The notes under the pieces: generated by a model
What the model was told of the DNA's origin: nothing
The model's database searches: none
What the model saw: only the letters and a program-made list of their open reading frames with translations
Position numbers and translations under genes: made by a program
From: Gemmatimonadaceae bacterium
GTDB lineage: Bacteria > Gemmatimonadota > Gemmatimonadetes > Gemmatimonadales > Gemmatimonadaceae
Direction of reading: 5' to 3'
NCBI GenBank assembly: GCA_035533015.1
Contig: DATLUQ010000047.1
Coordinates: 1-64,000, forward strand
Length of the DNA stretch: 64,000 bases
Part shown: positions 1-64,000 of the stretch, one piece after another
How the letters are laid out: each line of letters starts with the position of its first letter
Numbering within the stretch: the stretch's first letter is position 1

Positions 1-2600
1 AGCGTCATCGACCGCACGTCCTGACCGCAGTAGACGTCCGCTGTGAGCTTGATGTCGGTATGGTCGAGTAGCCGCGAGCATACGAGAAGGTTCCGGCGTG
101 CCCAGTAGCTGCCGAACAGTCGACGGACCGTGTGATAGCCGAGCGCTCCTTCGATCTTCTGCAGTACGGCGAGGTTGATTGAGAGTGACACCGCATGCCG
201 GGTGACAATGCGCTTGAAAGCCGCGCTCAATCGTGTGCGCCGCCAACGCCCGGGCGCGGCGTTCACCTTTCGCCCTTTTGCGGCGTGCCCCCGGACCGGC
301 GGCCGGCCCCGCGCCGTCCCATACTCGTCGCCAACGGCGTCCGGAAAGAGCCACGGCACGTCCTGCAGCGTCCGGCGGCCGGTCCGAGCGTCGACCTGCG
401 TACGGCACACATCGCGACCTCCTCCTTCCATGAACCACAACTCGAACAGGTCGCGCCGCAGACGGTGTTCCCGCATGGGGTCACCCTCTCGCTCCGGCGT
501 CCGCACGAACTCAGCCTGGATGAGGCGGCCAGGAAAATCTCGCTTCGACTTCATCTTGCGTCCTGGCACATCGATCCCCAGCTGGCCTTCCCAGGCCGCT
601 AGCGCCCCCATGTTGGCGAGCGCTTGCTGCGCGGGGCCCACGGGAAGGTTGAGCCATTCGGGCGTCGTCAGCCGGACCAACGTTCCCGCACGGAGTGGGA
701 GGCGCTGGGCGATCAACAACACGACCATCATGCGAAGGGTCTTACCCCACTGGCTTCCCGGATTAAAGCTGCCGGTTCGAATCGCACCGATCTGATCGGC
801 GATCGACTGGCCACCGGCGTGGCCGACCAGTTCGGCTTCCATGCACTCGACCAACTGCTCGAGTTTGACGAGCCCATCGACACCATCACCGCCCTTCCAT
901 CCGTTGGCGATTGCAAGCACATGCGCGGCGACCGCTCGCCGGTCCAGATGTTTGGGCCGCGGCAAACCCGCGCAGATTGACTCCAGATCTCGATACCACA
1001 CTCCAAGTTGCTCCACCCGCTCGCTATCACCGACACGCTCCGCCTCGCCGGCGAGGAATCCATTCACGAGCCACGTAATCGTTCGCACGCGCTGAGCGAG
1101 CGAGTTGTAGCGGGTTCCCCGCGAGTCTTCTGGCAACTCAAGCATCCATCGCATGAAGTCGTCCACGAACTTGGGATCGGCGAGCACCAGCAAGCCCGGC
1201 ACGTTCTCATCCGTCCAGTCGACGCCGCGCATCTTTGCCGCGAATCCCGCCAAGTACGCGAACATCGCGAGCCGCGACCGAAGGGTCTCTGCCGACACGC
1301 GGAAGGGGGCCGCCCCCTTTCGCCGGGTGGTGAGCGAGGAGGGCCACTTCCAGACACGCGCAGCGAGCGGGGGATTACTGAGTCGCAACTTGAGATCTTC
1401 CAATGTGCTCCACGCCGCCCAGCGGCGGAGACCATATTGGCCCTCAACGAGTCCAGCGGCGAACCGGCCGTCCGGCAATACCCATCCGGAGAAGTCACGG
1501 TCTCGCTCCGACGTGTCCGGGTCGGCCGCGGCCTCGATCGCACGAGCCCCGACGAGCGTCACGGGGGCCGTGGACTTTAGCGCCCAAGTATACTCGTCCC
1601 CGAGGCCCAACCGGGGCCCGAAGTGCGCGACGACCGCGCGCCACACCCAGCGGGCCGCGATCACCCGGTGCGTCGGGAGGATGTGTTGCGCACCGTCCGT
1701 GAGGATGAGGTCCCGAACGGCGAGCCAGTCGGTGCTACGCAAATCCACCCCGCCGAGCTTGGTCGCATAGGTTGCGAGAACCCGTGCACCATGGCTCGCC
1801 CGCGACGGATTCGTCGCGCCGCTGTATCGTTTCATCCAGTGGATGACCCGCTCCAGGATGGGGATCCATCCCGGCGAGTACATGTAGGGCCCACCGGCCT
1901 CCATGGCCGGGGCGCGTGAAATCAACCCGTACGTTGCCGCCAGGTACATGAGATTCTGCGCGGCCCCAACGTTCTTGCTGACCGATTCCTCGGCCATGTC
2001 CGGCTGCCATGGCGTCTGACTGCGCTTCGCCACGTGCTTCTCGCGGTGCTGGTCTCGCGTGAGGTTCCGCACCGTTTCGACGAGGGCCCACTCCCCTTGA
2101 CCGCCCCGGGCCTCGGGGGCCCACGTGAGCAGCGCCCCTGTGACCGTATACAGGTTGCCGTGCGCGCCGGGCAATCGGGACGCCACCAAGGTAGCCATTC
2201 GTTCGATGTCGTCCCACTGGGCGTTGGACAACACCCACACCTCCCGATTCGCATCGAGAGCCTTCCGCCCCTTCGGCGCCGCGTAGGTCGGGTCCGTGTG
2301 TTCGCGCGCGATGTCCAGGAGCGCGGCCAGCGACGTCGGCATGAACGCCCGGTGCGGCGCCGTCGCCAATACCCATCCTCCATGACCGATCATCTGCTGG
2401 ATGGCCCCGCGGTCTGCCAGCAGCTTGATTGCGCGGCGAGCAGCGTTCGTTGAACAGCCACAGACGGACCGGAGTTTGCCGATGTGGATGGGAAGGCCGC
2501 GCTGTGCCTGACGCTCGGCATGCGCCAGGATGCGATCCTCCAACGGCGCGTCGGCCAGATCGGTGAGTGCGGGCGGTTGGGGAGCGAGTACGGTGGTCAT
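1..2600 (-). CDS. wHTH-tyrosine recombinase (integrase), 3' end beyond window
   Basis: One open frame of 866 codons runs from ATG at 2600 to the window edge with no stop. Residues about 25-75 read as a GntR-like winged helix (helix around STNAARRAIKLLADRG, then a GGWVLA wing). The C-terminal part carries the tyrosine-recombinase set: Arg637 in LPLRAGTLVRL, H823-T-V-R826, H847 in LLDHTDIKLT and Tyr857, with R826-H847-Y857 spacing (21 and 10) close to XerD. A KMKSKRDFPGR stretch about 40 residues after Arg637 could supply the strand lysine. The gap from Arg637 to H823 is roughly twice the usual. At over 860 residues it is far larger than Xer or phage integrases. Expected role: site-specific integration and excision of the surrounding element. 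Fold and motifs are seen; target and partners are unknown. No Shine-Dalgarno sequence is visible. Confidence 0.8.
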   Translation of the reverse strand, partial: MTTVLAPQPPALTDLADAPLEDRILAHAERQAQRGLPIHIGKLRSVCGCSTNAARRAIKLLADRGAIQQMIGHGGWVLATAPHRAFMPTSLAALLDIAREHTDPTYAAPKGRKALDANREVWVLSNAQWDDIERMATLVASRLPGAHGNLYTVTGALLTWAPEARGGQGEWALVETVRNLTRDQHREKHVAKRSQTPWQPDMAEESVSKNVGAAQNLMYLAATYGLISRAPAMEAGGPYMYSPGWIPILERVIHWMKRYSGATNPSRASHGARVLATYATKLGGVDLRSTDWLAVRDLILTDGAQHILPTHRVIAARWVWRAVVAHFGPRLGLGDEYTWALKSTAPVTLVGARAIEAAADPDTSERDRDFSGWVLPDGRFAAGLVEGQYGLRRWAAWSTLEDLKLRLSNPPLAARVWKWPSSLTTRRKGAAPFRVSAETLRSRLAMFAYLAGFAAKMRGVDWTDENVPGLLVLADPKFVDDFMRWMLELPEDSRGTRYNSLAQRVRTITWLVNGFLAGEAERVGDSERVEQLGVWYRDLESICAGLPRPKHLDRRAVAAHVLAIANGWKGGDGVDGLVKLEQLVECMEAELVGHAGGQSIADQIGAIRTGSFNPGSQWGKTLRMMVVLLIAQRLPLRAGTLVRLTTPEWLNLPVGPAQQALANMGALAAWEGQLGIDVPGRKMKSKRDFPGRLIQAEFVRTPEREGDPMREHRLRRDLFELWFMEGGGRDVCRTQVDARTGRRTLQDVPWLFPDAVGDEYGTARGRPPVRGHAAKGRKVNAAPGRWRRTRLSAAFKRIVTRHAVSLSINLAVLQKIEGALGYHTVRRLFGSYWARRNLLVCSRLLDHTDIKLTADVYCGQDVRSMT

Positions 2601-2649
2601 AGTGTGTTGCCGGTAGCTGGGGGTGGCTGAAGGCTTCTTTTCTGTTTAT

Positions 2650-2949
2650 TCACGCAACGGACCGGTGCCATTCTGTTGCCTGCGAAATGGAAATCAGCTG
2701 CGGGACCGGTCGGCGGCGCAGCGTAGGCTCTTCGCCGGCCGATGGTTGGAGCCGGTAGCCATCGGTAGCCACCGGCCGCCGCCTTAGAGAAAGGCCCGGC
2801 ATGGCGTTCCGGCGCGAGAAATTAGAGAATCCGTTTGACGGCAAGTACTTAGCTACGATGGACGGGGTGGGCGCAGGACCGACTACTAGGGTGGCCCGGA
2901 GCTGGGCGCGGGCGCCGCGAGCCATTGTTTCTATTTCCACGGCGCTCAT
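2650..2949 (-). CDS. small hypothetical protein between the Xis-like gene and the integrase
   Basis: 99 residues from ATG at 2949, which overlaps the stop of the upstream gene as ATGA and suggests translational coupling. The stop lies 49 bases before the integrase start. The N-terminus (MSAVEIETMARGARAQLRA) looks helical; the rest is arginine-rich with no motif I recognise. The DNA under its middle is less GC-rich than its neighbours, so part may be non-coding. The start overlap and position are the main support; coding status is uncertain. Confidence 0.35.
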   Translation of the reverse strand: MSAVEIETMARGARAQLRATLVVGPAPTPSIVAKYLPSNGFSNFSRRNAMPGLSLRRRPVATDGYRLQPSAGEEPTLRRRPVPQLISISQATEWHRSVA

Positions 2950-3317
2950 ACGGCGGCCCCCGCGTGTTGCATTCGGCCGCGCCACGTGCGGCAGGCAGCG
3001 AGCGAGTAGCGCCACTCCCCGCCCGGCGGCCGAACGCCACCCCAACAGGGGACGCGCATCCACTGCGTCTTCGTCCACGCGATCCGCTCGGTCCGGTTGG
3101 CGAGGTACCCCTCGCGCTCATGCGCCGGCAGTTTCGCGATCTGGGCGCCAGTGAGGTATGGAACAGCCAACGACGCCGGCATCGGCACGGTCTCCTGACT
3201 CGCGGGATCCACGAGTTCCTCGAGGCCCCAGCGGAGTCGGTTGAATTCCTCGGAGTAGCCGAGGCCGCATGCTTCCGCGGCGCGGGAAGCGCTGATCAGG
3301 TCGGGGTCGCGGTGCAT
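2946..3317 (-). CDS. excisionase/MerR-like DNA-binding protein (putative directionality factor)
   Basis: 123 residues from ATG at 3317; the frame is open further up to a TTG at 3410. The start (DLISASRAAEACGLGYSEEF) resembles the first helices of an Xis/MerR-type winged helix, and the end (GVRPPGGEWRYSLAACRTW) resembles the wing and last helix of excisionases, where a GG-x-x-R-Y turn is typical. A long charged insert separates them. It is the first gene of a minus-strand set that ends in the integrase, with an ATGA overlap to the next gene. Recombination directionality factor is inferred from fold resemblance and neighbourhood; an ordinary regulator is equally possible. Confidence 0.5.
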   Translation of the reverse strand: MHRDPDLISASRAAEACGLGYSEEFNRLRWGLEELVDPASQETVPMPASLAVPYLTGAQIAKLPAHEREGYLANRTERIAWTKTQWMRVPCWGGVRPPGGEWRYSLAACRTWRGRMQHAGAAV

Positions 3318-3539
3318 AGGATTCTGAGGACGGTGCTGTCGGTGGGGGTGGCCGTTTGCATGAACGCGAGGCTCTACGACAGCAAGCGGGCTCGTCGGGG
3401 CCCCCGTCAAGGCCCCCCGCGCGAACGAACGCCGCCGCTGCTGCGGCCCTCTTCTGCTGGTCCCGGAGTAGGCGCGCTCCCGACTTCACATCCATATAGA
3501 GGGCTGGCGCTGGGCCTCGCCCCCCCGGTATCCGTGGAC

Positions 3540-4139
3540 ATGAAGGCCGATCGGTCCTGGTCGGCCGCACCTACGACCCAAGACGCCAGGCTGGCGCACC
3601 AGTTCGGCGTGCCCGAGAGCTCGATGCGGGCACTCCTGAGCTGCGGCCTCTGCGGGGACCCATCCCAGTTCAAACCCAGTGGGCCTCGAACGGCTTACCG
3701 AGTGCCCGCGCACATCGTGGCCGCCATCCGCGCAGAGATGGCCAGTGGACATTCGCTCGGAACCGTCTGCCTCGTCCACCTGACCCCGCCCTGGCCCGAT
3801 CTCGGCCCGCGCAAAGAATTGACGGATTCAGCCTCGACTCAGGATCCCAAAGCGATCATCGAACCGTATCCCGTCGAGCAGGAGTCGCCGACCAATGCCC
3901 GAGACATCGCACCACTGGCGCCTCGGAACCCAGAACGCCAGAGCCAGGGAGAGCCCACGCCGGCGGCGGCCCGCCAGCAGACGACTGCCCGTGGTGCTAC
4001 CAAAGGCCGGGCCGGGCGACGGACCTCGGTGGGTGGCGGAAAGTTCTGGCCAAGCGCGGGCCCACCACCGTCGCGTGATTGCCGTCGTGTCGTGGCCGGA
4101 GCCGCGCACGGGATTGGGGGTTCGTCAAACCCCAGGTAG
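3540..4139 (+). CDS. winged-helix-like hypothetical protein, divergent from the integrase operon
   Basis: 199 residues from ATG at 3540; the frame is open upstream, so the start is uncertain. Residues about 15-70 (LAHQFGVPESSMRALLSCG, then RTAYRVPAHIVAAIRAEM) read like a helix-turn-helix plus wing. The remainder is Pro/Arg/Gln-rich low complexity. Its stop is 10 bases before the next plus-strand gene, so the two are probably cotranscribed. The 222 bases between its start and the Xis-like start at 3317 would hold divergent promoters. Plausible regulator of the integrase module; function not established. Confidence 0.4.
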   Translation: MKADRSWSAAPTTQDARLAHQFGVPESSMRALLSCGLCGDPSQFKPSGPRTAYRVPAHIVAAIRAEMASGHSLGTVCLVHLTPPWPDLGPRKELTDSASTQDPKAIIEPYPVEQESPTNARDIAPLAPRNPERQSQGEPTPAAARQQTTARGATKGRAGRRTSVGGGKFWPSAGPPPSRDCRRVVAGAAHGIGGSSNPR

Positions 4140-4149
4140 ACTTCCGAGT

Positions 4150-4542
4150 ATGCCTGACCGCGACCCAGAAGACCCGTCGCTCCCAGTGCCCCGGGCCCCG
4201 GACAATCCCGGGCTCGACGATCTTGGTATCCAGTTCGACGCGCTGCTGGAGATGATGCAGCAGCCCGGTGTGCGCGACGCGGTTGACCGGGCCTTGAGGA
4301 CGACATCTCAAGAGATGGGGCGCGCGGCGGTCCAGGCGGCGCGAGGCGCCGCCACGCCGATCTTGATGCGCCACCGTATTCGCCTCGGCGTCGAGATTCA
4401 GACGGCCGCCGACCTCGCCGTGCACTTCCGTGATCTCGCCGGGCGCGTGCCCGATGATCCGGAACTGGCCGCCGCGCTCACCTCGGCCGCCGAAGGCCTC
4501 GAGCGCCAGCAGCCGCCAGGCCAGATTGCCTCGGCGCTCTAA
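4150..4542 (+). CDS. hypothetical alpha-helical protein
   Basis: 130 residues from ATG at 4150. The sequence is coherent and largely helical (FDALLEMMQQPGVRDAVDRAL; LAVHFRDLAGRVPDDPEL), without Cys, signal peptide or membrane segments. It follows the winged-helix-like gene by 10 bases. No family is recognised. Amino-acid composition and lack of low-complexity bias make it a credible gene, probably part of the integrase-linked module. Confidence 0.5.
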   Translation: MPDRDPEDPSLPVPRAPDNPGLDDLGIQFDALLEMMQQPGVRDAVDRALRTTSQEMGRAAVQAARGAATPILMRHRIRLGVEIQTAADLAVHFRDLAGRVPDDPELAAALTSAAEGLERQQPPGQIASAL

Positions 4543-4890
4543 CAGCAGGCGGTCCACGTGTCCGCGGGCCCTCCCAGCGCGCTCCGCGGCGTGGCCGAGG
4601 CGCTCAGGCGGATAGCGGCGCCCGTTGACCGGCCGTAAGGGGGCGACTGCAGCCGCGTTGGCGGGCGCGCGCCGGATTCCATTGACACATCTCTCAGGAG
4701 GTGCGCCTCGAATACATCGAAACTTCCCATGCGGCGTGCGAACCCGCGTCCGCCCCCGTTGGAACGCTCATGACTGGGGACGGCCCTGGTGACGGGACTC
4801 CGGGCCGAGGCGTGAGTCCGGCTGGACCCGATCTTAGGGACCCGGGCCGAGCGGCTGGCCGGAACATCATAACTGGATCAGCGCTTGCAG
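4543..4890. other. intergenic stretch, nothing recognised
   Basis: About 350 bases between the last integrase-module gene and the copper-protein remnant. Short frames on both strands lack recognisable features. A boundary between the mobile module and the metal cluster could lie here, but I see no repeat marking it. Confidence 0.5.
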
Positions 4891-4891
4891 G

Positions 4892-4999
4892 TCACGTCAC
4901 GTTACGGGACACATGCGCCAAACAGTGACCGCATTCGGTCGCGCAATCGTTGCATGCGTCGATGCGGTCCTTTCCGGTCGAAGTCAGATGTTCACTCAA
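4892..4999 (-). pseudogene. remnant of a four-helix copper-storage (DUF326/Csp-like) protein
   Basis: Reading from TTG at 4999, the peptide begins SEHLTSTGKDRIDACNDCA and continues TECGHCLAHV before a stop at 4892. The CxxC and CxxxCxxC pattern and the N-terminal SEHLTS resemble the start of DUF326/Csp copper-binding four-helix bundles, which normally continue for about 100 residues. Only some 35 residues remain. It is the first sign of the metal cluster. Interpreted as a truncated pseudogene; a very small Cys-rich peptide is possible. Confidence 0.45.
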
Positions 5000-5043
5000 G
5001 GGGTTTCGTCCAGAAGCGAGATTGCCGGCGAATCGCGTCGCCT

Positions 5044-5166
5044 TCACTGCCGTTTCGAGATCCTGATGATCGCGTAGACGAGAAACACGATCAGCAACAC
5101 GCCGATGATCGGCCACCACCCATATCCGCCCATCATGCCCGATCCGTAGTTCATATTGTTTTGCAT
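5044..5166 (-). CDS. small single-pass membrane protein
   Basis: 40 residues from ATG at 5166: a Gly/Met-rich N-terminus (NYGSGMMGGYGWW), one hydrophobic helix (PIIGVLLIVFLVYAII) and a short basic tail (RISKRQ). Met-rich mini-membrane proteins are common in copper and efflux clusters, but no function is assigned. A longer frame reaches 5286, yet the hydrophobic unit with its own ATG is the likely product. It lies with 5210-5479 and the HMA gene on the same strand. Confidence 0.5.
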   Translation of the reverse strand: MQNNMNYGSGMMGGYGWWPIIGVLLIVFLVYAIIRISKRQ

Positions 5167-5209
5167 ATGTGCCTTGGGCTTGTCCGCGTGCGTGGACGTT
5201 TTGGCGGAG

Positions 5210-5479
5210 TCATCGACCCTCGAGATCGCGTTCGCCGGGAATACTACGCGTGACGCGCCCTTCCCCGGGGTGCCCCAGCGCTTCATACAAGCGGTCGCCT
5301 ATCAATAGCAATTCCTGCATCAGTCCGGCGAACTCGCGGGGCGTGAGTTCGCTTGCCGTGCGCGGGATAAGTCCTTTGAAGAGCGCGATGCGGTCCGCGA
5401 GCGGCAGTTGATTGGCGCCGTCTATGAGCTCGCGGAGAACGGTGTAGTTGAGGCCCGCAGTCTCGGGAGTTGTCGTCAT
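5210..5479 (-). CDS. hypothetical helical protein in the metal cluster
   Basis: 89 residues from ATG at 5479, immediately after the HMA chaperone stop at 5486, so likely cotranscribed. The sequence (NYTVLRELIDGANQLPLADR, later EFAGLMQELLLIGDRLYEAL) predicts soluble amphipathic helices. It has no Cys or His cluster and no family I recognise. Confidence 0.55.
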   Translation of the reverse strand: MTTTPETAGLNYTVLRELIDGANQLPLADRIALFKGLIPRTASELTPREFAGLMQELLLIGDRLYEALGHPGEGRVTRSIPGERDLEGR

Positions 5480-5485
5480 GGCGGC

Positions 5486-5692
5486 CTAGGCGGCGGCCAC
5501 GCCGTATCCCGCCTGTGCAATTGCCCGGCGTAGCGCCTCGGGATTCGTGAGTGTCGGCTCGTAGGTGACCGTGGCAGCACCCACGGTCACGTGAGCATCG
5601 GTCACACCGGCAATCTTGGTGACCGCATTGCGGACATTGTTCACGCAACCGCCGCAACTCATGCCGGTGATTGGAATCGTGAGACTCTGCAT
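5486..5692 (-). CDS. HMA-domain heavy-metal chaperone (CopZ-like)
   Basis: 68 residues from ATG at 5692, the usual length of CopZ/Atx1-type chaperones. The ligand motif GMSCGGC (Cys13, Cys16) follows the first strand, with a ferredoxin-like pattern after it (IAGVTDAHVTVGAATVTYEP, then ALRRAIAQAGY). Expected to bind Cu+ in the cytoplasm and deliver it to a P1B ATPase such as the one at 8665. The frame is open to 5797, but homology begins at the chosen Met. First gene of a short minus-strand run with 5210-5479 and 5044-5166. Confidence 0.88.
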   Translation of the reverse strand: MQSLTIPITGMSCGGCVNNVRNAVTKIAGVTDAHVTVGAATVTYEPTLTNPEALRRAIAQAGYGVAAA

Positions 5693-6065
5693 GATGATCT
5701 CCAGTGAAGACACATAGATATCGCGCGTGTGCGGGCGCTGCCATCGCACGAACGTGTTACTCCGTACGCGATGCTTGAGGTGCAAGCCGCGCGGCAAGTG
5801 TTTGACGGGTTCGGCGGATTGACCGTGTCCACGCGTTGAGCGCGGTGGCTTCTGGGTCTCAGCGAACAGGACTCCGTCCGGCCTGCAAACCCGCTATGCG
5901 CAGGTTCGATTCCGGCCCGCACCTGTATAGGGTAGGTCTGGATATGCTGGCACCAACGGATGATCCGGGCTACGACCAGACCGACGTCTTTCGCGCGCTC
6001 GAAGCGCTCCGGCTGGAGAGGCTCGGCCCGCTCGAACCCGCCGGGGACAGCCGCCCGAGGAAGGG
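5693..6065. other. intergenic stretch with a tRNA-like half
   Basis: No gene is supported here. The only structure noticed is a tRNA-Cys-like 3' half on the plus strand (5878-5924, separate entry). Its reverse strand gives a spurious peptide with the AGRNRTC string typical of tRNA 3' ends read backwards. Confidence 0.5.
5878..5924 (+). other. tRNA-Cys-like 3' half (decayed tRNA or attachment-site remnant)
   Basis: Contains an anticodon-loop-like CTGCAAA (GCA at 5885-5887), a variable-loop-like TATGC and a T-loop GTTCGATTC with a T-stem matched at 4 of 5 positions (5900-5916). The anticodon stem matches at 3 of 5 positions and no D-arm or matching 5' acceptor strand precedes it, so it cannot be an active tRNA. 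Such 3' halves are left by element integration or decay. Confidence 0.35.
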
Positions 6066-6506
6066 TCAGCGGAGGCGACGTTCGCGCCGCCAGGTCCCGA
6101 ATCGGGTGATGAGCATCCCCGCAACCCCGGCGGCGATCATCGTGAGGCCGAGCGTGTCGTGCCAGTCGCTCATCGGGGTCATCAGCAGCATGGAACCGCC
6201 CACGACGAGTGCTGCGAACGCGACGGCGCCAGCCAAGCGTTCGAGATTGTGAATCACGCGGGCGCCCGTGGCTTCCAACATGGGGGCCTGCACCCGCTCC
6301 AGACTTCCCTGGCCCACCCGCTGGAGGATGCGTGGGGTGTCGCCGCGCGCATCGCTCAGCAGGCGCTCGAGCTCCCGCGCCAGCTTGGTAGTGTGTTCCT
6401 TGACCTGCGACGGCGCGATGCCGTCGACGGTGGCTAGTGGGCTCGGCGAGCGCGTCTCGCGAATTGGGGCGCAGGCGAGCGTGCCGAGAGTATCGCAACC
6501 CCCGTC
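6066..6506 (-). pseudogene. UbiB/ABC1-kinase C-terminal fragment
   Basis: The frame is open from a stop at 6507-6509 to a stop at 6066, with no convincing start; a GTG at 6317 would give 83 residues. The tail has the two-helix membrane anchor of UbiB-type proteins (NLERLAGAVAFAALVVGGSM; DTLGLTMIAAGVAGMLITRF) after a region like the UbiB C-terminal linker (LARELERLLSDARGDTP, RILQRVGQGSLERVQAPMLE). The whole kinase-like domain, some 400 residues in intact members, is absent. Read as a 5'-truncated relic. Confidence 0.5.
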
Positions 6507-6576
6507 TTAGCGACCGCAATTGACGTTGGCCGCGGACCCGTCGGCTTCCCAGCGCCCTATGCAGCAGGAGACCGGT

Positions 6577-7215
6577 CTAGTCGTCCTGCTCGTGCGCGAA
6601 GGCGGCGATCTGCAGGCGGGTGTGCAGGGCCAGCTTGTCCATGATGTTGCGCACGTGGCTCTTCACCGTGTGCGTCGCGATGTTCAAGCGCTGGGCGATT
6701 TCCGTGTTGCTCATTCCCGCCGCGATCAGCCCGATCACCTCGCGCTCGCGCTGGGTCATCCGGACCGATTCCAGCGCCGCCGCCCCGCCCCGTTGTACCG
6801 CCGCCTTGGCGATCTGCGAGAACAGGGTACCCGTCATCGGCGCCGGCAGTACTCGCGCGCCCTCGGCCACCGATCGGATGGTGCCCACGAAGTCGTCGAA
6901 CGTGGCGTCCTTCAGGATGAATCCGGCCACGCCCGCGTTCACGAACTGGGCGATCTCCTCGTGCACGGGAAGCAGATCCATCACGATCACCCGTGATTCC
7001 GTCATCTCCCGCTGCACCGTCTCCGCCAGGCAAAGGCTGCTCCGGTCCTGCAATCCCACGTCGAGCAGCAGCACGCGCGGATTCACATCCTTCAGCATCG
7101 CCATATCGAGGCTCGTCGCGGCGAGCACGACGTTCACGTCGGGCAGGTCGTTGAGCATCTCGGCGATGCCTTCACGAACGAGACGATTGTCCTCGATGAT
7201 CGCGACGCTGATCAT
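6577..7215 (-). CDS. NarL/FixJ-type response regulator
   Basis: 212 residues. Receiver domain 1-120 with acidic pair E8-D9, phospho-acceptor D52 in LLLDVGL and Lys in GFILKDA; LuxR-type HTH at about 150-205 (MTQREREVIGLIAAGMSNTE, then TVKSHVRNIMDKL). Binds DNA as a dimer after phosphorylation. No cognate kinase is adjacent: the only histidine kinase in the window pairs with the OmpR-type regulator at 13913. The 286 bases upstream hold its promoter region. Targets unknown. Confidence 0.93.
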   Translation of the reverse strand: MISVAIIEDNRLVREGIAEMLNDLPDVNVVLAATSLDMAMLKDVNPRVLLLDVGLQDRSSLCLAETVQREMTESRVIVMDLLPVHEEIAQFVNAGVAGFILKDATFDDFVGTIRSVAEGARVLPAPMTGTLFSQIAKAAVQRGGAAALESVRMTQREREVIGLIAAGMSNTEIAQRLNIATHTVKSHVRNIMDKLALHTRLQIAAFAHEQDD

Positions 7216-7473
7216 GTGGCCCCTGACACTGCGCGGGAGATGGGGCCGCCGTGGCGGCGGCGGCGGTCAGCGCCCCACGTAGTCCTATCCATGATACGCA
7301 ATCTCTGGGGGCTTCGCTCGGTTTGCTGGCGGTCGGTCAGGTCCACGCAGGATCCCGACCCCCTCGGAATGCGGGACCGGGGTGACGAGTCTGGGGGGCA
7401 ACTCGGCTAGGCGCGCGTCGTTCCTTGCGGTTTAGGCCCGATGACGGCCCCCCAAGCAGAGATTCTGCGACTC

Positions 7474-7497
7474 TTGTGGTGGTGGGTTCCACCACAA
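7474..7497 (-). terminator. perfect 9-bp hairpin after the HMA gene
   Basis: TTGTGGTGG (7474-7482), a 6-base loop and CCACCACAA (7489-7497) form an uninterrupted stem just beyond the stop of the minus-strand gene ending at 7502. No U-run follows, so it may slow RNA decay rather than terminate transcription on its own. Confidence 0.55.
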
Positions 7498-7501
7498 ACT
7501 G

Positions 7502-7816
7502 TTACGCCACGTCGATCACCGCCGCCTCGTACCGGTGCCCACTTTCCTCGCCCGCCCGCGCAACGATATCGGGGAGCGTATCCGGGCGAATGCGACGCGG
7601 GTCGATCCGGACCGCCGCGGTACTGCTCGGCAGATCGACGTGCACGAATGTCACCCCGGGGGCAGACAGCAGCCCGTTGTGCACGCGATTCGCGCAATTG
7701 GCGCACCCCATCCCGTGGATGCGCAGGGCAACCATCTGGCTCTCGGCCGATGCCGAAGGAGCAGGGGCAGGCACTTTCTCGACATGGCAGCCACAGCTGC
7801 CGGCGCTCGTGGTCAT
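7502..7816 (-). CDS. HMA-domain metal-binding protein with Cys/His N-terminal extension
   Basis: 104 residues from ATG at 7816, chosen because AGGAGA lies just upstream; the frame is open to 7933. The N-terminus has a CGCH motif (residues 8-11), then a Pro/Ala linker and an HMA domain at about 28-100 with HGMGCANC (Cys38, Cys41). The pattern differs from the CopZ-like protein at 5486 by the added N-terminal metal site. Likely a second Cu+ or heavy-metal chaperone of the cluster. A strong hairpin follows the stop. Confidence 0.82.
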   Translation of the reverse strand: MTTSAGSCGCHVEKVPAPAPSASAESQMVALRIHGMGCANCANRVHNGLLSAPGVTFVHVDLPSSTAAVRIDPRRIRPDTLPDIVARAGEESGHRYEAAVIDVA

Positions 7817-7964
7817 GATGTCTCCTGTATCGGCGACACGCCGATCGGCTGTGCCGCCCTCGAGTTTGGATATTGCTGAATCGCGGGCAGAGCCCCGACC
7901 CGCGTCACCGACGCTGAACCAGCGGCGGCGCACGGGCCGGGGTCACGCGCCCCCCCAGGCGCGG

Positions 7965-8465
7965 TTACGGCTTCTTGATCGGCGGCGACATGCCCATGTG
8001 CTGGTGCATCTGTTGCATCGTCTCGATCATCGGGGCCATCGCGCCTATCATGGCACCCATGTGCTGTTGCATGTCTCGCAGGCTCTGCATCAGTGTCGGA
8101 TCGTGGACGACGCTGGAATCCTGCATCAGCGCCTGCATCTGGCCCATGTAGGCCTGCATGTCGCCGAGCATCTGGCCCATATGATCGGCCATCTGTCCCA
8201 TGGCGTGCCCGGAAGCCCCCATCGGCATCATGCCGGACATTCCGGACATTCCACCCATCGCTCCATTCCCACCCGGCATCATCGGTGTGGACATCGAGTC
8301 CACCTGGTGGTGCATCGCGGTCATGTGCTGCATCATCTGGCCCATGGACGGCATCGCCATTCCCGGCGACATCGCATGGGTCGAGTCAGACTTCTGCGCC
8401 GGCAGGGCGGCAGCTGCGACGAACAGCAGCGATACCGCGGCAAACCGAATGGCTATGCGTGACAT
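7965..8465 (-). CDS. exported Met/His-rich protein (copper-binding candidate)
   Basis: 166 residues from ATG at 8465 with AGGAG upstream. A signal peptide (FAAVSLLFVAAAALPA) precedes a mature part packed with Met, His and Gln (GQMMQHMTAMHHQVDSM; GGMSGMSGMMPMG; DMQQHMGAMIGAM). No enzyme motif. Methionine-rich exported proteins bind Cu+ (CopC/PcoE-like logic), so a periplasmic copper sponge is inferred. It diverges from the copper ATPase, and the shared 199-bp region carries two outward-facing triple repeats; its own array (8550-8577) overlaps the -35 position of a TACAAT -10. Confidence 0.75.
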   Translation of the reverse strand: MSRIAIRFAAVSLLFVAAAALPAQKSDSTHAMSPGMAMPSMGQMMQHMTAMHHQVDSMSTPMMPGGNGAMGGMSGMSGMMPMGASGHAMGQMADHMGQMLGDMQAYMGQMQALMQDSSVVHDPTLMQSLRDMQQHMGAMIGAMAPMIETMQQMHQHMGMSPPIKKP

Positions 8466-8529
8466 CAATCTCTCCTTTGGTCGGGGCGGCTTCCCACCTG
8501 GGCGCCGCCGCATCAGTCCGTCTGTTGCG

Positions 8530-8577
8530 ATTGTAAGTTCATCCGGTCGCCTGAAGACTGCCTGAACGGCCCGTGAA
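8530..8577 (-). promoter_or_regulatory. promoter and triple-repeat operator of the Met-rich protein gene
   Basis: On the minus strand TTCACG, TTCAGG and TTCAGG begin 11 bp apart (plus-strand 8572-8577, 8561-8566, 8550-8555), followed by TACAAT (8530-8535) as -10. The proximal repeat sits at the -35 position, as in activation by OmpR/PhoB-type regulators. The encoded OmpR-type regulator (13913) is the likely ligand. Confidence 0.6.
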
Positions 8578-8587
8578 GCCCCGGGCG

Positions 8588-8615
8588 CTCAGCGCGCCTT
8601 CAGCGGACGTTCAGC
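8588..8615 (+). promoter_or_regulatory. triple-repeat operator of the copper ATPase gene
   Basis: CTCAGC (8588), TTCAGC (8599) and TTCAGC (8610) at exact 11-bp spacing, 50 bases before the GTG start at 8665. Same motif as the arrays at 8550, 13766 and 16030. No good -10 is evident downstream. Confidence 0.6.
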
Positions 8616-8664
8616 AAGTACGCACATCTTGCGTCAGGCGCACCGACAATCGAGGAGAACCTCC

Positions 8665-11025
8665 GTGCACGATCACGCCCATGATCACGCGACGCCGGCA
8701 GGGCAACAGGTAACCGACCCCGTATGCGGGATGACCGTATCCGCGGAGTCGGAATACCGCGCGGCGAATCTGGGCAGCGAGTATCGATTCTGCAGCGCGC
8801 ATTGTCGGGATCGGTTTCTCGCCGACCCCTCGGCGTTCGCGGTGGACCGCGCCGCAACCTCAACGGTGACTGCGCCCGCCGCTAAGCCGGACGCCCCGCC
8901 CGTGAGCGGCGTGAAGTACACCTGCCCCATGCACCCGCAGATCGTGCGCGACGCGCCGGGGGCATGCCCGATCTGCGGTATGGCCCTCGAACCCATGATG
9001 CCGACGGCGGACGACGGTGAAAACACCGAACTCCGCGACATGACGCGACGCTTCTGGGGCGCGACGGCGCTCGCCGTTCCCCTGTTGGTGCTGGCCATGG
9101 GCGACGCCATGTTCGGATCAGCGCTCGCCGGCGCCATCGCGCCACGCACGCGGATTCTGCTCGAATTCCTCCTTGCAACACCGATCTGCACATGGGCGGC
9201 ATGGCCATTCTACACCCGCGCCGTCCAGTCCGTTCGCACTTGGAACCTCAACATGTTCACGCTGATCGGACTCGGCGTCGCCGTCGCCTACGGGTATAGC
9301 CTGGTCGCGACGCTGCTCCCGGGGATCTTCCCGGCGGCGTTCCGGGATGCCAGCGGTCAGGTCGCCGTGTACTTCGAGGCGGCCGGGGTGATCGTCACCC
9401 TCATTCTACTCGGGCAGGTGCTGGAACTGCGGGCCCGCAGTCAAACGAGCGCGGCGATCAAGCAACTACTCGGCCTCGCCCCGAAAACCGCCCGCCGCCT
9501 GCGGGACGACGAGACCGAGGAGGACGTCCCGCTGGATCAGGTCCAGGTCGGCGACCGACTCCGCGTCCGGCCCGGCGAGAAGGTCCCGGTGGACGGCATC
9601 GTGCTCGACGGCTCCAGCACGATCGACGAGTCCATGGTGAGCGGCGAGCCGATTCCGGTGGAGAAGCGGTCCGGAGACCGCGTGGTCGGTGCGACCATCA
9701 ACGGCACGGGATCCCTCGTGATGCGGGCCGAAAAGGTGGGGGCGGACACGCTGCTCGCGCGGATCGTGGCGATGGTCGCCGACGCGCAGCGATCGCGCGC
9801 CCCCATTCAGAAGCTCGCCGACATCGTCGCCAGCTATTTCGTGCCGACGGTGATCGTGGTCTCGGTCATCACCTTCGTCGTCTGGGCGTGGATCGGACCG
9901 GATCCCAAGATGGCCCACGCGCTGATCAACGCCGTGGCCGTGCTCATCATCGCCTGCCCGTGCGCGCTCGGCCTCGCGACGCCGATGTCCATCATGGTGG
10001 CCACGGGCAAGGGCGCGACGATGGGCGTGCTGTTCCGCAACGCCGAGGCCATCGAGGTGATGCGGAAGGTCGACACGCTGGTGGTGGACAAGACGGGTAC
10101 GCTGACGGAGGGACGGCCCAAGGTCGTTACCGTGATCCCCGCCCCGGGATTCAGCGACGCTAAGTTGCTCCGCTTTGCCGGGAGTCTCGAGCGCGGCAGC
10201 GAGCACCCGCTGGCCGCGGCGATCGTCCAGGGCGCGACGGATCGAGCGGTCCCGATGGGTACGGCCACCAACTTCGCGAGCGTGACGGGTAAGGGCGTGC
10301 GCGGCACCGTGGACAACCAAGCGGTCGCCCTCGGGAACCAGAGTCTCATGGACGACCTGCGCCTCGACGCCGGCCTGTTCGCGATTCGGGCCGAGGAGCT
10401 CCGCGGCGAGGGACAGACCGTCATGTTCGTGGTCGTGGGCGGTGTCCTGGCCGGCCTCATCGGCGTCGCCGATCCGATCAAGGCGAGCACCGCGGAGGCC
10501 GTGGACGCGCTGCACGCCGAGGGCATCCACATCGTCATGCTCACCGGTGATAGCCAGACGACCGCGGATGCGGTCGGACGGCGGCTCCGCCTCGACGAAG
10601 TCATTGCCGGAGTGCTCCCGGACCAGAAGGCCGCGGTCGTCAAGCGGCTCCAGAGCGAGGGTCGCATCGTGGCAATGGCGGGGGACGGGATCAACGATGC
10701 CCCGGCGCTGGCGCAAGCGCAGGTGGGGATCGCCATGGGCACCGGGACGGACATCGCGATGGAAAGCGCGAGCGTGACGCTGGTCAAGGGTGACCTCCGG
10801 GGCATCGTCCGGGCCCGGCGCCTCAGCCGCCGAACGCTCCGGAATATCAAGCAGAATCTGTTCTTCGCGTTCGTCTACAACACCGTCGGCATCCCGATCG
10901 CCGCCGGCGTTCTGTACCCGGCGTTCGGGCTGTTGTTGAGCCCGATGATCGCCGCGGCCGCGATGAGCTTGAGTTCGGTGTCCGTGATCAGCAACGCGCT
11001 GCGCCTGCGGAGCGCCGTCGTCTGA
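8665..11025 (+). CDS. copA: Cu+-exporting P1B-type ATPase with YHS and CPMHP-type N-terminal domains
   Basis: 786 residues from GTG at 8665, chosen for the GAGGAG at 8652; an in-frame start at 8629 has no such site. A His-rich start is followed by a YHS-like module (TDPVCGMTV ... YRFCSAHC) and a heavy-metal-binding module ([10 protein letters not shown] ... [10 protein letters not shown]) instead of HMA domains. The core has TM-metal motif C431-P-C433, phosphorylated D475 in DKTGT, SEHPL and GDGIND (D674, D678). This is the CPC (P1B-1) class that pumps Cu+ from the cytoplasm to the periplasm. Divergent from the Met-rich exported protein and preceded by a triple-repeat operator. Family certain; metal inferred. 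Confidence 0.93.
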
Positions 11026-11081
11026 GTCAGAATGCGACGGCACCCGGTACGGCGCAAACACCCCCGAACCCCGGTCCCCGA

Positions 11082-12401
11082 ATGCGCTCACGACTCCACG
11101 TGCTGCTGTTGGTCTCCGCGCTCGTGTCAGGAACGCCCCGGCATGCGGCTGCCCAGACGGCGATGCCCTCCGAATCGATGCGGCGCATGGGATCTGGAAC
11201 CAGTTGGATTCCGGCCGCGGTTGGTCTCCCGGCCCGCGGCCTGATGCTCGGCCAGTGGGACGTGATGCTCCACGGCGCAGCGAACGCACAGTTCGACCGC
11301 CAGTCCGGACCTCGGGGTGGCACCCAGGTCGGAAGCATCAACTGGGGAATGGTGATGGCCAGTCGCCCGCTGAGCGGCGGGACACTGACCCTGCGCGGCA
11401 TGTTCAGTCTCGACGTGCTCGGCGTCACGCCGCGCGGCTATCCGCTGCTCCTGCAATCGGGGGAGACCTACCGCGGTCTTCCGCTCCACGATCGGCAACA
11501 TCCGCACGATGCGCTCATGGAAACGGCAGTGATGTTCAGCCATCCGCTGGCCGGGCCGTTTGGCCTGGAACTCTATGCGGCGCCGGTCGGTGAACCCGCC
11601 CTCGGGCCGCCGGCGTTCATGCACCGCCCGTCGGCGATGGACAATCCGGCGGCCCCGATCGGCCACCACTGGCAGGACGCCACCCACATCTCGTATGGCG
11701 TCGTCACGGCGGGCCTCACCGGATCCCGCTGGAAGCTCGAGGGATCGGCCTTCAACGGACGCGAGCCCGATGCGAACCGCTGGAATGTCGATCCCATTCG
11801 CCTCGACTCGTACGCCGGTCGGGCCTCCTACGCGCCGAGCGACCGATGGACGGCGAGCGCCAGCTATGGGTACCTGGCGAGCCCCGAAGCGCTGCACCCC
11901 GAGGATTCGGAACATCGAATCACGGCGGCACTGTTGTACGGCCGTGAGCTCCCCCGCGGCGGGTTCTGGGCAACCACGGCCGTGTGGGGAGCGAACGCGC
12001 ATGCCACGACTCCCGGCCTCGCGCACAGCGTGCTGATTGAATCGGAGCGCACGCTAGGCGCGAACGCGGTCTTCGCGCGCGCCGAGTTCGTGCAGAAGAG
12101 CGCGGACGAGTTGGCCGTGGACCCCGCACGTATCGGCGTTCCCGCCGACCATCTATTCCCGGTCTCGGCCTGGTCGCTGGGGTACGTACGCGAGGTCCAT
12201 CAGTGGGCCGCGCTTTCCGCGGGCCTCGGCACCATGGCGACGCTCAACGTTGTGCCGGCCAATCTGGCCGGCGCGTACGGATCGCGGACGCCGGCAGGGC
12301 TCTTCGTGTTCCTCCGCATCCGCCCCTCGAGCGCCGCGACGGCTCCCATGATGATGATGCACGACATGGGGTCGACGCAAGCGTTGCATCCGGAGCCATA
12401 G
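11082..12401 (+). CDS. outer-membrane beta-barrel protein of the copper cluster
   Basis: 439 residues with a signal peptide (LHVLLLVSALVSG, cleavage near AAAQ). The mature protein is rich in alternating amphipathic strands typical of a barrel and has two His motifs, LHDRQHPHD (about 140) and GHHWQDATHISYG (about 200), plus a Met/His C-terminal tail (PMMMMHDMG). I recall uncharacterised homologues beside copper genes, but no named family is assigned. It starts 56 bases after the copper ATPase and is probably cotranscribed, suggesting a role in metal passage or binding at the outer membrane. Confidence 0.75.
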   Translation: MRSRLHVLLLVSALVSGTPRHAAAQTAMPSESMRRMGSGTSWIPAAVGLPARGLMLGQWDVMLHGAANAQFDRQSGPRGGTQVGSINWGMVMASRPLSGGTLTLRGMFSLDVLGVTPRGYPLLLQSGETYRGLPLHDRQHPHDALMETAVMFSHPLAGPFGLELYAAPVGEPALGPPAFMHRPSAMDNPAAPIGHHWQDATHISYGVVTAGLTGSRWKLEGSAFNGREPDANRWNVDPIRLDSYAGRASYAPSDRWTASASYGYLASPEALHPEDSEHRITAALLYGRELPRGGFWATTAVWGANAHATTPGLAHSVLIESERTLGANAVFARAEFVQKSADELAVDPARIGVPADHLFPVSAWSLGYVREVHQWAALSAGLGTMATLNVVPANLAGAYGSRTPAGLFVFLRIRPSSAATAPMMMMHDMGSTQALHPEP

Positions 12402-12473
12402 GTCACACGAGCGTGACCCCCAACCGCACCGCGCTGGTGCGGGAATCACCTGTCGAACAGCGAGGCCTGTCCC

Positions 12474-13049
12474 ATGCGGAAGTTCAGTCTCGGTTTCGTG
12501 ACCGCGTTGGTGTTGGTGCCGGTGGCGGGCTTTGCCTTCGTCCGCCTCGGATTCATGGATCCGCGGGCCGACATCCCGATCAATCCGCTGGAGCGTCACA
12601 TCGCCATGCCGTCGTTGGATGCGGCGATCGGCCGCCGCGCCCCTGTCGTGCAAGGTCGCCTGGACGCGAGCGATAGTTCACTGGCCGCCGGGATGACCGT
12701 CTACCAGAGCAACTGCGCGGTCTGCCACGGTGATGTCGCGCATGAACGCGCCGCGCTCGCCGACGCGATGTATCCGCGCGCGCCGCAGTTCGTGCGCGAC
12801 GCCCCCGACATGCCAGAGCACGAGAACCTCTACATCATCGCGCACGGCGTGCGCCTCAGCGGCATGCCGGCGTGGGGGCGGATCCTGTCCGCGCAACAGT
12901 TGCGGCAGGTGACGGCGTTCCTGGCCCACATGGACAGCCTTCCCACGCCGGTCGCTGAACAGTGGAGGCGCCGTGCCGGCAGTTCCGCCGACACGGCGCC
13001 TCCCACCCGTTCAGTCGCCCTCGGGTCGCGCGCGAACCGACCCTATTGA
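12474..13049 (+). CDS. membrane-anchored c-type cytochrome
   Basis: 191 residues. An uncleaved N-terminal helix (FVTALVLVPVAGFAFVRLGF) anchors a monohaem domain with haem site C81-A-V-C84-H85 and a likely axial Met in RLSGMPAWG. Length and layout fit class I cytochromes c. It is the third gene of the plus-strand set after the ATPase and barrel. An electron-transfer role in periplasmic copper oxidation is a guess from context. Its 3' end overlaps the convergent lipoprotein gene by 7 bases. Confidence 0.87.
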   Translation: MRKFSLGFVTALVLVPVAGFAFVRLGFMDPRADIPINPLERHIAMPSLDAAIGRRAPVVQGRLDASDSSLAAGMTVYQSNCAVCHGDVAHERAALADAMYPRAPQFVRDAPDMPEHENLYIIAHGVRLSGMPAWGRILSAQQLRQVTAFLAHMDSLPTPVAEQWRRRAGSSADTAPPTRSVALGSRANRPY

Positions 13050-13579
13050 GTCGTGAACGTGAACACCATCCCATAGCTGTTGCCGCCGGGCGTCTGCCAG
13101 CCCGACCCCATCTCGCTTCCGCCCATCATGCCGCCGCTCATCATCTGGCTCGTCGCCGCCTGGCCGCCGAACTGCGGGCACTTGCTCAGGTCGGCCGGTT
13201 TGCCGGCGTCATCCATCATATTGCCACCAATATGGAGCGCGTACATCGTATGGGCGGCGAGGGGCGCCGTCGGCGTGAACGTGAGTTGGGTGGAATCGGC
13301 GGACCACATGGCGTGTCCGGCCACGAGCGTCCCGGTGGCCGTGCCCTGGTGAAGCGTGACGTACATTTCCGAGCCGGCGTGCATGGCGTGCGAGAATCCG
13401 ACCACGACGGGGCCGGCCGTACTCACGTTGATGGCGCCGCCAACCGGGCTTACCGAGACGACCTGCGCCGCGGCGGCCGGGCCATCGGGCGTCGTGGACG
13501 TGATCGCACTTCCACCGCACGCCGCCAAGCCGAAGGTGGCGGCGAGCGAGACCAACGAGAACCGGGCAAGTGAAGACAT
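13043..13579 (-). CDS. lipoprotein with Ig-like (SbsA/Big_5-type) domain and Met-rich segment
   Basis: 178 residues from ATG at 13579 with GAGGCG upstream. Lipobox LAAC gives acylated Cys21. Residues about 38-110 match the bacterial Ig-like pattern (SPVGGAINVSTAGPVVVGFS ... LTFTPTAPLAAHTMYALHI). The C-terminal part has Met-rich patches (SQMMSGGMMGGSEMGSG), a recurring feature here. Outer-membrane-anchored and probably metal-binding; no enzymatic motif. It shares its upstream region with the response-regulator gene, including the array at 13766. Confidence 0.72.
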   Translation of the reverse strand: MSSLARFSLVSLAATFGLAACGGSAITSTTPDGPAAAAQVVSVSPVGGAINVSTAGPVVVGFSHAMHAGSEMYVTLHQGTATGTLVAGHAMWSADSTQLTFTPTAPLAAHTMYALHIGGNMMDDAGKPADLSKCPQFGGQAATSQMMSGGMMGGSEMGSGWQTPGGNSYGMVFTFTTQ

Positions 13580-13765
13580 ATGACGCCTCGAAGAACTGAC
13601 AGTATGGTGACAACGGGCCGCGGATGGGCGACGAAGTGCCGACGCGCATCATCGATCCGGAATACTAGAGCACGCGCGACGCCGCGCAGTCGGGGAATCC
13701 GGCATTCGGCGTGAGGCAGACGCCGGACCACCGCTTCCGGAGTGACCTGACCCAGATGAATAGTC

Positions 13766-13799
13766 TTCAGCTACCGTTCAGCGGGCATTCAGCTTGACG
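13766..13799 (+). promoter_or_regulatory. triple-repeat operator abutting a -35 box of the regulator gene
   Basis: TTCAGC at 13766, 13777 and 13788, exactly 11 bp apart, followed directly by TTGACG (13794-13799) and, 16 bases on, ACATTT. This is the cleanest of the four arrays and has the geometry of class II activation by an OmpR-family regulator. It implies autoregulation of the two-component genes. Confidence 0.7.
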
Positions 13800-13912
13800 C
13801 CCGGTCGTTGAAGGCACATTTGACTTCACCGTGGGCGCCGGCGGGTCCGCCGCCGGCAGGCGGCCGCGCACGGAGCGCTGATACGCGCACCAAAGGTCTC
13901 GGAGATTGATTG

Positions 13913-14590
13913 ATGCAGCGCATACTCGTGATCGACGATGATCCGGCAGTAACGAGCGTCCTGAAACGCGGGCTGGCGTACGAGGGCTTTACCGTGGACA
14001 CGGCGGCGACCGGTGTCCAGGGGTTGGCCATCGCGCGCGACCGGGTGCCGGACCTCGTGATCCTGGACGTCATGCTGCCCGGCCTGGACGGGTTCGACGT
14101 ACTGGCCCGGCTACGCGAGGCGGATGCACATCTGCCGGTCCTGATGTTGACGGCGCGCGACGCCCCGATGGATCAGGTGAAGGGCCTGGAGGCCGGGGCC
14201 GACGACTACGTCGTGAAGCCATTCACCTTCGACATCCTCGTGGCGCACGTGAAGGCGCTGCTCCGCCGCCACGAATCCGACCGACCGGAGGTGCTGCACT
14301 TTGCGGACCTGTCGCTGGACACGGGAACGCGGCGCGCCCGGCGGGGGGAACGCGAGATCGATCTGACGACGACCGAGTATGAGGTCCTGCGCCAGTTCCT
14401 GCTGCACCCGCGGCGCGTGCTGGCCAAGCACACGCTGATGGACCGCGTCTGGGGCTATGATCTGGACAATGGTTCCAATCTCCTGGAGGTGTACGTCAAA
14501 CAGCTCCGGCAGAAACTGGAGGGCCCCGATCGGGAGCCACGGCTGCTACACACGATCCGTGGCGCCGGCTACGTCCTTCGAGAACCATGA
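13913..14590 (+). CDS. OmpR-family response regulator (CopR/CusR-like)
   Basis: 225 residues from ATG at 13913 with GGAG at 13901; a TTG directly before it is the alternative. Receiver domain 1-118 with D8-D9-D10, phospho-acceptor D52 (ILDVMLPGLDG) and Lys in YVVKPF; winged-helix output domain about 128-225 (TTEYEVLRQFLLHPRRVL, VWGYD, VYVKQLRQKL, IRGAGYVL). The stop overlaps the kinase start as ATGA. Its position and the triple repeats before it, the ATPase, the Met-rich protein and DUF4396 point to control of copper resistance. Confidence 0.94.
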   Translation: MQRILVIDDDPAVTSVLKRGLAYEGFTVDTAATGVQGLAIARDRVPDLVILDVMLPGLDGFDVLARLREADAHLPVLMLTARDAPMDQVKGLEAGADDYVVKPFTFDILVAHVKALLRRHESDRPEVLHFADLSLDTGTRRARRGEREIDLTTTEYEVLRQFLLHPRRVLAKHTLMDRVWGYDLDNGSNLLEVYVKQLRQKLEGPDREPRLLHTIRGAGYVLREP

Positions 14591-16065
14591 TCCGGACCGT
14601 ACGCTTCCGGCTCGCGGCATGGCACGGCGCCCTGACGGGTGCCGTGGTGATCATCGTGTGCAGCTACGCGTACGCGGTGCACGCCCGGGCCCACTACGAC
14701 CAGGCAGATCAATTGCTCGCCGATGCGGCACATCACGTGGCGGAGGAACTCTCCGCGACCCATACGACCGCCGAGGAACAGTCCGTACTCGTCGCGGCGC
14801 GCATGCTCGACTCGCGGATGCGCGTGTACACGGCCGATGGCGCCCTGCAACTCGGAAGCGATGTGGGGCTACCGCCCGTGGATCCGCGGACGCTCGGCCA
14901 TCCGCAACGTGCCCCGTTCGGCTGGCTGCCGTCGCTCGCCCCGTCGCTGTATCACGGACGCGATACGTCGGGCGTTTACGACGTCGCGCCTGCGGCCAGC
15001 GGCGAGCGATGGCGCCTGTTCGGCTACCCGCTACCGCACGGCCGGCTGCTCGTCGCGGCCTCACCGCTCGGGCCGATCGATGAGTCCGTGGCGGCATTCG
15101 CCCGCCTCATGGCGATCATGGCGCTGCTGGGCAGCGCCCTGAGCTTCGGAGCCGGATGGCTGCTCGCGCGCCGTGCGCTGCGCCCCGTCGCCGCGATGGG
15201 CGAAACCGCGGACGGGATCGCCCGGTCGCGCGAACTCTCCCGTCGCATCGACGTCCCGGTTACCGACGACGAACTCTCACGGCTCGCCGCGACGTTCAAC
15301 CATATGCTGGCCAGCATCGAGGAGGCGTACGTGGCGCAGCAGCGATTCGTCGCCGACGCGTCACACGAACTGCGCGCGCCCCTCACCGCGATCCAGGCGA
15401 ACCTCGAACTGCTACGCCGCGGCGACCGCATGCCCGCGGAGGATCGGGCGGGCGCGATCGAGGAAGCGTTCGCGGAAGCCACGCGGATGACGCGGCTGGT
15501 CGCCGACCTGTTGGTGCTGGCGCGCGCCGACGCCGGCGTGCCCCTTCGCCGAATCGAGGTCGAACTGGATCGCACGCTCCTCGACGTGGTCGGCGAGGCT
15601 CGCCACATGACTCGGGGCCACCAGCTCGAAGTAGAGCACGTGGAGCCGGCGGCGATGAGCGGCGATCCGGACCGCATCCGGCAACTGCTGCTCATCCTGA
15701 TCGACAACGCCGTCCGCTACACGCCCCCGTCGGGCAGCGTACTCGTCAGTCTGCGCACGGCCGAGGGGTGGGCAACCATCAGCGTTCGGGATACCGGCGT
15801 CGGCATCAGCTCGGATGCCCTGCCCCACGTCTTCGAACGCTTCTACCGGGGCGACCGCGCACGGGCCCGCGACCCGGGCGGCACGGGCCTCGGCCTTCCC
15901 ATCGCGCGGTGGGTGGCCGAACAGCATGGTGGGACACTGGCGCTCGAGAGCGAGCTCGGGCGAGGCACGGTCGCGCGGGTCCGGCTGCCGCTCACGGTGC
16001 CATCGGCGGTGGCCGGTGGCGCCGGCGGACTCAGCGACCGCTCAGCCGGCGCTCAGCGTGAGTAA
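14587..16065 (+). CDS. sensor histidine kinase partner of the OmpR-type regulator (CusS-like)
   Basis: 492 residues. Two membrane helices (about 15-32 and 172-196) flank a periplasmic sensor region of about 140 residues, followed by HAMP, then HisKA with phospho-acceptor H260 in ASHELRAPLTAIQ, and a HATPase domain with N (LILIDNAVRYTPPSG), G1 (VRDTGVGIS), F (FERFYRG) and G2 (GGTGLGLPIA) boxes. Layout matches metal-responsive CusS/CopS kinases. Translationally coupled to the regulator by ATGA. Its last 36 bases contain the operator array for the next gene. Confidence 0.93.
   Translation: MIRTVRFRLAAWHGALTGAVVIIVCSYAYAVHARAHYDQADQLLADAAHHVAEELSATHTTAEEQSVLVAARMLDSRMRVYTADGALQLGSDVGLPPVDPRTLGHPQRAPFGWLPSLAPSLYHGRDTSGVYDVAPAASGERWRLFGYPLPHGRLLVAASPLGPIDESVAAFARLMAIMALLGSALSFGAGWLLARRALRPVAAMGETADGIARSRELSRRIDVPVTDDELSRLAATFNHMLASIEEAYVAQQRFVADASHELRAPLTAIQANLELLRRGDRMPAEDRAGAIEEAFAEATRMTRLVADLLVLARADAGVPLRRIEVELDRTLLDVVGEARHMTRGHQLEVEHVEPAAMSGDPDRIRQLLLILIDNAVRYTPPSGSVLVSLRTAEGWATISVRDTGVGISSDALPHVFERFYRGDRARARDPGGTGLGLPIARWVAEQHGGTLALESELGRGTVARVRLPLTVPSAVAGGAGGLSDRSAGAQRE
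16030..16057 (+). promoter_or_regulatory. triple-repeat array inside the 3' end of the kinase gene
   Basis: CTCAGC at 16030, 16041 and 16052, 11 bp apart, within the last codons of the kinase and about 175 bases before the DUF4396 start. CTCAGC also occurs as the first unit of the ATPase array. Coding constraint could produce a repeat by chance, but exact threefold periodicity argues for an operator. Confidence 0.45.
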
Positions 16066-16230
16066 CGACCGTTCCTCCGTAGCGCCCGGGGCCGAGGCGG
16101 CATTCGTCATCCAACCGGTGCGACGGTGCGGCCCGGGATCTCCCGGCCCAGGAGACATTCGGATGACGCGTGGTTCACAGGACACAACGCACGCCCCCCG
16201 GACGGATCGCACCCCCGCGGGTGCGTGTCC

Positions 16231-17028
16231 ATGACCGGGATTGACGGCGCGCTCCGGCTCTGGTTCGTTCTGACGTTCGCCTCCCTGGCGCTCGTCGTGT
16301 TCGATCTGGCGAGAAGCGCCGAGATCACGACGGTCATGAAGTGGGGCTGGGCCCTGGTCGTGGCATACACGGGCCCGGTGGGCCTGGTGATCTATCTGCT
16401 CTCCTGCCGGGAACCCCTTCCGGGGATGCACGGGAAGTACATCGCGCCCCTGTGGAAGCAGGCGGTCGGCTCGACCATTCATTGCCTGGCCGGCGACGCG
16501 ACGGGAATCATCGTCGGCGCTTTGGTGGGGACGGCGCTCGCGATGCCGGCGCGGGTGGATGCGGTGTTCGAATACACCGCCGGATTCGGCTTCGGCCTAT
16601 TCATCTTCCAGGCGCTGTTCATGAAGATCACCATGGGCGGTGGATACGTGGCGGCCCTCCGGCGCACTCTGTTTCCCGAGTGGCTTTCCATGAACGCGCT
16701 CATGGGCGGCATGTTTCCCACCATGTCAATTCTCATGCACCACGATCCCGCAGCCATGTCCCCCAGTGGCCTACGGTTCTGGGGCGTGATGTCGAGCGCC
16801 ATCCTCGTGGGTGCCGTGACGGCATACCCATTCAACGCCTGGCTCGTGGCGCACGGGCTGAAGCACGGAATGGGGTCGGCGAAGGCCCTTGGCCGCGGCG
16901 GTGCCGATGACGTGCTCCAACACGTGGCCCACGCCCCGAGCCGAACGTCCATGGTTGTCGTCACCAGCTTCAGCCTATTGATGTTGGCTGTCGGCGTGGC
17001 ATTGGCCATGAGATTCGGAAACCTGTGA
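16231..17028 (+). CDS. DUF4396 multi-pass membrane protein
   Basis: 265 residues from ATG at 16231; the frame opens earlier, but the first membrane helix (LWFVLTFASLALVVFDLA) begins just after this Met. About six membrane segments. Conserved-looking pieces include the SCREPLPGMHGKYIAP loop, the intramembrane HCLAGDATGIIVGA and Met-rich segments (NALMGGMFPTMSILMHHD). I recognise the DUF4396 family, often near copper genes; function unknown, Met/His residues suggest metal contact. Preceded by the array at 16030. Confidence 0.75.
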   Translation: MTGIDGALRLWFVLTFASLALVVFDLARSAEITTVMKWGWALVVAYTGPVGLVIYLLSCREPLPGMHGKYIAPLWKQAVGSTIHCLAGDATGIIVGALVGTALAMPARVDAVFEYTAGFGFGLFIFQALFMKITMGGGYVAALRRTLFPEWLSMNALMGGMFPTMSILMHHDPAAMSPSGLRFWGVMSSAILVGAVTAYPFNAWLVAHGLKHGMGSAKALGRGGADDVLQHVAHAPSRTSMVVVTSFSLLMLAVGVALAMRFGNL

Positions 17029-17177
17029 CGCGCGCGCGCATCGGAATGCTCGCGGAGGCAGCATGGGGACGCAGCGCGCGCTCCCGGGCGACGAGTTCCG
17101 GGCGTCGGGGAATGTCGCACACCGCCCCGGCGAGTTCCCGACAGCACCGCCGCGCCCGCCTGCACTTATTCCCGCCC

Positions 17178-17546
17178 ATGCGTTCTCGAGTCTTCCGCGC
17201 CGCCGCGCTCACCGTTGCCCTCGTCTTCACGCAGATCGCCGTGGTGTCGGGCTCCGGAATGTGCGTGTGCGGGAACGTGGACATGGGGCCGATGCCCGGG
17301 ATGCCGACCACGGCGTCGCATCAGCACGCGCCGATTCCATCCGGAACGCATCACCAGGCGCCCTGCTCGCACCCGATGTCGCAGAGCGAGTGCGCGAGCA
17401 TGACGGCCTGCGGCGTTCCCGTCATGGCGGTGCGCGTGGCGGCCACGCCCGTCGAGTCCACACCGACTGTTACGAAGTCGGTGATGATCGCCGCAGCCCC
17501 GGGCACGGTGACCCGCGCACCAGAACCTCCCCCTCCGCGGGCCTAG
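17178..17546 (+). CDS. exported Cys/Met/His-rich small protein
   Basis: 122 residues from ATG at 17178. Signal peptide (FRAAALTVALVFTQIAVVSG) precedes a mature part with a CVCG pair, MPGMP repeats, HQH and THHQAPCSHPM, i.e. many soft-metal ligands. A longer frame from 17025 adds an Arg-rich leader and is unlikely. Located just before the CusCBA genes where CusF-like carriers often sit; it is not CusF by sequence. Probable periplasmic copper-binding protein, by inference. Confidence 0.65.
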   Translation: MRSRVFRAAALTVALVFTQIAVVSGSGMCVCGNVDMGPMPGMPTTASHQHAPIPSGTHHQAPCSHPMSQSECASMTACGVPVMAVRVAATPVESTPTVTKSVMIAAAPGTVTRAPEPPPPRA

Positions 17547-17644
17547 TCCTCTCTATCTGACAGGCACCGCCGCAGCGCATTCCGCGCCTGCGGCCCACGG
17601 AAACGCGCCACGATCAAGCCGTCGGGCGCTACGGGGAGAACACC

Positions 17645-19003
17645 ATGCACGCAATCACGCGGCGCATCGCGCGCCGCGTCCGCACCGCCCTCGGGGCATG
17701 CGGACTGATCGGGGGCGCATCCGCCGCGCTCGTCGCCGGCGCGGCACGCGCGGCCGCGGCGCAGGCCAGCGATACGACGCCCACGCTGCGATTGGGCGAC
17801 GCCTATGGCGAACTCGCGAGCCGCAACCCGCGCGTCGCCGCCGCCAAGGCGCTGGCCGCCGCGACCAACGCCACCGTGCGTTCGGCGTCGCTCCCGCCCG
17901 ACCCCCAGGTCCAACTCGGATTCATGAACTACGCCCTGCCCGACCTGCGTCCGATGGCGCCGCTCGGCATGATGCAGCTCCAGATCATGCAGATGATCCC
18001 GCTGCCCGGGAAACTCGGGTTGGCGGGCGGCGCTGCCCGCGCCCGAAGCGACGCGGCGCACGACCGTGCGGACGGCACGTATTGGACGGCGCGCGTCGGA
18101 CTCGCCGACGCGTTCTACGAACTCTACCGCCTCGACGCCCAGCTCGGCGTGGCGCGGCGCACGATCGCCCTGCTCGGCGACATCGAGCAGACCGCGCAGG
18201 CGATGTACAGGGTGGGCCAGGCCAGCCAGCCCGACGTGCTGCGGGCGCAGGTGGAGATCGCGCGCATGACCGAGGACACGCTGCGGATGGTCGCCATGCG
18301 CAGCGGCGCGGCGGCACGGTTCAACGCCCAACTCGACCGCACGGCCGACAGCACGCGCGGCACGCCGGTGCTGCCGGCCTTCCCCGATACGGCGCCGTCG
18401 CTGGACTCGCTCCTCGCCCTCGCCACGCGCGATCGCCCGGTGGTGCAAGCAGGGAGGGCCGACGTCACGGCCGCCGAGCGCCAACGCGACCTCGCGGCGC
18501 GCGACATGTGGCCGAACATCGCCGTCGGCGTCCAACTCGGACGGCGGCCCGGCGGCGTGGGCAACCTGATGGGGAGTCTCATGGTCGGCGCGTCGATCCC
18601 GGTGTTCATGAATGCGCGGCAGGGCGGCGCGCGGGATGCGGCGGCCGCGATAGCGGAGATGAGCCGCGCCGACCTCCGGGCCACCGAAGCCGAGACGCGC
18701 GCGTCGGTGTTCACGGCGTACGCCGATCTTCTGCGCGCCCGCCGGCTCACCGCGCTCTACCGCAACACCGTGCTTCCCCAGGCCGAAGCGACCGCCGCCT
18801 CGGCGCTCGCCAGCTATCGCGTGGGACACGTGGACTTCATGACGGTGCTCGACGATCGCATGACGGTGAACACGTACGAACAGGACCTGCACCAGCTCGA
18901 GTCCGACGAGGGCAACGCGTGGGCCCAGCTCGAAGCCCTCGTTGCTCGCAATCTGATCAACGCCAATTCCAGGGCCGCGCACGCGTCCGGAGGTTCACAA
19001 TGA
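17645..19003 (+). CDS. cusC: CusC-like outer-membrane efflux protein (TolC family)
   Basis: 452 residues, typical TolC-family length. An Ala-rich signal region (residues about 15-40) precedes two repeats of long helices and barrel strands: LRLGDAYGELASRNPRVAAA begins repeat one and DTAPSLDSLLALATRDRPVV begins repeat two; PGKLGLAGGAARA and IPVFMNARQGGAR are typical hairpin-adjacent elements. Forms the outer channel of a tripartite efflux pump. The stop overlaps the start of the adaptor gene as ATGA. Confidence 0.9.
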   Translation: MHAITRRIARRVRTALGACGLIGGASAALVAGAARAAAAQASDTTPTLRLGDAYGELASRNPRVAAAKALAAATNATVRSASLPPDPQVQLGFMNYALPDLRPMAPLGMMQLQIMQMIPLPGKLGLAGGAARARSDAAHDRADGTYWTARVGLADAFYELYRLDAQLGVARRTIALLGDIEQTAQAMYRVGQASQPDVLRAQVEIARMTEDTLRMVAMRSGAAARFNAQLDRTADSTRGTPVLPAFPDTAPSLDSLLALATRDRPVVQAGRADVTAAERQRDLAARDMWPNIAVGVQLGRRPGGVGNLMGSLMVGASIPVFMNARQGGARDAAAAIAEMSRADLRATEAETRASVFTAYADLLRARRLTALYRNTVLPQAEATAASALASYRVGHVDFMTVLDDRMTVNTYEQDLHQLESDEGNAWAQLEALVARNLINANSRAAHASGGSQ

Positions 19004-20364
19004 GCGAAGTTCTCCAGCCCCACGGACCGCGTCGCGGAACGATCCTCCGCTGGGGCGGCAGTCTCGTCGTCGTCGTGGCCGCGGCCGCCGCCGCGTACGT
19101 CCTCGGCCGGAAGCCGGAGACCCAGGCCGCCCCGCTGGCGATGGCCTCTGATTCCACCGGCGTCGCCGGTCGCCAGACCGTCATGCTCTCGCCCGCCGAG
19201 GCCCACCGTATTGGCGTGACCTACGCGCCGGTGACCATGGGCCCGGTCGTTCATGAGGTGCGGACCGTCGGCCAGGTGTCGTACAACGAGGAAACCGTCA
19301 CCACCATCGCGCCCAAGCTGGACGGGTGGGTGGACTCCCTGGTCGTGAACTACACCGGTCAGACGGTGACGCGCGGGGAGCCCCTGCTCACCATCTACGC
19401 GCCGATGGCGGTGGCCGCCGAGGAGGAACTCGTGCTCGCCCGACACCTGCGCGACCGGGTGGCGCAGGGTACGGCCGACGCCAGGAGCGGCGCCGACGAC
19501 CTGCTGGCAGGCGCGCGGCGCCGGCTGGCGTATTGGGACATTCCGGCGTCCGACATCGCGCAAATCGAATCCACGGGGGTCGTGCGCAAGACGCTCACGC
19601 TGCGCTCGCCGGCCACCGGTGTCGTCGTGCAGAAATCGGTGGTGGCCGGCCAGCGCATCATGGCCGGTCAGGCCCTGTACCAGATCGTGGACCTGCGCAC
19701 GGTCTGGGTGCAGGGCGAGGTGTTCGAGCGCGATCTTCCCGCCGTGCAACTCGGGCAGCGTGTAAACGCGACGTTCGAAGCGCTGCCGGGCACGGTGCGC
19801 ACGGGGCGCATCACCTTCATCGACCCCGTGATCAATCCCGACACGCGGACCGCGCGTGTGCGCATCGCGCTGGCCAATGCCGACCTCGCGCTCAAGCCGG
19901 GGATGTATGCCACGCTCACCGCGGATGCGCACGAGGATCCGCATGCGCTCAGCGTGCCGCGCAACGCCGTGCTCTCTACCGGCGAGCGCAACGTGGTATT
20001 CGTGAAACGGCCCGACGGCATGCTGGAGCCGCGCGAGATCACGGTCGGGATGGCCGGCGACGAGCGCATCACCGTGCTCCACGGCCTCGCGATGGGCGAC
20101 ACCGTCGTGGCCTCCGCCACCTTCCTCGTGGACGCCGAGTCGAACCTCGCCGAGGCCATGGGTGGCATGGGCGGGATGCCGGGCATGGACATGTCGCCGC
20201 CGGGCAAACAGTCCGCCCCACCGCGCAAGTCCGATACCACAAAGGCAATGCCGGGCATGCCCGGGATGAAGATGCCCGCGCCCGTCAAGCACGACACGAT
20301 GCCGGACATGCCAGGCATGCCCGGCATGAAATCCCCCAAGCCCGCCGCCGGCGGGCGCCGTTAG
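19000..20364 (+). CDS. cusB: CusB-like periplasmic adaptor with Met-rich C-terminal tail
   Basis: 454 residues from ATG at 19000 with GGAGG at 18989. An N-terminal anchor (SLVVVVAAAAAAYVLG) is followed by the membrane-fusion-protein pattern: KLDGWVDSLVVNYTGQ and RSPATGVVVQKSVVAG lipoyl halves around a helical hairpin, then barrel strands (VNATFEALPGTVRTGRITFI). The last 65 residues are low complexity with GMGGMPGMDM and repeated MPGMPGMK units, an unusual soft-metal tail that may take over the role of CusF. Links the CusA pump to the CusC channel. Confidence 0.92.
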   Translation: MSEVLQPHGPRRGTILRWGGSLVVVVAAAAAAYVLGRKPETQAAPLAMASDSTGVAGRQTVMLSPAEAHRIGVTYAPVTMGPVVHEVRTVGQVSYNEETVTTIAPKLDGWVDSLVVNYTGQTVTRGEPLLTIYAPMAVAAEEELVLARHLRDRVAQGTADARSGADDLLAGARRRLAYWDIPASDIAQIESTGVVRKTLTLRSPATGVVVQKSVVAGQRIMAGQALYQIVDLRTVWVQGEVFERDLPAVQLGQRVNATFEALPGTVRTGRITFIDPVINPDTRTARVRIALANADLALKPGMYATLTADAHEDPHALSVPRNAVLSTGERNVVFVKRPDGMLEPREITVGMAGDERITVLHGLAMGDTVVASATFLVDAESNLAEAMGGMGGMPGMDMSPPGKQSAPPRKSDTTKAMPGMPGMKMPAPVKHDTMPDMPGMPGMKSPKPAAGGRR

Positions 20365-20373
20365 GAGCCGACC

Positions 20374-23300
20374 ATGTTGAATCGTGTGATCAGCTGGTCG
20401 GTGCGCAATCCGCTGCTCGTACTGCTGGGCACGGCGGCGGCGGTGGCGATCGGCATCTGGGCCGTGGAGCGCACGCCGCTCGACGCCCTGCCCGACCTCA
20501 GCGACGTACAGGTCATCGTGCAGGCCGACTATGAAGGCCAGGCGCCGCGGATCGTCGAGGACCAGGTCACCTATCCGGTGGCCGCGGAGATGCTCAAGGT
20601 GCCGGGCGCCAAGACCGTGCGCGGGTACTCGTTCTTTGGCGTGTCGTTCGTGTACGTGATTTTCGAGGACGGCACCGATCTGTACTGGGCGCGCTCGCGC
20701 GTGCTCGAATACCTGAGCGGGATCAAGGCCAAGCTGCCGGCCACCGTCACCCCCGTGCTGGGGCCCGACGCCACGGGGCTCGGCTGGGTCTATCAGTACG
20801 CGCTCGAGGACACGAGCGGCCGGATGTCCATTGCCGACCTGCGGAGCCTGCAGGACTGGAACATTCGCTACGCGCTCACCGGCGTGCCCGGCGTGTCGGA
20901 AGTCGCGTCGGTGGGTGGCTTCGAGAAGCAGTATCAGGTTGACGTGGATCCCACCAAGCTGCTCGCCTACGGCATTCCGATCACGCGCGTGATGAGCGCC
21001 ATTCGCAACGCCAACAGCGACGTGGGCGCGATGGTGATGGAGCTCTCCGAGCGCGAGAACATGGTGCGCGGCCTGGGCTATCTGAAGTCGGTGGCCGACA
21101 TCGAGAACGTGGACGTGGGCGCCACGGCAAGCGGCACCCCGATCACCGTGCGCGACGTGGCCAACGTGACCGTGGGCCCCGCGGTGCGGCGCGGCATCGC
21201 CGACCTGGACGGCCGCGGCGACGCGGTGGGCGGCATCGTGATCATGCGCTTCGGGCAGAACGCGCTGACCACCATTCACGCGGTGAAGCAGCGGCTGGCC
21301 GAGGTGGCCAAGTCGCTGCCGCACGGCGTGGTGGTGATACCCGTGTACGACCGCAGCACGCTCATCGAGCGGGCCATCGAGACGCTGCGCGGCAAGCTGT
21401 TCGAGGAGTCGATCATCGTCGCGCTGGTGTGCCTGATCTTCCTGCTCCATGCGCAGTCCGCGCTGGTGGCCATTCTGACGCTGCCCGTGGGGATCCTGCT
21501 CGGCTTCATCGCCATGCGGCTCGCCGGTGTGGGCGCCGACATCATGAGTCTGGGCGGCATCGCGATCGCGATCGGGGCGATGATCGACGCGGCGATCGTG
21601 ATGATCGAGAACATGCACAAGCATCTGGAGCGGGCCGCGGGGCCGGGCGACGGCGGCGCCGATGCCCGCGTATTCGACACGCGAACGCTCACCGCGGCGC
21701 AGCGCTGGCAAGTGGCGCTTGACGCCGCCCGCGAGGTCGGCCCGTCGCTTTTCTTCTCGCTGCTCGTGATCACGGTCTCGTTTCTTCCCGTGTTCACCCT
21801 CCAGGGGCAGGAAGGGCGGCTGTTCCGGCCGCTCGCGTTCACCAAGACCTTCGCGATGGCGTCCGCGAGTCTGCTGTCCGTCACGCTCGTGCCGGTCACC
21901 ATGGGCTTGTTCATTCGCGGGCGCATCTACCGCGAGCGTGCCAACCCGATCAACCGGTGGCTGATTCGCCTCTATCGCCCGATCATCGACGGTGTGCTCC
22001 GCCACCGGCTGGCCGTGGTCACGGCGGCGCTGGCCATTCTCGCGCTCAGCTGGGTGCCCTGGGCGCGCATGGGCGGCGAGTTCATGCCGCCGCTCTACGA
22101 GGGATCGCTGCTGTACATGCCCACCACCATGCCCGGCATCAGCGTGGCGCGGGCACGCGAGATCCTCCAGGTCGAAGACTCGATCCTCAAGAGCTTCCCG
22201 GAGGTGGAACACGTATTCGGCAAGACCGGGCGCGCCAACACGGCCACCGACCCCGCCGGGCTCGACATGACCGAGACCACGATCATGCTCAAGCCGGAAT
22301 CCGCATGGCCGGCGGGGATGACGCACGACAAGCTCGTGGCCGACATGGATTCGGCCGTGCGGACCCCGGGCATCATCAATGCGTGGACCATGCCCATCAA
22401 GGGACGGATGGACATGCTGGCTACGGGGATCCGCACGCCAGTGGGGGTGAAGATCTTCGGCCCCGATCTCGACACGCTGCAACGGATCGGCCAGGACGTG
22501 GAGCGGGCCGCGCGGATGGTGGCGGGCACGCGCAGCGCCTTCGCCGAGCGCGCGGTGTCGGGCTACTACGTGGACATCAGCATCGATCGGGAGCAGGCGG
22601 CCCGCCACGGACTCAACGTCGGCGACGTGCAGAGCGTGATCGCGGCGGCGATCGGCGGCATGACTGTGACGCAGACCGTCGAGGGGCGCGAGCGCTATGC
22701 CGTGCGCGTACGGTACCCGGAGGAATTGCGGGACACGCCCGAGCGGCTGGCCGAGGTGCTCGTGCCCATGGCCCATCAGGCCAGCCGGCCACCGGGGATG
22801 ACTGCGGCGTCGATGGCCATGCCCTCCGCCACGGCCAGCGAGGGTCCGCTGCCGACCATGGCGGGTCGTGTCGGGCAGGTGCCGCTGGGCGAGGTCGCCA
22901 CGATTCGGCAGGAGACCGGACCGATGGTGGTCCGCACCGAGAACGCGACGCCCACCGCCTGGGTGTACATCGACGTCGCCGGACGCGACATCGGGAGCTA
23001 CGTCGCCGATGCCCAGCGTACGGTGGAGCGCGAAGTGAAGCTCCCCACCGGCTACCGGATCGAGTGGAGCGGGGAGTACGAGTACATGCAGCGCGCGCGG
23101 GCCCGGATGACGATCGTGATCCCGGCCACGCTGGCCATCATCTTCCTGCTGTTGTTCCTCAACTTCCGGACGGTCGGCGATTCGCTGCTGGTGATGGCGT
23201 CGCTCCCGTTCGCGCTGGTGGGCGGGCTCTGGTTCGTCTGGGGGCTGGGCTACAACTGGTCGGTGGCGGTGGCCATCGGATTCATTGCACTGGCCGGTGT

Positions 23301-23718
23301 GGCCGCGGAGACCGGAGTGGTGATGCTCATCTACCTGAACCAAGCGTGGGAAGAGAAACTCGCGCACGGCGGCACACCGACGGTGCAGGCCCTGTACGCT
23401 GCGGTCATCGAGGGCGCGGTTGATCGCGTCCGGCCCAAGATGATGACCGTGGTGGCGATCATGGCCGGGTTGCTGCCGATTCTATGGGGCAACGGCACCG
23501 GCGCCAGCGTGATGAAGCGCATCGCCGCGCCGATGGTGGGCGGCATGGTGTCGAGCACCATCCTCACGCTGGTCGTCATCCCCGCCCTGTATTCATGGTG
23601 GAAGGAGTGGGAACTCCGGCGCGCGACCTCGGCGGCGCTGAGCCCCGCGCCCATGCCTGGACTTCCACTCGGCGCGCCCCTGGCGTCGAGCGTCATTCAC
23701 CCTGAGCGCGCCGAATGA
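20374..23718 (+). CDS. cusA: CusA/CzcA-family heavy-metal RND efflux pump
   Basis: 1114 residues, slightly longer than E. coli CusA. HME-RND signatures: LDALPDLSDVQVIVQ near the N-terminus, the large periplasmic loops, proton-relay helices (IAIAIGAMIDAAIVMIENMH) and the second transmembrane block (IGFIALAGVAAETGVVMLIY). A Pro/Met-rich insert about 800-830 (PPGMTAASMAMPSATA) lies in the second periplasmic loop. Expels Cu+/Ag+ or divalent metals from the periplasm using proton motive force. The start follows the adaptor by 10 bases with GGAG; the operon is cusC-cusB-cusA. Confidence 0.95.
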   Translation: MLNRVISWSVRNPLLVLLGTAAAVAIGIWAVERTPLDALPDLSDVQVIVQADYEGQAPRIVEDQVTYPVAAEMLKVPGAKTVRGYSFFGVSFVYVIFEDGTDLYWARSRVLEYLSGIKAKLPATVTPVLGPDATGLGWVYQYALEDTSGRMSIADLRSLQDWNIRYALTGVPGVSEVASVGGFEKQYQVDVDPTKLLAYGIPITRVMSAIRNANSDVGAMVMELSERENMVRGLGYLKSVADIENVDVGATASGTPITVRDVANVTVGPAVRRGIADLDGRGDAVGGIVIMRFGQNALTTIHAVKQRLAEVAKSLPHGVVVIPVYDRSTLIERAIETLRGKLFEESIIVALVCLIFLLHAQSALVAILTLPVGILLGFIAMRLAGVGADIMSLGGIAIAIGAMIDAAIVMIENMHKHLERAAGPGDGGADARVFDTRTLTAAQRWQVALDAAREVGPSLFFSLLVITVSFLPVFTLQGQEGRLFRPLAFTKTFAMASASLLSVTLVPVTMGLFIRGRIYRERANPINRWLIRLYRPIIDGVLRHRLAVVTAALAILALSWVPWARMGGEFMPPLYEGSLLYMPTTMPGISVARAREILQVEDSILKSFPEVEHVFGKTGRANTATDPAGLDMTETTIMLKPESAWPAGMTHDKLVADMDSAVRTPGIINAWTMPIKGRMDMLATGIRTPVGVKIFGPDLDTLQRIGQDVERAARMVAGTRSAFAERAVSGYYVDISIDREQAARHGLNVGDVQSVIAAAIGGMTVTQTVEGRERYAVRVRYPEELRDTPERLAEVLVPMAHQASRPPGMTAASMAMPSATASEGPLPTMAGRVGQVPLGEVATIRQETGPMVVRTENATPTAWVYIDVAGRDIGSYVADAQRTVEREVKLPTGYRIEWSGEYEYMQRARARMTIVIPATLAIIFLLLFLNFRTVGDSLLVMASLPFALVGGLWFVWGLGYNWSVAVAIGFIALAGVAAETGVVMLIYLNQAWEEKLAHGGTPTVQALYAAVIEGAVDRVRPKMMTVVAIMAGLLPILWGNGTGASVMKRIAAPMVGGMVSSTILTLVVIPALYSWWKEWELRRATSAALSPAPMPGLPLGAPLASSVIHPERAE

Positions 23719-23741
23719 GCGCGCCTGACGGAGGCTGGATC

Positions 23742-24313
23742 ATGAGTCATCATCGCAATCGGAACGGGAACGCTTCGCCGGCAGGTGCCGCCCCGTCTGC
23801 CTCGCCATCGGTGTCCATTTCGCGCCGCGCGTGGCTCACGCGGGCCGCTGGGATCGCCGGAGCCGGGGTCGTGTAGCCGGCATACTGGGCGACCGGCTGT
23901 GGGCGGCCCACAGTGTCGGCGCCACCGCGGGATCCGCCGCGGACGCCACGCTCGCCACCATATACGCGAACGAGAGTTGCGGCTGCTGCCATGGGTGGAT
24001 GGCGCACCTCAAGGACAACGGCTTCAAGGTGGATGTCCACTACGTGGCGGACGTGACCCCCTACAAGACGCAGTACGGCGTGCCGCAGGATCTGTGGTCG
24101 TGCCACACGGCGCGGATCGGCGGATACACCATCGAGGGGCACGTGCCGGCGGACGTGATCCGCAAGTTGCTCGCCGGGGCCGGTGCCATCGTCGGACTCG
24201 CCGTCCCCGGAATGCCCACGGGCTCGCCCGGCATGGAGGGGCCGAATCCGCAGCCGTACGAGGTGGTGGCGTTCACCGCGGCCGGGAAGACCTCGGTGTT
24301 CGCAAAACGGTAG
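23742..24313 (+). pseudogene. DUF411 metal-binding protein, disrupted by a frameshift
   Basis: ATG at 23742 with GGAGG upstream starts a Tat-like signal (SRRAWLTRAAGIAGAGVV) that ends at TAG 23874-23876. The mature DUF411 domain continues in another frame from RVAGILGDRLWAAHS: IYANESCGCCHGWMAHLK, then DLWSCHTARIGGYTIEGHVP and AVPGMPTGSPGMEG to a stop at 24313. Inserting one base or deleting two near 23873 restores a single protein of about 190 residues. The domain itself looks undamaged, so a recent mutation, programmed shift or assembly error are all possible. Family is periplasmic copper-binding (CopG-like). Confidence 0.8.
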
Positions 24314-24356
24314 CGCGGAAATGGCGCCGCGTTGCGCGTGCGGTGCGGCCCCTGAA

Positions 24357-24923
24357 TCAGTGATGACCGAGCGAATAGACGTACGCCGCGACGGCGCACA
24401 CCTGGGCGCCGGTCAACGTCGCGCCGCCCAGGGCCGGCATCGGCGCGGCGTGCTGCTTGGGCTTCGGGACTCCCGTGCGTACCAGCCCAACGATCGAGGC
24501 GTACGAGCCGTCGATATTGAGCCACTGCGGGTCGGTCAGGTTGGGCGCCAGGGCTGTGCCCTTGGCGTTCGGGCCGTGGCAGGCGAAACAGGTGCCCGAA
24601 CCACTGAAGACGGCGCGCCCGCGGTCGACCAGCGCCTGATCCACCGGGGGACAGTCGGGGGTCCCCGCCGCGTGGGTCGCCTTCGGCGTCGGCGCGGCGC
24701 TCGTATCGGCACGGGCGGCTCCCATCGTCATCGGCATGGATCCCGTCGCACCACCCATCATGCCACCGGACATGGCGCCTCCATATCCGGCTGGCGTCCT
24801 CCCTGCGGCCGCCGACGAGGTCGTCGCTGCGGTGGCCGACGTGGAGCTCCCCCCACCCGCGCCGGGTGTTGAGGGCGAACAACCGAAGATGAACGCTGTC
24901 AACAAGAGGGTCAGGACCTTCAT
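24357..24923 (-). CDS. c-type cytochrome lipoprotein with Met-rich linker
   Basis: 188 residues. Lipobox FIFGC (Cys15), then a Ser/Thr/Gly linker with Met patches (GGAMSGGMMGGATGSMPMTM), then a cytochrome c domain from about 100 with C112-F-A-C115-H116 and a likely axial Met in HAAPMPALGG. Surface-anchored electron carrier, divergent from the permease at 25154. Second cytochrome of the copper cluster; its Met-rich linker resembles the other exported proteins here. Confidence 0.85.
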   Translation of the reverse strand: MKVLTLLLTAFIFGCSPSTPGAGGGSSTSATAATTSSAAAGRTPAGYGGAMSGGMMGGATGSMPMTMGAARADTSAAPTPKATHAAGTPDCPPVDQALVDRGRAVFSGSGTCFACHGPNAKGTALAPNLTDPQWLNIDGSYASIVGLVRTGVPKPKQHAAPMPALGGATLTGAQVCAVAAYVYSLGHH

Positions 24924-25153
24924 GGGAACCTCATGCTCCGGTACGAATGGCCGAGGCTCCCGCTCGCAGGGCTCCTCGCACGTGATCTCACGCTGCGTCG
25001 GCTGGCCCGGCGTGTCAAGCGTCCCCCCTCGGCAAGCGTGGATCGGGAGGCTGGCCCGATCCCGTTCCGGCCGTATACTGCTGTCGTACGGCGAGCGCGA
25101 CGCGAGAGGATCTGGCAGCGCAGGGCCGAAACACTAGGTGCGGGGGCTGACTC

Positions 25154-26344
25154 ATGAGACTCATTGCCGCGGTCGCACACGCCCTCTGGACGTCGTTCGC
25201 GATGTTCTGGCAGATCCTGTGGCCGTTGATTCTTGGCTTCGGGATCTCCGCCGCCATCCAGGCCGTCGTGTCGAAGGAAGCGATCGTGCGGATGTTGGGC
25301 GACCACCGCCCGAAGACCCTCCTCCGCGCATGCGGGCTCGGCGCCGCCTCGTCGTCCTGCTCGTACGCCGCCGTGGCCATCGCCCGGTCGATCTTCCGGA
25401 AAGGTGCTGACTTCACCGCCGCGATGACGTTCCAGGTCGCCTCGACGAACCTCGTGCTCGAGTTGACGATCGTCATGATCGTCTTTCTGGGCTGGCAGTT
25501 CGCCTTGGCCGAGGTGGTGGGGGCCGCCGCGATGGTGACCATCCTCGCCGTGCTCTACCGGTGGTTCCTGAGCCCGCAGATGGTGGCCGAGGCGAGAACC
25601 CAGGCCGACCGCGGCATCGCCGGACGGATGGAAGGACACGCCGCAATGCACATGGCCGTCCCGACCGGCCGCGGCCTGCTAGGTCGCCTCTGGTCGCCGG
25701 GCGGCCGAACGGCCATCGCCCACTATTTCGTCATGGACTGGGCGTCCGTGTGGCTTGATGTGGCCGGCGGCCTCGTGATCGCCGGTGCCCTCGCCGCCTG
25801 GGTCCCGCGCACCTGGTGGGCGCAGATCTTTTTCGTGTCCCACCCGGTCCTGGCGAGATTCTGGGGGCCCGCCATCGGCCCCCTGATCGCGGTCCTCACC
25901 TTCGTGTGCTCGGTGGGCAACATTCCGCTCGCGGCGGTGCTCTGGAACGGCGGCATCAGCTTCGGCGGCGTGATCGCCTTCGTGTTCGCCGATCTGATCA
26001 TCCTGCCGATTCTCGATATCTACCGCCGGTACTACGGCCGGCGCGTGATGTGGTTCATCTTCGGCACTTTCTATGTCGCGATGGCGGGCGCCGCGCTGCT
26101 GGTGGAGTTTCTCTTTCAGGCGCTCGGGCTGATACCGGCTCCCGGCGGCGCGCACGCGGCCGCGATGCCGATCACGTTCAACTACACCACGGTGCTCAAC
26201 CTGGTGTTTCTTGTAATCGCCGCCGCGCTCATGCAGCGCTTCCTGACAACCGGTGGACCGGCCATGCTGCGGATGATGAAGGCGCCGCCGGGTGCCGCAC
26301 TGCACGAGCCTGCGCCGGAGCACGGCCACCACGGGGGGATGTGA
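25154..26344 (+). CDS. predicted permease (YraQ/ArsP-like, DUF318)
   Basis: 396 residues with about eight to nine membrane helices. Paired motifs typical of the permease family: ACGLGAASSSCSYAAVAIAR in the first half and LTFVCSVGNIPLAAVLWNGG in the second, with FADLIILPILDIYRRYYG after. A loop of about 60 residues carries HAAMHMA, and the C-terminus is EHGHHGGM, both possible metal contacts. Relatives export organoarsenicals or have unknown substrates; here the copper neighbours suggest a metal or metal-complex substrate. Confidence 0.82.
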   Translation: MRLIAAVAHALWTSFAMFWQILWPLILGFGISAAIQAVVSKEAIVRMLGDHRPKTLLRACGLGAASSSCSYAAVAIARSIFRKGADFTAAMTFQVASTNLVLELTIVMIVFLGWQFALAEVVGAAAMVTILAVLYRWFLSPQMVAEARTQADRGIAGRMEGHAAMHMAVPTGRGLLGRLWSPGGRTAIAHYFVMDWASVWLDVAGGLVIAGALAAWVPRTWWAQIFFVSHPVLARFWGPAIGPLIAVLTFVCSVGNIPLAAVLWNGGISFGGVIAFVFADLIILPILDIYRRYYGRRVMWFIFGTFYVAMAGAALLVEFLFQALGLIPAPGGAHAAAMPITFNYTTVLNLVFLVIAAALMQRFLTTGGPAMLRMMKAPPGAALHEPAPEHGHHGGM

Positions 26345-26378
26345 ACCCCGTTCGCGATTTCACGACCACGAGAAGCCC

Positions 26379-27148
26379 ATGAGACGAATGCTGGCCCCAG
26401 CGGCCGCGTTGATCGCCGGCGTCAACTTTGGTGGCGCGGACCAGCCGGCAAAGACGCCCGCACCGTCGTGCGCCGCTACCTCCACCTCGCTCACGCCAGC
26501 GGCGTGGGCCCCGGCACCGCGCGCCGCCGCGCCGATTCCTCGCCGGGCGCTCACCGTCGTCGAGGACATTCCCATCCCCGGCCCCGCGAACCGCTTCGAT
26601 TATCAGAGCTACGATCCGGCCACGCACCGCATCTATATAAATCACATGGATGCGGGCGTCACGCTGGTGTTCGACACCGACAACGGGCGCGTCGTGGCGC
26701 AGATCGGTGATTTGCCGCGCGCCACCGGCGTGCTCGCCGTGCCCGCGCACCACGCGGTGTACGTGTCCGCTGCGGGCTCGCACGAAGTGGCGATCATCGA
26801 TGACCGAACACTGAAGGTCACCGCCCGCGTGGGGGGGGCATTCGCTTTCCCGACGGCACCGTTGTTGCTCCGGAGGCCGACAAGGTGTTCGTCTCCGACG
26901 AGTCGGGTGCCGCCGACGTCGTCATCGACCCGCGAACCGAGGCCAAACGCTCGACGATTGCGTTGGGTGGTGAAGCGGGCAATGCGCACTACGATTCGGT
27001 GTCGCACTGCATCCTCGTGACCGTCCAGACCCGGAACCAGCTCGTCGCGATCGATCCAGTGTCGGAGGCAATCTGGACCAGGAATCGGAGGCCGAGGCCA
27101 CTGGCATCCGCGACTGCTCGCCGCGGACTCCCCATCCCGGTGGTATAG
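26379..27148 (+). pseudogene. broken YncE-like beta-propeller protein
   Basis: Starts as an exported protein (MRRMLAPAAALIAGVNFGG), then follows the intact paralogue at 30657 closely (IPIPGPANRFDYQS; INHMDAGVTLVFDT; ATGVLAVPAHHAVYVSA). The frame is lost in a run of eight G at about 26831-26838, and homology resumes in another frame (DKVFVSDESGAADVVID; HYDSVSHCILVTVQT) to LVAIDPVS near 27060. The remaining 110 or so residues of the propeller are missing. Two defects make it a genuine pseudogene. Confidence 0.8.
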
Positions 27149-27158
27149 ATTGCACCAC

Positions 27159-27809
27159 ATGGACGATTCAGTGACCAGCGCACCCGACACCGCGGCGCGC
27201 GCCTCGTTGATTCGGCGCGGACTTCGGCTCAATTACCTCACGATCGGGTACAACGCCCTCGAGGCCGCGGCGGCGCTGGCCGCCGGGATCCTGGCGGGCA
27301 GCGTCGCGCTGGTCGGCTTCGGCTTCGATAGCGTGATCGAAGTGTCGGCCAGCCTCGCGGCGCAGTGGCGGCTGCGGGTGGACAGCGAGGTGCGGCATCG
27401 GCAGCGCGTGGAGGTGACAGCGCGCCGCCTCGTGGGCGCGTGTTTTCTGGCGCTCGCCGCCTATGTCACGTTCGACAGCATGAAGTCGCTCGTGCTTCGC
27501 GAAACTCCGGCGCCCAGCCCGCTGGGCGTCGTCGTCCTGGCGCTGTCGGTGGTGGTAATGCCGCTGCTTGCCCGGGCCAAGCGACGCGTGGCCCGCGGGC
27601 TGGGCAGCCGAGCGCTGGAGAGCGAGGCGGCGCAGACTTCGCTCTGCGCGTATCTCTCCGTCATCGCGCTCGCCGGCGTCGCGCTGAACGCGGCCGCGGG
27701 ATGGTGGTGGGCCGATCCCGCGGCGGCGATCGTCATGGTACCGATCATCGCGAAGGAGGGTGTGGAAGGCCTCCGCGGGAAGGCGTGCGACGATGACGGG
27801 TGCGCGTAA
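27159..27809 (+). CDS. CDF-like cation transporter lacking the cytoplasmic domain
   Basis: 216 residues from ATG at 27159; a TTG at 27150 is the other option. About five or six membrane helices. The second carries the CDF-like LVGFGFDSVIEVSASLAAQ with Asp and Glu, and a late helix GWWWADPAAAIVMVPIIA supplies another Asp. The C-terminus is Cys/Asp-rich (KACDDDGCA). The usual CDF cytoplasmic domain is absent, as in shorter transporter-like relatives. Probably exports a divalent metal; substrate not deducible. Confidence 0.75.
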   Translation: MDDSVTSAPDTAARASLIRRGLRLNYLTIGYNALEAAAALAAGILAGSVALVGFGFDSVIEVSASLAAQWRLRVDSEVRHRQRVEVTARRLVGACFLALAAYVTFDSMKSLVLRETPAPSPLGVVVLALSVVVMPLLARAKRRVARGLGSRALESEAAQTSLCAYLSVIALAGVALNAAAGWWWADPAAAIVMVPIIAKEGVEGLRGKACDDDGCA

Positions 27810-28003
27810 GCCGCGATCACTGGCGGTCCGTAACCCGGAAAGATTCGGAGCACAAATCGCACGCCGCCCCTATCCATAACGACGGTGTTCTTCAGCGTGT
27901 TGGTTTTCTACGAAGCGCTCATCGGTACCACCGATCTCGACGTCGCGCGCGTCGGGGGAGCCGCTCCTCGCGTCGGAAGGCCGATCCGCGCTATGCTTGG
28001 ATC

Positions 28004-28135
28004 ATGCGCCTGCTCCTGATCGAGGACGAAGAGAAGACGGCGACCGCGCTCCGCCAGGGGTTCTCCGAGGCCGGCTTCGACGTCGCCACCGCTCGGCGCG
28101 GGGACGAGGGGCTCGCCCTGGCTCGCGCTCTCCCC
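28004..28135 (+). pseudogene. response-regulator N-terminal fragment
   Basis: From ATG 28004 the peptide is a CusR-like receiver start: LLLIEDEEKTATALRQGF, then GFDVATARRGDEGLALARA, stopping before the phospho-Asp strand. After about 28135 the frame carries on without homology, because the DNA changes to DUF2127 sequence in another frame. A deletion junction is implied. Confidence 0.65.
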
Positions 28136-28142
28136 TCGTTCA

Positions 28143-28502
28143 ATCAACGCGATCGTCCAGTTCTTCATTCGAGGGGAGCTACGCGAAGATCCCAAGGACC
28201 TCCTGGCCAACCTGTTTCTACATGCCAGCCACGGGGTCGTGCGCGTTCGCATATTCGCGGGCATCCTGCTCATGGCCCACGGGGCGGTCAAGTTGGGTTT
28301 GGTGGGCGCGGTCGTGCGGCGTCATCTGTGGGCGTACCTGACGGCCGTCGTCATTTTCAGTGGCTTCGCCGTGTATCAGTTGTATCAGATCGCGGTGGGC
28401 CCACCAGTGTTTCGCTGGTTGGTCACCATCGTCGATATCGCCGTCATCGCCTTGATCGCGCATGAGTACCACACGATGACCAACACCGACACCACGGACT
28501 GA
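28143..28502 (+). pseudogene. DUF2127 membrane protein, 5' truncated
   Basis: In a frame different from the regulator head: INAIVQFFIRGELREDPKDL, then FAGILLMAHGAVKLGLVGAV, RRHLWAYLTAVVIFSGFAVY and VAVIALIAHEYH-like tail, matching the DUF2127 plan (EL-x-EDP, HG-x-xK-x-x-LV, LWAY, YQLY, EY). The first helix and start are missing. A GTG at 28239 could start an 87-residue product, so residual expression is possible. Confidence 0.6.
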
Positions 28503-28602
28503 AGTGCCGGCCCGGTGCGCGGCGCGCGTCACCCACAGTTACGGTTGTCCGTGGTATCCGACCCATTGACCTTGCCGAGATGCACCCGGACCCGCCACGC
28601 CC

Positions 28603-29475
28603 TCACCACCCGCGGGAAGATAGCCAGCCAACGAACGCGGCAAACGCAAGGCAATAGATGCCGAATCGGTACCAGCGCCCCTGCTCGAGCCAGCGTGACA
28701 GCCATCGGAGCGCGAGCAGGCCGGCCAGGAAGGAGAAACCCATGCCCACCAAGCCTGGGCCAATCAACACACCCCAATGGAGTCCACCGGCGGCATGCGC
28801 TGACCGAATCGCCCGGCGCAATTCCCAGAGGATGGCGAACGGCGTTATCACTACGACCATGGCGAAGCTGAACGACTCGACTTCCGTGCGCGGCCGATCG
28901 GTGAGCATGCCACCCGAGATCGTGGCCCCTGACCGCGAGAACCCGCGGAATGGGATGGCCAACCCCTGAAGAGCTCCCATCACGACCGCGTCGGCCCACC
29001 GAAGGCCGGGCGGCCCAGCAGCCTCGGCGGCGGACGACCTTCGTAACTCACGCACACCAGCAACGAGAATCAGCAGGCCGACGGCGGCCAGCGCCGGCGC
29101 AATCCAGTCAAGCCGATTGAACAACGATTCGATGTCCACCGCTTGCCCGCCGCCGCCGAGGATGCGCTTTACACCGGCCTGGACCGGCAGGAATACCACG
29201 GCCGAGCATGTGGAGGCGATTGCAATGAGCCTGGCGAACGGATAGAACCGCGACCACGATGAGAAGAACTCCGTCATCCAGCGCCGCCAGAAGTAGGCGA
29301 TTACGGCGAACATGGTGCCGGTGTGCAGCAACACGAGCAGGAGCGAGTTGGCCGGCGTCGACATGTTCTCATGCAGCAGCTTTGCAACCACGATCACGTG
29401 CGCCGAACTCGAGACCGGGAGAAGCTCCGCCATCCCTTGGACGATTGAGAGGACGATGACATGGAGAAGGGACAT
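28603..29475 (-). CDS. uppP: undecaprenyl-diphosphatase (BacA/UppP family)
   Basis: 290 residues, about eight membrane helices. First catalytic motif VQGMAELLPVSSSAH (family form GxxEFLPxSSxGH) near residue 13; second motif FRGFSRSGATISGGM at about 183, where the common PGxSRSG has Arg for Pro. Removes phosphate from C55-PP to recycle the lipid carrier for peptidoglycan; paralogues give bacitracin tolerance. Lies alone on the minus strand between wrecked metal genes and the PEP-mutase-like gene, so it may be an accessory second copy. Confidence 0.9.
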   Translation of the reverse strand: MSLLHVIVLSIVQGMAELLPVSSSAHVIVVAKLLHENMSTPANSLLLVLLHTGTMFAVIAYFWRRWMTEFFSSWSRFYPFARLIAIASTCSAVVFLPVQAGVKRILGGGGQAVDIESLFNRLDWIAPALAAVGLLILVAGVRELRRSSAAEAAGPPGLRWADAVVMGALQGLAIPFRGFSRSGATISGGMLTDRPRTEVESFSFAMVVVITPFAILWELRRAIRSAHAAGGLHWGVLIGPGLVGMGFSFLAGLLALRWLSRWLEQGRWYRFGIYCLAFAAFVGWLSSRGW

Positions 29476-29666
29476 GGTAGGGTGTCGCGGGATTTGCGGT
29501 TATGGTGCGCGATGGAGAACTTGGTAGGTTCAGTGTGTAGCCCCGCCTGTCCAAGATTATAACCGCGGTCCAGCGAATCCTCCGCATCGCGGCCGTCGGC
29601 CCGGAAACCGTCGGTGGGAATTTGTAACCGGACAGAAGATGCTTCTTTATGGAGTCGAGGTGCCTG

Positions 29667-30464
29667 ATGACGATGCAGGATCGTAGAGCAGAGGCATTTC
29701 GCACGTTGCACGCGGGGCCACCGTTCGTGATGCCGAACCCGTGGGACGCGGGTTCGGCGCGCGTCTTCGAAGCGCTGGGATTCCGCGCCCTGGCCACGAC
29801 CAGCTCGGGCTTCGCGTTCACCCTGGGCCGGCTCGATGGCCGGACAACGCTCGACGATGTTGCCGCACACGTCGAAATGTTGAGCCGCATCACCGCGCTG
29901 CCGGTTTCTGCGGACCTCGAGAACGGCTACGGCGCCGAGCCGGCGAGTGCGGCGCGCGCCGTCACGCACATTGCTTCGGCCGGTGCGGTCGGCGGTTCCA
30001 TCGAAGACTGGGACAGCGCGCAGCATCGACTCTACGATCGCTTGCATGCAGTAGAACGAGTCACGGCCGCCGTCGAGGCAGCGCGCGCGCTCCCCTTTTC
30101 GTTCACGCTGACTGCGCGCACCGAGAACCACATTCGCGGTAATCCTGATCTCGACGACACGATCACTCGGCTGCATGCGTTCGAACAGGCCGGCGCCGAC
30201 GTCCTCTATGCGCCAGGACTGACCACGCTGGAACAGATCCGGACCGTCTGCGCCGCGCTGTCCAAGCCGGTGAACGTGCTGGCGAGGCCAGATTTCTCGT
30301 TCGACCAGCTCGTGGAGGCGGGGGCCAAACGCGTGAGCGTCGGTGGCGCCCTGGCGTGGGTTGCCGCACGAGCGATGGCCGATGCGGCGATCGCCATCCG
30401 CGACCACGGCGATTTCTCGGCGCTGTCGGCGCGGGTGCCGCTAGTCGATTGGTTCAGATCTTGA
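29667..30464 (+). CDS. isocitrate lyase/PEP mutase superfamily enzyme
   Basis: 265 residues from ATG at 29667, preferred over 29649 because GAGG lies 6 bases upstream. TIM-barrel features: VMPNPWDAGSARVFEALGF, ALATTSSGFA, VSADLENGYG (Mg2+ site), GAVGGSIEDW and FTLTARTENH. The KKCGH catalytic motif of isocitrate lyase is absent, so it is of the phosphonomutase or C-C lyase type; exact substrate (methylisocitrate-like, oxaloacetate-like) cannot be given. Stands alone between uppP and the YncE-like gene. Confidence 0.85.
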   Translation: MTMQDRRAEAFRTLHAGPPFVMPNPWDAGSARVFEALGFRALATTSSGFAFTLGRLDGRTTLDDVAAHVEMLSRITALPVSADLENGYGAEPASAARAVTHIASAGAVGGSIEDWDSAQHRLYDRLHAVERVTAAVEAARALPFSFTLTARTENHIRGNPDLDDTITRLHAFEQAGADVLYAPGLTTLEQIRTVCAALSKPVNVLARPDFSFDQLVEAGAKRVSVGGALAWVAARAMADAAIAIRDHGDFSALSARVPLVDWFRS

Positions 30465-30656
30465 TATGGCAGGACGGAGCGGCACGTGCGCACGCCTGAA
30501 GGCTTGATCCACAACCACGGCACCATTCGCTCTGCCCTAGCAGTACGGGCACGGGGGCTCATCGCCAATACGGCATTACCCACATGGCCGCCTGACGCGA
30601 GATCCTGCATGCGGGAAACCCGCATCGCGCAATCTCTCTCCAGCCTAAGACCAACG

Positions 30657-31727
30657 ATGCGTACCACGTTCGGAGTGTTGTTAGCCGGCGCCACGCTGAT
30701 CGGCGCCGTGCCGCTCGCGGCCCAGGGGACGTCTTGCTTCGCCACCGCAACATCGATGACGCCAGCCGGGTGGCACGCCGTCGCCCTGGCATCACCCCGC
30801 GCCCCGCGAGGGCCCCTGCGGCTCGTCGCGGACATCCCGCTTCCCGGGCCCGCGAACCGCTTCGACTACCAGAGCATCGATCCGGCGGCTGGCCGGCTGT
30901 ACATCAGTCATATGGACGCTGGGCAGTTGGTCGTGTTCGATCTCAATTCGTCGCGTGTGGTCGGCGAGGTTGACGGCGTCGCACGAGTCACCGGAGTATT
31001 GGCCGTTCCCGCCGTTCATTCCGTTTACGTCTCGGCACCGGGCGGCCACCAAGTCGCGGTAATCGATGACCGCACGCTCGCCATCAAGGGGCGCGTCGGC
31101 CCCATCCGATTCCCGGATGGGATCGCGTATGCGCCGTTGGTGCACAAGGTATTCGTGTCGGACGAATCGGGCGGGGCGGACGTCGTGATCGATGCAGCCA
31201 CGAACACCAAGCGCGCCACCATCGCGCTGGGGGGCGAGGCCGGCAACACCCACTACGACTCGGTGTCGCACTGCGTGTTGGCGGCGGTCCAGACGAAGAA
31301 CCAACTCGTGGCCATCGACCCCGTGCGCGAGCGCGTCGTCCAGCGGTACGACCTACCTGGATCGGACGGGCCTCACGGCTTCACGCTCGACGAGGCGGGG
31401 CGCCTGGCGTTTGTGTCGAGTGAGGGGAGTGGCGTGCTGCAGGTGGTGGACCTGCGCACCATGCGGGTGCTGTCCACGCACCGGGTGGGAGACGATCCCG
31501 ACGTGCTGGCCTGGGATCCGGGATGGCGCCGACTCTACGTCGCGTCGGAATCCGGCGTCGTGAGCGCGTTCGAGGCGGACGGGGCGGTGGTCCGGCCGCT
31601 CGGCGATCTACGTGCCCCGCATGCCCACACCGTGGCCGTGGATCCGCGAACGCACCTCGTGTATCTCCCGCTGCAGAACCTGGGCGGGCGGCCCGTCCTT
31701 CGGGTGCTCACGCCGCTGCCTCAATGA
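30657..31727 (+). CDS. exported YncE-like beta-propeller protein, intact copy
   Basis: 356 residues from ATG at 30657, where a signal peptide begins (FGVLLAGATLIGAVPLAAQ); the frame is open to 30486. Repeated propeller blades of about 42 residues: RFDYQSIDPAAGRLYISHMD, VTGVLAVPAVHSVYVSAPGG, HKVFVSDESGGADVVID, HYDSVSHCVLAAVQT and later blades. YncE/YVTN proteins are periplasmic, of uncertain role. It is the complete paralogue of the broken gene at 26379, about 3.5 kb upstream. Confidence 0.83.
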   Translation: MRTTFGVLLAGATLIGAVPLAAQGTSCFATATSMTPAGWHAVALASPRAPRGPLRLVADIPLPGPANRFDYQSIDPAAGRLYISHMDAGQLVVFDLNSSRVVGEVDGVARVTGVLAVPAVHSVYVSAPGGHQVAVIDDRTLAIKGRVGPIRFPDGIAYAPLVHKVFVSDESGGADVVIDAATNTKRATIALGGEAGNTHYDSVSHCVLAAVQTKNQLVAIDPVRERVVQRYDLPGSDGPHGFTLDEAGRLAFVSSEGSGVLQVVDLRTMRVLSTHRVGDDPDVLAWDPGWRRLYVASESGVVSAFEADGAVVRPLGDLRAPHAHTVAVDPRTHLVYLPLQNLGGRPVLRVLTPLPQ

Positions 31728-32154
31728 CCGGACTGGGCCGCATGATCATCGGGCCCCACCTTGGATCCTGTACGGCGGAACGAACGTTCGATGACGCGTC
31801 GGCGCGCGCCACGAGCCGTGAGCCGCCTGCTTGGACCAGGGTCCCGGAACAGGTGCCCCGCCGGGGAAGGCCCGCGGGCCAATTCGCGCCCTTGACAGCA
31901 ACCGGGGCAGATAGAGCGCAATGCGTGGTCTCCCGGAACTCCGTGAGCACGCTCGACGGGCCTATGGGCCACAACAAAACCGGAGAACTGATGCCAGATA
32001 TTCTCCAGATAGTCTATGCCCTTTTTTATGCCCGACGCGTCTTGCCACAGAGGGGCAAGCACACTCGCCAACAGAGGCCCGCCGGGGGCATAAACCGACG
32101 ACTCGCGCCAAAACGCTTGATCGTAAAGCATTAACCAACAATAACTTACAAAAG
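31728..32154. other. intergenic stretch before the tRNA pair
   Basis: No gene is supported. The right half (about 31970-32155) is clearly richer in A+T than the surroundings, with a run of six T near 32022 and a CTTGCC/GGCAAG hairpin at 32041-32059. It lies at the 3' end of tRNA-Met, the usual position for attachment sites, but no repeat partner was found in the window. Confidence 0.5.
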
Positions 32155-32228
32155 TAGCAGGGGTGGGACTCGAACCCACGACCCCGGCATTATGAGTGCC
32201 GTGCTCTAACCACCTGAGCTACCCTGCC
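32155..32228 (-). tRNA. tRNA-Met (CAT), elongator type
   Basis: Acceptor GGCAGGG (32222-32228) pairs with CCCTGCT with one G-U pair; T-arm GTGGG-TTCGAGT-CCCAC; D-arm GCTC-AGGTGGTTA-GAGC; anticodon CAT at 32192-32194 in loop CTCATAA. The paired first position distinguishes it from the initiator. A tRNA-Ile with modified CAU anticodon cannot be excluded by eye. CCA is not encoded. Confidence 0.93.
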
Positions 32229-32277
32229 CCACGTCCTACGCTGGCCGATAACCTAATCACGGCCTTGCTCAACAGAA

Positions 32278-32305
32278 ACCGGCCGGCCCTTTCGGACCGG
32301 CCGGT
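32278..32305 (-). terminator. GC-rich hairpin between the two tRNAs
   Basis: ACCGGCCGG (32278-32286) pairs perfectly with CCGGCCGGT (32297-32305) over a 10-base loop, between tRNA-fMet and tRNA-Met. On the minus strand it is followed by TTTCTG. It may terminate the fMet transcript or act as a processing signal. Confidence 0.5.
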
Positions 32306-32308
32306 AAA

Positions 32309-32382
<74 letters not shown>

Positions 32383-32393
32383 CCAGTGCCTGA

Positions 32394-32421
32394 AAGGTAG
32401 CCCCGATCAACTGCCGGTCAA
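32394..32421 (-). promoter_or_regulatory. promoter of tRNA-fMet
   Basis: TTGACC (32416-32421) and TACCTT (32394-32399) with a 16-bp spacer, ending 11 bases before the mature tRNA. The -35 box overlaps the stop codon of the P1B ATPase gene. Confidence 0.5.
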
Positions 32422-34274
32422 GCCCGTGCGGCAGCCGACGAACTCGTTCTGAGCGCGTTCAAGATCACTGCCACATCGATCGCTTCCTGCAACAGCGCGC
32501 CCACGGTCGGCACGATGTCCCCTCGCGCCGCGAACACCATCGCCACCGCGCTCAGCCCCAACCCGACCCAGATACTCTGGCGCGCCACGCGCAGCGTGCG
32601 CTGGCCGATGCGGATGGCCTCGACGACGCGCGCCGGTTCATCCACCAGGATCACGACGTCCGCCGCCTCGGCGGTGATGCCCCCGCCGTGCCCGGCCAGG
32701 GCAATCCCCACGTTGGCCGCGGTAAGCGCGGGCGCGTCGTTGACGCCGTCTCCCACCATCACCACGCGCGCCCCCTCGTGCACCAACCGGTTCACCACAG
32801 CCACCTTGTCCTCGGGCAGCAGGTCGCCGTGCACCTCGGAGATCCCGACTTCCTGCGCCACCTGCCGCGCGTTGGGCGTGTGGTCCCCCGAGAGCAGCAC
32901 GGTGTGGTGAATGCCAAGCCGTCCCAGGTCGATCAACACGGCGGCGATGCCGGGGCGGAGCTGGTCGGCATAGTCCACGATGCCCGCCAGGCACCCGTCC
33001 ACGGCCACGTAGGCCCGAAGCCCGTCTCCCCCGTGTTCGAGCGCCGCCACCGACTCGAGCGACACGCCGTGCCGTTCCAGGATGTAGGTTCGCGCGCCCA
33101 CCGCCACTTCGCGCCCGTCCACGTCTCCCACGAGCCCGCGACCCGGCGTCTCGCGCAGGTGGCGCGGCGTGGGCAGCCGGCCCACCCGCCGCTCGCCCTC
33201 GCGCACGACGGTGCGTGCCAGCAGATGGCTCGAACCCTGCTCCAATGCGGCGGCCAACCGGAACACTTCGTCTTCGGTGAAGCCGGGCGCGGGCACCACG
33301 CGATTCACCTCGGGCATGCCCACGGTCAACGTGCCGGTCTTGTCGAACACCGCGGTGTCCACGCGGCTCAACTGCTCCAGCGCACCGCCGTTGCGCACGA
33401 TCACCATGCGCCGGGCGGCGGCGTTGATTCCACCGATGATCGCGATGGGCGTGGCGAGGATGAGTGGACAGGGCGTGGCCACGACGAGCACCGCCAACAC
33501 GCGCACCCAATCGTGCGTGGCGAAGTACGCCCCGGCGCACACGACGAGCGTGAGGGGCGTGAACCACACGGCGTAACGGTCGGCCACGCGCTGCAGGGGC
33601 GACTTGCTCGCCTGCGCGTGCCGCACCAGGTCCACGATGCGCGCGTACTGGCTCTCCTTGGCCAGCGTCGTCGCGCGCACGGTCAGCGCCCCATCGCCGT
33701 TGACGCTGCCGCTCATGAGGCCCGCCCCGGGCTCGGCGCTCACCGGCATCGGTTCTCCGGTGAGGCGCGACGCGTCGACCAGCGAGTGCCCGTCGGTCAC
33801 GACGCCGTCGCAGGGGACGAGTTCGCCGGCGCGCACCATCAACAGATCGCCAACTTGGACGTCGTCCACCACGATGTCGGTCACGCCGCTGCCGTCCAGC
33901 CGGTGGGCCGTGCGCGGGGCGGCGGCCTCGAGTTCGTGGATGGCGCGAGACGCGCGCCCTTCGGCGTAGTGCTCGAGCGCCTCGCCCCCGGTCTGCATGA
34001 GCACGATGACCAACCCGGCCAGCGGCTGGCCGATTGCCACGGCGCCCACGATGGCGAGCATCGCCACGACGTCGGTGGCGAAGTGGCCGGACAACGCCCC
34101 GCGCACCGTGCGCCAGACCACGGGAGCGCCCACCACGACGAGTCCCCCGAGCCATACCCAGTGACTGGCCGCTACCCCGTTGGCTCCGGCGCGCGCCACG
34201 ACGCCCATGCCGATGACGAACAGAGTCGCCGCCGGCAGGAGAACGGCACGGATTCTGAATCCGTCAGCCCGCAC
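32418..34274 (-). CDS. P1B-5-type heavy-metal ATPase
   Basis: 618 residues from GTG at 34274, which overlaps the stop of the stress-protein gene; the frame is open to 34313. Core P-type motifs: SRLTGEPMPV, T267-P-C-P in the metal helix, D311 in DKTGT, SSHLLA (instead of SEHPL) and GDGVNDAP. The TPCP motif together with Q596-E-x-x-D and NALR in the last helix is the P1B-5 signature as I recall it, a class linked to Ni2+ or Fe2+ export. No N-terminal HMA domain and no C-terminal hemerythrin. Cotranscribed with the Usp gene. Confidence 0.88.
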   Translation of the reverse strand: MRADGFRIRAVLLPAATLFVIGMGVVARAGANGVAASHWVWLGGLVVVGAPVVWRTVRGALSGHFATDVVAMLAIVGAVAIGQPLAGLVIVLMQTGGEALEHYAEGRASRAIHELEAAAPRTAHRLDGSGVTDIVVDDVQVGDLLMVRAGELVPCDGVVTDGHSLVDASRLTGEPMPVSAEPGAGLMSGSVNGDGALTVRATTLAKESQYARIVDLVRHAQASKSPLQRVADRYAVWFTPLTLVVCAGAYFATHDWVRVLAVLVVATPCPLILATPIAIIGGINAAARRMVIVRNGGALEQLSRVDTAVFDKTGTLTVGMPEVNRVVPAPGFTEDEVFRLAAALEQGSSHLLARTVVREGERRVGRLPTPRHLRETPGRGLVGDVDGREVAVGARTYILERHGVSLESVAALEHGGDGLRAYVAVDGCLAGIVDYADQLRPGIAAVLIDLGRLGIHHTVLLSGDHTPNARQVAQEVGISEVHGDLLPEDKVAVVNRLVHEGARVVMVGDGVNDAPALTAANVGIALAGHGGGITAEAADVVILVDEPARVVEAIRIGQRTLRVARQSIWVGLGLSAVAMVFAARGDIVPTVGALLQEAIDVAVILNALRTSSSAAARA

Positions 34275-35160
34275 GCGCCTCCGGCGGCACTGCGAACACC
34301 GAGCAGCGCGCACCCCTGATCAGTTTGGTCGACACGCGGCCCAGGACGGCACGGACCACGAGGCCGTGGCCGTGCGTGCCGGTGACGATGAGATCGGCCT
34401 GCGTCCGCTCGGCCTGGGCGAGCAGCTCCCGGGCCGGGTCGCCATAGAGGATGACATCCTCGGCCGCCACCCATGAGGGAATCGTAATACGCTTGCGCAA
34501 CTCCCGGAAGCTGGCCCGCACCGCGTTCTCGTACGCGTCGTCCCAGGCCGGCCACACCCCCATGGAAATGTCGCGCGGCACCACGTGCGCCAGGGCAAGC
34601 TTGGTCCCGTCGCCGAACAGGGGCATGGCGGCCGCCAACGCCCGCTCGCTCGTCTCGCTGAAATCCATCGCCGCCACCACGCGCGTGGGAAGCGCCTCGG
34701 CCGCCGGCGCCACGGCGAGCACGGGAACGCCGGCCAGGCGCAGCACGCGCAGCGCGGTCTCGCCGCCGAACCAGCGGTCGATCACGCCGTGTTCACCCAG
34801 GCCGAGCACGATCAGATCGGCGTTGGCTTCGTGCGCCACCCGGGCGATGGTCGCGTCGGGGCGCCCGTCGATCTGCTCCACCGACCAGGAGGCCGATTCG
34901 GGAGCGCCGCGGGCCAGTTGGTCGAGTACGTGCCGTTTCAACTCGTCGTGCCGCGCCGTCTCGATCTCGGGCACCAGGGGCAGGTTGCCCTCGGGAGTCA
35001 CGAACGGCATCGGCTCGACGGCCGTGACCACGCGGATCTGCGCCCCGTCCCGTTGCGCGATGAGGCGCACGATGTGAATGGTCGCGTCCATGGCCGGCGA
35101 GCCATCGCTGGCCAACAGCAAGACCGAGAACTTGCGGCGCGACTCCGATGCAGTGGTCAT
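34264..35160 (-). CDS. tandem universal stress protein (UspA x2)
   Basis: 298 residues comprising two Usp domains (about 8-150 and 155-295). The first has ADLIVLGLGEHGVIDRWFGG with ALRVL; the second has ADLIVTGTHGHGLVVRAVLG and STKLI, close to the G-2x-G-9x-G ATP-binding motif. Cytoplasmic stress protein, ATP binding plausible in domain two. It overlaps and precedes the P1B-5 ATPase, an arrangement suggesting shared response to metal or hypoxic stress. Confidence 0.9.
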   Translation of the reverse strand: MTTASESRRKFSVLLLASDGSPAMDATIHIVRLIAQRDGAQIRVVTAVEPMPFVTPEGNLPLVPEIETARHDELKRHVLDQLARGAPESASWSVEQIDGRPDATIARVAHEANADLIVLGLGEHGVIDRWFGGETALRVLRLAGVPVLAVAPAAEALPTRVVAAMDFSETSERALAAAMPLFGDGTKLALAHVVPRDISMGVWPAWDDAYENAVRASFRELRKRITIPSWVAAEDVILYGDPARELLAQAERTQADLIVTGTHGHGLVVRAVLGRVSTKLIRGARCSVFAVPPEARAG

Positions 35161-35307
35161 GGCGTCTCCGGCTGTCCTTGGCAGGCAGGCAATAGAGGTT
35201 CCGAGGGAAGCCTACCACGCGCCGCGCAGCGGGAGTGTCGCACAATCACCGATTCTCTGCCCGGAAAACGCGTGACGGCTGTCCGGCATTCCCCCACGGA
35301 CCAGCGA

Positions 35308-37679
<2,372 letters not shown>

Positions 37680-37680
<1 letters not shown>

Positions 37681-38627
37681 CAGACCGAAAGGTGATCGTG
37701 GCCGCGGCCCGCCGCAACGCGACGTCCCGCGTCCCGCACCTCCACGATGCCGGGATGGTCGGCCACAGCGCGGCCCACGGCCGTCAACGGCAGGCCGAAC
37801 AGCGACGCGAACGCCGTCGAGTCGAGCCCCTGGGGCGCGGCCACCAGCAGTTCGTACTCCTCTCCACTGGCCAGTGCGTCGCGCGGCGAAACACCGGCAC
37901 CCACCGGCACGGCTCCCAACTCGAGTTCGATGCCCACGCCGCTCGCGGCGGCGAGATGCCCGGCGTCGGCCGCCAGGCCGTCGGAAATATCGATGGCCGC
38001 CGTGGCGCCCGCGGCCGCCATCCAGCGTGCCTCGGCAATCCGGGCCACCGGGCGAGCGAACCGCTCGCGCTGCTCGGGGGACGGCGCGCGGCCGGCGAGG
38101 AACGCGGAGAGCGCGGCCCCCACTGCCCCCACACGACCGGTCAGGTAGAGCGTATCGCCCGGCCGCACGGCATCGCGGCGCAACACGGCGCCCGCGTGGC
38201 CGAGCACCGTGGTCGTGATGCTGAACTCGGCGCCCGCCGAAAGGTTACCACCCAGAACCTTCGTCTCGGCATTCGATACGGCGACGCCGATGCCCTCGGC
38301 GATCTCGGAGAGCTTGTCGCGCCACGGCTCGGGGAGCACGATGGCGGTGAGCACGCCCAACGGCTGCGCAGCCATGGCGGCGAGATCGCTGAGCGCGGCC
38401 GTCACGGCGCGATAGCCGATCTCGGCGGGGGTGAGCCAGCCGCGGCGAAAGTGCACCCCCTCGACCGCGGTGTCGACGCTCGCGATGAGATGCTCGCCCG
38501 GCGGAACGTCGAGCACGGCCGCGTCGTCGCCGGCGCCGGCGCTGTGCGGGCCCCACTGCTCGAGGAGCCGGCGGATGGCGTCGAACTCCGCGCCCGGCCC
38601 CATGCCGGTGTGTCCCGGATTGCTCAC
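37680..38627 (-). CDS. thiL: thiamine-monophosphate kinase
   Basis: 315 residues. AIR-synthase-like fold with SAGAGDDAAVLD (Asp34, Asp35), ASVDTAVEGVHFRRGWLTP, ALSDLAAMAAQP, LGGNLSAGAEFSI and AIDISDGLAADAGHL. Phosphorylates thiamine monophosphate to thiamine pyrophosphate with ATP. Starts within the nnrDE stop (ATGA). No other thiamine gene lies in the window. Confidence 0.95.
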
Positions 38628-40309
38628 GCGCGGTGCTCCACCGCCGGCAACTCCACGAGCACCGGCGGCCGGGGTGCGGCACTGCTCAACCGCCAGGCGT
38701 CGGGGAGCGCCGCCACGACGTCGTCGAGAATGAGGCCGCGCGCGTCGCGCCGCGGCGGCACCCGCGCCCCCGCAACGCGCACACCGGAGCGATCGTCGCC
38801 GTCATCGAGCGGTTCGTCCAGGTCGGCGTCGAACGGTGCCTCGCCGTGTGCGGGACCGAGTTGCACCAGTTCGGCGGCGCGGCCGTGCACCCAGGCGGCG
38901 CAGGCGGCGGCCGGCGCGGACGCGCCCATCTGGGCGAGCAAGGTCACGGTGATGCCGGTGAGCACGTCGCCGCTGCCGCCGGTGGCGAGCACGGGCGTGC
39001 CCGCGGCGCTCACGAAGCGCGCGGCGCCATCCGATGCGAAGATCACCGTGGGCGTGCCCTTGAGGAGCACGGTGGCGCCCAGCCGCACGGCGAGGCGGCG
39101 TCCGATATCGAAGCGGTGGTCGAGAACTTCGGGTACCGTGGTACCGGTGAGACGGGCGAACTCCGCCGGGTGGGGGGTGAGCACGGCGTTCCGGCCGCCG
39201 AGCAGCGCGGCCAGCGCATCGAGCGCTCCTGCGAATACGTTGAGCGCGTCGGCATCGAGCACCACGGGACCGCGCCAGTCCGTGAGCACGCGATGCACCA
39301 GGGCGCGCGAGCGCGGTGTGTGCCCCAGGCCCGGCCCCACCGCCACCGCATCGGCCCAGCCGGTGATCTCGCGTTCCACATCGTCCCCCGTCGCGGGCCA
39401 GCCGGCGCTGAGCACGGCGGCCTCGGCGCGCCGCACCGCGTCGAGCGACGACGCATCGGCGATCACCTTCACGAGGCCGGCGCCTGCGCGGAGGGCCGCG
39501 CGCGCCGCCAGGATGACCGCGCCCGACATGCCCTCGCCGCCGCCGATCACGGCCACCTTGCACCGCGTACCCTTGTGCGCGTCGGCGTGGATCACGGGAA
39601 CCTGCGCGGCCACCCAGGGCTCGTCCACGAGCAGCGGCGCGTCGTCGCCGAGCGCCGCGTGCGCCCCGAGTCCGATGTCGAGCACCACGAGGTCGCCGCA
39701 TACGCCACGCGAGACGAGCTGTCCGCGTTTCACGCTGCCGTACGTGAGCGTGAGATCGGCAATGAGGGCGTGCGTCGCGTCGCCGGTCGTCGCGTCGAGA
39801 CCGGTGGGAAGGTCCACCGCGGCCACCCTGGCGCCGCGCGCTCGTTGCGCGGTGACGATCGCCGCCACTTCGGCGATCGCGCCGCGCGGCGCACCCGACG
39901 AACCCGTGCCGAGCAGCGCATCGATCACCACGTCATACGCCGCGGTGCGCGCCGCGTCGACGGCGACCTCGTGCAGCGTGCGTCCACCCTCCGTGCGCGC
40001 TCGGGCGCGGGCGGCGATCGCGTCATGCGATCTGCCGGGCGCCGCCTCGCAGACATCCACCTCGATGCCGCCGGCGGCCAGCACCCGCGCCACCACCCAG
40101 CCGTCGCCCCCGTTGTTGCCCGGCCCACAGCATACGAGCACGCGCCGTCCGACGAGCGGGCCGAAGCGGCGTTGGATCTCGTGCGCCGTGGCCGTGCCGG
40201 CGCGGTCCATGAGCGCGGCCGACGGAGTGCCCGCCGCGATGGCCGCCGCATCGCGCGCCGCGGCCTGCGCGGCAGTGACTACACGAACGAGAAGGCGGGG
40301 ATCGGTCAT
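38624..40309 (-). CDS. nnr: bifunctional NAD(P)H-hydrate epimerase/dehydratase
   Basis: 561 residues. N-terminal epimerase domain (about 1-225) with VCCGPGNNGGDGWVVAR, IDALLGTGSSGAPRG and AVDLPTGLDATTGD; C-terminal ribokinase-like dehydratase (about 235-530) with KVAVIGGGEGMSGAVILAAR, DADALNVFAG, TPHPAEFARLTG and ATGGSGDVLTGI. Repairs hydrated NAD(P)H using ADP. Coupled to thiL by a 4-base overlap. The C-terminal 50 residues are acidic then basic and look less conserved. Confidence 0.95.
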   Translation of the reverse strand: MTDPRLLVRVVTAAQAAARDAAAIAAGTPSAALMDRAGTATAHEIQRRFGPLVGRRVLVCCGPGNNGGDGWVVARVLAAGGIEVDVCEAAPGRSHDAIAARARARTEGGRTLHEVAVDAARTAAYDVVIDALLGTGSSGAPRGAIAEVAAIVTAQRARGARVAAVDLPTGLDATTGDATHALIADLTLTYGSVKRGQLVSRGVCGDLVVLDIGLGAHAALGDDAPLLVDEPWVAAQVPVIHADAHKGTRCKVAVIGGGEGMSGAVILAARAALRAGAGLVKVIADASSLDAVRRAEAAVLSAGWPATGDDVEREITGWADAVAVGPGLGHTPRSRALVHRVLTDWRGPVVLDADALNVFAGALDALAALLGGRNAVLTPHPAEFARLTGTTVPEVLDHRFDIGRRLAVRLGATVLLKGTPTVIFASDGAARFVSAAGTPVLATGGSGDVLTGITVTLLAQMGASAPAAACAAWVHGRAAELVQLGPAHGEAPFDADLDEPLDDGDDRSGVRVAGARVPPRRDARGLILDDVVAALPDAWRLSSAAPRPPVLVELPAVEHRA

Positions 40310-40351
40310 ACGGCGTGCCGGAGGCCGGCGGCGCCGCGCGGCGTCACGGGC

Positions 40352-40552
40352 CTACTTCTGGGACGTACCGACGGTGCGGCCGTAGCTCAATTCGCCGTTG
40401 TCGATGCGCAGGTTGAACCCACAGTCAGGATTGCTGCAGGCCCAGGCCTTGTACATGATCGGGGCGCCGTCGCGGCCGTAGTCGCTGAGCGGCAGCAGCA
40501 CACCGGCGCCGCACTTGCGGCAGGCGGGCCATTCCACCGTGGCCGTGGTCAT
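40352..40552 (-). CDS. small zinc-ribbon protein
   Basis: 66 residues from ATG at 40552, overlapping the Minf_1886 stop as ATGA. Two Cys pairs, CRKC (11, 14) and CSNPDC (39, 44), frame a treble or ribbon-like fold with a WAC-x4-C turn. No catalytic motif. Cotranscribed with the Minf_1886 gene and nnrDE; function unknown. Confidence 0.75.
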   Translation of the reverse strand: MTTATVEWPACRKCGAGVLLPLSDYGRDGAPIMYKAWACSNPDCGFNLRIDNGELSYGRTVGTSQK

Positions 40553-40935
40553 GCGGGAATCGCCCCGCACCACGGGTAGGCGCGTTCGAACGCCTCATCG
40601 AAGTCGAAGGCGCCCGCGAATTCGTCGCGCGTGTCACTGGGCTGGCTGAGCAGGAAGCCGAGGTCGACGAGCGTGAACACGACGTCGCCGATGTCGCTGC
40701 TCGTGCGCACGCCCCAGTGTTCCAGCACTGGACGCGCCATCACGCCGAACCGATCGAGCGCCAGGTCACGGCAGGCCCAGGACAACTCGCGCCCCGTGAT
40801 ATGGCGTCGCTCCGACAGCCGTTGCTGGCAATACTCGAGCGCCGCGAGCACGAAGAGGTATGCTCGCTCGTCGAACCGCCGCTCATAGAGCAGGATGCGG
40901 TCCATGATGCCGTCGCGAAAGGTCAGTTCAGCCAC
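40549..40935 (-). CDS. Minf_1886 family protein
   Basis: 128 residues, acidic and helical, with the pattern I associate with the Minf_1886 family: FLAALEYC-like (VLAALEYCQQRL), HITGRELSWACRDLALDRFG, VLEHWGVRTSSDIGDVVFTL and LSQPSDTRDEF. Uncharacterised, widespread in diverse phyla. First gene of the operon that runs through the zinc-ribbon gene, nnr, thiL, plsC and eno to ftsB; a promoter precedes it. Confidence 0.82.
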   Translation of the reverse strand: MAELTFRDGIMDRILLYERRFDERAYLFVLAALEYCQQRLSERRHITGRELSWACRDLALDRFGVMARPVLEHWGVRTSSDIGDVVFTLVDLGFLLSQPSDTRDEFAGAFDFDEAFERAYPWCGAIPA

Positions 40936-40984
40936 TGGATCTCAGGCGGTCAGGATCGTGCCGGGCCCCATGCCCGACGTGGAC

Positions 40985-41013
40985 ATTATGCGGCGTTTGC
41001 TTCGCAATCACAA
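40985..41013 (-). promoter_or_regulatory. sigma70-like promoter of the Minf_1886-to-ftsB operon
   Basis: Minus strand TTGTGA (41008-41013), 17-bp spacer, CATAAT (40985-40990), about 50 bases before ATG at 40935. Confidence 0.5.
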
Positions 41014-41073
41014 CTCCCCGGCGCTCTTGACATGGTGCGATACAGGGCCCGATATGTTGACACTGTCTCCGAA

Positions 41074-42419
41074 CTACCCTCGCCGCCGACCGACGGAGGC
41101 GTAGTACACCGGGATACCCGCCACGACCACACCGAGCACGGCGGCCGTGGCCCACCGGCTGGACGGCGACCAGAGGGCATTGACGAGCAGGTAGACCGTC
41201 GAGAGCACGAACAGCGCGGGCACCACGGGATAGCCCGGCACGCGGAACGGCGGCTGGTAGCCGGCGCGCCGCCGCAAGACGAACACCGAGGCCACGCCCA
41301 GCGCGTAGAACGGCACGATTGCGGTGACGAACGTGTCGGCCAGCTGCTCGAAGCTCCGCAGCAATACGAAGATGATGCCGAGCAGGCTGCTCAGTCCGAT
41401 GGCGACGTAGGGCGTCTCGAACCTGTGGTGCACCGCCGCCACGCGACGGAAGAAGAGCCCGTCCTCGGCCATCGCGAAGAAGATGCGCGGCGCGGTGAGC
41501 AGCGAGCCGGTGAGGGTACCGAAGGTGGAGAGCATCACCGTGACGCCCACGAACACCACGCCGGGCTGGCCGATCAGGCGCTGGGCCACGTCGGCCGCGA
41601 CCAGCGGCGACTGCCGCACCTCGCTCACCGGCATGACCGCCAGGTACGCGATGTTGGCCAGGAGGTAGATGCCGATCACGGCGAGCGTGCCCGTGATGAG
41701 CGCACGCGGCACGTTGCGTTGCGGATCGCGGACCTCGCCGGCCACGAAGCTCAGATCGGCCCAACCGTCATACGCCCAGAGCGTCGATACGAGCGCGAGC
41801 CCGAACGCCGGCAGCGTGAAGCTCCCCGCAGGCGCCACCGGCGTATAGTAGCCGCCGGTGTGCGGTAGCCCGATGGCGAGCGCGAACAGGATGATGAAGA
41901 GCAACCCGCCGTACTTGGCCAGCGTGGTCGCGTTGAGTACCAGCGCGCTCCACCTGACCCCGACGATGTTCACCGTGCCGAGCAGCGCGATGGCCGCCGC
42001 TGCCAGGTAGTGGGCGTACGCGTCGTACGGCGCGAGCGCCGGATTGTACCCTGCCACGCGCAGGGCGTACTCGGCGAAGGTGATGGCGATGGCGCCGAGC
42101 GACGCGGCGCGGATGACCGTCAGCTCGGACCATCCGAACAGAAAGGCCGGCATGCGCCCGAACCCCTCGCGGATGAACACGTACACGCCGCCGGTCTCGG
42201 GAAAGGCCGATCCGACTTCGGCCAGCGTGAGCGCGCCGCACAGCGCAAACAGGCCGCCCGTGACCCACACGCCGGCCAATGGCAACGGGCCGGGAAGCCG
42301 GTCGGCGATGCCGGCCGGCGAGCGGAAGATGCCCGACCCGATTGTCGAACCCACGAGAACCGCGACGGCGCTCCAGAAGCCCAACCGCCTCGGTAGCGCG
42401 CTGCGTTCCGTGGATCCGG

Positions 42420-42423
<4 letters not shown>
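41074..42423 (-). CDS. APC superfamily amino-acid permease
   Basis: 449 residues from ATG at 42423, overlapping the glyA stop (ATGA). Twelve hydrophobic segments. Family signatures: [15 protein letters not shown] in helix 1, [36 protein letters not shown] and [19 protein letters not shown]. Resembles the LAT/heteromeric-type or serine/threonine exchangers (LPxRLG start). Takes up or exchanges amino acids; glyA coupling suggests a serine or glycine link. Confidence 0.9.
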
Positions 42424-43714
<1,291 letters not shown>

Positions 43715-43718
<4 letters not shown>

Positions 43719-44182
43719 GGTGTGGTTCCACCTTCGGGTGAGCCCCGTTCGATCTTGACGACGCGCCGGTGGTGGCGGCCGCCCTCGAACGGGGTATCGA
43801 GCCAGGTTCTGAGGATCGCCACCGCTGCGTCGTCGTCCACGAACCGCGCCGGCAGCACGAGCACGTTGGCGTCGTTGTGGCGCCGCGCCAGTTCGGCGAT
43901 TTCGGGTGACCAGCTGACGGCAGCCCGCACGCCCTGGTAGCGATTGGCCACATAGCTCATGCCCAGGCCGGTGCCGCAGAGCAACACGCCCCGCGCCACC
44001 CGTCCCTCGGACACCCGCGCCGCCAGCGGATGCGCGAAATCGGCGTAGTCCGTGGACGCCGCGGAATCGGTACCCAGGTCGTCCACCACGTAGCCGAGGC
44101 CGGCGAGCACGGCTTCGAGCTTCTCCTTCAGCTCGAAGCCGGCGTGATCGGCGGCGATGGCGATCCGGTTGGCGTCGGTCAT
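43715..44182 (-). CDS. rpiB: ribose-5-phosphate isomerase B
   Basis: 155 residues, normal length for Rpi[18 protein letters not shown] binds the phosphate, [15 protein letters not shown] holds the catalytic Cys and anion loop, and [12 protein letters not shown] follows. Interconverts ribose-5- and ribulose-5-phosphate. Overlaps glyA, an arrangement common in many phyla. Confidence 0.96.
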
Positions 44183-44188
44183 TATTAT

Positions 44189-45262
44189 TTACTTATTGGG
44201 CCATTGGGGCCACGTGCGGATCATCGAGCCCACGGCCCGGATGCGGATCTCGGCCAACCGGTCGGCGGCCTCGTACGTCGGCACCTTGTCGTGCTTGGCG
44301 ATGTGGAACACCCGGAGCACGGTATCGTAGATCTCGTCAGCCTTGCGGAAGGCGCGTTCCGGGGTCCAGCCGGCGAGTTCGCTGTACACGTTGATCACGC
44401 CGCCGGCATTGGCCACGTAGTCGGGCGCGTAGAGAATGCCCTTCTTCTCCAGCGCCGTGCCGTGCTTCTCTTCCTCGAGCAGCTGGTTGTTGGCGGCGCC
44501 GGCCACGATCTCGACCTTGAGCTGGGGGATCGTCTTGTCGTTGATCACCGCGCCCAGCGCACACGGCGCGAAGATGTCGGCCTGGGCCGAGTAAATGTCG
44601 TTCAGATCCACCCCCCGCGCGCCGAATTCGCCGACCACACGCTTCACGCGTTCGGCGTCGATGTCCGTGACGATGAGCTTGGCCCCGGCCTCGTGCAACT
44701 CCTTGGACACGTAATAGCCGACGTGGCCGCAGCCCTGCACCGACACCGTCTTGCCGCTCAGGTCGTCCGAGCCCCACTTCTCCTTGGCAGCCGCCTGGAT
44801 GGAACGGAACACGCCGTGCGCCGTCACCGGGCTGGGATCGCCCGACCGGCCGGCGAGGCCCGTCACGTAGTCGGTCTCCATGTGCACGAAGTCCATGTCG
44901 GCGGTGCTCGTGCCGACGTCCTCGGCGGTGATGTAGCGCCCGCCCATCGACTCCACGAATCGACCGTGGGCGCGGAACAGCATCTCCCGGCTGGCCGTCT
45001 TGTTGTCGCCGATGATCACGGACTTGCCGCCCCCCAGATTGAGACCGGCCACGGCGTTCTTGTACGTCATACCTCGAGCCAGGCGCAGGGCGTCGACAAT
45101 CGCGTCGTCGTCGGACGCGTAGCTCCAGAACCGCGTGCCGCCGAGGGCGGGCCCGAGGGTCGTGCTGTGAATGGCGATGATGCCGCGGTATCCCGAGGCC
45201 GCGTCCTGGCAGAGCACGAGCTGTTCGTGACCCATGCCGGCGATCGTGTCGAAGAGTTTCAT
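44189..45262 (-). CDS. leucine/valine-type amino-acid dehydrogenase
   Basis: 357 residues, the short Glu/Leu/Phe/Val dehydrogenase type. Substrate side [12 protein letters not shown], catalytic lysines in [20 protein letters not shown], Asp in [12 protein letters not shown], Rossmann [15 protein letters not shown] and [11 protein letters not shown]. Oxidatively deaminates branched-chain amino acids with NAD+. Downstream of acyl-CoA dehydrogenase in the same direction, consistent with branched-chain amino-acid catabolism. Confidence 0.93.
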
Positions 45263-45276
45263 TGGCTGGCTCGAAA

Positions 45277-46455
45277 TCAGAGGGAAGTGGAACCATGCTG
45301 GGAGTACAACTCACGCGCGATCACAATGCGCTGGATCTCCGAAGTGCCCTCGTAGATCTCGGTCACCTTTGCGTCGCGGAACAACCGTTCGACGGGATAG
45401 CCCTTCACGTATCCGTACCCGCCGAAGATCTGCACCGCCTGGGTGGTCACCCACATGGCGGACTCGCTGGCCATCAACTTGGCCATAGAACTGAACTGTG
45501 TCACGTGGGCCCCCCGATCCTTGGCCGTGGCGGCGGCGTGGAGGAGCGCCCGGGCGGCCGACACGCGGGTCGCCATGTCGGCCAGCTTGAACTGGATGGC
45601 CTGGAATTCCTTGATCGGCTTGCCGAACTGCCGCCGCTCGGCGGCATAGGCCGCCGAGTGCGCCAGCGCCGCGCGGGCGATCCCCACGGACTGGGCGGCG
45701 ATGCCCAGGCGCCCGTTGTCCAGCGACTGCATGGCGTAGATGAAGCCCTTGCCGGCCTCGCCCAGCAGGTTGGCCGCTGGCACGCGCAGGTTGTCGAACA
45801 CGAGCTGCACCGTTGGCGAGGCGCGCAGCCCCATCTTGTCCTCCTTCTTGCCGACCTTGAAACCCGGCATGTCGGGGGTGACGATGAAGGTGCTGATGCC
45901 GCGCGCGCCGCGGCGGTCGCCCGGCGCATCGGTGCGCGCCATGGCCAGGACCACGTCGCTCCTGGTCCCGCTCGACACCCATGCCTTGGTGCCGTTGAGG
46001 ACCCAGTGGTCGCCGTCGTGCACGGCCTGGGTGCGCAGCGACGCCGCGTCGGAGCCGGCGTCGGGCTCCGAAAGCGCGAAGGCGCCCAGCATCTCGCCGC
46101 GCGCCATCGGTTTCAAGTATCGCTGCTTCTGGTCCTCGTTCCCCCATCGCAGGAGCATCTGCGTGGGCATCGAGTTGTGCACGCTCATCATCACCGCCAC
46201 CGACGCGTCGACGGCGGCGATCTCCTCGAGCGCGAGCAGGTAGGTGAGCGTGTCGAGCCCCAGGCCGTCGTACGCCTCGGGGATCATCATGCCGAGAAGC
46301 CCCAACGCGCCCATTTTGGGCACGAGCGCGGGCTCGAAGTACGCGTCGCGGTCCCAGGCCGCGCTGTTCGGCGCGAGCTCGGCCAGCGCGAAGTCGCGCA
46401 CCGCCTTCTGAATCGCCCGCTGCTGCTCGTCGAGCGGCGTGAGAGCCCAGGTCAT
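45277..46455 (-). CDS. acyl-CoA dehydrogenase
   Basis: 392 residues from ATG at 46455. Short-chain type motifs: [20 protein letters not shown] and [14 protein letters not shown] (FAD/substrate), [39 protein letters not shown], and catalytic Glu in [21 protein letters not shown]-dependent alpha,beta-oxidation of acyl-CoA, feeding electrons to ETF. Follows hbd by 4 bases. Confidence 0.96.
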
Positions 46456-46459
46456 GCGG

Positions 46460-47305
46460 TCAGTACTGGTAGAAGCCGCGGCCGGACTTGCGCCCCAGCC
46501 AGCCGGCGGCGACGTACTTGCGGAGCAGCGGGCAGGGCCGGTACTTGGGGTCGCCGAGACCGCTGTATAAGACTTCAAGAATAGCCAGGCAGGTGTCGAG
46601 CCCGATGAAGTCGGCCAGCGTGAGTGGCCCCATGGGGTGGTTCATGCCGAGCTTCATCACCGTGTCGATCGCTTCGGCGGTGCCGACGCCTTCCATGAGG
46701 CAGTACACCGCCTCGTTGATCATCGGCATCAGGATCCGATTGGCGATGAACCCGGGGTAGTCGGCGGCTTGCACCGGCGTCTTGCCGACGGCGATGGTGA
46801 GGTCCACCACCCTGGCAGCGGTCGCGTCGCTGGTGGCCAGGCCACGGATGATCTCCACCAGCTGCATCACCGGCACGGGATTCATGAAGTGCATGCCGAT
46901 CACCGCATCGGGGCGCTTGGTGCGGCCGGCGATCTCGGTGATCGAGATCGAACTGGTGTTCGTGGCGAGGATGGCGCCGGCGTCGGCCTTGGCGTCGAGT
47001 TCGGCGAAGATCTTCGCCTTGAGTTCCCGGTTCTCGGTCACCGCCTCGATCACGAGCGACGCGCCGGCCACGGCGTCCAGCCCGGCGTGATCGGTGATGC
47101 GAGCGAGGATGGCGTCCTTGTCGGCCGACTGGAGGGCGCCCTTCTTGATCTGCCGGTCGAGGTTCTTGGCGATCGTCTCGCGTCCCTTGGCCGCCGCGGC
47201 CTTGGAGATGTCGATCATCGCCACCGGGTATCCGGCCTGGGCGAACACATGCGCGATACCATTGCCCATCTGGCCGGCACCGAGCACCGCAATCCGATCC
47301 GTCAT
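46460..47305 (-). CDS. hbd: 3-hydroxybutyryl-CoA dehydrogenase
   Basis: 281 residues from ATG at 47305. NAD-binding IAVLGAGQMGNGIAHVFAQA, catalytic His and Asn in GMHFMNPVPVMQLVEIIRG, GKTPVQAADYPGFIANRILM, and GMNHPMGPLTLADFIGLD. Oxidises L-3-hydroxyacyl-CoA to 3-oxoacyl-CoA. With the thiolase upstream it makes a beta-oxidation or butyrate-type module. Confidence 0.96.
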   Translation of the reverse strand: MTDRIAVLGAGQMGNGIAHVFAQAGYPVAMIDISKAAAAKGRETIAKNLDRQIKKGALQSADKDAILARITDHAGLDAVAGASLVIEAVTENRELKAKIFAELDAKADAGAILATNTSSISITEIAGRTKRPDAVIGMHFMNPVPVMQLVEIIRGLATSDATAARVVDLTIAVGKTPVQAADYPGFIANRILMPMINEAVYCLMEGVGTAEAIDTVMKLGMNHPMGPLTLADFIGLDTCLAILEVLYSGLGDPKYRPCPLLRKYVAAGWLGRKSGRGFYQY

Positions 47306-47306
47306 A

Positions 47307-48170
47307 CTATGACTCCTCGCGACGCCCGCGTCGCGCATAGAGATACGTGAGTGCCGCCATCATGCCCACCGCCGCGGCCAGGCCCCCTTCGGGGCCCCAC
47401 GCGCCGCCGGTGAGCCACCGCGGTCCCGCGTCGAGCAACTGGTAATTTGGTGTGGCGAGCGGAAATCCGCTCACCGGCGAGTGGAAGGGGACGGCCATGA
47501 CCCAGTTCCACGCGAAATGCGCCATCCACGCGGCGTACAGGCTGCCCGTGGCCAGGATGACCGCCCCCAGCATCACGCCGGCCAGCGTCACCATGGTGAT
47601 CGACTCCACCGTGGCGCCGTTGTTGGGCAGATGCATCAGGCCGAACGCCACGCTCATCACGCCCAGCGCGACCGGCCACCGCACGGACTCGCAGAGCACC
47701 GCGAACACGTACCCGCGGGTGAGCAGCTCCTCCAGCAGCGCAGCGGGCAGCAGGAACCAGGTCACCCGCACCGCAGCGCCCACCCAGGACCCGGGCGCCG
47801 CCGGCGCGAAGTGGAGCGCCCCGGCCGCCACGAGCACCAGACACGGAATCCCGATGGCCGATGCGCCCAGCCCCCACCCTTCCAGCCAAGCCGTGGGGCG
47901 CGCCGCGTTCCGGCCCAGCCACACGGCCGACCAGGGGCGTTGGTCTACCCATCGCACGCACACCAGGTGCGCGCACAACAGACCGACAACCCCGACGTCG
48001 CTCTCCACGGCGCCCGGCACGCCGGCGCGCGCGGTGAGCGTCGACAACCACGGGGCCGCCAGCGCGGCGGCGAACGTCCACGCCACGAACGTCACCGCAA
48101 CGAAGATCGCGATGCGCCATGGCGCCCGGAGCGCGCCGTTGGGCGCGTAGAGGAATGGAGAGTGGTTCAA
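47307..48170 (-). CDS. CPBP-family intramembrane protease (CAAX/Abi-like)
   Basis: 287 residues from TTG at 48170, which overlaps the bioY stop as TTGA; the longer frame upstream lacks homology. Eight or so membrane helices with the three protease motifs: LLEELLTRGY (EExxxR), FGLMHLPNN (FxxxH) and HFAWNW (HxxxN/B). Integral-membrane glutamate-type peptidase; substrates unknown. It separates bioY from hbd and is one base from hbd's frame. Confidence 0.88.
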   Translation of the reverse strand: MNHSPFLYAPNGALRAPWRIAIFVAVTFVAWTFAAALAAPWLSTLTARAGVPGAVESDVGVVGLLCAHLVCVRWVDQRPWSAVWLGRNAARPTAWLEGWGLGASAIGIPCLVLVAAGALHFAPAAPGSWVGAAVRVTWFLLPAALLEELLTRGYVFAVLCESVRWPVALGVMSVAFGLMHLPNNGATVESITMVTLAGVMLGAVILATGSLYAAWMAHFAWNWVMAVPFHSPVSGFPLATPNYQLLDAGPRWLTGGAWGPEGGLAAAVGMMAALTYLYARRGRREES

Positions 48171-48712
48171 TCCGCCCGATCGGGCGCGGGCGATCGGGTC
48201 ACGGCGGCCGCGACGAGCGACTTGGCGGCATCGAACGCCACGAACGGCAGCACGCCGAGCACCGCGGCCCGGGGCAAGCTGCCCGTAAGCAGGGCCAATT
48301 GTGAGAGTCCGCCCAGGTACAGCACGAGCACCCCGGCGCCGGCGGCCAAGGCCCGACCGCCAAAGGTCCGCGCGCGGAGCGCCATCGCGCCCGCCACGTA
48401 CGCCGCCACCGGATACGCCAGCAGGTATCCCCCGGTGGGGCCGAAGAAGCGCATCATGCCTGGCGCGCCCATGGGCGCGAATACGGGCAGGCCCAGGGCG
48501 CCGGCCGCAAGGTACACCAGCATGCTCACCGCGCCGGTCACCGGGCCGAGCATCATCCCCGCCAGGACCACGAGCAGGGGCTGGAGGGTGATCGGCACCG
48601 GAGTACCCGGCAGCGGAATCGCCACCTGGGATGCGGCCGCCAGGGCCGCTGCGAATCCAGCGACACCGAGCAGGGTGAGCCTGCGGTCTTCGACGAGCGC
48701 GTAGGTCTTCAT
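48167..48712 (-). CDS. bioY: biotin transporter substrate-binding subunit BioY
   Basis: 181 residues from ATG at 48712. Six membrane helices with PLPGTPVPITLQPLLVVLAG and LGLPVFAPMGAPGMMRFFGPTG-type S-component signatures (GYLLAYPVAAYVAG). Captures biotin, with or without an ECF module. Placement beside a thiolase fits biotin supply for acyl-CoA carboxylases. Confidence 0.94.
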   Translation of the reverse strand: MKTYALVEDRRLTLLGVAGFAAALAAASQVAIPLPGTPVPITLQPLLVVLAGMMLGPVTGAVSMLVYLAAGALGLPVFAPMGAPGMMRFFGPTGGYLLAYPVAAYVAGAMALRARTFGGRALAAGAGVLVLYLGGLSQLALLTGSLPRAAVLGVLPFVAFDAAKSLVAAAVTRSPAPDRAD

Positions 48713-48717
48713 GGTCG

Positions 48718-49926
48718 TCAGTCCCGGGTGACACTGAGGGCTACGGCATCGCCGCCGCCCAGACAGAGCGTGGCGAGTCCCGCGTGGACTCCGCGATCCT
48801 GCATGGCGTAGAGTAGCGTCGTGAGCACGCGCGCGCCGCTGGCCCCGATCGGGTGGCCGAGGGCGATCGCCCCGCCGTTGACGTTGACGCGATTCCAATC
48901 CCATCCGAGGCCGGCCCCGTCGGCCAGCGCCTGGGTGGCGAACGCCTCGTTTGCCTCGATCAGATCGTAGTCACCGATCTTCGTGCCGCTCTTCTTCATC
49001 AGGTTCTGCACCGCGAGGATCGGCGCGAAGAACAGCTCCTGAGGCTCCACGGCGCCGGTGGCGTAGCCATTGATGCGCGCCATGATCGTCAGCCCGTGCG
49101 CATTCGCGTAGGCCTCGGACGTCACGACCAGCGCGGCGCCGCCGTCGTTGAGGCTCGACGCATTCCCCGCCGTGACGCTCAACTCCTCGCTCTTGCTGGT
49201 CTTGTCGCCGAAGGCGGGGCGCAGCTTACCCAGCGACTCGGCGGTGGTGTCCTTGCGCGGGCTCTCGTCGGTATCGACGATGGTGGGGCCTTTGCGCCCA
49301 GGCACCTCGACCGGCACGATCTCGCCCTTGAACTTGCCGCTTTCCATGGCAGCCACGGCCTTGCGGTGCGAGTTCGCGGCGAACTCGTCCTGCATTTGCC
49401 GGGTGATCTTGGCCTTGCGCGCCGTGTACTCCGCGTGTCCGCCCATGTGCACGTCGCAGGCCGCGCACCAGAGCCCGTCGCGGATCATGCCGTCGACCAT
49501 CGTCTGGTCGCCGAGCTTCACGCCGTTTCGCATACCATATACGTAGTACGGGGCGTTGGACATCGATTCCTGGCCCCCGGCCACCACGACTTCGCGGTCG
49601 CCGGCCTTGATAGCCTGCGCGGCGAGCATGACGGCCTTGAGCCCCGAGCCGCACACCTTGTTGACGGTCAGGGCCGAGACGCCGGCGGGGATCCCCGCCT
49701 TGAGCTGGGCCTGTCGCGCGGGAGCCTGCCCCACGCCGCCCTGGATGACGTTGCCCATGATGACTTCCTGGATTTCGGAAGCCGGGACGCCGGCGCGTTC
49801 GAGCGCGCCTCTGATGGCCGCCGCGCCGAGATCGGGCGCGGAGAGCGTGGCAAGGCCGCCCAGGAATTTCCCGATAGGGGTTCGGGCGGCCGAAACGATG
49901 ACGGGAGTCGTGGAGGGGTTGGACAT
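48718..49926 (-). CDS. atoB: acetyl-CoA acetyltransferase (thiolase II)
   Basis: 402 residues. Active Cys in [18 protein letters not shown], second site [19 protein letters not shown] (His) and [16 protein letters not shown] (Cys). Condenses or cleaves acetoacetyl-CoA. First gene of a long minus-strand run thiolase-bioY-CPBP-hbd-acd-leudh, with short gaps to bioY. Slightly longer than typical (392) because of a 10-residue insert. Confidence 0.95.
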
Positions 49927-50006
49927 GGCTGGAAACTACAGGGGGGGCACAGGGCCGAAAAGGCGCTGGCAAAAACTGCGCCGGCGAGGACCGCGCCGGC
50001 GCGGCT

Positions 50007-51938
50007 CTAGAGCTTCCTCGCCTTCGCCTCGTCCACGACCCGGGCAATGAACTCGTCCACGAGCCCCACCTCCTGCTTCTTCCCTTCCCCGCGGGCGCGC
50101 ACCGCCACCATATCCGCCTCCGCCTCGCGCTTTCCGACCACCGCCATGTACGGCACCTTCATCATTTCGCCGTCGCGAATGCGGTAATTCAGGGTTTCCT
50201 TGCGGTCGTCGAGGTGGGCCCGGATACCCACGGCCCGCATCCGGCCCACGATCGCCTGCGCCACGTCGGCCACCTCGTCGGTGATCGGCAGCACGCGCAC
50301 CTGCTCGGGCGCCAGCCACACCGGGAAGGCGCCGGCGAAGTGCTCGATGAGGATGGCGATGAACCGCTCGAAACTGCCGCTCACCGCACGGTGGATCACC
50401 ACCGGCCGGTGCATCGTGTTGTCCTCGCCTACGTATTCGAGGTCGAACCGCTCAGGCGCGTTGTAGTCGAGCTGAATCGTGCCCAACTGCCACAGGCGGC
50501 CGATGGAGTCGGTGACGTCGAAGTCGATCTTGGGGCCATAGAACGCGCCGTCGCCTGGCTTCAGTTCATACGGCATCCCGGTGGCTTCGAGCGCCGACCG
50601 CAGCGCGCCCTCGGCTCGATCCCAGAGGGCGTCATCGCCGATGCGCGTTTCGGGGCGCGTCGCGAACCGCACCGTGGCCGTGAGGCCGAACGTCTTGTAG
50701 TAATCGAGAATCAGGCCGGCGAGAAAGCGCACCTCATCGGCGATCTGGTCTTCGGTGAGGAAGATGTGGCAGTCATCCTGCTGGAACTGGCGCACGCGCG
50801 TGAGCCCGGAGAGCGCACCCGTCACCTCATTACGGTGCAGCACGTCGAAGGTCGCCAGGCGGAGCGGCAGTTCGCGATAGGAATGCTTCTTGGCCAGGTA
50901 CAGCAGGTAGTGCGACGGGCAGTTCATGGGCTTGAGCGACATGTCATGCTCCTGCGTCTCGGTGTCGAGCACGAGGAACATGTTCTCGCGGTACTTGCCC
51001 CAGTGTCCCGAGATCTCCCACAGCCCCTTGTTGTACAGCAGCGGCGTGCGCACTTCCTGAAACTTGTCGCGCTGCAGCTCGCGGACGTAATCCACCAGCG
51101 CGTTGTAGATCGTGGTGCCGCGCTCGGTCCAGAACGGAGCCCCCGGCGAGAACTGGTGAAACAGGAACAGATCCAGTTGCTTGCCGAGCACTCGGTGGTC
51201 GCGGCGCTTGGCCTCCTCGATCCGGTGCAGGTACGCGTCGAGGTCCTCCTTCTTGAACCAGGCCGTCCCATAGATGCGCTGCAGCATCTGACGGTGCTCG
51301 TCGCCCCGCCAGTAGGCGCCCGCCGTGTGCAGCAGCTTGAAGTGCTTGAGGTGGGACGTGTCGGGCACGTGCGGGCCGCGGCATAGGTCTACGAACGGGC
51401 CGTCGGTGTAGGTCGAGATCACCTCGTCCTCCCCCAGTTCGCTCAGGCGCTCGAGCTTGAGCGGGTCGTCGGCGAACACCTGCTCGGCCTCGCGGCGCGA
51501 GACCTCGGCGCGCACGAACGGCAGTTTCTCGCGCACCACCTTGGCCATCTCCTCCTCGAAGCGGACCAGATCCTCGGGGGTGAACGGGTGCTCCACCTCG
51601 AAGTCGTAGTAAAAGCCGTCCTCGATGGAAGGGCCGAAGCCGATCTTCGCCTCGGGGCGCACGCGCCGTACGGCCGTGGCCAGTAGATGGGCCGTGGAGT
51701 GGCGCAGCACGTCGAGCGCCCTGGCGTCCCGGGACGTGAGCACGCGGAACGTTCCGCTCTCGCGCAGCGGCGTCATCAGGTCCTGCACCTTGCCGTTCAC
51801 CTCGACCGCGACCGCTGCCTGCAGCAGCCGTTCGCCGATCGACCTGACCACCTCACCGGGGAGCGTGCCGGGCGCGACGTCGCGTGTCGCGCCGTCGGGC
51901 AGCGTGAGCGTCAGCATGTCCGAAGGCCGATCGATCAT
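50007..51938 (-). CDS. thrS: threonyl-tRNA synthetase
   Basis: 643 residues from ATG at 51938; a Met at 51917 is the alternative. TGS domain at the N-terminus, editing-domain motifs HSTAHLLATAVRRVRPEAKI and Cys in CRGPHVPDTSHLKHFKLLH, class II catalytic core (MSLKPMNCPSHYLLYLAK; RYRELPLRLATFD-like; RVRQFQQDDCHIF; LGTIQLDYNAPERFDLEY) and anticodon domain (PVWLAPEQVRVLPITDEV). Full length, editing motif intact. Confidence 0.98.
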   Translation of the reverse strand: MIDRPSDMLTLTLPDGATRDVAPGTLPGEVVRSIGERLLQAAVAVEVNGKVQDLMTPLRESGTFRVLTSRDARALDVLRHSTAHLLATAVRRVRPEAKIGFGPSIEDGFYYDFEVEHPFTPEDLVRFEEEMAKVVREKLPFVRAEVSRREAEQVFADDPLKLERLSELGEDEVISTYTDGPFVDLCRGPHVPDTSHLKHFKLLHTAGAYWRGDEHRQMLQRIYGTAWFKKEDLDAYLHRIEEAKRRDHRVLGKQLDLFLFHQFSPGAPFWTERGTTIYNALVDYVRELQRDKFQEVRTPLLYNKGLWEISGHWGKYRENMFLVLDTETQEHDMSLKPMNCPSHYLLYLAKKHSYRELPLRLATFDVLHRNEVTGALSGLTRVRQFQQDDCHIFLTEDQIADEVRFLAGLILDYYKTFGLTATVRFATRPETRIGDDALWDRAEGALRSALEATGMPYELKPGDGAFYGPKIDFDVTDSIGRLWQLGTIQLDYNAPERFDLEYVGEDNTMHRPVVIHRAVSGSFERFIAILIEHFAGAFPVWLAPEQVRVLPITDEVADVAQAIVGRMRAVGIRAHLDDRKETLNYRIRDGEMMKVPYMAVVGKREAEADMVAVRARGEGKKQEVGLVDEFIARVVDEAKARKL

Positions 51939-51952
51939 CGTTCCATACGTGT

Positions 51953-52108
51953 TTAGAGAAGCGGCGTCAGGAAGCGCTCGTACCGGAAGTACAACGCGAG
52001 TCCACCGAGGATCACCAGTCCGATCACGGCCCACGCGACGATGCGCGACGCCGGGAACTCCTCGGCCTCGACTTCCTCTTCCTTCTGGTACAGCCGGGAA
52101 ACGCGCAT
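51953..52108 (-). CDS. 51-residue single-pass membrane protein upstream of thrS
   Basis: ATG at 52108 to TAA at 51953. A charged N-terminus (VSRLYQKEEEVEAEEFPASR) is followed by one membrane helix (IVAWAVIGLVILGGLALYF) and RYERFLTPLL. Its stop lies 14 bases from the thrS start, so the two are probably cotranscribed. Acidic head with a tail anchor suggests a small scaffold; no family recognised. Confidence 0.6.
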   Translation of the reverse strand: MRVSRLYQKEEEVEAEEFPASRIVAWAVIGLVILGGLALYFRYERFLTPLL

Positions 52109-52354
52109 CGAGGGGCCGGGGTGTGATGTGGGCGCCGGAAGGTCGCCGAACGCCGTGTTTCAAGTTATCGTTCCGGAGCAGCCTCCGCCACGGGCATCCC
52201 CGCATGGGTCACCGTGCATACACGCGACCCGGCGGGGAGTGTGGGGACCGCTCGTGCATGAAGGACGCGGGACGCGGAGCAGGGCGCCGGGATCGTGCCT
52301 TGACGCGCGAATGACCTGAGACGCTCGAAAAAGCGACCCGGCACACCGCCTGCC

Positions 52355-53617
52355 CTATCCGCCAGTTCCTGCCGCGCGCACTCCGCCGGCGCGTATCTCC
52401 GGACAGTTGTGAAGCCGGGGAAGGCAGACGGTAACGTATGTCGAGTCGGCAGCGGTGTCCGGAACCTGGTCGACCACGTGCAACGTCAAGTATCCGGATT
52501 CCGTGGGGGAACCCGAGAGCGAGGATCCGCTACCGAACAGCGTCCCCGTCCACCACCAGGTATAGGGTGGCTCGCCTGCGTGCGCGAGGTCGGCATCCCA
52601 AAACCCGACCGTGCCCGAATCGATCTGGGTCGGACCGTCAATGTAGGGAGCGACCAGTTGGTATGGTGCCGTCGAAACGGCCAGGAAGGCGGTCGTGGCA
52701 GTCGTGTCCACCCCGAATCCGCATTGCGGCGACGAGCTAGTATCGACTTCTGGCCCCCAGCTGGGCGTGATAATCCCGTTGTCCTGATAGAGCGCAATAC
52801 TGGTAAACTTGAGGCCGCCCCACGGGAATTGTCCGCAATTCGTGAGGCCATATACCTCCAGTACTCCCCCGTACCCATTCTTGAAATCGTCGTCAAAGTC
52901 GGCGCCTGTCATGATCGTGGTGTCCCGCAGCGTCTTATCGATGGAATACAACTCCCAGTCGCATCCGCCGCCACCGCAGGTTATCGGTACAATTCGACCG
53001 CGGAGTGAGTCCCCCGGGTTCGGGTAGACAATCGACGCGCTATAGCCAAGCACGTGAGCACCAACCCACCAATTGGTGAACGACCAGTAGTTGCCTCCAA
53101 AGGAATTATTGTAGCCCCACTGCAAGACCGGCTGCAGGATATAGCTCGGATCTTCGATGGCCGGGAACGTGTAAAGCAGATCCCCTCCGCTGTACGACGA
53201 GTCCGGATTGGATGGGACGCCCCAATCCGCATCGATCTCGCGAAACGTGTGCCCTACCGCGGCGTACTCTTTCGAGTCTTCGATCCATCCATTGTCGGCC
53301 GGAGGCAGCAAGGGCGGCCGCCACGGATGCCCCGATGATTTGATAGTGTCATTCATCGCTGCCGCACATCCGACCGGACGCGTAATGCTCCCGTCGGCAT
53401 GTTGGACCGAACCGTCGGGATGCCATGTCGCGCCCCGCGGGACCTCGATCACGCAGCCCTGCGGATAAAGTCCGAATGGCGTCCGGACCATGCCGGAGGG
53501 CATGGACGCGACTGAGTGCGCCCGAACCAGTGGCGCCATGATGGAGGGGCGTGTGGCCGAGTCTGTGCACGAGGCGAGCAAGACGGCACCGACAAACAGC
53601 GGGAGCTTTGAACGCAT
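52355..53617 (-). CDS. secreted lipoprotein, aromatic-rich, family not recognised
   Basis: 420 residues from ATG at 53617. Signal with lipobox LLASC (Cys16). The central part (about 180-330) is rich in Trp, Tyr, Gly and Asp (ILQPVLQWGYNNSFGGNYWS; SFTNWWVGAHVLGY; NPGDSLRGRI; LTNCGQFPWGGLKFTS), suggestive of an extracellular beta-sandwich, possibly distantly like neprosin-type domains, which I cannot confirm. C-terminal Ig-like part (IDGPTQIDSGTVGFWDAD). Less GC-rich than neighbours. The upstream 246 bases to the small membrane gene hold nothing recognised. Confidence 0.6.
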   Translation of the reverse strand: MRSKLPLFVGAVLLASCTDSATRPSIMAPLVRAHSVASMPSGMVRTPFGLYPQGCVIEVPRGATWHPDGSVQHADGSITRPVGCAAAMNDTIKSSGHPWRPPLLPPADNGWIEDSKEYAAVGHTFREIDADWGVPSNPDSSYSGGDLLYTFPAIEDPSYILQPVLQWGYNNSFGGNYWSFTNWWVGAHVLGYSASIVYPNPGDSLRGRIVPITCGGGGCDWELYSIDKTLRDTTIMTGADFDDDFKNGYGGVLEVYGLTNCGQFPWGGLKFTSIALYQDNGIITPSWGPEVDTSSSPQCGFGVDTTATTAFLAVSTAPYQLVAPYIDGPTQIDSGTVGFWDADLAHAGEPPYTWWWTGTLFGSGSSLSGSPTESGYLTLHVVDQVPDTAADSTYVTVCLPRLHNCPEIRAGGVRAAGTGG

Positions 53618-53778
53618 ATGGAATCCATCTCCGCTGATTGAAAAGCCAACGGCGCAGTGATCACAGTTTTCGCGTCTGGCATTTCCAAGCACACCGCCAA
53701 CCGGCGTGCCACTACGCTTGATCGTGGCGCCGCGGCCGCACGGCCGCCGATGCCACGATCCTCACCACAGGCCGTTAC

Positions 53779-54168
53779 TTAGTGTTCGTGAAGGTCCACC
53801 GGCTGCTCGGGAATCGGGGTACCCGGCGCGTAGAAGTACACGGTCGCTACCGTGTCCGCCCGCGCGCCGGTCGAGTCGGTCGCCGAGAATGCGCAAGGCA
53901 CGCGGCCATTCGACACCGAACCCATCGTGGCCGCAGATACTTGCAGAAACGTGAAATAGTCGCCGTCCCCGTTCGTCACGGATGTCGCAGCCGCACTGTC
54001 GGTGGGACATGACACGGATACTGCGATCCCCGGAACCAGCGCCCCCGAAGGGCTCAAGAGCCGCCCGGCGACCTCGGCGATACCGGGGCTCGGATCCGTC
54101 GGATCGGAATGGCCACAGGCCATACACAGCACGACGGACGCCACGATCAACTGACAAGGCACTCGCAT
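53779..54168 (-). CDS. small lipoprotein with carboxypeptidase-regulatory-like domain
   Basis: 129 residues from ATG at 54168. Lipobox near VVLCMAC. The mature part (IAEVAGRLLSPSGALVPGIA; NGDGDYFTFLQVSAATMG) has the pattern of a CarboxypepD_reg/transthyretin-like fold. Downstream neighbour is the large secreted lipoprotein on the same strand. Role unknown. A TATAAT lies at 54225-54230 on the minus strand. Confidence 0.6.
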   Translation of the reverse strand: MRVPCQLIVASVVLCMACGHSDPTDPSPGIAEVAGRLLSPSGALVPGIAVSVSCPTDSAAATSVTNGDGDYFTFLQVSAATMGSVSNGRVPCAFSATDSTGARADTVATVYFYAPGTPIPEQPVDLHEH

Positions 54169-55121
54169 AGTTGCAACTCCGCATTGATGTTGCCTGCTCG
54201 TGTAACGGCGTCGCCACCTCCCGTATTATATGCATATTTACAACTTAGGACGCAGACGATCTTGGGTACGTACCTCTCCGCAAGTAAAGTGCAAAGAATG
54301 ACTTGGCGTGTGCCTTCCGCCGCTGGCTGGCGATCCCGAAATTCCGTCGTATGAGAGGATGCGCGCGGATCTTGATGTCACGCCGCGCCGTCGGGATTCG
54401 CGGATACCCCGACGATTGGAACGGACATCGCTACGGACGTGAGGGTGAGGGCCGGAATGGCGCCGCGGATGAGCGAGGCCCCGCAAGCGCGTGGGGCGGG
54501 GATCGCACGCGCCGGGGCGTCGCTGCGAGCGCGGCTCCGAGGGCGTGCCCACGAGCGCGCCCGCCCGACACGTCACCGAGTCCAGTGTCAACACCGGAAT
54601 AGAATTGCGCACTCCCAGCTTCTGAGCAATTTCACGCCGCTGCTTACATCCAGAAGGTGAAAGGCCAACTCGATGTACGTCCAGGCCTTCAGGCGGCGCA
54701 CCAGAATGGGCCGAAGCATCTGCTCCCCGGCCAGTTTTGCGCGCCCCTTCCGGGCATTGGTCCGGAACCCGGCTTCGAGGTCCGGCTTCGAGGTCTTGCT
54801 GAACGGCCGCGGTCAGCGCAGGTTGAGCATCCAGCGGCGTGCACAAGGCCGCCAGGTCGCCGCGTGCGCGGGTGCGATCCACGGCGCGGTCGGGGGCAGT
54901 TTGGGGCGAAGAGTGACGGATTCGGCGGCGCCTCCCCGTGATGCGATTGGACGCCCCGATAACGCCAGCGTACATCGACATCGGAAGACTACGTTTCCCG
55001 GATGCGTCACTCGCGTCCAGGCCATTTTGGTCTCAATGAGAGTTTCACGAGCGGCCCGAGCTGGCGAGTCTCGACACAGAGGCGATGAATGCTACGACTC
55101 AAACTGGCCCCCTGACCCCGC
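54169..55121. other. gene-poor stretch with a transposase remnant
   Basis: About 950 bases without an intact gene. It contains an IS transposase fragment on the minus strand (54588-54812, separate entry), a tandem AGGTCCGGCTTCG/AGGTCTT-like near repeat around 54778-54797, and an A+T-rich segment near 54220-54260. Confidence 0.5.
54588..54812 (-). pseudogene. transposase N-terminal remnant (DUF772-like)
   Basis: An open stretch bounded by stops on both sides translates to KTSKPDLEAGFRTNARKGRA, KLAGEQMLRPILVRRLKAW and TYIELAFHLLDVSSGVKLL. This resembles the DUF772-type N-terminus of IS5/ISNCY-class transposases (xLxxEQxLRxxLLxxLxxxxYxELAFxLxD). The catalytic domain and terminal repeats are not seen. 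Confidence 0.5.
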
Positions 55122-55589
55122 ATGTCTACACCACACGAATCGCACGACCGCTCCACCCCCGGCTCCCAGATCGCGAGCATTCTCGTGGGCGGGGCGCTGG
55201 GCGTGGGCGTGGGCTTGGTGCTCGCGCAGACGCTCGGCGGCACATCGGGAATCGCGACGCGGCTCTCGCGCCGCACGCCCACCCCCGCCGGCCTCGAGCC
55301 GGGCTTCGACGCCGACGACGAGGAGCCAGACGACCCATTCGCGGACGCGTGGGAACGGTCGGACGACGACGCGGACGACACATTGGGTGAACGCGTGCTC
55401 GAGGCGTTCGCCAATGACCCCATCCTGTCCGGCCGCGCCGTCGATATCGAAGCGCACCCGGGGGCCGCCGTCGAACTGAGCGGCTCGGTGGATACGCTGC
55501 ACGAGATCGCGTACGCCGGCACCCTCGCCGGTGGGGTGCCGGGGGTGGACCACGTGATCAACCGGCTGCGCGTCGATCGCAACGCATAG
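55122..55589 (+). CDS. BON-domain protein
   Basis: 155 residues. Start has a weak hydrophobic segment (IASILVGGALGVGVGLVLAQ) that may be a membrane anchor, then an acidic linker, then a BON domain at about 90-153 (LGERVLEAFANDPILSGRAV; VELSGSVDTLHEIAYAG; GVPGVDHVINRLRV). BON proteins bind phospholipid or sit at envelopes. Precedes valS by 134 bases. Confidence 0.72.
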   Translation: MSTPHESHDRSTPGSQIASILVGGALGVGVGLVLAQTLGGTSGIATRLSRRTPTPAGLEPGFDADDEEPDDPFADAWERSDDDADDTLGERVLEAFANDPILSGRAVDIEAHPGAAVELSGSVDTLHEIAYAGTLAGGVPGVDHVINRLRVDRNA

Positions 55590-55722
55590 CGCGGCGCGCG
55601 GGCGCACCGGCGCCGAGTCTGCGCGATCTTCCGCCCATGCCCGCCCGCCGCGGGCTCTTCATGCCCCTCCCACGCAGCGTTAGCTTTAGAGTTCCCCGCG
55701 ATCACCCCGGCGACTCGACCTG

Positions 55723-58512
55723 ATGGCCAGCTCCACCACGGAACTCCCCGACCACTACGATCCCGCCTCCACGGAGTCGGAGATCTACCGCCGCTGGCGC
55801 GACGCCGGTGCGTTCGGCGCCGACGCCGGCGCGTCGCGCCGCGCGGGCGGCGACCGCGAGCCGTTCACGCTCGTCATGCCGCCGCCCAACGTCACCGCGG
55901 TGCTCCACGTGGGCCACGGGCTCAACAATACCGTGCAGGACGTGATCGTCCGCTGGGCACGCATGCAGGCCGGCACCGAAGCGCTGTGGGTGCCCGGCAC
56001 CGACCACGCCGGCATCGCCACGCAGAACGTCATCGAGAAGCAACTCACCGTCGAAGGCAAGACGCGCTTCGACCTGGGGCGCGCCGCGTTCGTCGAACGC
56101 ACCGAGGCCTTCGTGGCGCAGACCGGCGGCACCATCCTCGAGCAGTTGGCCGCGCTCGGTTGTTCCGCCGACTGGTTGCGCACCGCCTATACGTTCAGCC
56201 CCTCCCTCTCGCGCGGCGTGCGCGAGGCGTTCGTGCGCCTGTTCGACGACGGCCTCATCTACCGCGGCCACCGCGTCATCCACTGGTGCCCGCGGTGCCT
56301 CACCTCCCTCAGCGACGAGGAGGCGGAGTTCCAGGAAGAGACCGGCACGCTATACCACGTGGCGTACCCGGTCTCGGGCCAGCCATCCCGCACCGTCGTC
56401 GTGGCGACGACCCGTCCCGAGACGATGCTCGGCGACGTGGCCGTGGCGGTGAATCCGGCCGACGACCGCTACCGCGACCTCGTTGGGAAATCGGTGCGGC
56501 TTCCGATCGTGGACCGCGACATTCCGGTGATCGCCGACGAGTACGCCGATCCCACGTTCGGTACCGGCGTGGTGAAGATCACGCCCGCGCACGACGCCAA
56601 CGACTTCGAGGTGGGCCGGCGCCACCGCCTCACGATGCCGGTGGTGATCGACGAGACCGCGCACATGACGGAAGTGGCCGACGCGGACGGACGCGTGCCG
56701 CCGTGGCTCGCGGGGCTCGACCGGTTCGAGGCGCGCGACCAGATCGTCGAAGCGCTGCGCCGGTCGGGCGCTCTCGTCAAGACCGAGACGCACCGCCACA
56801 ACGTGCGCCACTGCTACCGCTGCGACACGGTGGTGGAACCGCGACTCTCCGATCAGTGGTTCGTGAAGATGGCGCCGCTCGCCAAGCCGGCGCTCGACGC
56901 GGTGCGCACGGGCGCCATCCGCATCCTCCCCGAACGGTGGGAGGCCGTGTACGTGAACTGGCTTGAGAACATCCGCGACTGGAACATTTCGCGGCAGCTC
57001 TGGTGGGGGCATCGCGTGCCCGTATGGTACTGCGACGAGTGCGATCCGCCCAACGTGTTCGCCAGCCGCGAGGACCTCACCGAATGCCCCAACTGCGGCT
57101 GCCCGGTGCGCCAGGACGAGGACGTGCTCGATACCTGGTTCTCGTCGTGGCTGTGGCCCATCTCGACCCTTGGCTGGCCCGACGCACAGGCGCCCGATCT
57201 GAAGGCGTTCTACCCCACGGACGTGCTCGTCACAGCCCCGGAGATCCTGTTCTTCTGGGTGGCGCGCATGATCATGGCCGGCTACCAGTTCGAGGGCCGC
57301 GCCCCGTTCCACACCGTCCTGTTGCACGGCACGGTGCGCGACACGAACCACGTGAAGATGTCCAAGTCGCTGGGCAACGGCATCGACCCGCTGGACGTGA
57401 TCCGGCTGTACGGCGCCGACGCCCTGCGGTGGACGCTGATCTCCGGCATGGGCCTCGGGGCCGACGTCATTCTCGATCCAAGCGATCTCGAGAAGTCGTT
57501 CGCCACGGGGCGCAACTTCGCCACCAAGCTCTGGAACATCGGACGTTTTCTGTTGGCCAACGTGGGCGATGCCCCCGTGCCCGCCCTCGATGCGATCGCG
57601 CCTGACCGGCTCACCCGCGCCGACACGTGGATTCTGGCGCGGCTCGATGCCGCGATCGCCGAGTGCGACGCGGCGCTGGGACCACTCCGTCCGACCCAAC
57701 CGACCGCGGGAACCGACGGCGTGGCCTGGCGCCCCGAGCAGCGCTACCAGGGCATGCGCCTCAACGAGTACGCCGAGACGGCTCGGCGGTTCGTGTGGAG
57801 CGAACTGGCCGACTGGTACGTGGAGGCGATCAAGGGGCGGCTGGCCGGCGGCGGCAACGACGGCGAGGTGGCGCGGGCCGTGCTCGTGCACGCGTTCGAC
57901 CGGGCGCTGCGCCTGCTCCACCCGATCGTGCCATTCATTACTGAATCCATATGGCAGCGGCTGCCGTCGCGCCCCGCGGGCGCGCTGCTGATGCGCGCGG
58001 CGTGGCCGGTGGCGGGGAACCGGGGCGGGACGGGCGCGGCGGAGTTCGAGCTGGTGCGGGAGGCGGTGAACGCGCTGCGTCAGGTGCGGGCGGAGTACGC
58101 CATCGCCCCCGGCAAGACCATCCCCGCCACCGTGATACCGGCGGACGGCGCCGTGCGCTCCCACGTGTTCGCCGATGAGACGGTCACGATCGAGCGGCTG
58201 GCCCGCGTGTCGCTCTCGGTGGCCGCGGCACCGCCACCCGGTGCCGCTTCGGCGGTGCTCCTGCGCGACGGATCTGAGATCAGCGTGCCCCTGGCCGGCC
58301 TCATCGACGTCGACAAGGAATGCGCGCGACTGGTGGCCGACCTCACCGGACTGGAAAGGCAGATCGGCGCGCTCGAGGGGCGCCTCGGCAACGAGAAGTT
58401 CACCGCCAAGGCGCCCCCCGCCGTCGTGCAGAGCGAACGCGATAAGCTGCTCGAGTGGACTGCGCGTCGGGATCAGCTTCGCCGCAAAGTCGAGGCGCTG
58501 TGCGGCGGCTGA
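55723..58512 (+). CDS. valS: valyl-tRNA synthetase
   Basis: 929 residues. Class I signature PPPNVTAVLHVGHGLNNT (HIGH as HVGH), CP1 editing region (TTRPETMLGDVAVAVNP), zinc-like Cys knots (CDECDPPN ... CPNCGCPV), WDIRQLWWGHRVP-type motif (NISRQLWWGHRVPVW), KMSKSLGNGIDP, and the valyl-specific C-terminal coiled coil (TGLERQIGALEGRLGNEKFT). Charges tRNA-Val. Complete. Confidence 0.98.
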   Translation: MASSTTELPDHYDPASTESEIYRRWRDAGAFGADAGASRRAGGDREPFTLVMPPPNVTAVLHVGHGLNNTVQDVIVRWARMQAGTEALWVPGTDHAGIATQNVIEKQLTVEGKTRFDLGRAAFVERTEAFVAQTGGTILEQLAALGCSADWLRTAYTFSPSLSRGVREAFVRLFDDGLIYRGHRVIHWCPRCLTSLSDEEAEFQEETGTLYHVAYPVSGQPSRTVVVATTRPETMLGDVAVAVNPADDRYRDLVGKSVRLPIVDRDIPVIADEYADPTFGTGVVKITPAHDANDFEVGRRHRLTMPVVIDETAHMTEVADADGRVPPWLAGLDRFEARDQIVEALRRSGALVKTETHRHNVRHCYRCDTVVEPRLSDQWFVKMAPLAKPALDAVRTGAIRILPERWEAVYVNWLENIRDWNISRQLWWGHRVPVWYCDECDPPNVFASREDLTECPNCGCPVRQDEDVLDTWFSSWLWPISTLGWPDAQAPDLKAFYPTDVLVTAPEILFFWVARMIMAGYQFEGRAPFHTVLLHGTVRDTNHVKMSKSLGNGIDPLDVIRLYGADALRWTLISGMGLGADVILDPSDLEKSFATGRNFATKLWNIGRFLLANVGDAPVPALDAIAPDRLTRADTWILARLDAAIAECDAALGPLRPTQPTAGTDGVAWRPEQRYQGMRLNEYAETARRFVWSELADWYVEAIKGRLAGGGNDGEVARAVLVHAFDRALRLLHPIVPFITESIWQRLPSRPAGALLMRAAWPVAGNRGGTGAAEFELVREAVNALRQVRAEYAIAPGKTIPATVIPADGAVRSHVFADETVTIERLARVSLSVAAAPPPGAASAVLLRDGSEISVPLAGLIDVDKECARLVADLTGLERQIGALEGRLGNEKFTAKAPPAVVQSERDKLLEWTARRDQLRRKVEALCGG

Positions 58513-59834
58513 TTGCCTTCGTGGCCCTCGCCGCCTGCGCCTCGATGGGCCCCGTTCCCGGCGGCCCCGAAGATCACACGCCGCCCGAGGTCCTCAGCAC
58601 CAGGCCGGACACCAATGCCGTGAACTTCCACGGCAAGGCCGTGAGCTTCCGGTTCGACGGAGTGGTGAGCGATCGCTCCGGCCCCAAGCAGGACCTCACG
58701 GGGCTGTTTCTCATCTCGCCGCGCGACGGCGACCCGCGCGTCGACTGGCACCGCGACCGCATCGACGTCCGGCCGCGCCGCGACTGGCGTGCCAACACGG
58801 CCTACCGCGTCACGCTCCTCCCCGGGCTGGCCGACCTGAGCGGCAACGTCCTCCAGACGCCGTACACGATGGTGTTCAGCACCGGCCCCACCCTGCCGAC
58901 ACTCGGCGTGGTGGGCCGCATATTCGACTGGTCCACCGGACGCGAGGCGGCCAACGCCGTCGTCGAGGCCGTCCTGGACCCCGACAGCGCGGCGGCAAGG
59001 CCGGCCGTCAAGCGCGGCCAGCGCCCCGACAGCGAGGTGTACATCACCACCGCCGACAGCACGGGCCAGTTCCAGATCGGCCCATTCGGCGCCGGCACCT
59101 ACACCGTGATCGGGTTCGTGGACGCCAACAAGAACCTGACCCGCGACCCTGGTGAGATCTGGGACAGCACGCAGGTCCATATCACCACGACGCAACCCAT
59201 GCTCGAGCTGCTCGCCGCCAAACGCGACACGATCGGCCCGCGCATCATGACGATCGTGGCCGACGACAGCGTGACGCTGCGCGTGACCATCGACCACCCG
59301 CTGGACCCGCAGGCCCCGCTCGACACGGCGCAATTCCGGATCATGAGCTCCGACTCGGCGCACCTCACCGTCCTGGCCGTGCGCACGCTCGCCGCATACG
59401 ACACGGCGCGCGCCAGGGCCCGCGCCGACTCGACGCGTATCGCCGATTCCCTGGCCGTATTGCGCGATACCCTGAAGCGCGCGCCGCCGAAACCCAAGCC
59501 CGCACCGCCCAAGGCCGGACCCGAGGTGCCGAAACCGTCCAGGCCCGCGCCCGCTACGGTACTCATGATCGACCTGGCGCTCGGTTCCCACGTGCGACCG
59601 CTCACGCAGTATCGCGTGACTGCCACCGATCTCGTGAATCTGCTCGGCTACAAAGCGACCTCGACACGCGTGTTCGCCACGCCCAAGCCACCGGCCCCGC
59701 CCGACACGAGCAAGGCCAAGGGCGCGATCAAGCCAGACACCGGCAAACGGGTCGTAAAGCCCGACTCCGCGGCCAAGGCCAAGCCCGATACGACGGGCGG
59801 ACGGGGGGCGGCCAAGCGCGGCGGCGGGCCGTGA
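58500..59834 (+). CDS. lipoprotein with Ig-like domain and Pro/Lys-rich linker
   Basis: 444 residues from GTG at 58500, 13 bases inside valS. Lipobox ALAAC near residue 13. Ig-like/Big_5 domain about 25-125 (DHTPPEVLSTRPDTNAVNFH; RVTLLPGLADLSGN), a CnaB-like segment about 130-210 (GPFGAGTYTVIGFVDANK), and low-complexity Pro/Ala/Lys tails. Gemmatimonadota-like genomes carry many such surface lipoproteins; role unknown. Overlaps selA by 4 bases. Confidence 0.75.
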   Translation: MRRLIAFVALAACASMGPVPGGPEDHTPPEVLSTRPDTNAVNFHGKAVSFRFDGVVSDRSGPKQDLTGLFLISPRDGDPRVDWHRDRIDVRPRRDWRANTAYRVTLLPGLADLSGNVLQTPYTMVFSTGPTLPTLGVVGRIFDWSTGREAANAVVEAVLDPDSAAARPAVKRGQRPDSEVYITTADSTGQFQIGPFGAGTYTVIGFVDANKNLTRDPGEIWDSTQVHITTTQPMLELLAAKRDTIGPRIMTIVADDSVTLRVTIDHPLDPQAPLDTAQFRIMSSDSAHLTVLAVRTLAAYDTARARARADSTRIADSLAVLRDTLKRAPPKPKPAPPKAGPEVPKPSRPAPATVLMIDLALGSHVRPLTQYRVTATDLVNLLGYKATSTRVFATPKPPAPPDTSKAKGAIKPDTGKRVVKPDSAAKAKPDTTGGRGAAKRGGGP

Positions 59835-61186
59835 CCGATCCTCGCCGCGGCATCCCGAGCGTGAGCGCGCTGCTCGACCTGACGGAGCTGCGCGTGCTCG
59901 CCGACGCGGGCCCCCGCGACCTCGTGGTGAACGCGGTGCGCCGCGTGCTCGACGACGTACGCCGCGGCCAGGCGCCGCCGGCCAGCGATCGCGAATGGGC
60001 GGCGCGCGTGGCGGCCGCCGTGTCGCTCGCCCAGCGCCCGTCGCTGCGGCCCGTGCTCAACGCCACCGGCATCGTGCTCCACACCAACCTCGGACGCGCC
60101 CCGCTGGCACACGCCGCCGCGCTGGCGATCCGCACCGTGGCCGGAGGATTTAGTAATCTTGAATACGACCTCGATGCCGGCAGCCGCGGCTCGCGCTACG
60201 CGCACTGCGTGGGCCTGCTCCGCGAACTGACGGGGGCCGAGGACGCGGTCGTGGTCAACAACGGCGCCGCCGCGCTGCTGCTGGCGCTCAACACCGTGGC
60301 CGACGGACGCGACGCCATCGTCTCACGCGGCGAACTGGTCGAGATCGGCGGCCACTTCCGCGTGCCCGACATCATGGCCAAGAGCGGTGCCCGCCTGGTC
60401 GAAGTGGGGACCACCAACCGCACGCATCTCGCCGATTACGCCGGCGCCCTGGGGCCGCAGACGGCCGCGATCGTCAAGGTGCACCGCAGCAACTTCTCCA
60501 TGGACGGATTCGTGGCCGACGTGGCGGTGCCCGATCTGGTGCGGCTGGCCGCCCCGCAGGGCATTCCGGTGCTCCACGACCTGGGCAGCGGCCTCCTGAT
60601 GCCGCTCGACCGGATCGGCCTCGGCGGCGAGCCCACGGCCGCCGACGCCGTGCGCGCCGGCGCTCGCCTGGTCACGATGAGCGGTGACAAGCTGCTGGGT
60701 GGACCCCAGGCCGGCATCATCGTCGGCGCCGCCGCCGAGGTCGCGCGCGTCCGCGAGAACCCACTCACCCGCGCCCTCCGCGTGGACAAACTCACCCTCG
60801 CCGCGCTCGAAGCGACCCTGGCTCTGTATCGCGAACCGGACCGCGCGTTCCACGAGATCCCCGTGCTGCGCCTGCTCGGCACTCCCGTGGCGGTACTCCG
60901 CGAACGTGCCGAGGCCATTTGCGCCGCGCTCCCTGCGGGCCTGAACGCGCGCGTCGTGCCCACCGAGGCGGCGGTTGGCGGCGGCGCATTTCCCACCGTG
61001 ACCATCCCGTCGGTGGCTGTCTCGCTTGGCGGCGACGCCGCGGCACTCGATGCGCGGCTGCGCGCCGGAGAGCCCGCGGTCGTGGGACGCATCCGCGACG
61101 ACCGGCTGCTCGTCGATCTCCGCAGCGTCCCCGAGCGCGACGACCCGGCGCTCATCGGCGCGCTCGCACGGGCGCTCGAGGCATGA
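59831..61186 (+). CDS. selA: L-seryl-tRNA(Sec) selenium transferase
   Basis: 451 residues from GTG at 59831. RPVLNATGIVLHTNLGRAPL near residue 75, ELVEIGGHFRVPDIMAKSG, GTTNRTHLADYAG, and PLP Lys287 in MSGDKLLGGPQAGII. Converts seryl- to selenocysteyl-tRNA(Sec) with selenophosphate. Neither selB, selD nor tRNA-Sec lies in the window. Stop overlaps gmhB start as ATGA. Confidence 0.95.
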   Translation: MTDPRRGIPSVSALLDLTELRVLADAGPRDLVVNAVRRVLDDVRRGQAPPASDREWAARVAAAVSLAQRPSLRPVLNATGIVLHTNLGRAPLAHAAALAIRTVAGGFSNLEYDLDAGSRGSRYAHCVGLLRELTGAEDAVVVNNGAAALLLALNTVADGRDAIVSRGELVEIGGHFRVPDIMAKSGARLVEVGTTNRTHLADYAGALGPQTAAIVKVHRSNFSMDGFVADVAVPDLVRLAAPQGIPVLHDLGSGLLMPLDRIGLGGEPTAADAVRAGARLVTMSGDKLLGGPQAGIIVGAAAEVARVRENPLTRALRVDKLTLAALEATLALYREPDRAFHEIPVLRLLGTPVAVLRERAEAICAALPAGLNARVVPTEAAVGGGAFPTVTIPSVAVSLGGDAAALDARLRAGEPAVVGRIRDDRLLVDLRSVPERDDPALIGALARALEA

Positions 61187-61734
61187 GCGGCCGGCGCGCC
61201 GCGTTTCTCGATCGGGACGGCACGATCATCCACGACTTCCATTTCACCGACAGCCCTGCCGACGTGCTGCTCATTCCCGGCGCCGCACGCGCCATCCAAC
61301 GGCTCAACAAGGCGGGCGTGCCCGTGATCCTGGTGACCAACCAGTCGGGCATCGCACGCGGCTTCTTCACGATGGCCGACTACGAGCGCGTCAACGCGCG
61401 GATGCAGGAACTGCTCGAGGCCGACGGCGCTCGTATCGACGACGCGTACGTCTGCCCGCACCACCCGGAATTCTCGGGCCCCTGCGCCTGCCGCAAGCCC
61501 GGCACCCTGCTGTTCGAGGAGGCGGCGCTGGAGCACGGCCTCGACGTCGCGCGGTCGCTGTTCGCCGGCGACCGGTTCCGCGACATCCAACCCGGGCTCA
61601 CGCTGGGCGGCCTCGCCCTGCTCGTGCCCACCGACGAGACACCCGCTGCGGATCTCGCGGCAGCCGTCGCGCCGGCAGCCATCGTCGCCACGCTCGACGA
61701 CGCGGTGGCCCGCTTTCTCGCCGCCGGCACGTGA
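61183..61734 (+). CDS. gmhB: D,D-heptose 1,7-bisphosphate phosphatase (HAD-IIIA)
   Basis: 183 residues from ATG at 61183. HAD motif I FLDRDGTI, motif II LVTNQSG, zinc Cys/His set CPHHPEFSGPCACRKP, and motif III/IV FAGDRFRDIQPG. Makes heptose-1-phosphate for lipopolysaccharide core, supporting an LPS-bearing envelope. GTGA overlap with purN follows. Confidence 0.94.
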   Translation: MSGRRAAFLDRDGTIIHDFHFTDSPADVLLIPGAARAIQRLNKAGVPVILVTNQSGIARGFFTMADYERVNARMQELLEADGARIDDAYVCPHHPEFSGPCACRKPGTLLFEEAALEHGLDVARSLFAGDRFRDIQPGLTLGGLALLVPTDETPAADLAAAVAPAAIVATLDDAVARFLAAGT

Positions 61735-62417
61735 GGGCGCGCATCGCCGTGCTCGCCTCGGGCGGCGGATCGAATCTCCAGGCCATCCTCGACCATCTCG
61801 CCGCGCTGGGCGAACGCCGGGCCGGTGACGTCGTGCTCGTCGCGTCCGACCGCCCCGCCGCGCGCGCGCTGGATCGGGCGCGAGCGCGCGGCATCGCCAC
61901 GGCCGTCATCCGCACGAGCGCCCACCCCGAGGGCACGCCGATCGGCACCGTGCTGCGCGACGCGCGGGTGGACTACGTGGTGCTCGCGGGATACCTTCGC
62001 CTCGTGCCGGCGGACGTCGTGCGCGCGTATGCGGGGCGAATGGTCAACGTGCACCCCGCGCTCCTCCCGGCATTCGGCGGCCCGGGCATGTACGGCCATC
62101 ACGTGCACGAAGCGGTGATCGCGGCGCACGTGCGCGAGAGCGGTGCGACGGTGCATTTCGTGGACGAGGAGTTCGACCAGGGTGCGATCATCGCCCAATG
62201 GGCGGTGCCCGTGAGCGCCGGCGACAGCGCCGATACGCTCGCCGATCGCGTGCTGCGGGTGGAGCACGCCCTGTATCCGCGCGTCGTGCAGGCCCTCGCG
62301 TCCGGCACCCTGCATCCGGGACAACCGGCGCGTGTTGGACGCGCCGCGCCACTTCACCTCGCCGATCTCGACGATCGGCGACTCGCCGAGGACATCGAGC
62401 ATGCGTTGGGCTTCTAG
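61731..62417 (+). CDS. purN: phosphoribosylglycinamide formyltransferase
   Basis: 228 residues from GTG at 61731. IAVLASGGGSNLQAIL binds GAR phosphate; catalytic Asn-His-Asp as NVHPALLPAFGG (His) and VDEEFDQGAIIAQ (Asp). Adds formyl from 10-formyl-THF in purine synthesis. The gene's last 17 bases overlap the next gene. Confidence 0.95.
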   Translation: MRARIAVLASGGGSNLQAILDHLAALGERRAGDVVLVASDRPAARALDRARARGIATAVIRTSAHPEGTPIGTVLRDARVDYVVLAGYLRLVPADVVRAYAGRMVNVHPALLPAFGGPGMYGHHVHEAVIAAHVRESGATVHFVDEEFDQGAIIAQWAVPVSAGDSADTLADRVLRVEHALYPRVVQALASGTLHPGQPARVGRAAPLHLADLDDRRLAEDIEHALGF

Positions 62418-64000
62418 ATTCGCAGTCGTCGTGCTGACGGCATCCGGCATCAGCGCTCCGCACGCCGCGCGCGCGCAGACCGCGTCCCTCATTCCCGCGG
62501 TGCAGCAGTGGATCGCGCTGCCAGCCGCGCCGGGTCACGAACGGTTCGCAACCGACCGCATCCAGGCGGCGGCGCCCGGGTGGACCCGCGACGCGATGGG
62601 CGACCTGGTGAAGGTGCGCGGCGCCGGCTCGCCGGTGCGCGTGATCGCGTGCGGACTCGACGCACCGGCCTACGTGGTCAGCGAGATCACCGACGGCGGG
62701 TATTTGCGAGTGCAGATGGACGGCAACGGCCCGCGCCGCCCGCTCTGGGACCAGTTTCACGAGGGCCAGCGCATCCTGATCATGACCGGCGATCCAGCCA
62801 CGTCGCGACGGGTGCACATGGTGCCCGGCGTGTTCGCCGTGCGCAGCGTGCACCTGTGGCGCGGGCGCGCGCCGCATCCTGGCGCGACGACCATCGAAGA
62901 CCTGTGGCTCGACGTCGGCGCGCAGAACAGGGCCGAGGTGGCGGCCATGGGCATCCGGCTGCTCGACCCCGTGTTCCGCGATCTGCCGCCGTGGCGTGTC
63001 GGAGACCGCGTGGTCGGCCCCGAAGCGTCGTCGCGCGCCGGATGCGCGGCGGTGGCGGCGGCGGCGCAGGCCAGCCCCACGCTGGGCAAGACCATATTTG
63101 TGATCTCGGCGCAACGCCGTTTCAACTGGGCCGGGCTGTCGGGCGTGCTGGCCCGCACCGGGCACGTCGACTCGCTCACCGTGGTTGACGACGCGCCGGT
63201 CCGCGAGGCCGACACCGCGGCCATCACGGAGGGCCCGTTCCGCGTCAACGCGCCGGCCGGTGTGACCATCGGCTACGCGCGCGCGTTGAGCGTCCGCGCC
63301 ACCGATGCCGGTACACTCATCGAGCGCGTTGCCGACGCCGACCTGCGGACGCTGTTCGTCCGCGTGGCGGCGGCCGCCGGCGTTTCCGCGCCAGCCGCGC
63401 CCCTGATGCCCGACGCCGCGCTTCCGGTGGTGGCCGAGGCGCATGACCGTCTGACGCCGTACGCCGACCTCCTCGCCCGACTCTCCGACCGCTATGCGGT
63501 GTCGGGGCACGAGGCGCCGGTCCGCGACGTCGTGCGGGCCGCCATGCCGGCGTGGGCCCGTTCCGTCGCCACGGTGGACACCGCGGACAACCTGTACGTG
63601 GCGGTCGGTCCCGACCGCGACACCGTCGTCGTCGTCGCCCACATGGACGAGATCGGCTTCGACGTGGCGGGAATCGAACCGGACGGGCGCGTGGCGCTCC
63701 GCGCACGGGGGGGCTTCATCGGAACCCTGTTCACCGGGCAGCCGGCGTTACTCCACCGCGACGGCGACGACCAGGGGTCGGTATCGAAGCGCGACTGCGT
63801 GGCCACGAGCGCGTCGGCGCTGCGGGGCGTATTCGAGATCCCAGATGCGACCACGACGGGGCCCAGCGGCCGCGCCGGTGCGCCCGTGGCGTACGCATGG
63901 TTCGGGCCCGATCCGACGGCCCTCGGCATCCGGGCGGGAATGACCGTCACCGGCTACAAGTGCGCGACGCGGCTCGGGCGGTACCGGTTCAGCGCGCGCT
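62401..64000 (+). CDS. secreted M42-family peptidase with degenerate first domain (3' end beyond window)
   Basis: 533 codons from ATG at 62401, no stop before the edge. A signal peptide (FAVVVLTASGISAPHAARAQ) is followed by two M42-like units. Unit one (about 35-330) follows the fold but lacks ligands: CGLDAP (84-89) where AHMDE is expected, PEASSRAGC for FDDRAGC, SAQRRFNW for the QEEVG region. Unit two (from about 360) has VVAHMDEIGFDVAG with His414, Asp416, Glu417 intact and continues past the window. Aminopeptidase activity expected from unit two; unit one may bind peptide or dimerise. Confidence 0.8.
   Translation, partial: MRWASRFAVVVLTASGISAPHAARAQTASLIPAVQQWIALPAAPGHERFATDRIQAAAPGWTRDAMGDLVKVRGAGSPVRVIACGLDAPAYVVSEITDGGYLRVQMDGNGPRRPLWDQFHEGQRILIMTGDPATSRRVHMVPGVFAVRSVHLWRGRAPHPGATTIEDLWLDVGAQNRAEVAAMGIRLLDPVFRDLPPWRVGDRVVGPEASSRAGCAAVAAAAQASPTLGKTIFVISAQRRFNWAGLSGVLARTGHVDSLTVVDDAPVREADTAAITEGPFRVNAPAGVTIGYARALSVRATDAGTLIERVADADLRTLFVRVAAAAGVSAPAAPLMPDAALPVVAEAHDRLTPYADLLARLSDRYAVSGHEAPVRDVVRAAMPAWARSVATVDTADNLYVAVGPDRDTVVVVAHMDEIGFDVAGIEPDGRVALRARGGFIGTLFTGQPALLHRDGDDQGSVSKRDCVATSASALRGVFEIPDATTTGPSGRAGAPVAYAWFGPDPTALGIRAGMTVTGYKCATRLGRYRFSAR

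Follow-up and report, generated by a model that had tools for sequence, protein, structure and literature searches.

What is the very large gene that runs off the left end of contig DATLUQ010000047.1, from a Gemmatimonadaceae genome (GCA_035533015.1), and do it and its neighbours form an integration system of a new kind? From the letters of the DNA, the original prediction had described a giant tyrosine recombinase with a winged-helix N-terminus, accompanied by an excisionase-like gene, a small coupled gene and a divergent gene pair, and had suggested a distinct class of mobile-element integration system. We analysed 64,000 nucleotides (the window), whose base 1 is base 1 of the contig, one of 66 contigs in an assembly of 3.03 Mb.

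Catalytic residues and domain layout of the recombinase

The recombinase, P0001, is cut at its C-terminus by the contig edge just past the active-site tyrosine; its length is at least 866 residues, which bears out the expected size of more than 860. Homologues were found in three genomes of the same group, G238 (L007, 788 aa), G367 (L010, 843 aa) and G404 (L041, 720 aa in its main frame), and are 23–26% identical to P0001 over the aligned length. The closest named relative that we found is the G238 locus (GenBank PMYN01000056, from a Gemmatimonadetes metagenome-assembled genome), which was also the sole return of a contig scan with N-terminal patterns. Alignment of the four proteins showed conservation along the entire protein, with R637, K684, H823, R826, H847 and Y857 of P0001 invariant in all of them, a complete R-K-H-x-x-R-H-Y set in the order of the tyrosine recombinase superfamily (PF00589).

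On its own, P0001 matches no Pfam, PHROG or integrase NCBIfam model, its sole NCBIfam match being a sub-threshold match to a regulator at residues 42–81. The three homologues, by contrast, do reach PF00589, though weakly (best E 9.8e-5), as well as integrase families of PHROG (best E 4.5e-7). Searched against the PDB up to E 10, a profile built from the family's C-terminal part retrieved 13 sequences, all integrases or recombinases, with HP1 integrase (E 0.00061) and XerD (E 0.006) as the best matches, and the family profile also picked up ordinary integrases in sister genomes. Because the invariant residues, the PDB profile and the PF00589 and PHROG matches of the homologues agree, the sequences place the P0001 family firmly in the tyrosine recombinase superfamily, a placement that P0001 by itself would not have revealed. 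The family is genuine, though rare and divergent, and belongs to an enzyme class that is well known.

Too few homologues were available for confident AlphaFold models (mean pLDDT 54.7 and 42.4), which made a fold search meaningless, so the domain architecture was read from sequence alone. The catalytic domain is enlarged, as predicted: the catalytic Arg and HxxR lie 186 residues apart in P0001 and 162, 147 and 143 residues apart in the homologues, compared with 95–130 (median 95) in 27 ordinary integrases from this bacterial family. Across the four proteins, the added residues fall partly between Arg and Lys, at 35–51 residues, and mainly between Lys and HxxR, at 108–139 residues. The segment from HxxR to Tyr is of normal length (34–35 residues) and aligns with HP1 integrase and XerD.

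The predicted GntR-like N-terminus fared less clearly. P0001 matches TreR/GntR at E 0.0019, and L010 matches DeoR/GlpR (E 0.00075) and HTH_DeoR (E 0.0079) at residues 20–63, all below the curated cut-offs, yet at about the same place in the two proteins. The low-confidence model of P0001 has helices at residues 14–33, 40–47, 51–63 and 66–72. An N-terminal winged-helix domain is thus likely in this family rather than proven, since the matches are weak, though two members agree on its place. At the other end of the protein, L010 carries a zinc ribbon of the UPF0547 type (E 2.9e-8), and the end of L041 is similarly cysteine-rich.

Table 1. Coordinates of the recombinase, its neighbouring frames and candidate element ends in the window
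Feature	Position	Strand	Evidence
Large tyrosine recombinase P0001	3–2600	-	Open frame of 866 codons, homologues, alignment
Nucleophile Tyr, Y857	30–32	-	Four-protein alignment
Catalytic His II, H847	60–62	-	Four-protein alignment
HxxR motif, H823 and R826	123–134	-	Invariant in four proteins; profile match to PDB tyrosine recombinases
Enlarged Lys–HxxR stretch, 138 residues between K684 and H823	135–548	-	Alignment
Conserved motif GDP..E..LRR.L.E...GG.RD within the Lys–HxxR stretch	about 408–485	-	Alignment
Catalytic Lys, K684	549–551	-	Invariant in four-protein alignment
Catalytic Arg I, R637	690–692	-	Invariant in four-protein alignment
N-terminal winged-helix-like segment, residues 42–81	2358–2477	-	NCBIfam TreR match
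"Coupled" frame, probably a leader or regulatory stretch	2650–2949	-	Codon score -0.022 per codon, no homologues
Small gene P0002, 123 aa, candidate excisionase or recombination directionality factor	2946–3317	-	Coding signal, homologue in G367
Divergent frame, doubtful as a gene	3540–4139	+	First half weakly coding, second half non-coding
Divergent gene, 130 aa	4150–4542	+	Coding signal
Repeat of about 155 bp, possible element end	4693–4848	+	Second copy 94% identical, bases 3–156 of contig C40 in this assembly
Decayed 3' half of a tRNA-Cys gene, possible attachment-site remnant	5879–5924	+	40 of 46 positions identical to three congeners

Neighbouring genes and distribution

Codon scores between +0.14 and +0.22 per codon mark the recombinase frame, P0002 and the 130-aa divergent gene as coding. 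P0002 also has a counterpart in G367, where a related frame, cut off by the end of its contig (L012), lies upstream of the recombinase; the two are 27% identical over 112 columns and score 35.4 bits, whereas the best of 2000 shuffles reached 24.6. In G238, the roughly 8 kb that can be read ahead of the recombinase contain no P0002 homologue, and the upstream DNA in G404 is too short, which leaves the pair in one of the two loci whose upstream side is readable. The Xis/MerR-like character assigned to this gene found no such backing: a Pfam search with P0002 that admitted matches up to E 10 returned no family, excisionase and MerR HTH models included. Its size, position and orientation nevertheless suggest an excisionase role.

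The remaining neighbours hold up less well. The small gene said to be coupled to the recombinase overlaps the preceding stop as ATGA, has a negative codon score and no homologues, and contains a near-repeat at 2753–2772 (CGGTAGCCAT/CGGTAGCCAC); it is probably a leader or regulatory stretch of the recombinase rather than a gene. Of the divergent pair, one member is coding and the other doubtful. The coding 130-aa gene has no convincing family match in Pfam, NCBIfam or PHROG, and HTH models matched neither divergent frame, contrary to the winged-helix nature proposed for one of them. Likenesses between the divergent frame and sequences near other integrases were put down to chance, the matched frames containing stops or being unrelated. 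The divergent genes and the coupled frame are probably passengers or non-genes. The five-gene order was not seen elsewhere, the Xis-like gene being the only one of the four neighbours to recur and the only one with support as a partner of the recombinase. Non-conserved neighbours, which the original prediction had itself named as grounds for refutation, are thus what most of the module shows.

Of 179 genomes of the bacterial family, 4 have a full-length match to the recombinase; the three congeners have none, and no relatives were found in collections of viral contigs, phages and plasmids. In G404 the gene (L041 421–2966) is split into two frames, with the N-terminal part in another frame, either because the gene is frameshifted or because the assembly is wrong there. 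Gene neighbourhoods differ at all four loci. The G238 homologue shares its region with defence-type genes (L008 15221–19135): a nucleotidyltransferase and a partner matching the PADLOC candidate PDC-M05A/B, with a DrmD-like helicase after them. In the window, the recombinase is followed by a metal-handling region (5044–27809) with two HMA-domain proteins, a P-type ATPase (8665–11025), a response regulator and histidine kinase pair, an ArsP permease, a cation efflux protein and an OEP/HlyD/AcrB (CusB/AcrB-type) efflux set at 17645–23718. Parts of this region have homologues elsewhere in sister genomes, and its genes could conceivably travel with the recombinase. Two further stretches, 26557–27061 and 30823–31325, share 71–73% identity, keep about 4265 bases apart throughout and are apparently a diverged duplication.

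Candidate element ends and the role of the gene

Two features near the recombinase hint at an old integration. The tRNA-Cys half, 3.3 kb from the recombinase, matches its congeners well above the best of 12 shuffled queries (29 of 46 positions), and an intact tRNA-Cys gene is absent from the whole assembly. Between the sister genomes G284 and G054 (L107 1–5509 and L106 5994–10098), the 3' end of tRNA-Cys is the exact limit of homology; beyond it, the sequences are completely different, and no integrase was recognised in them by eye. Because this assembly has no intact copy and congener homology ends at this point, tRNA-Cys looks like a place of sequence exchange in the genus. The second feature is the repeat of about 155 bp, which has no further copies in other genomes of the bacterial family and whose left boundary is not fixed, as the second copy begins at a contig start.

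Other candidates were set aside. As an attC-like single-strand hairpin, the repeat folds no better than shuffled sequences. Contig C30, considered as the chromosomal flank of tRNA-Cys, matches through an acetyltransferase-like gene that is possibly a paralogue. Two tRNA-Met genes (32154–32382) form the edge of the synteny kept with three congeners, and what lies to their left is variable. The one at 32154–32228 was considered as an attachment site, since synteny with congeners starts around it, but was rejected: similarity runs about 140 bp beyond the gene, and no duplicate of its end was found. Rfam at gathering thresholds returned only the two tRNAs, the surroundings of the recombinase showed no long inverted repeat pair, and a complete element with two ends could not be delimited.

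Taken with the full catalytic set, the conservation along the whole protein, the regulator-type N-terminal matches, the P0002 homologue in G367, the defence-type genes near one homologue and the distribution of the family, these observations make it probable that the gene encodes an integrase, a large and divergent tyrosine recombinase of rare occurrence that serves an integrative element or genomic island and carries out standard strand exchange. By homology, the enzyme would cut and rejoin DNA at a short attachment site through a 3'-phosphotyrosine and Holliday-junction steps. Its N-terminal winged helix, standing in for the usual arm-binding domain, would attach to accessory sites of the arm or promoter type, and P0002 would push the reaction toward excision, with the other neighbours as passengers or non-genes. 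The 3' end of tRNA-Cys may have been a past target. Several points weigh against this reading: two element ends could not be delimited, the assembly lacks an intact tRNA-Cys while its fragment is decayed and distant from the recombinase, G238 has no P0002 homologue upstream, and the G404 gene is split.

A less probable account, which we regard as unlikely, makes the gene a decayed remnant, left from a mobile element that is now immobile for want of functional ends or a partner, and not yet lost. Six mismatches in 46 positions of the tRNA-Cys fragment, 6% divergence between the two copies of the repeat, the frameshifted appearance of one recombinase homologue and the weakness of several neighbouring frames fit such decay, but the recombinase keeps an 866-codon open frame with a coding signal and all catalytic residues. 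Moreover, four diverged lineages retain the same residues, which argues for selection on the family overall. On balance an integrase is favoured, though its element may have decayed in part.

It is very unlikely that the recombinase has instead been domesticated for regulation or inversion, in which case the winged helix would be a transcription-regulator domain. The N-terminal matches are indeed to bacterial transcription regulators (GntR/TreR, DeoR), but the patchy distribution, with no congener holding the recombinase, the differing neighbourhoods at all four loci and the lack of a long inverted repeat pair nearby speak against this. Hardly any weight can be given to the idea of five genes acting together as an integration system of an entirely new class: no Pfam, NCBIfam or PHROG model describes the whole of P0001 and its architecture differs from the subgroups set out in the accessible part of a published survey (PMC8138268), but the catalytic set is standard, a single neighbour recurs, in one locus, and another fails as a gene on its codon score. 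The "distinct class" of the original prediction went too far, as nothing hints at a different reaction.

Relation to known tyrosine recombinases

The integrase that we favour shares with XerC/D, HP1 and lambda integrases (PF00589) the R-K-H-R-H-Y order and a normal HxxR–Tyr segment. It differs from them in being about twice as long, in the distance from Arg to HxxR (143–186 residues in the family against about 95) and in its likely added winged helix and long central region. The claim that it is unlike Xer, phage and Tn554-type integrases stands for length, N-terminus and catalytic spacing, and library models do not describe the family. IntI and the insertion-bearing subgroups, as described in the accessible part of PMC8138268, also carry extra sequence in the catalytic domain; the insertion of P0001 is larger than theirs and has its own conserved motif (Table 1), and no cassette array was seen beside the gene in the window. 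The integron integrase model TIGR02249 did not match P0001 and matched L010 weakly (E 0.1), well short of the cut-off. In another integrase of the same genome (L002, G000:C28:108386–108976), Arg and HxxR are likewise further apart, at 130 residues, a spacing like that of integron integrases.

Tn554 works as a set of adjacent recombinases. The RitA/B/C "recombinases in trio" are likewise described, in the part of PMC8138268 available, among tyrosine recombinases linked to mobile genetic elements and bearing added structural features. Unlike Tn554 TnpA and Rit, which act in multi-recombinase sets, the P0001 family has one recombinase per locus, and none of the homologous loci has a second beside it; on its left side, the window ends at the contig edge.

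Closer in layout are the complex integrases IntTn916, IntSXT, IntBPP-1 and IntCTnDOT, for which the same part of PMC8138268 describes an N-terminal arm-binding domain, typically of a three-strand/one-helix fold. They share with P0001 an additional N-terminal DNA-binding domain, a likely one in P0001, and, in many elements, a small excisionase gene, for which P0002 is the candidate here. In contrast to that fold, the N-terminus of P0001 has matches to winged-helix regulators only, and Pfam arm-binding domain families matched neither P0001 nor its homologues. None of the subgroups described in that part of the survey has the architecture of P0001. We tentatively propose, as a possibility well short of the integrase assignment itself, that the P0001 family is a separate, undescribed subgroup of tyrosine recombinases, defined by an N-terminal winged helix that replaces the arm-binding domain, a conserved module inserted between Lys and HxxR, a C-terminal zinc ribbon in some members and a small upstream directionality protein.

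Ordinary chemistry is expected for P0001. If its winged helix is the arm-binding part, then this role is filled by different domains in different lineages. As a tool, too, a new recombinase that comes with a directionality factor could be of use. Integrases mark mobile elements, and finders of the PF00589 type would miss the P0001 family together with any islands that it moves in Gemmatimonadota.
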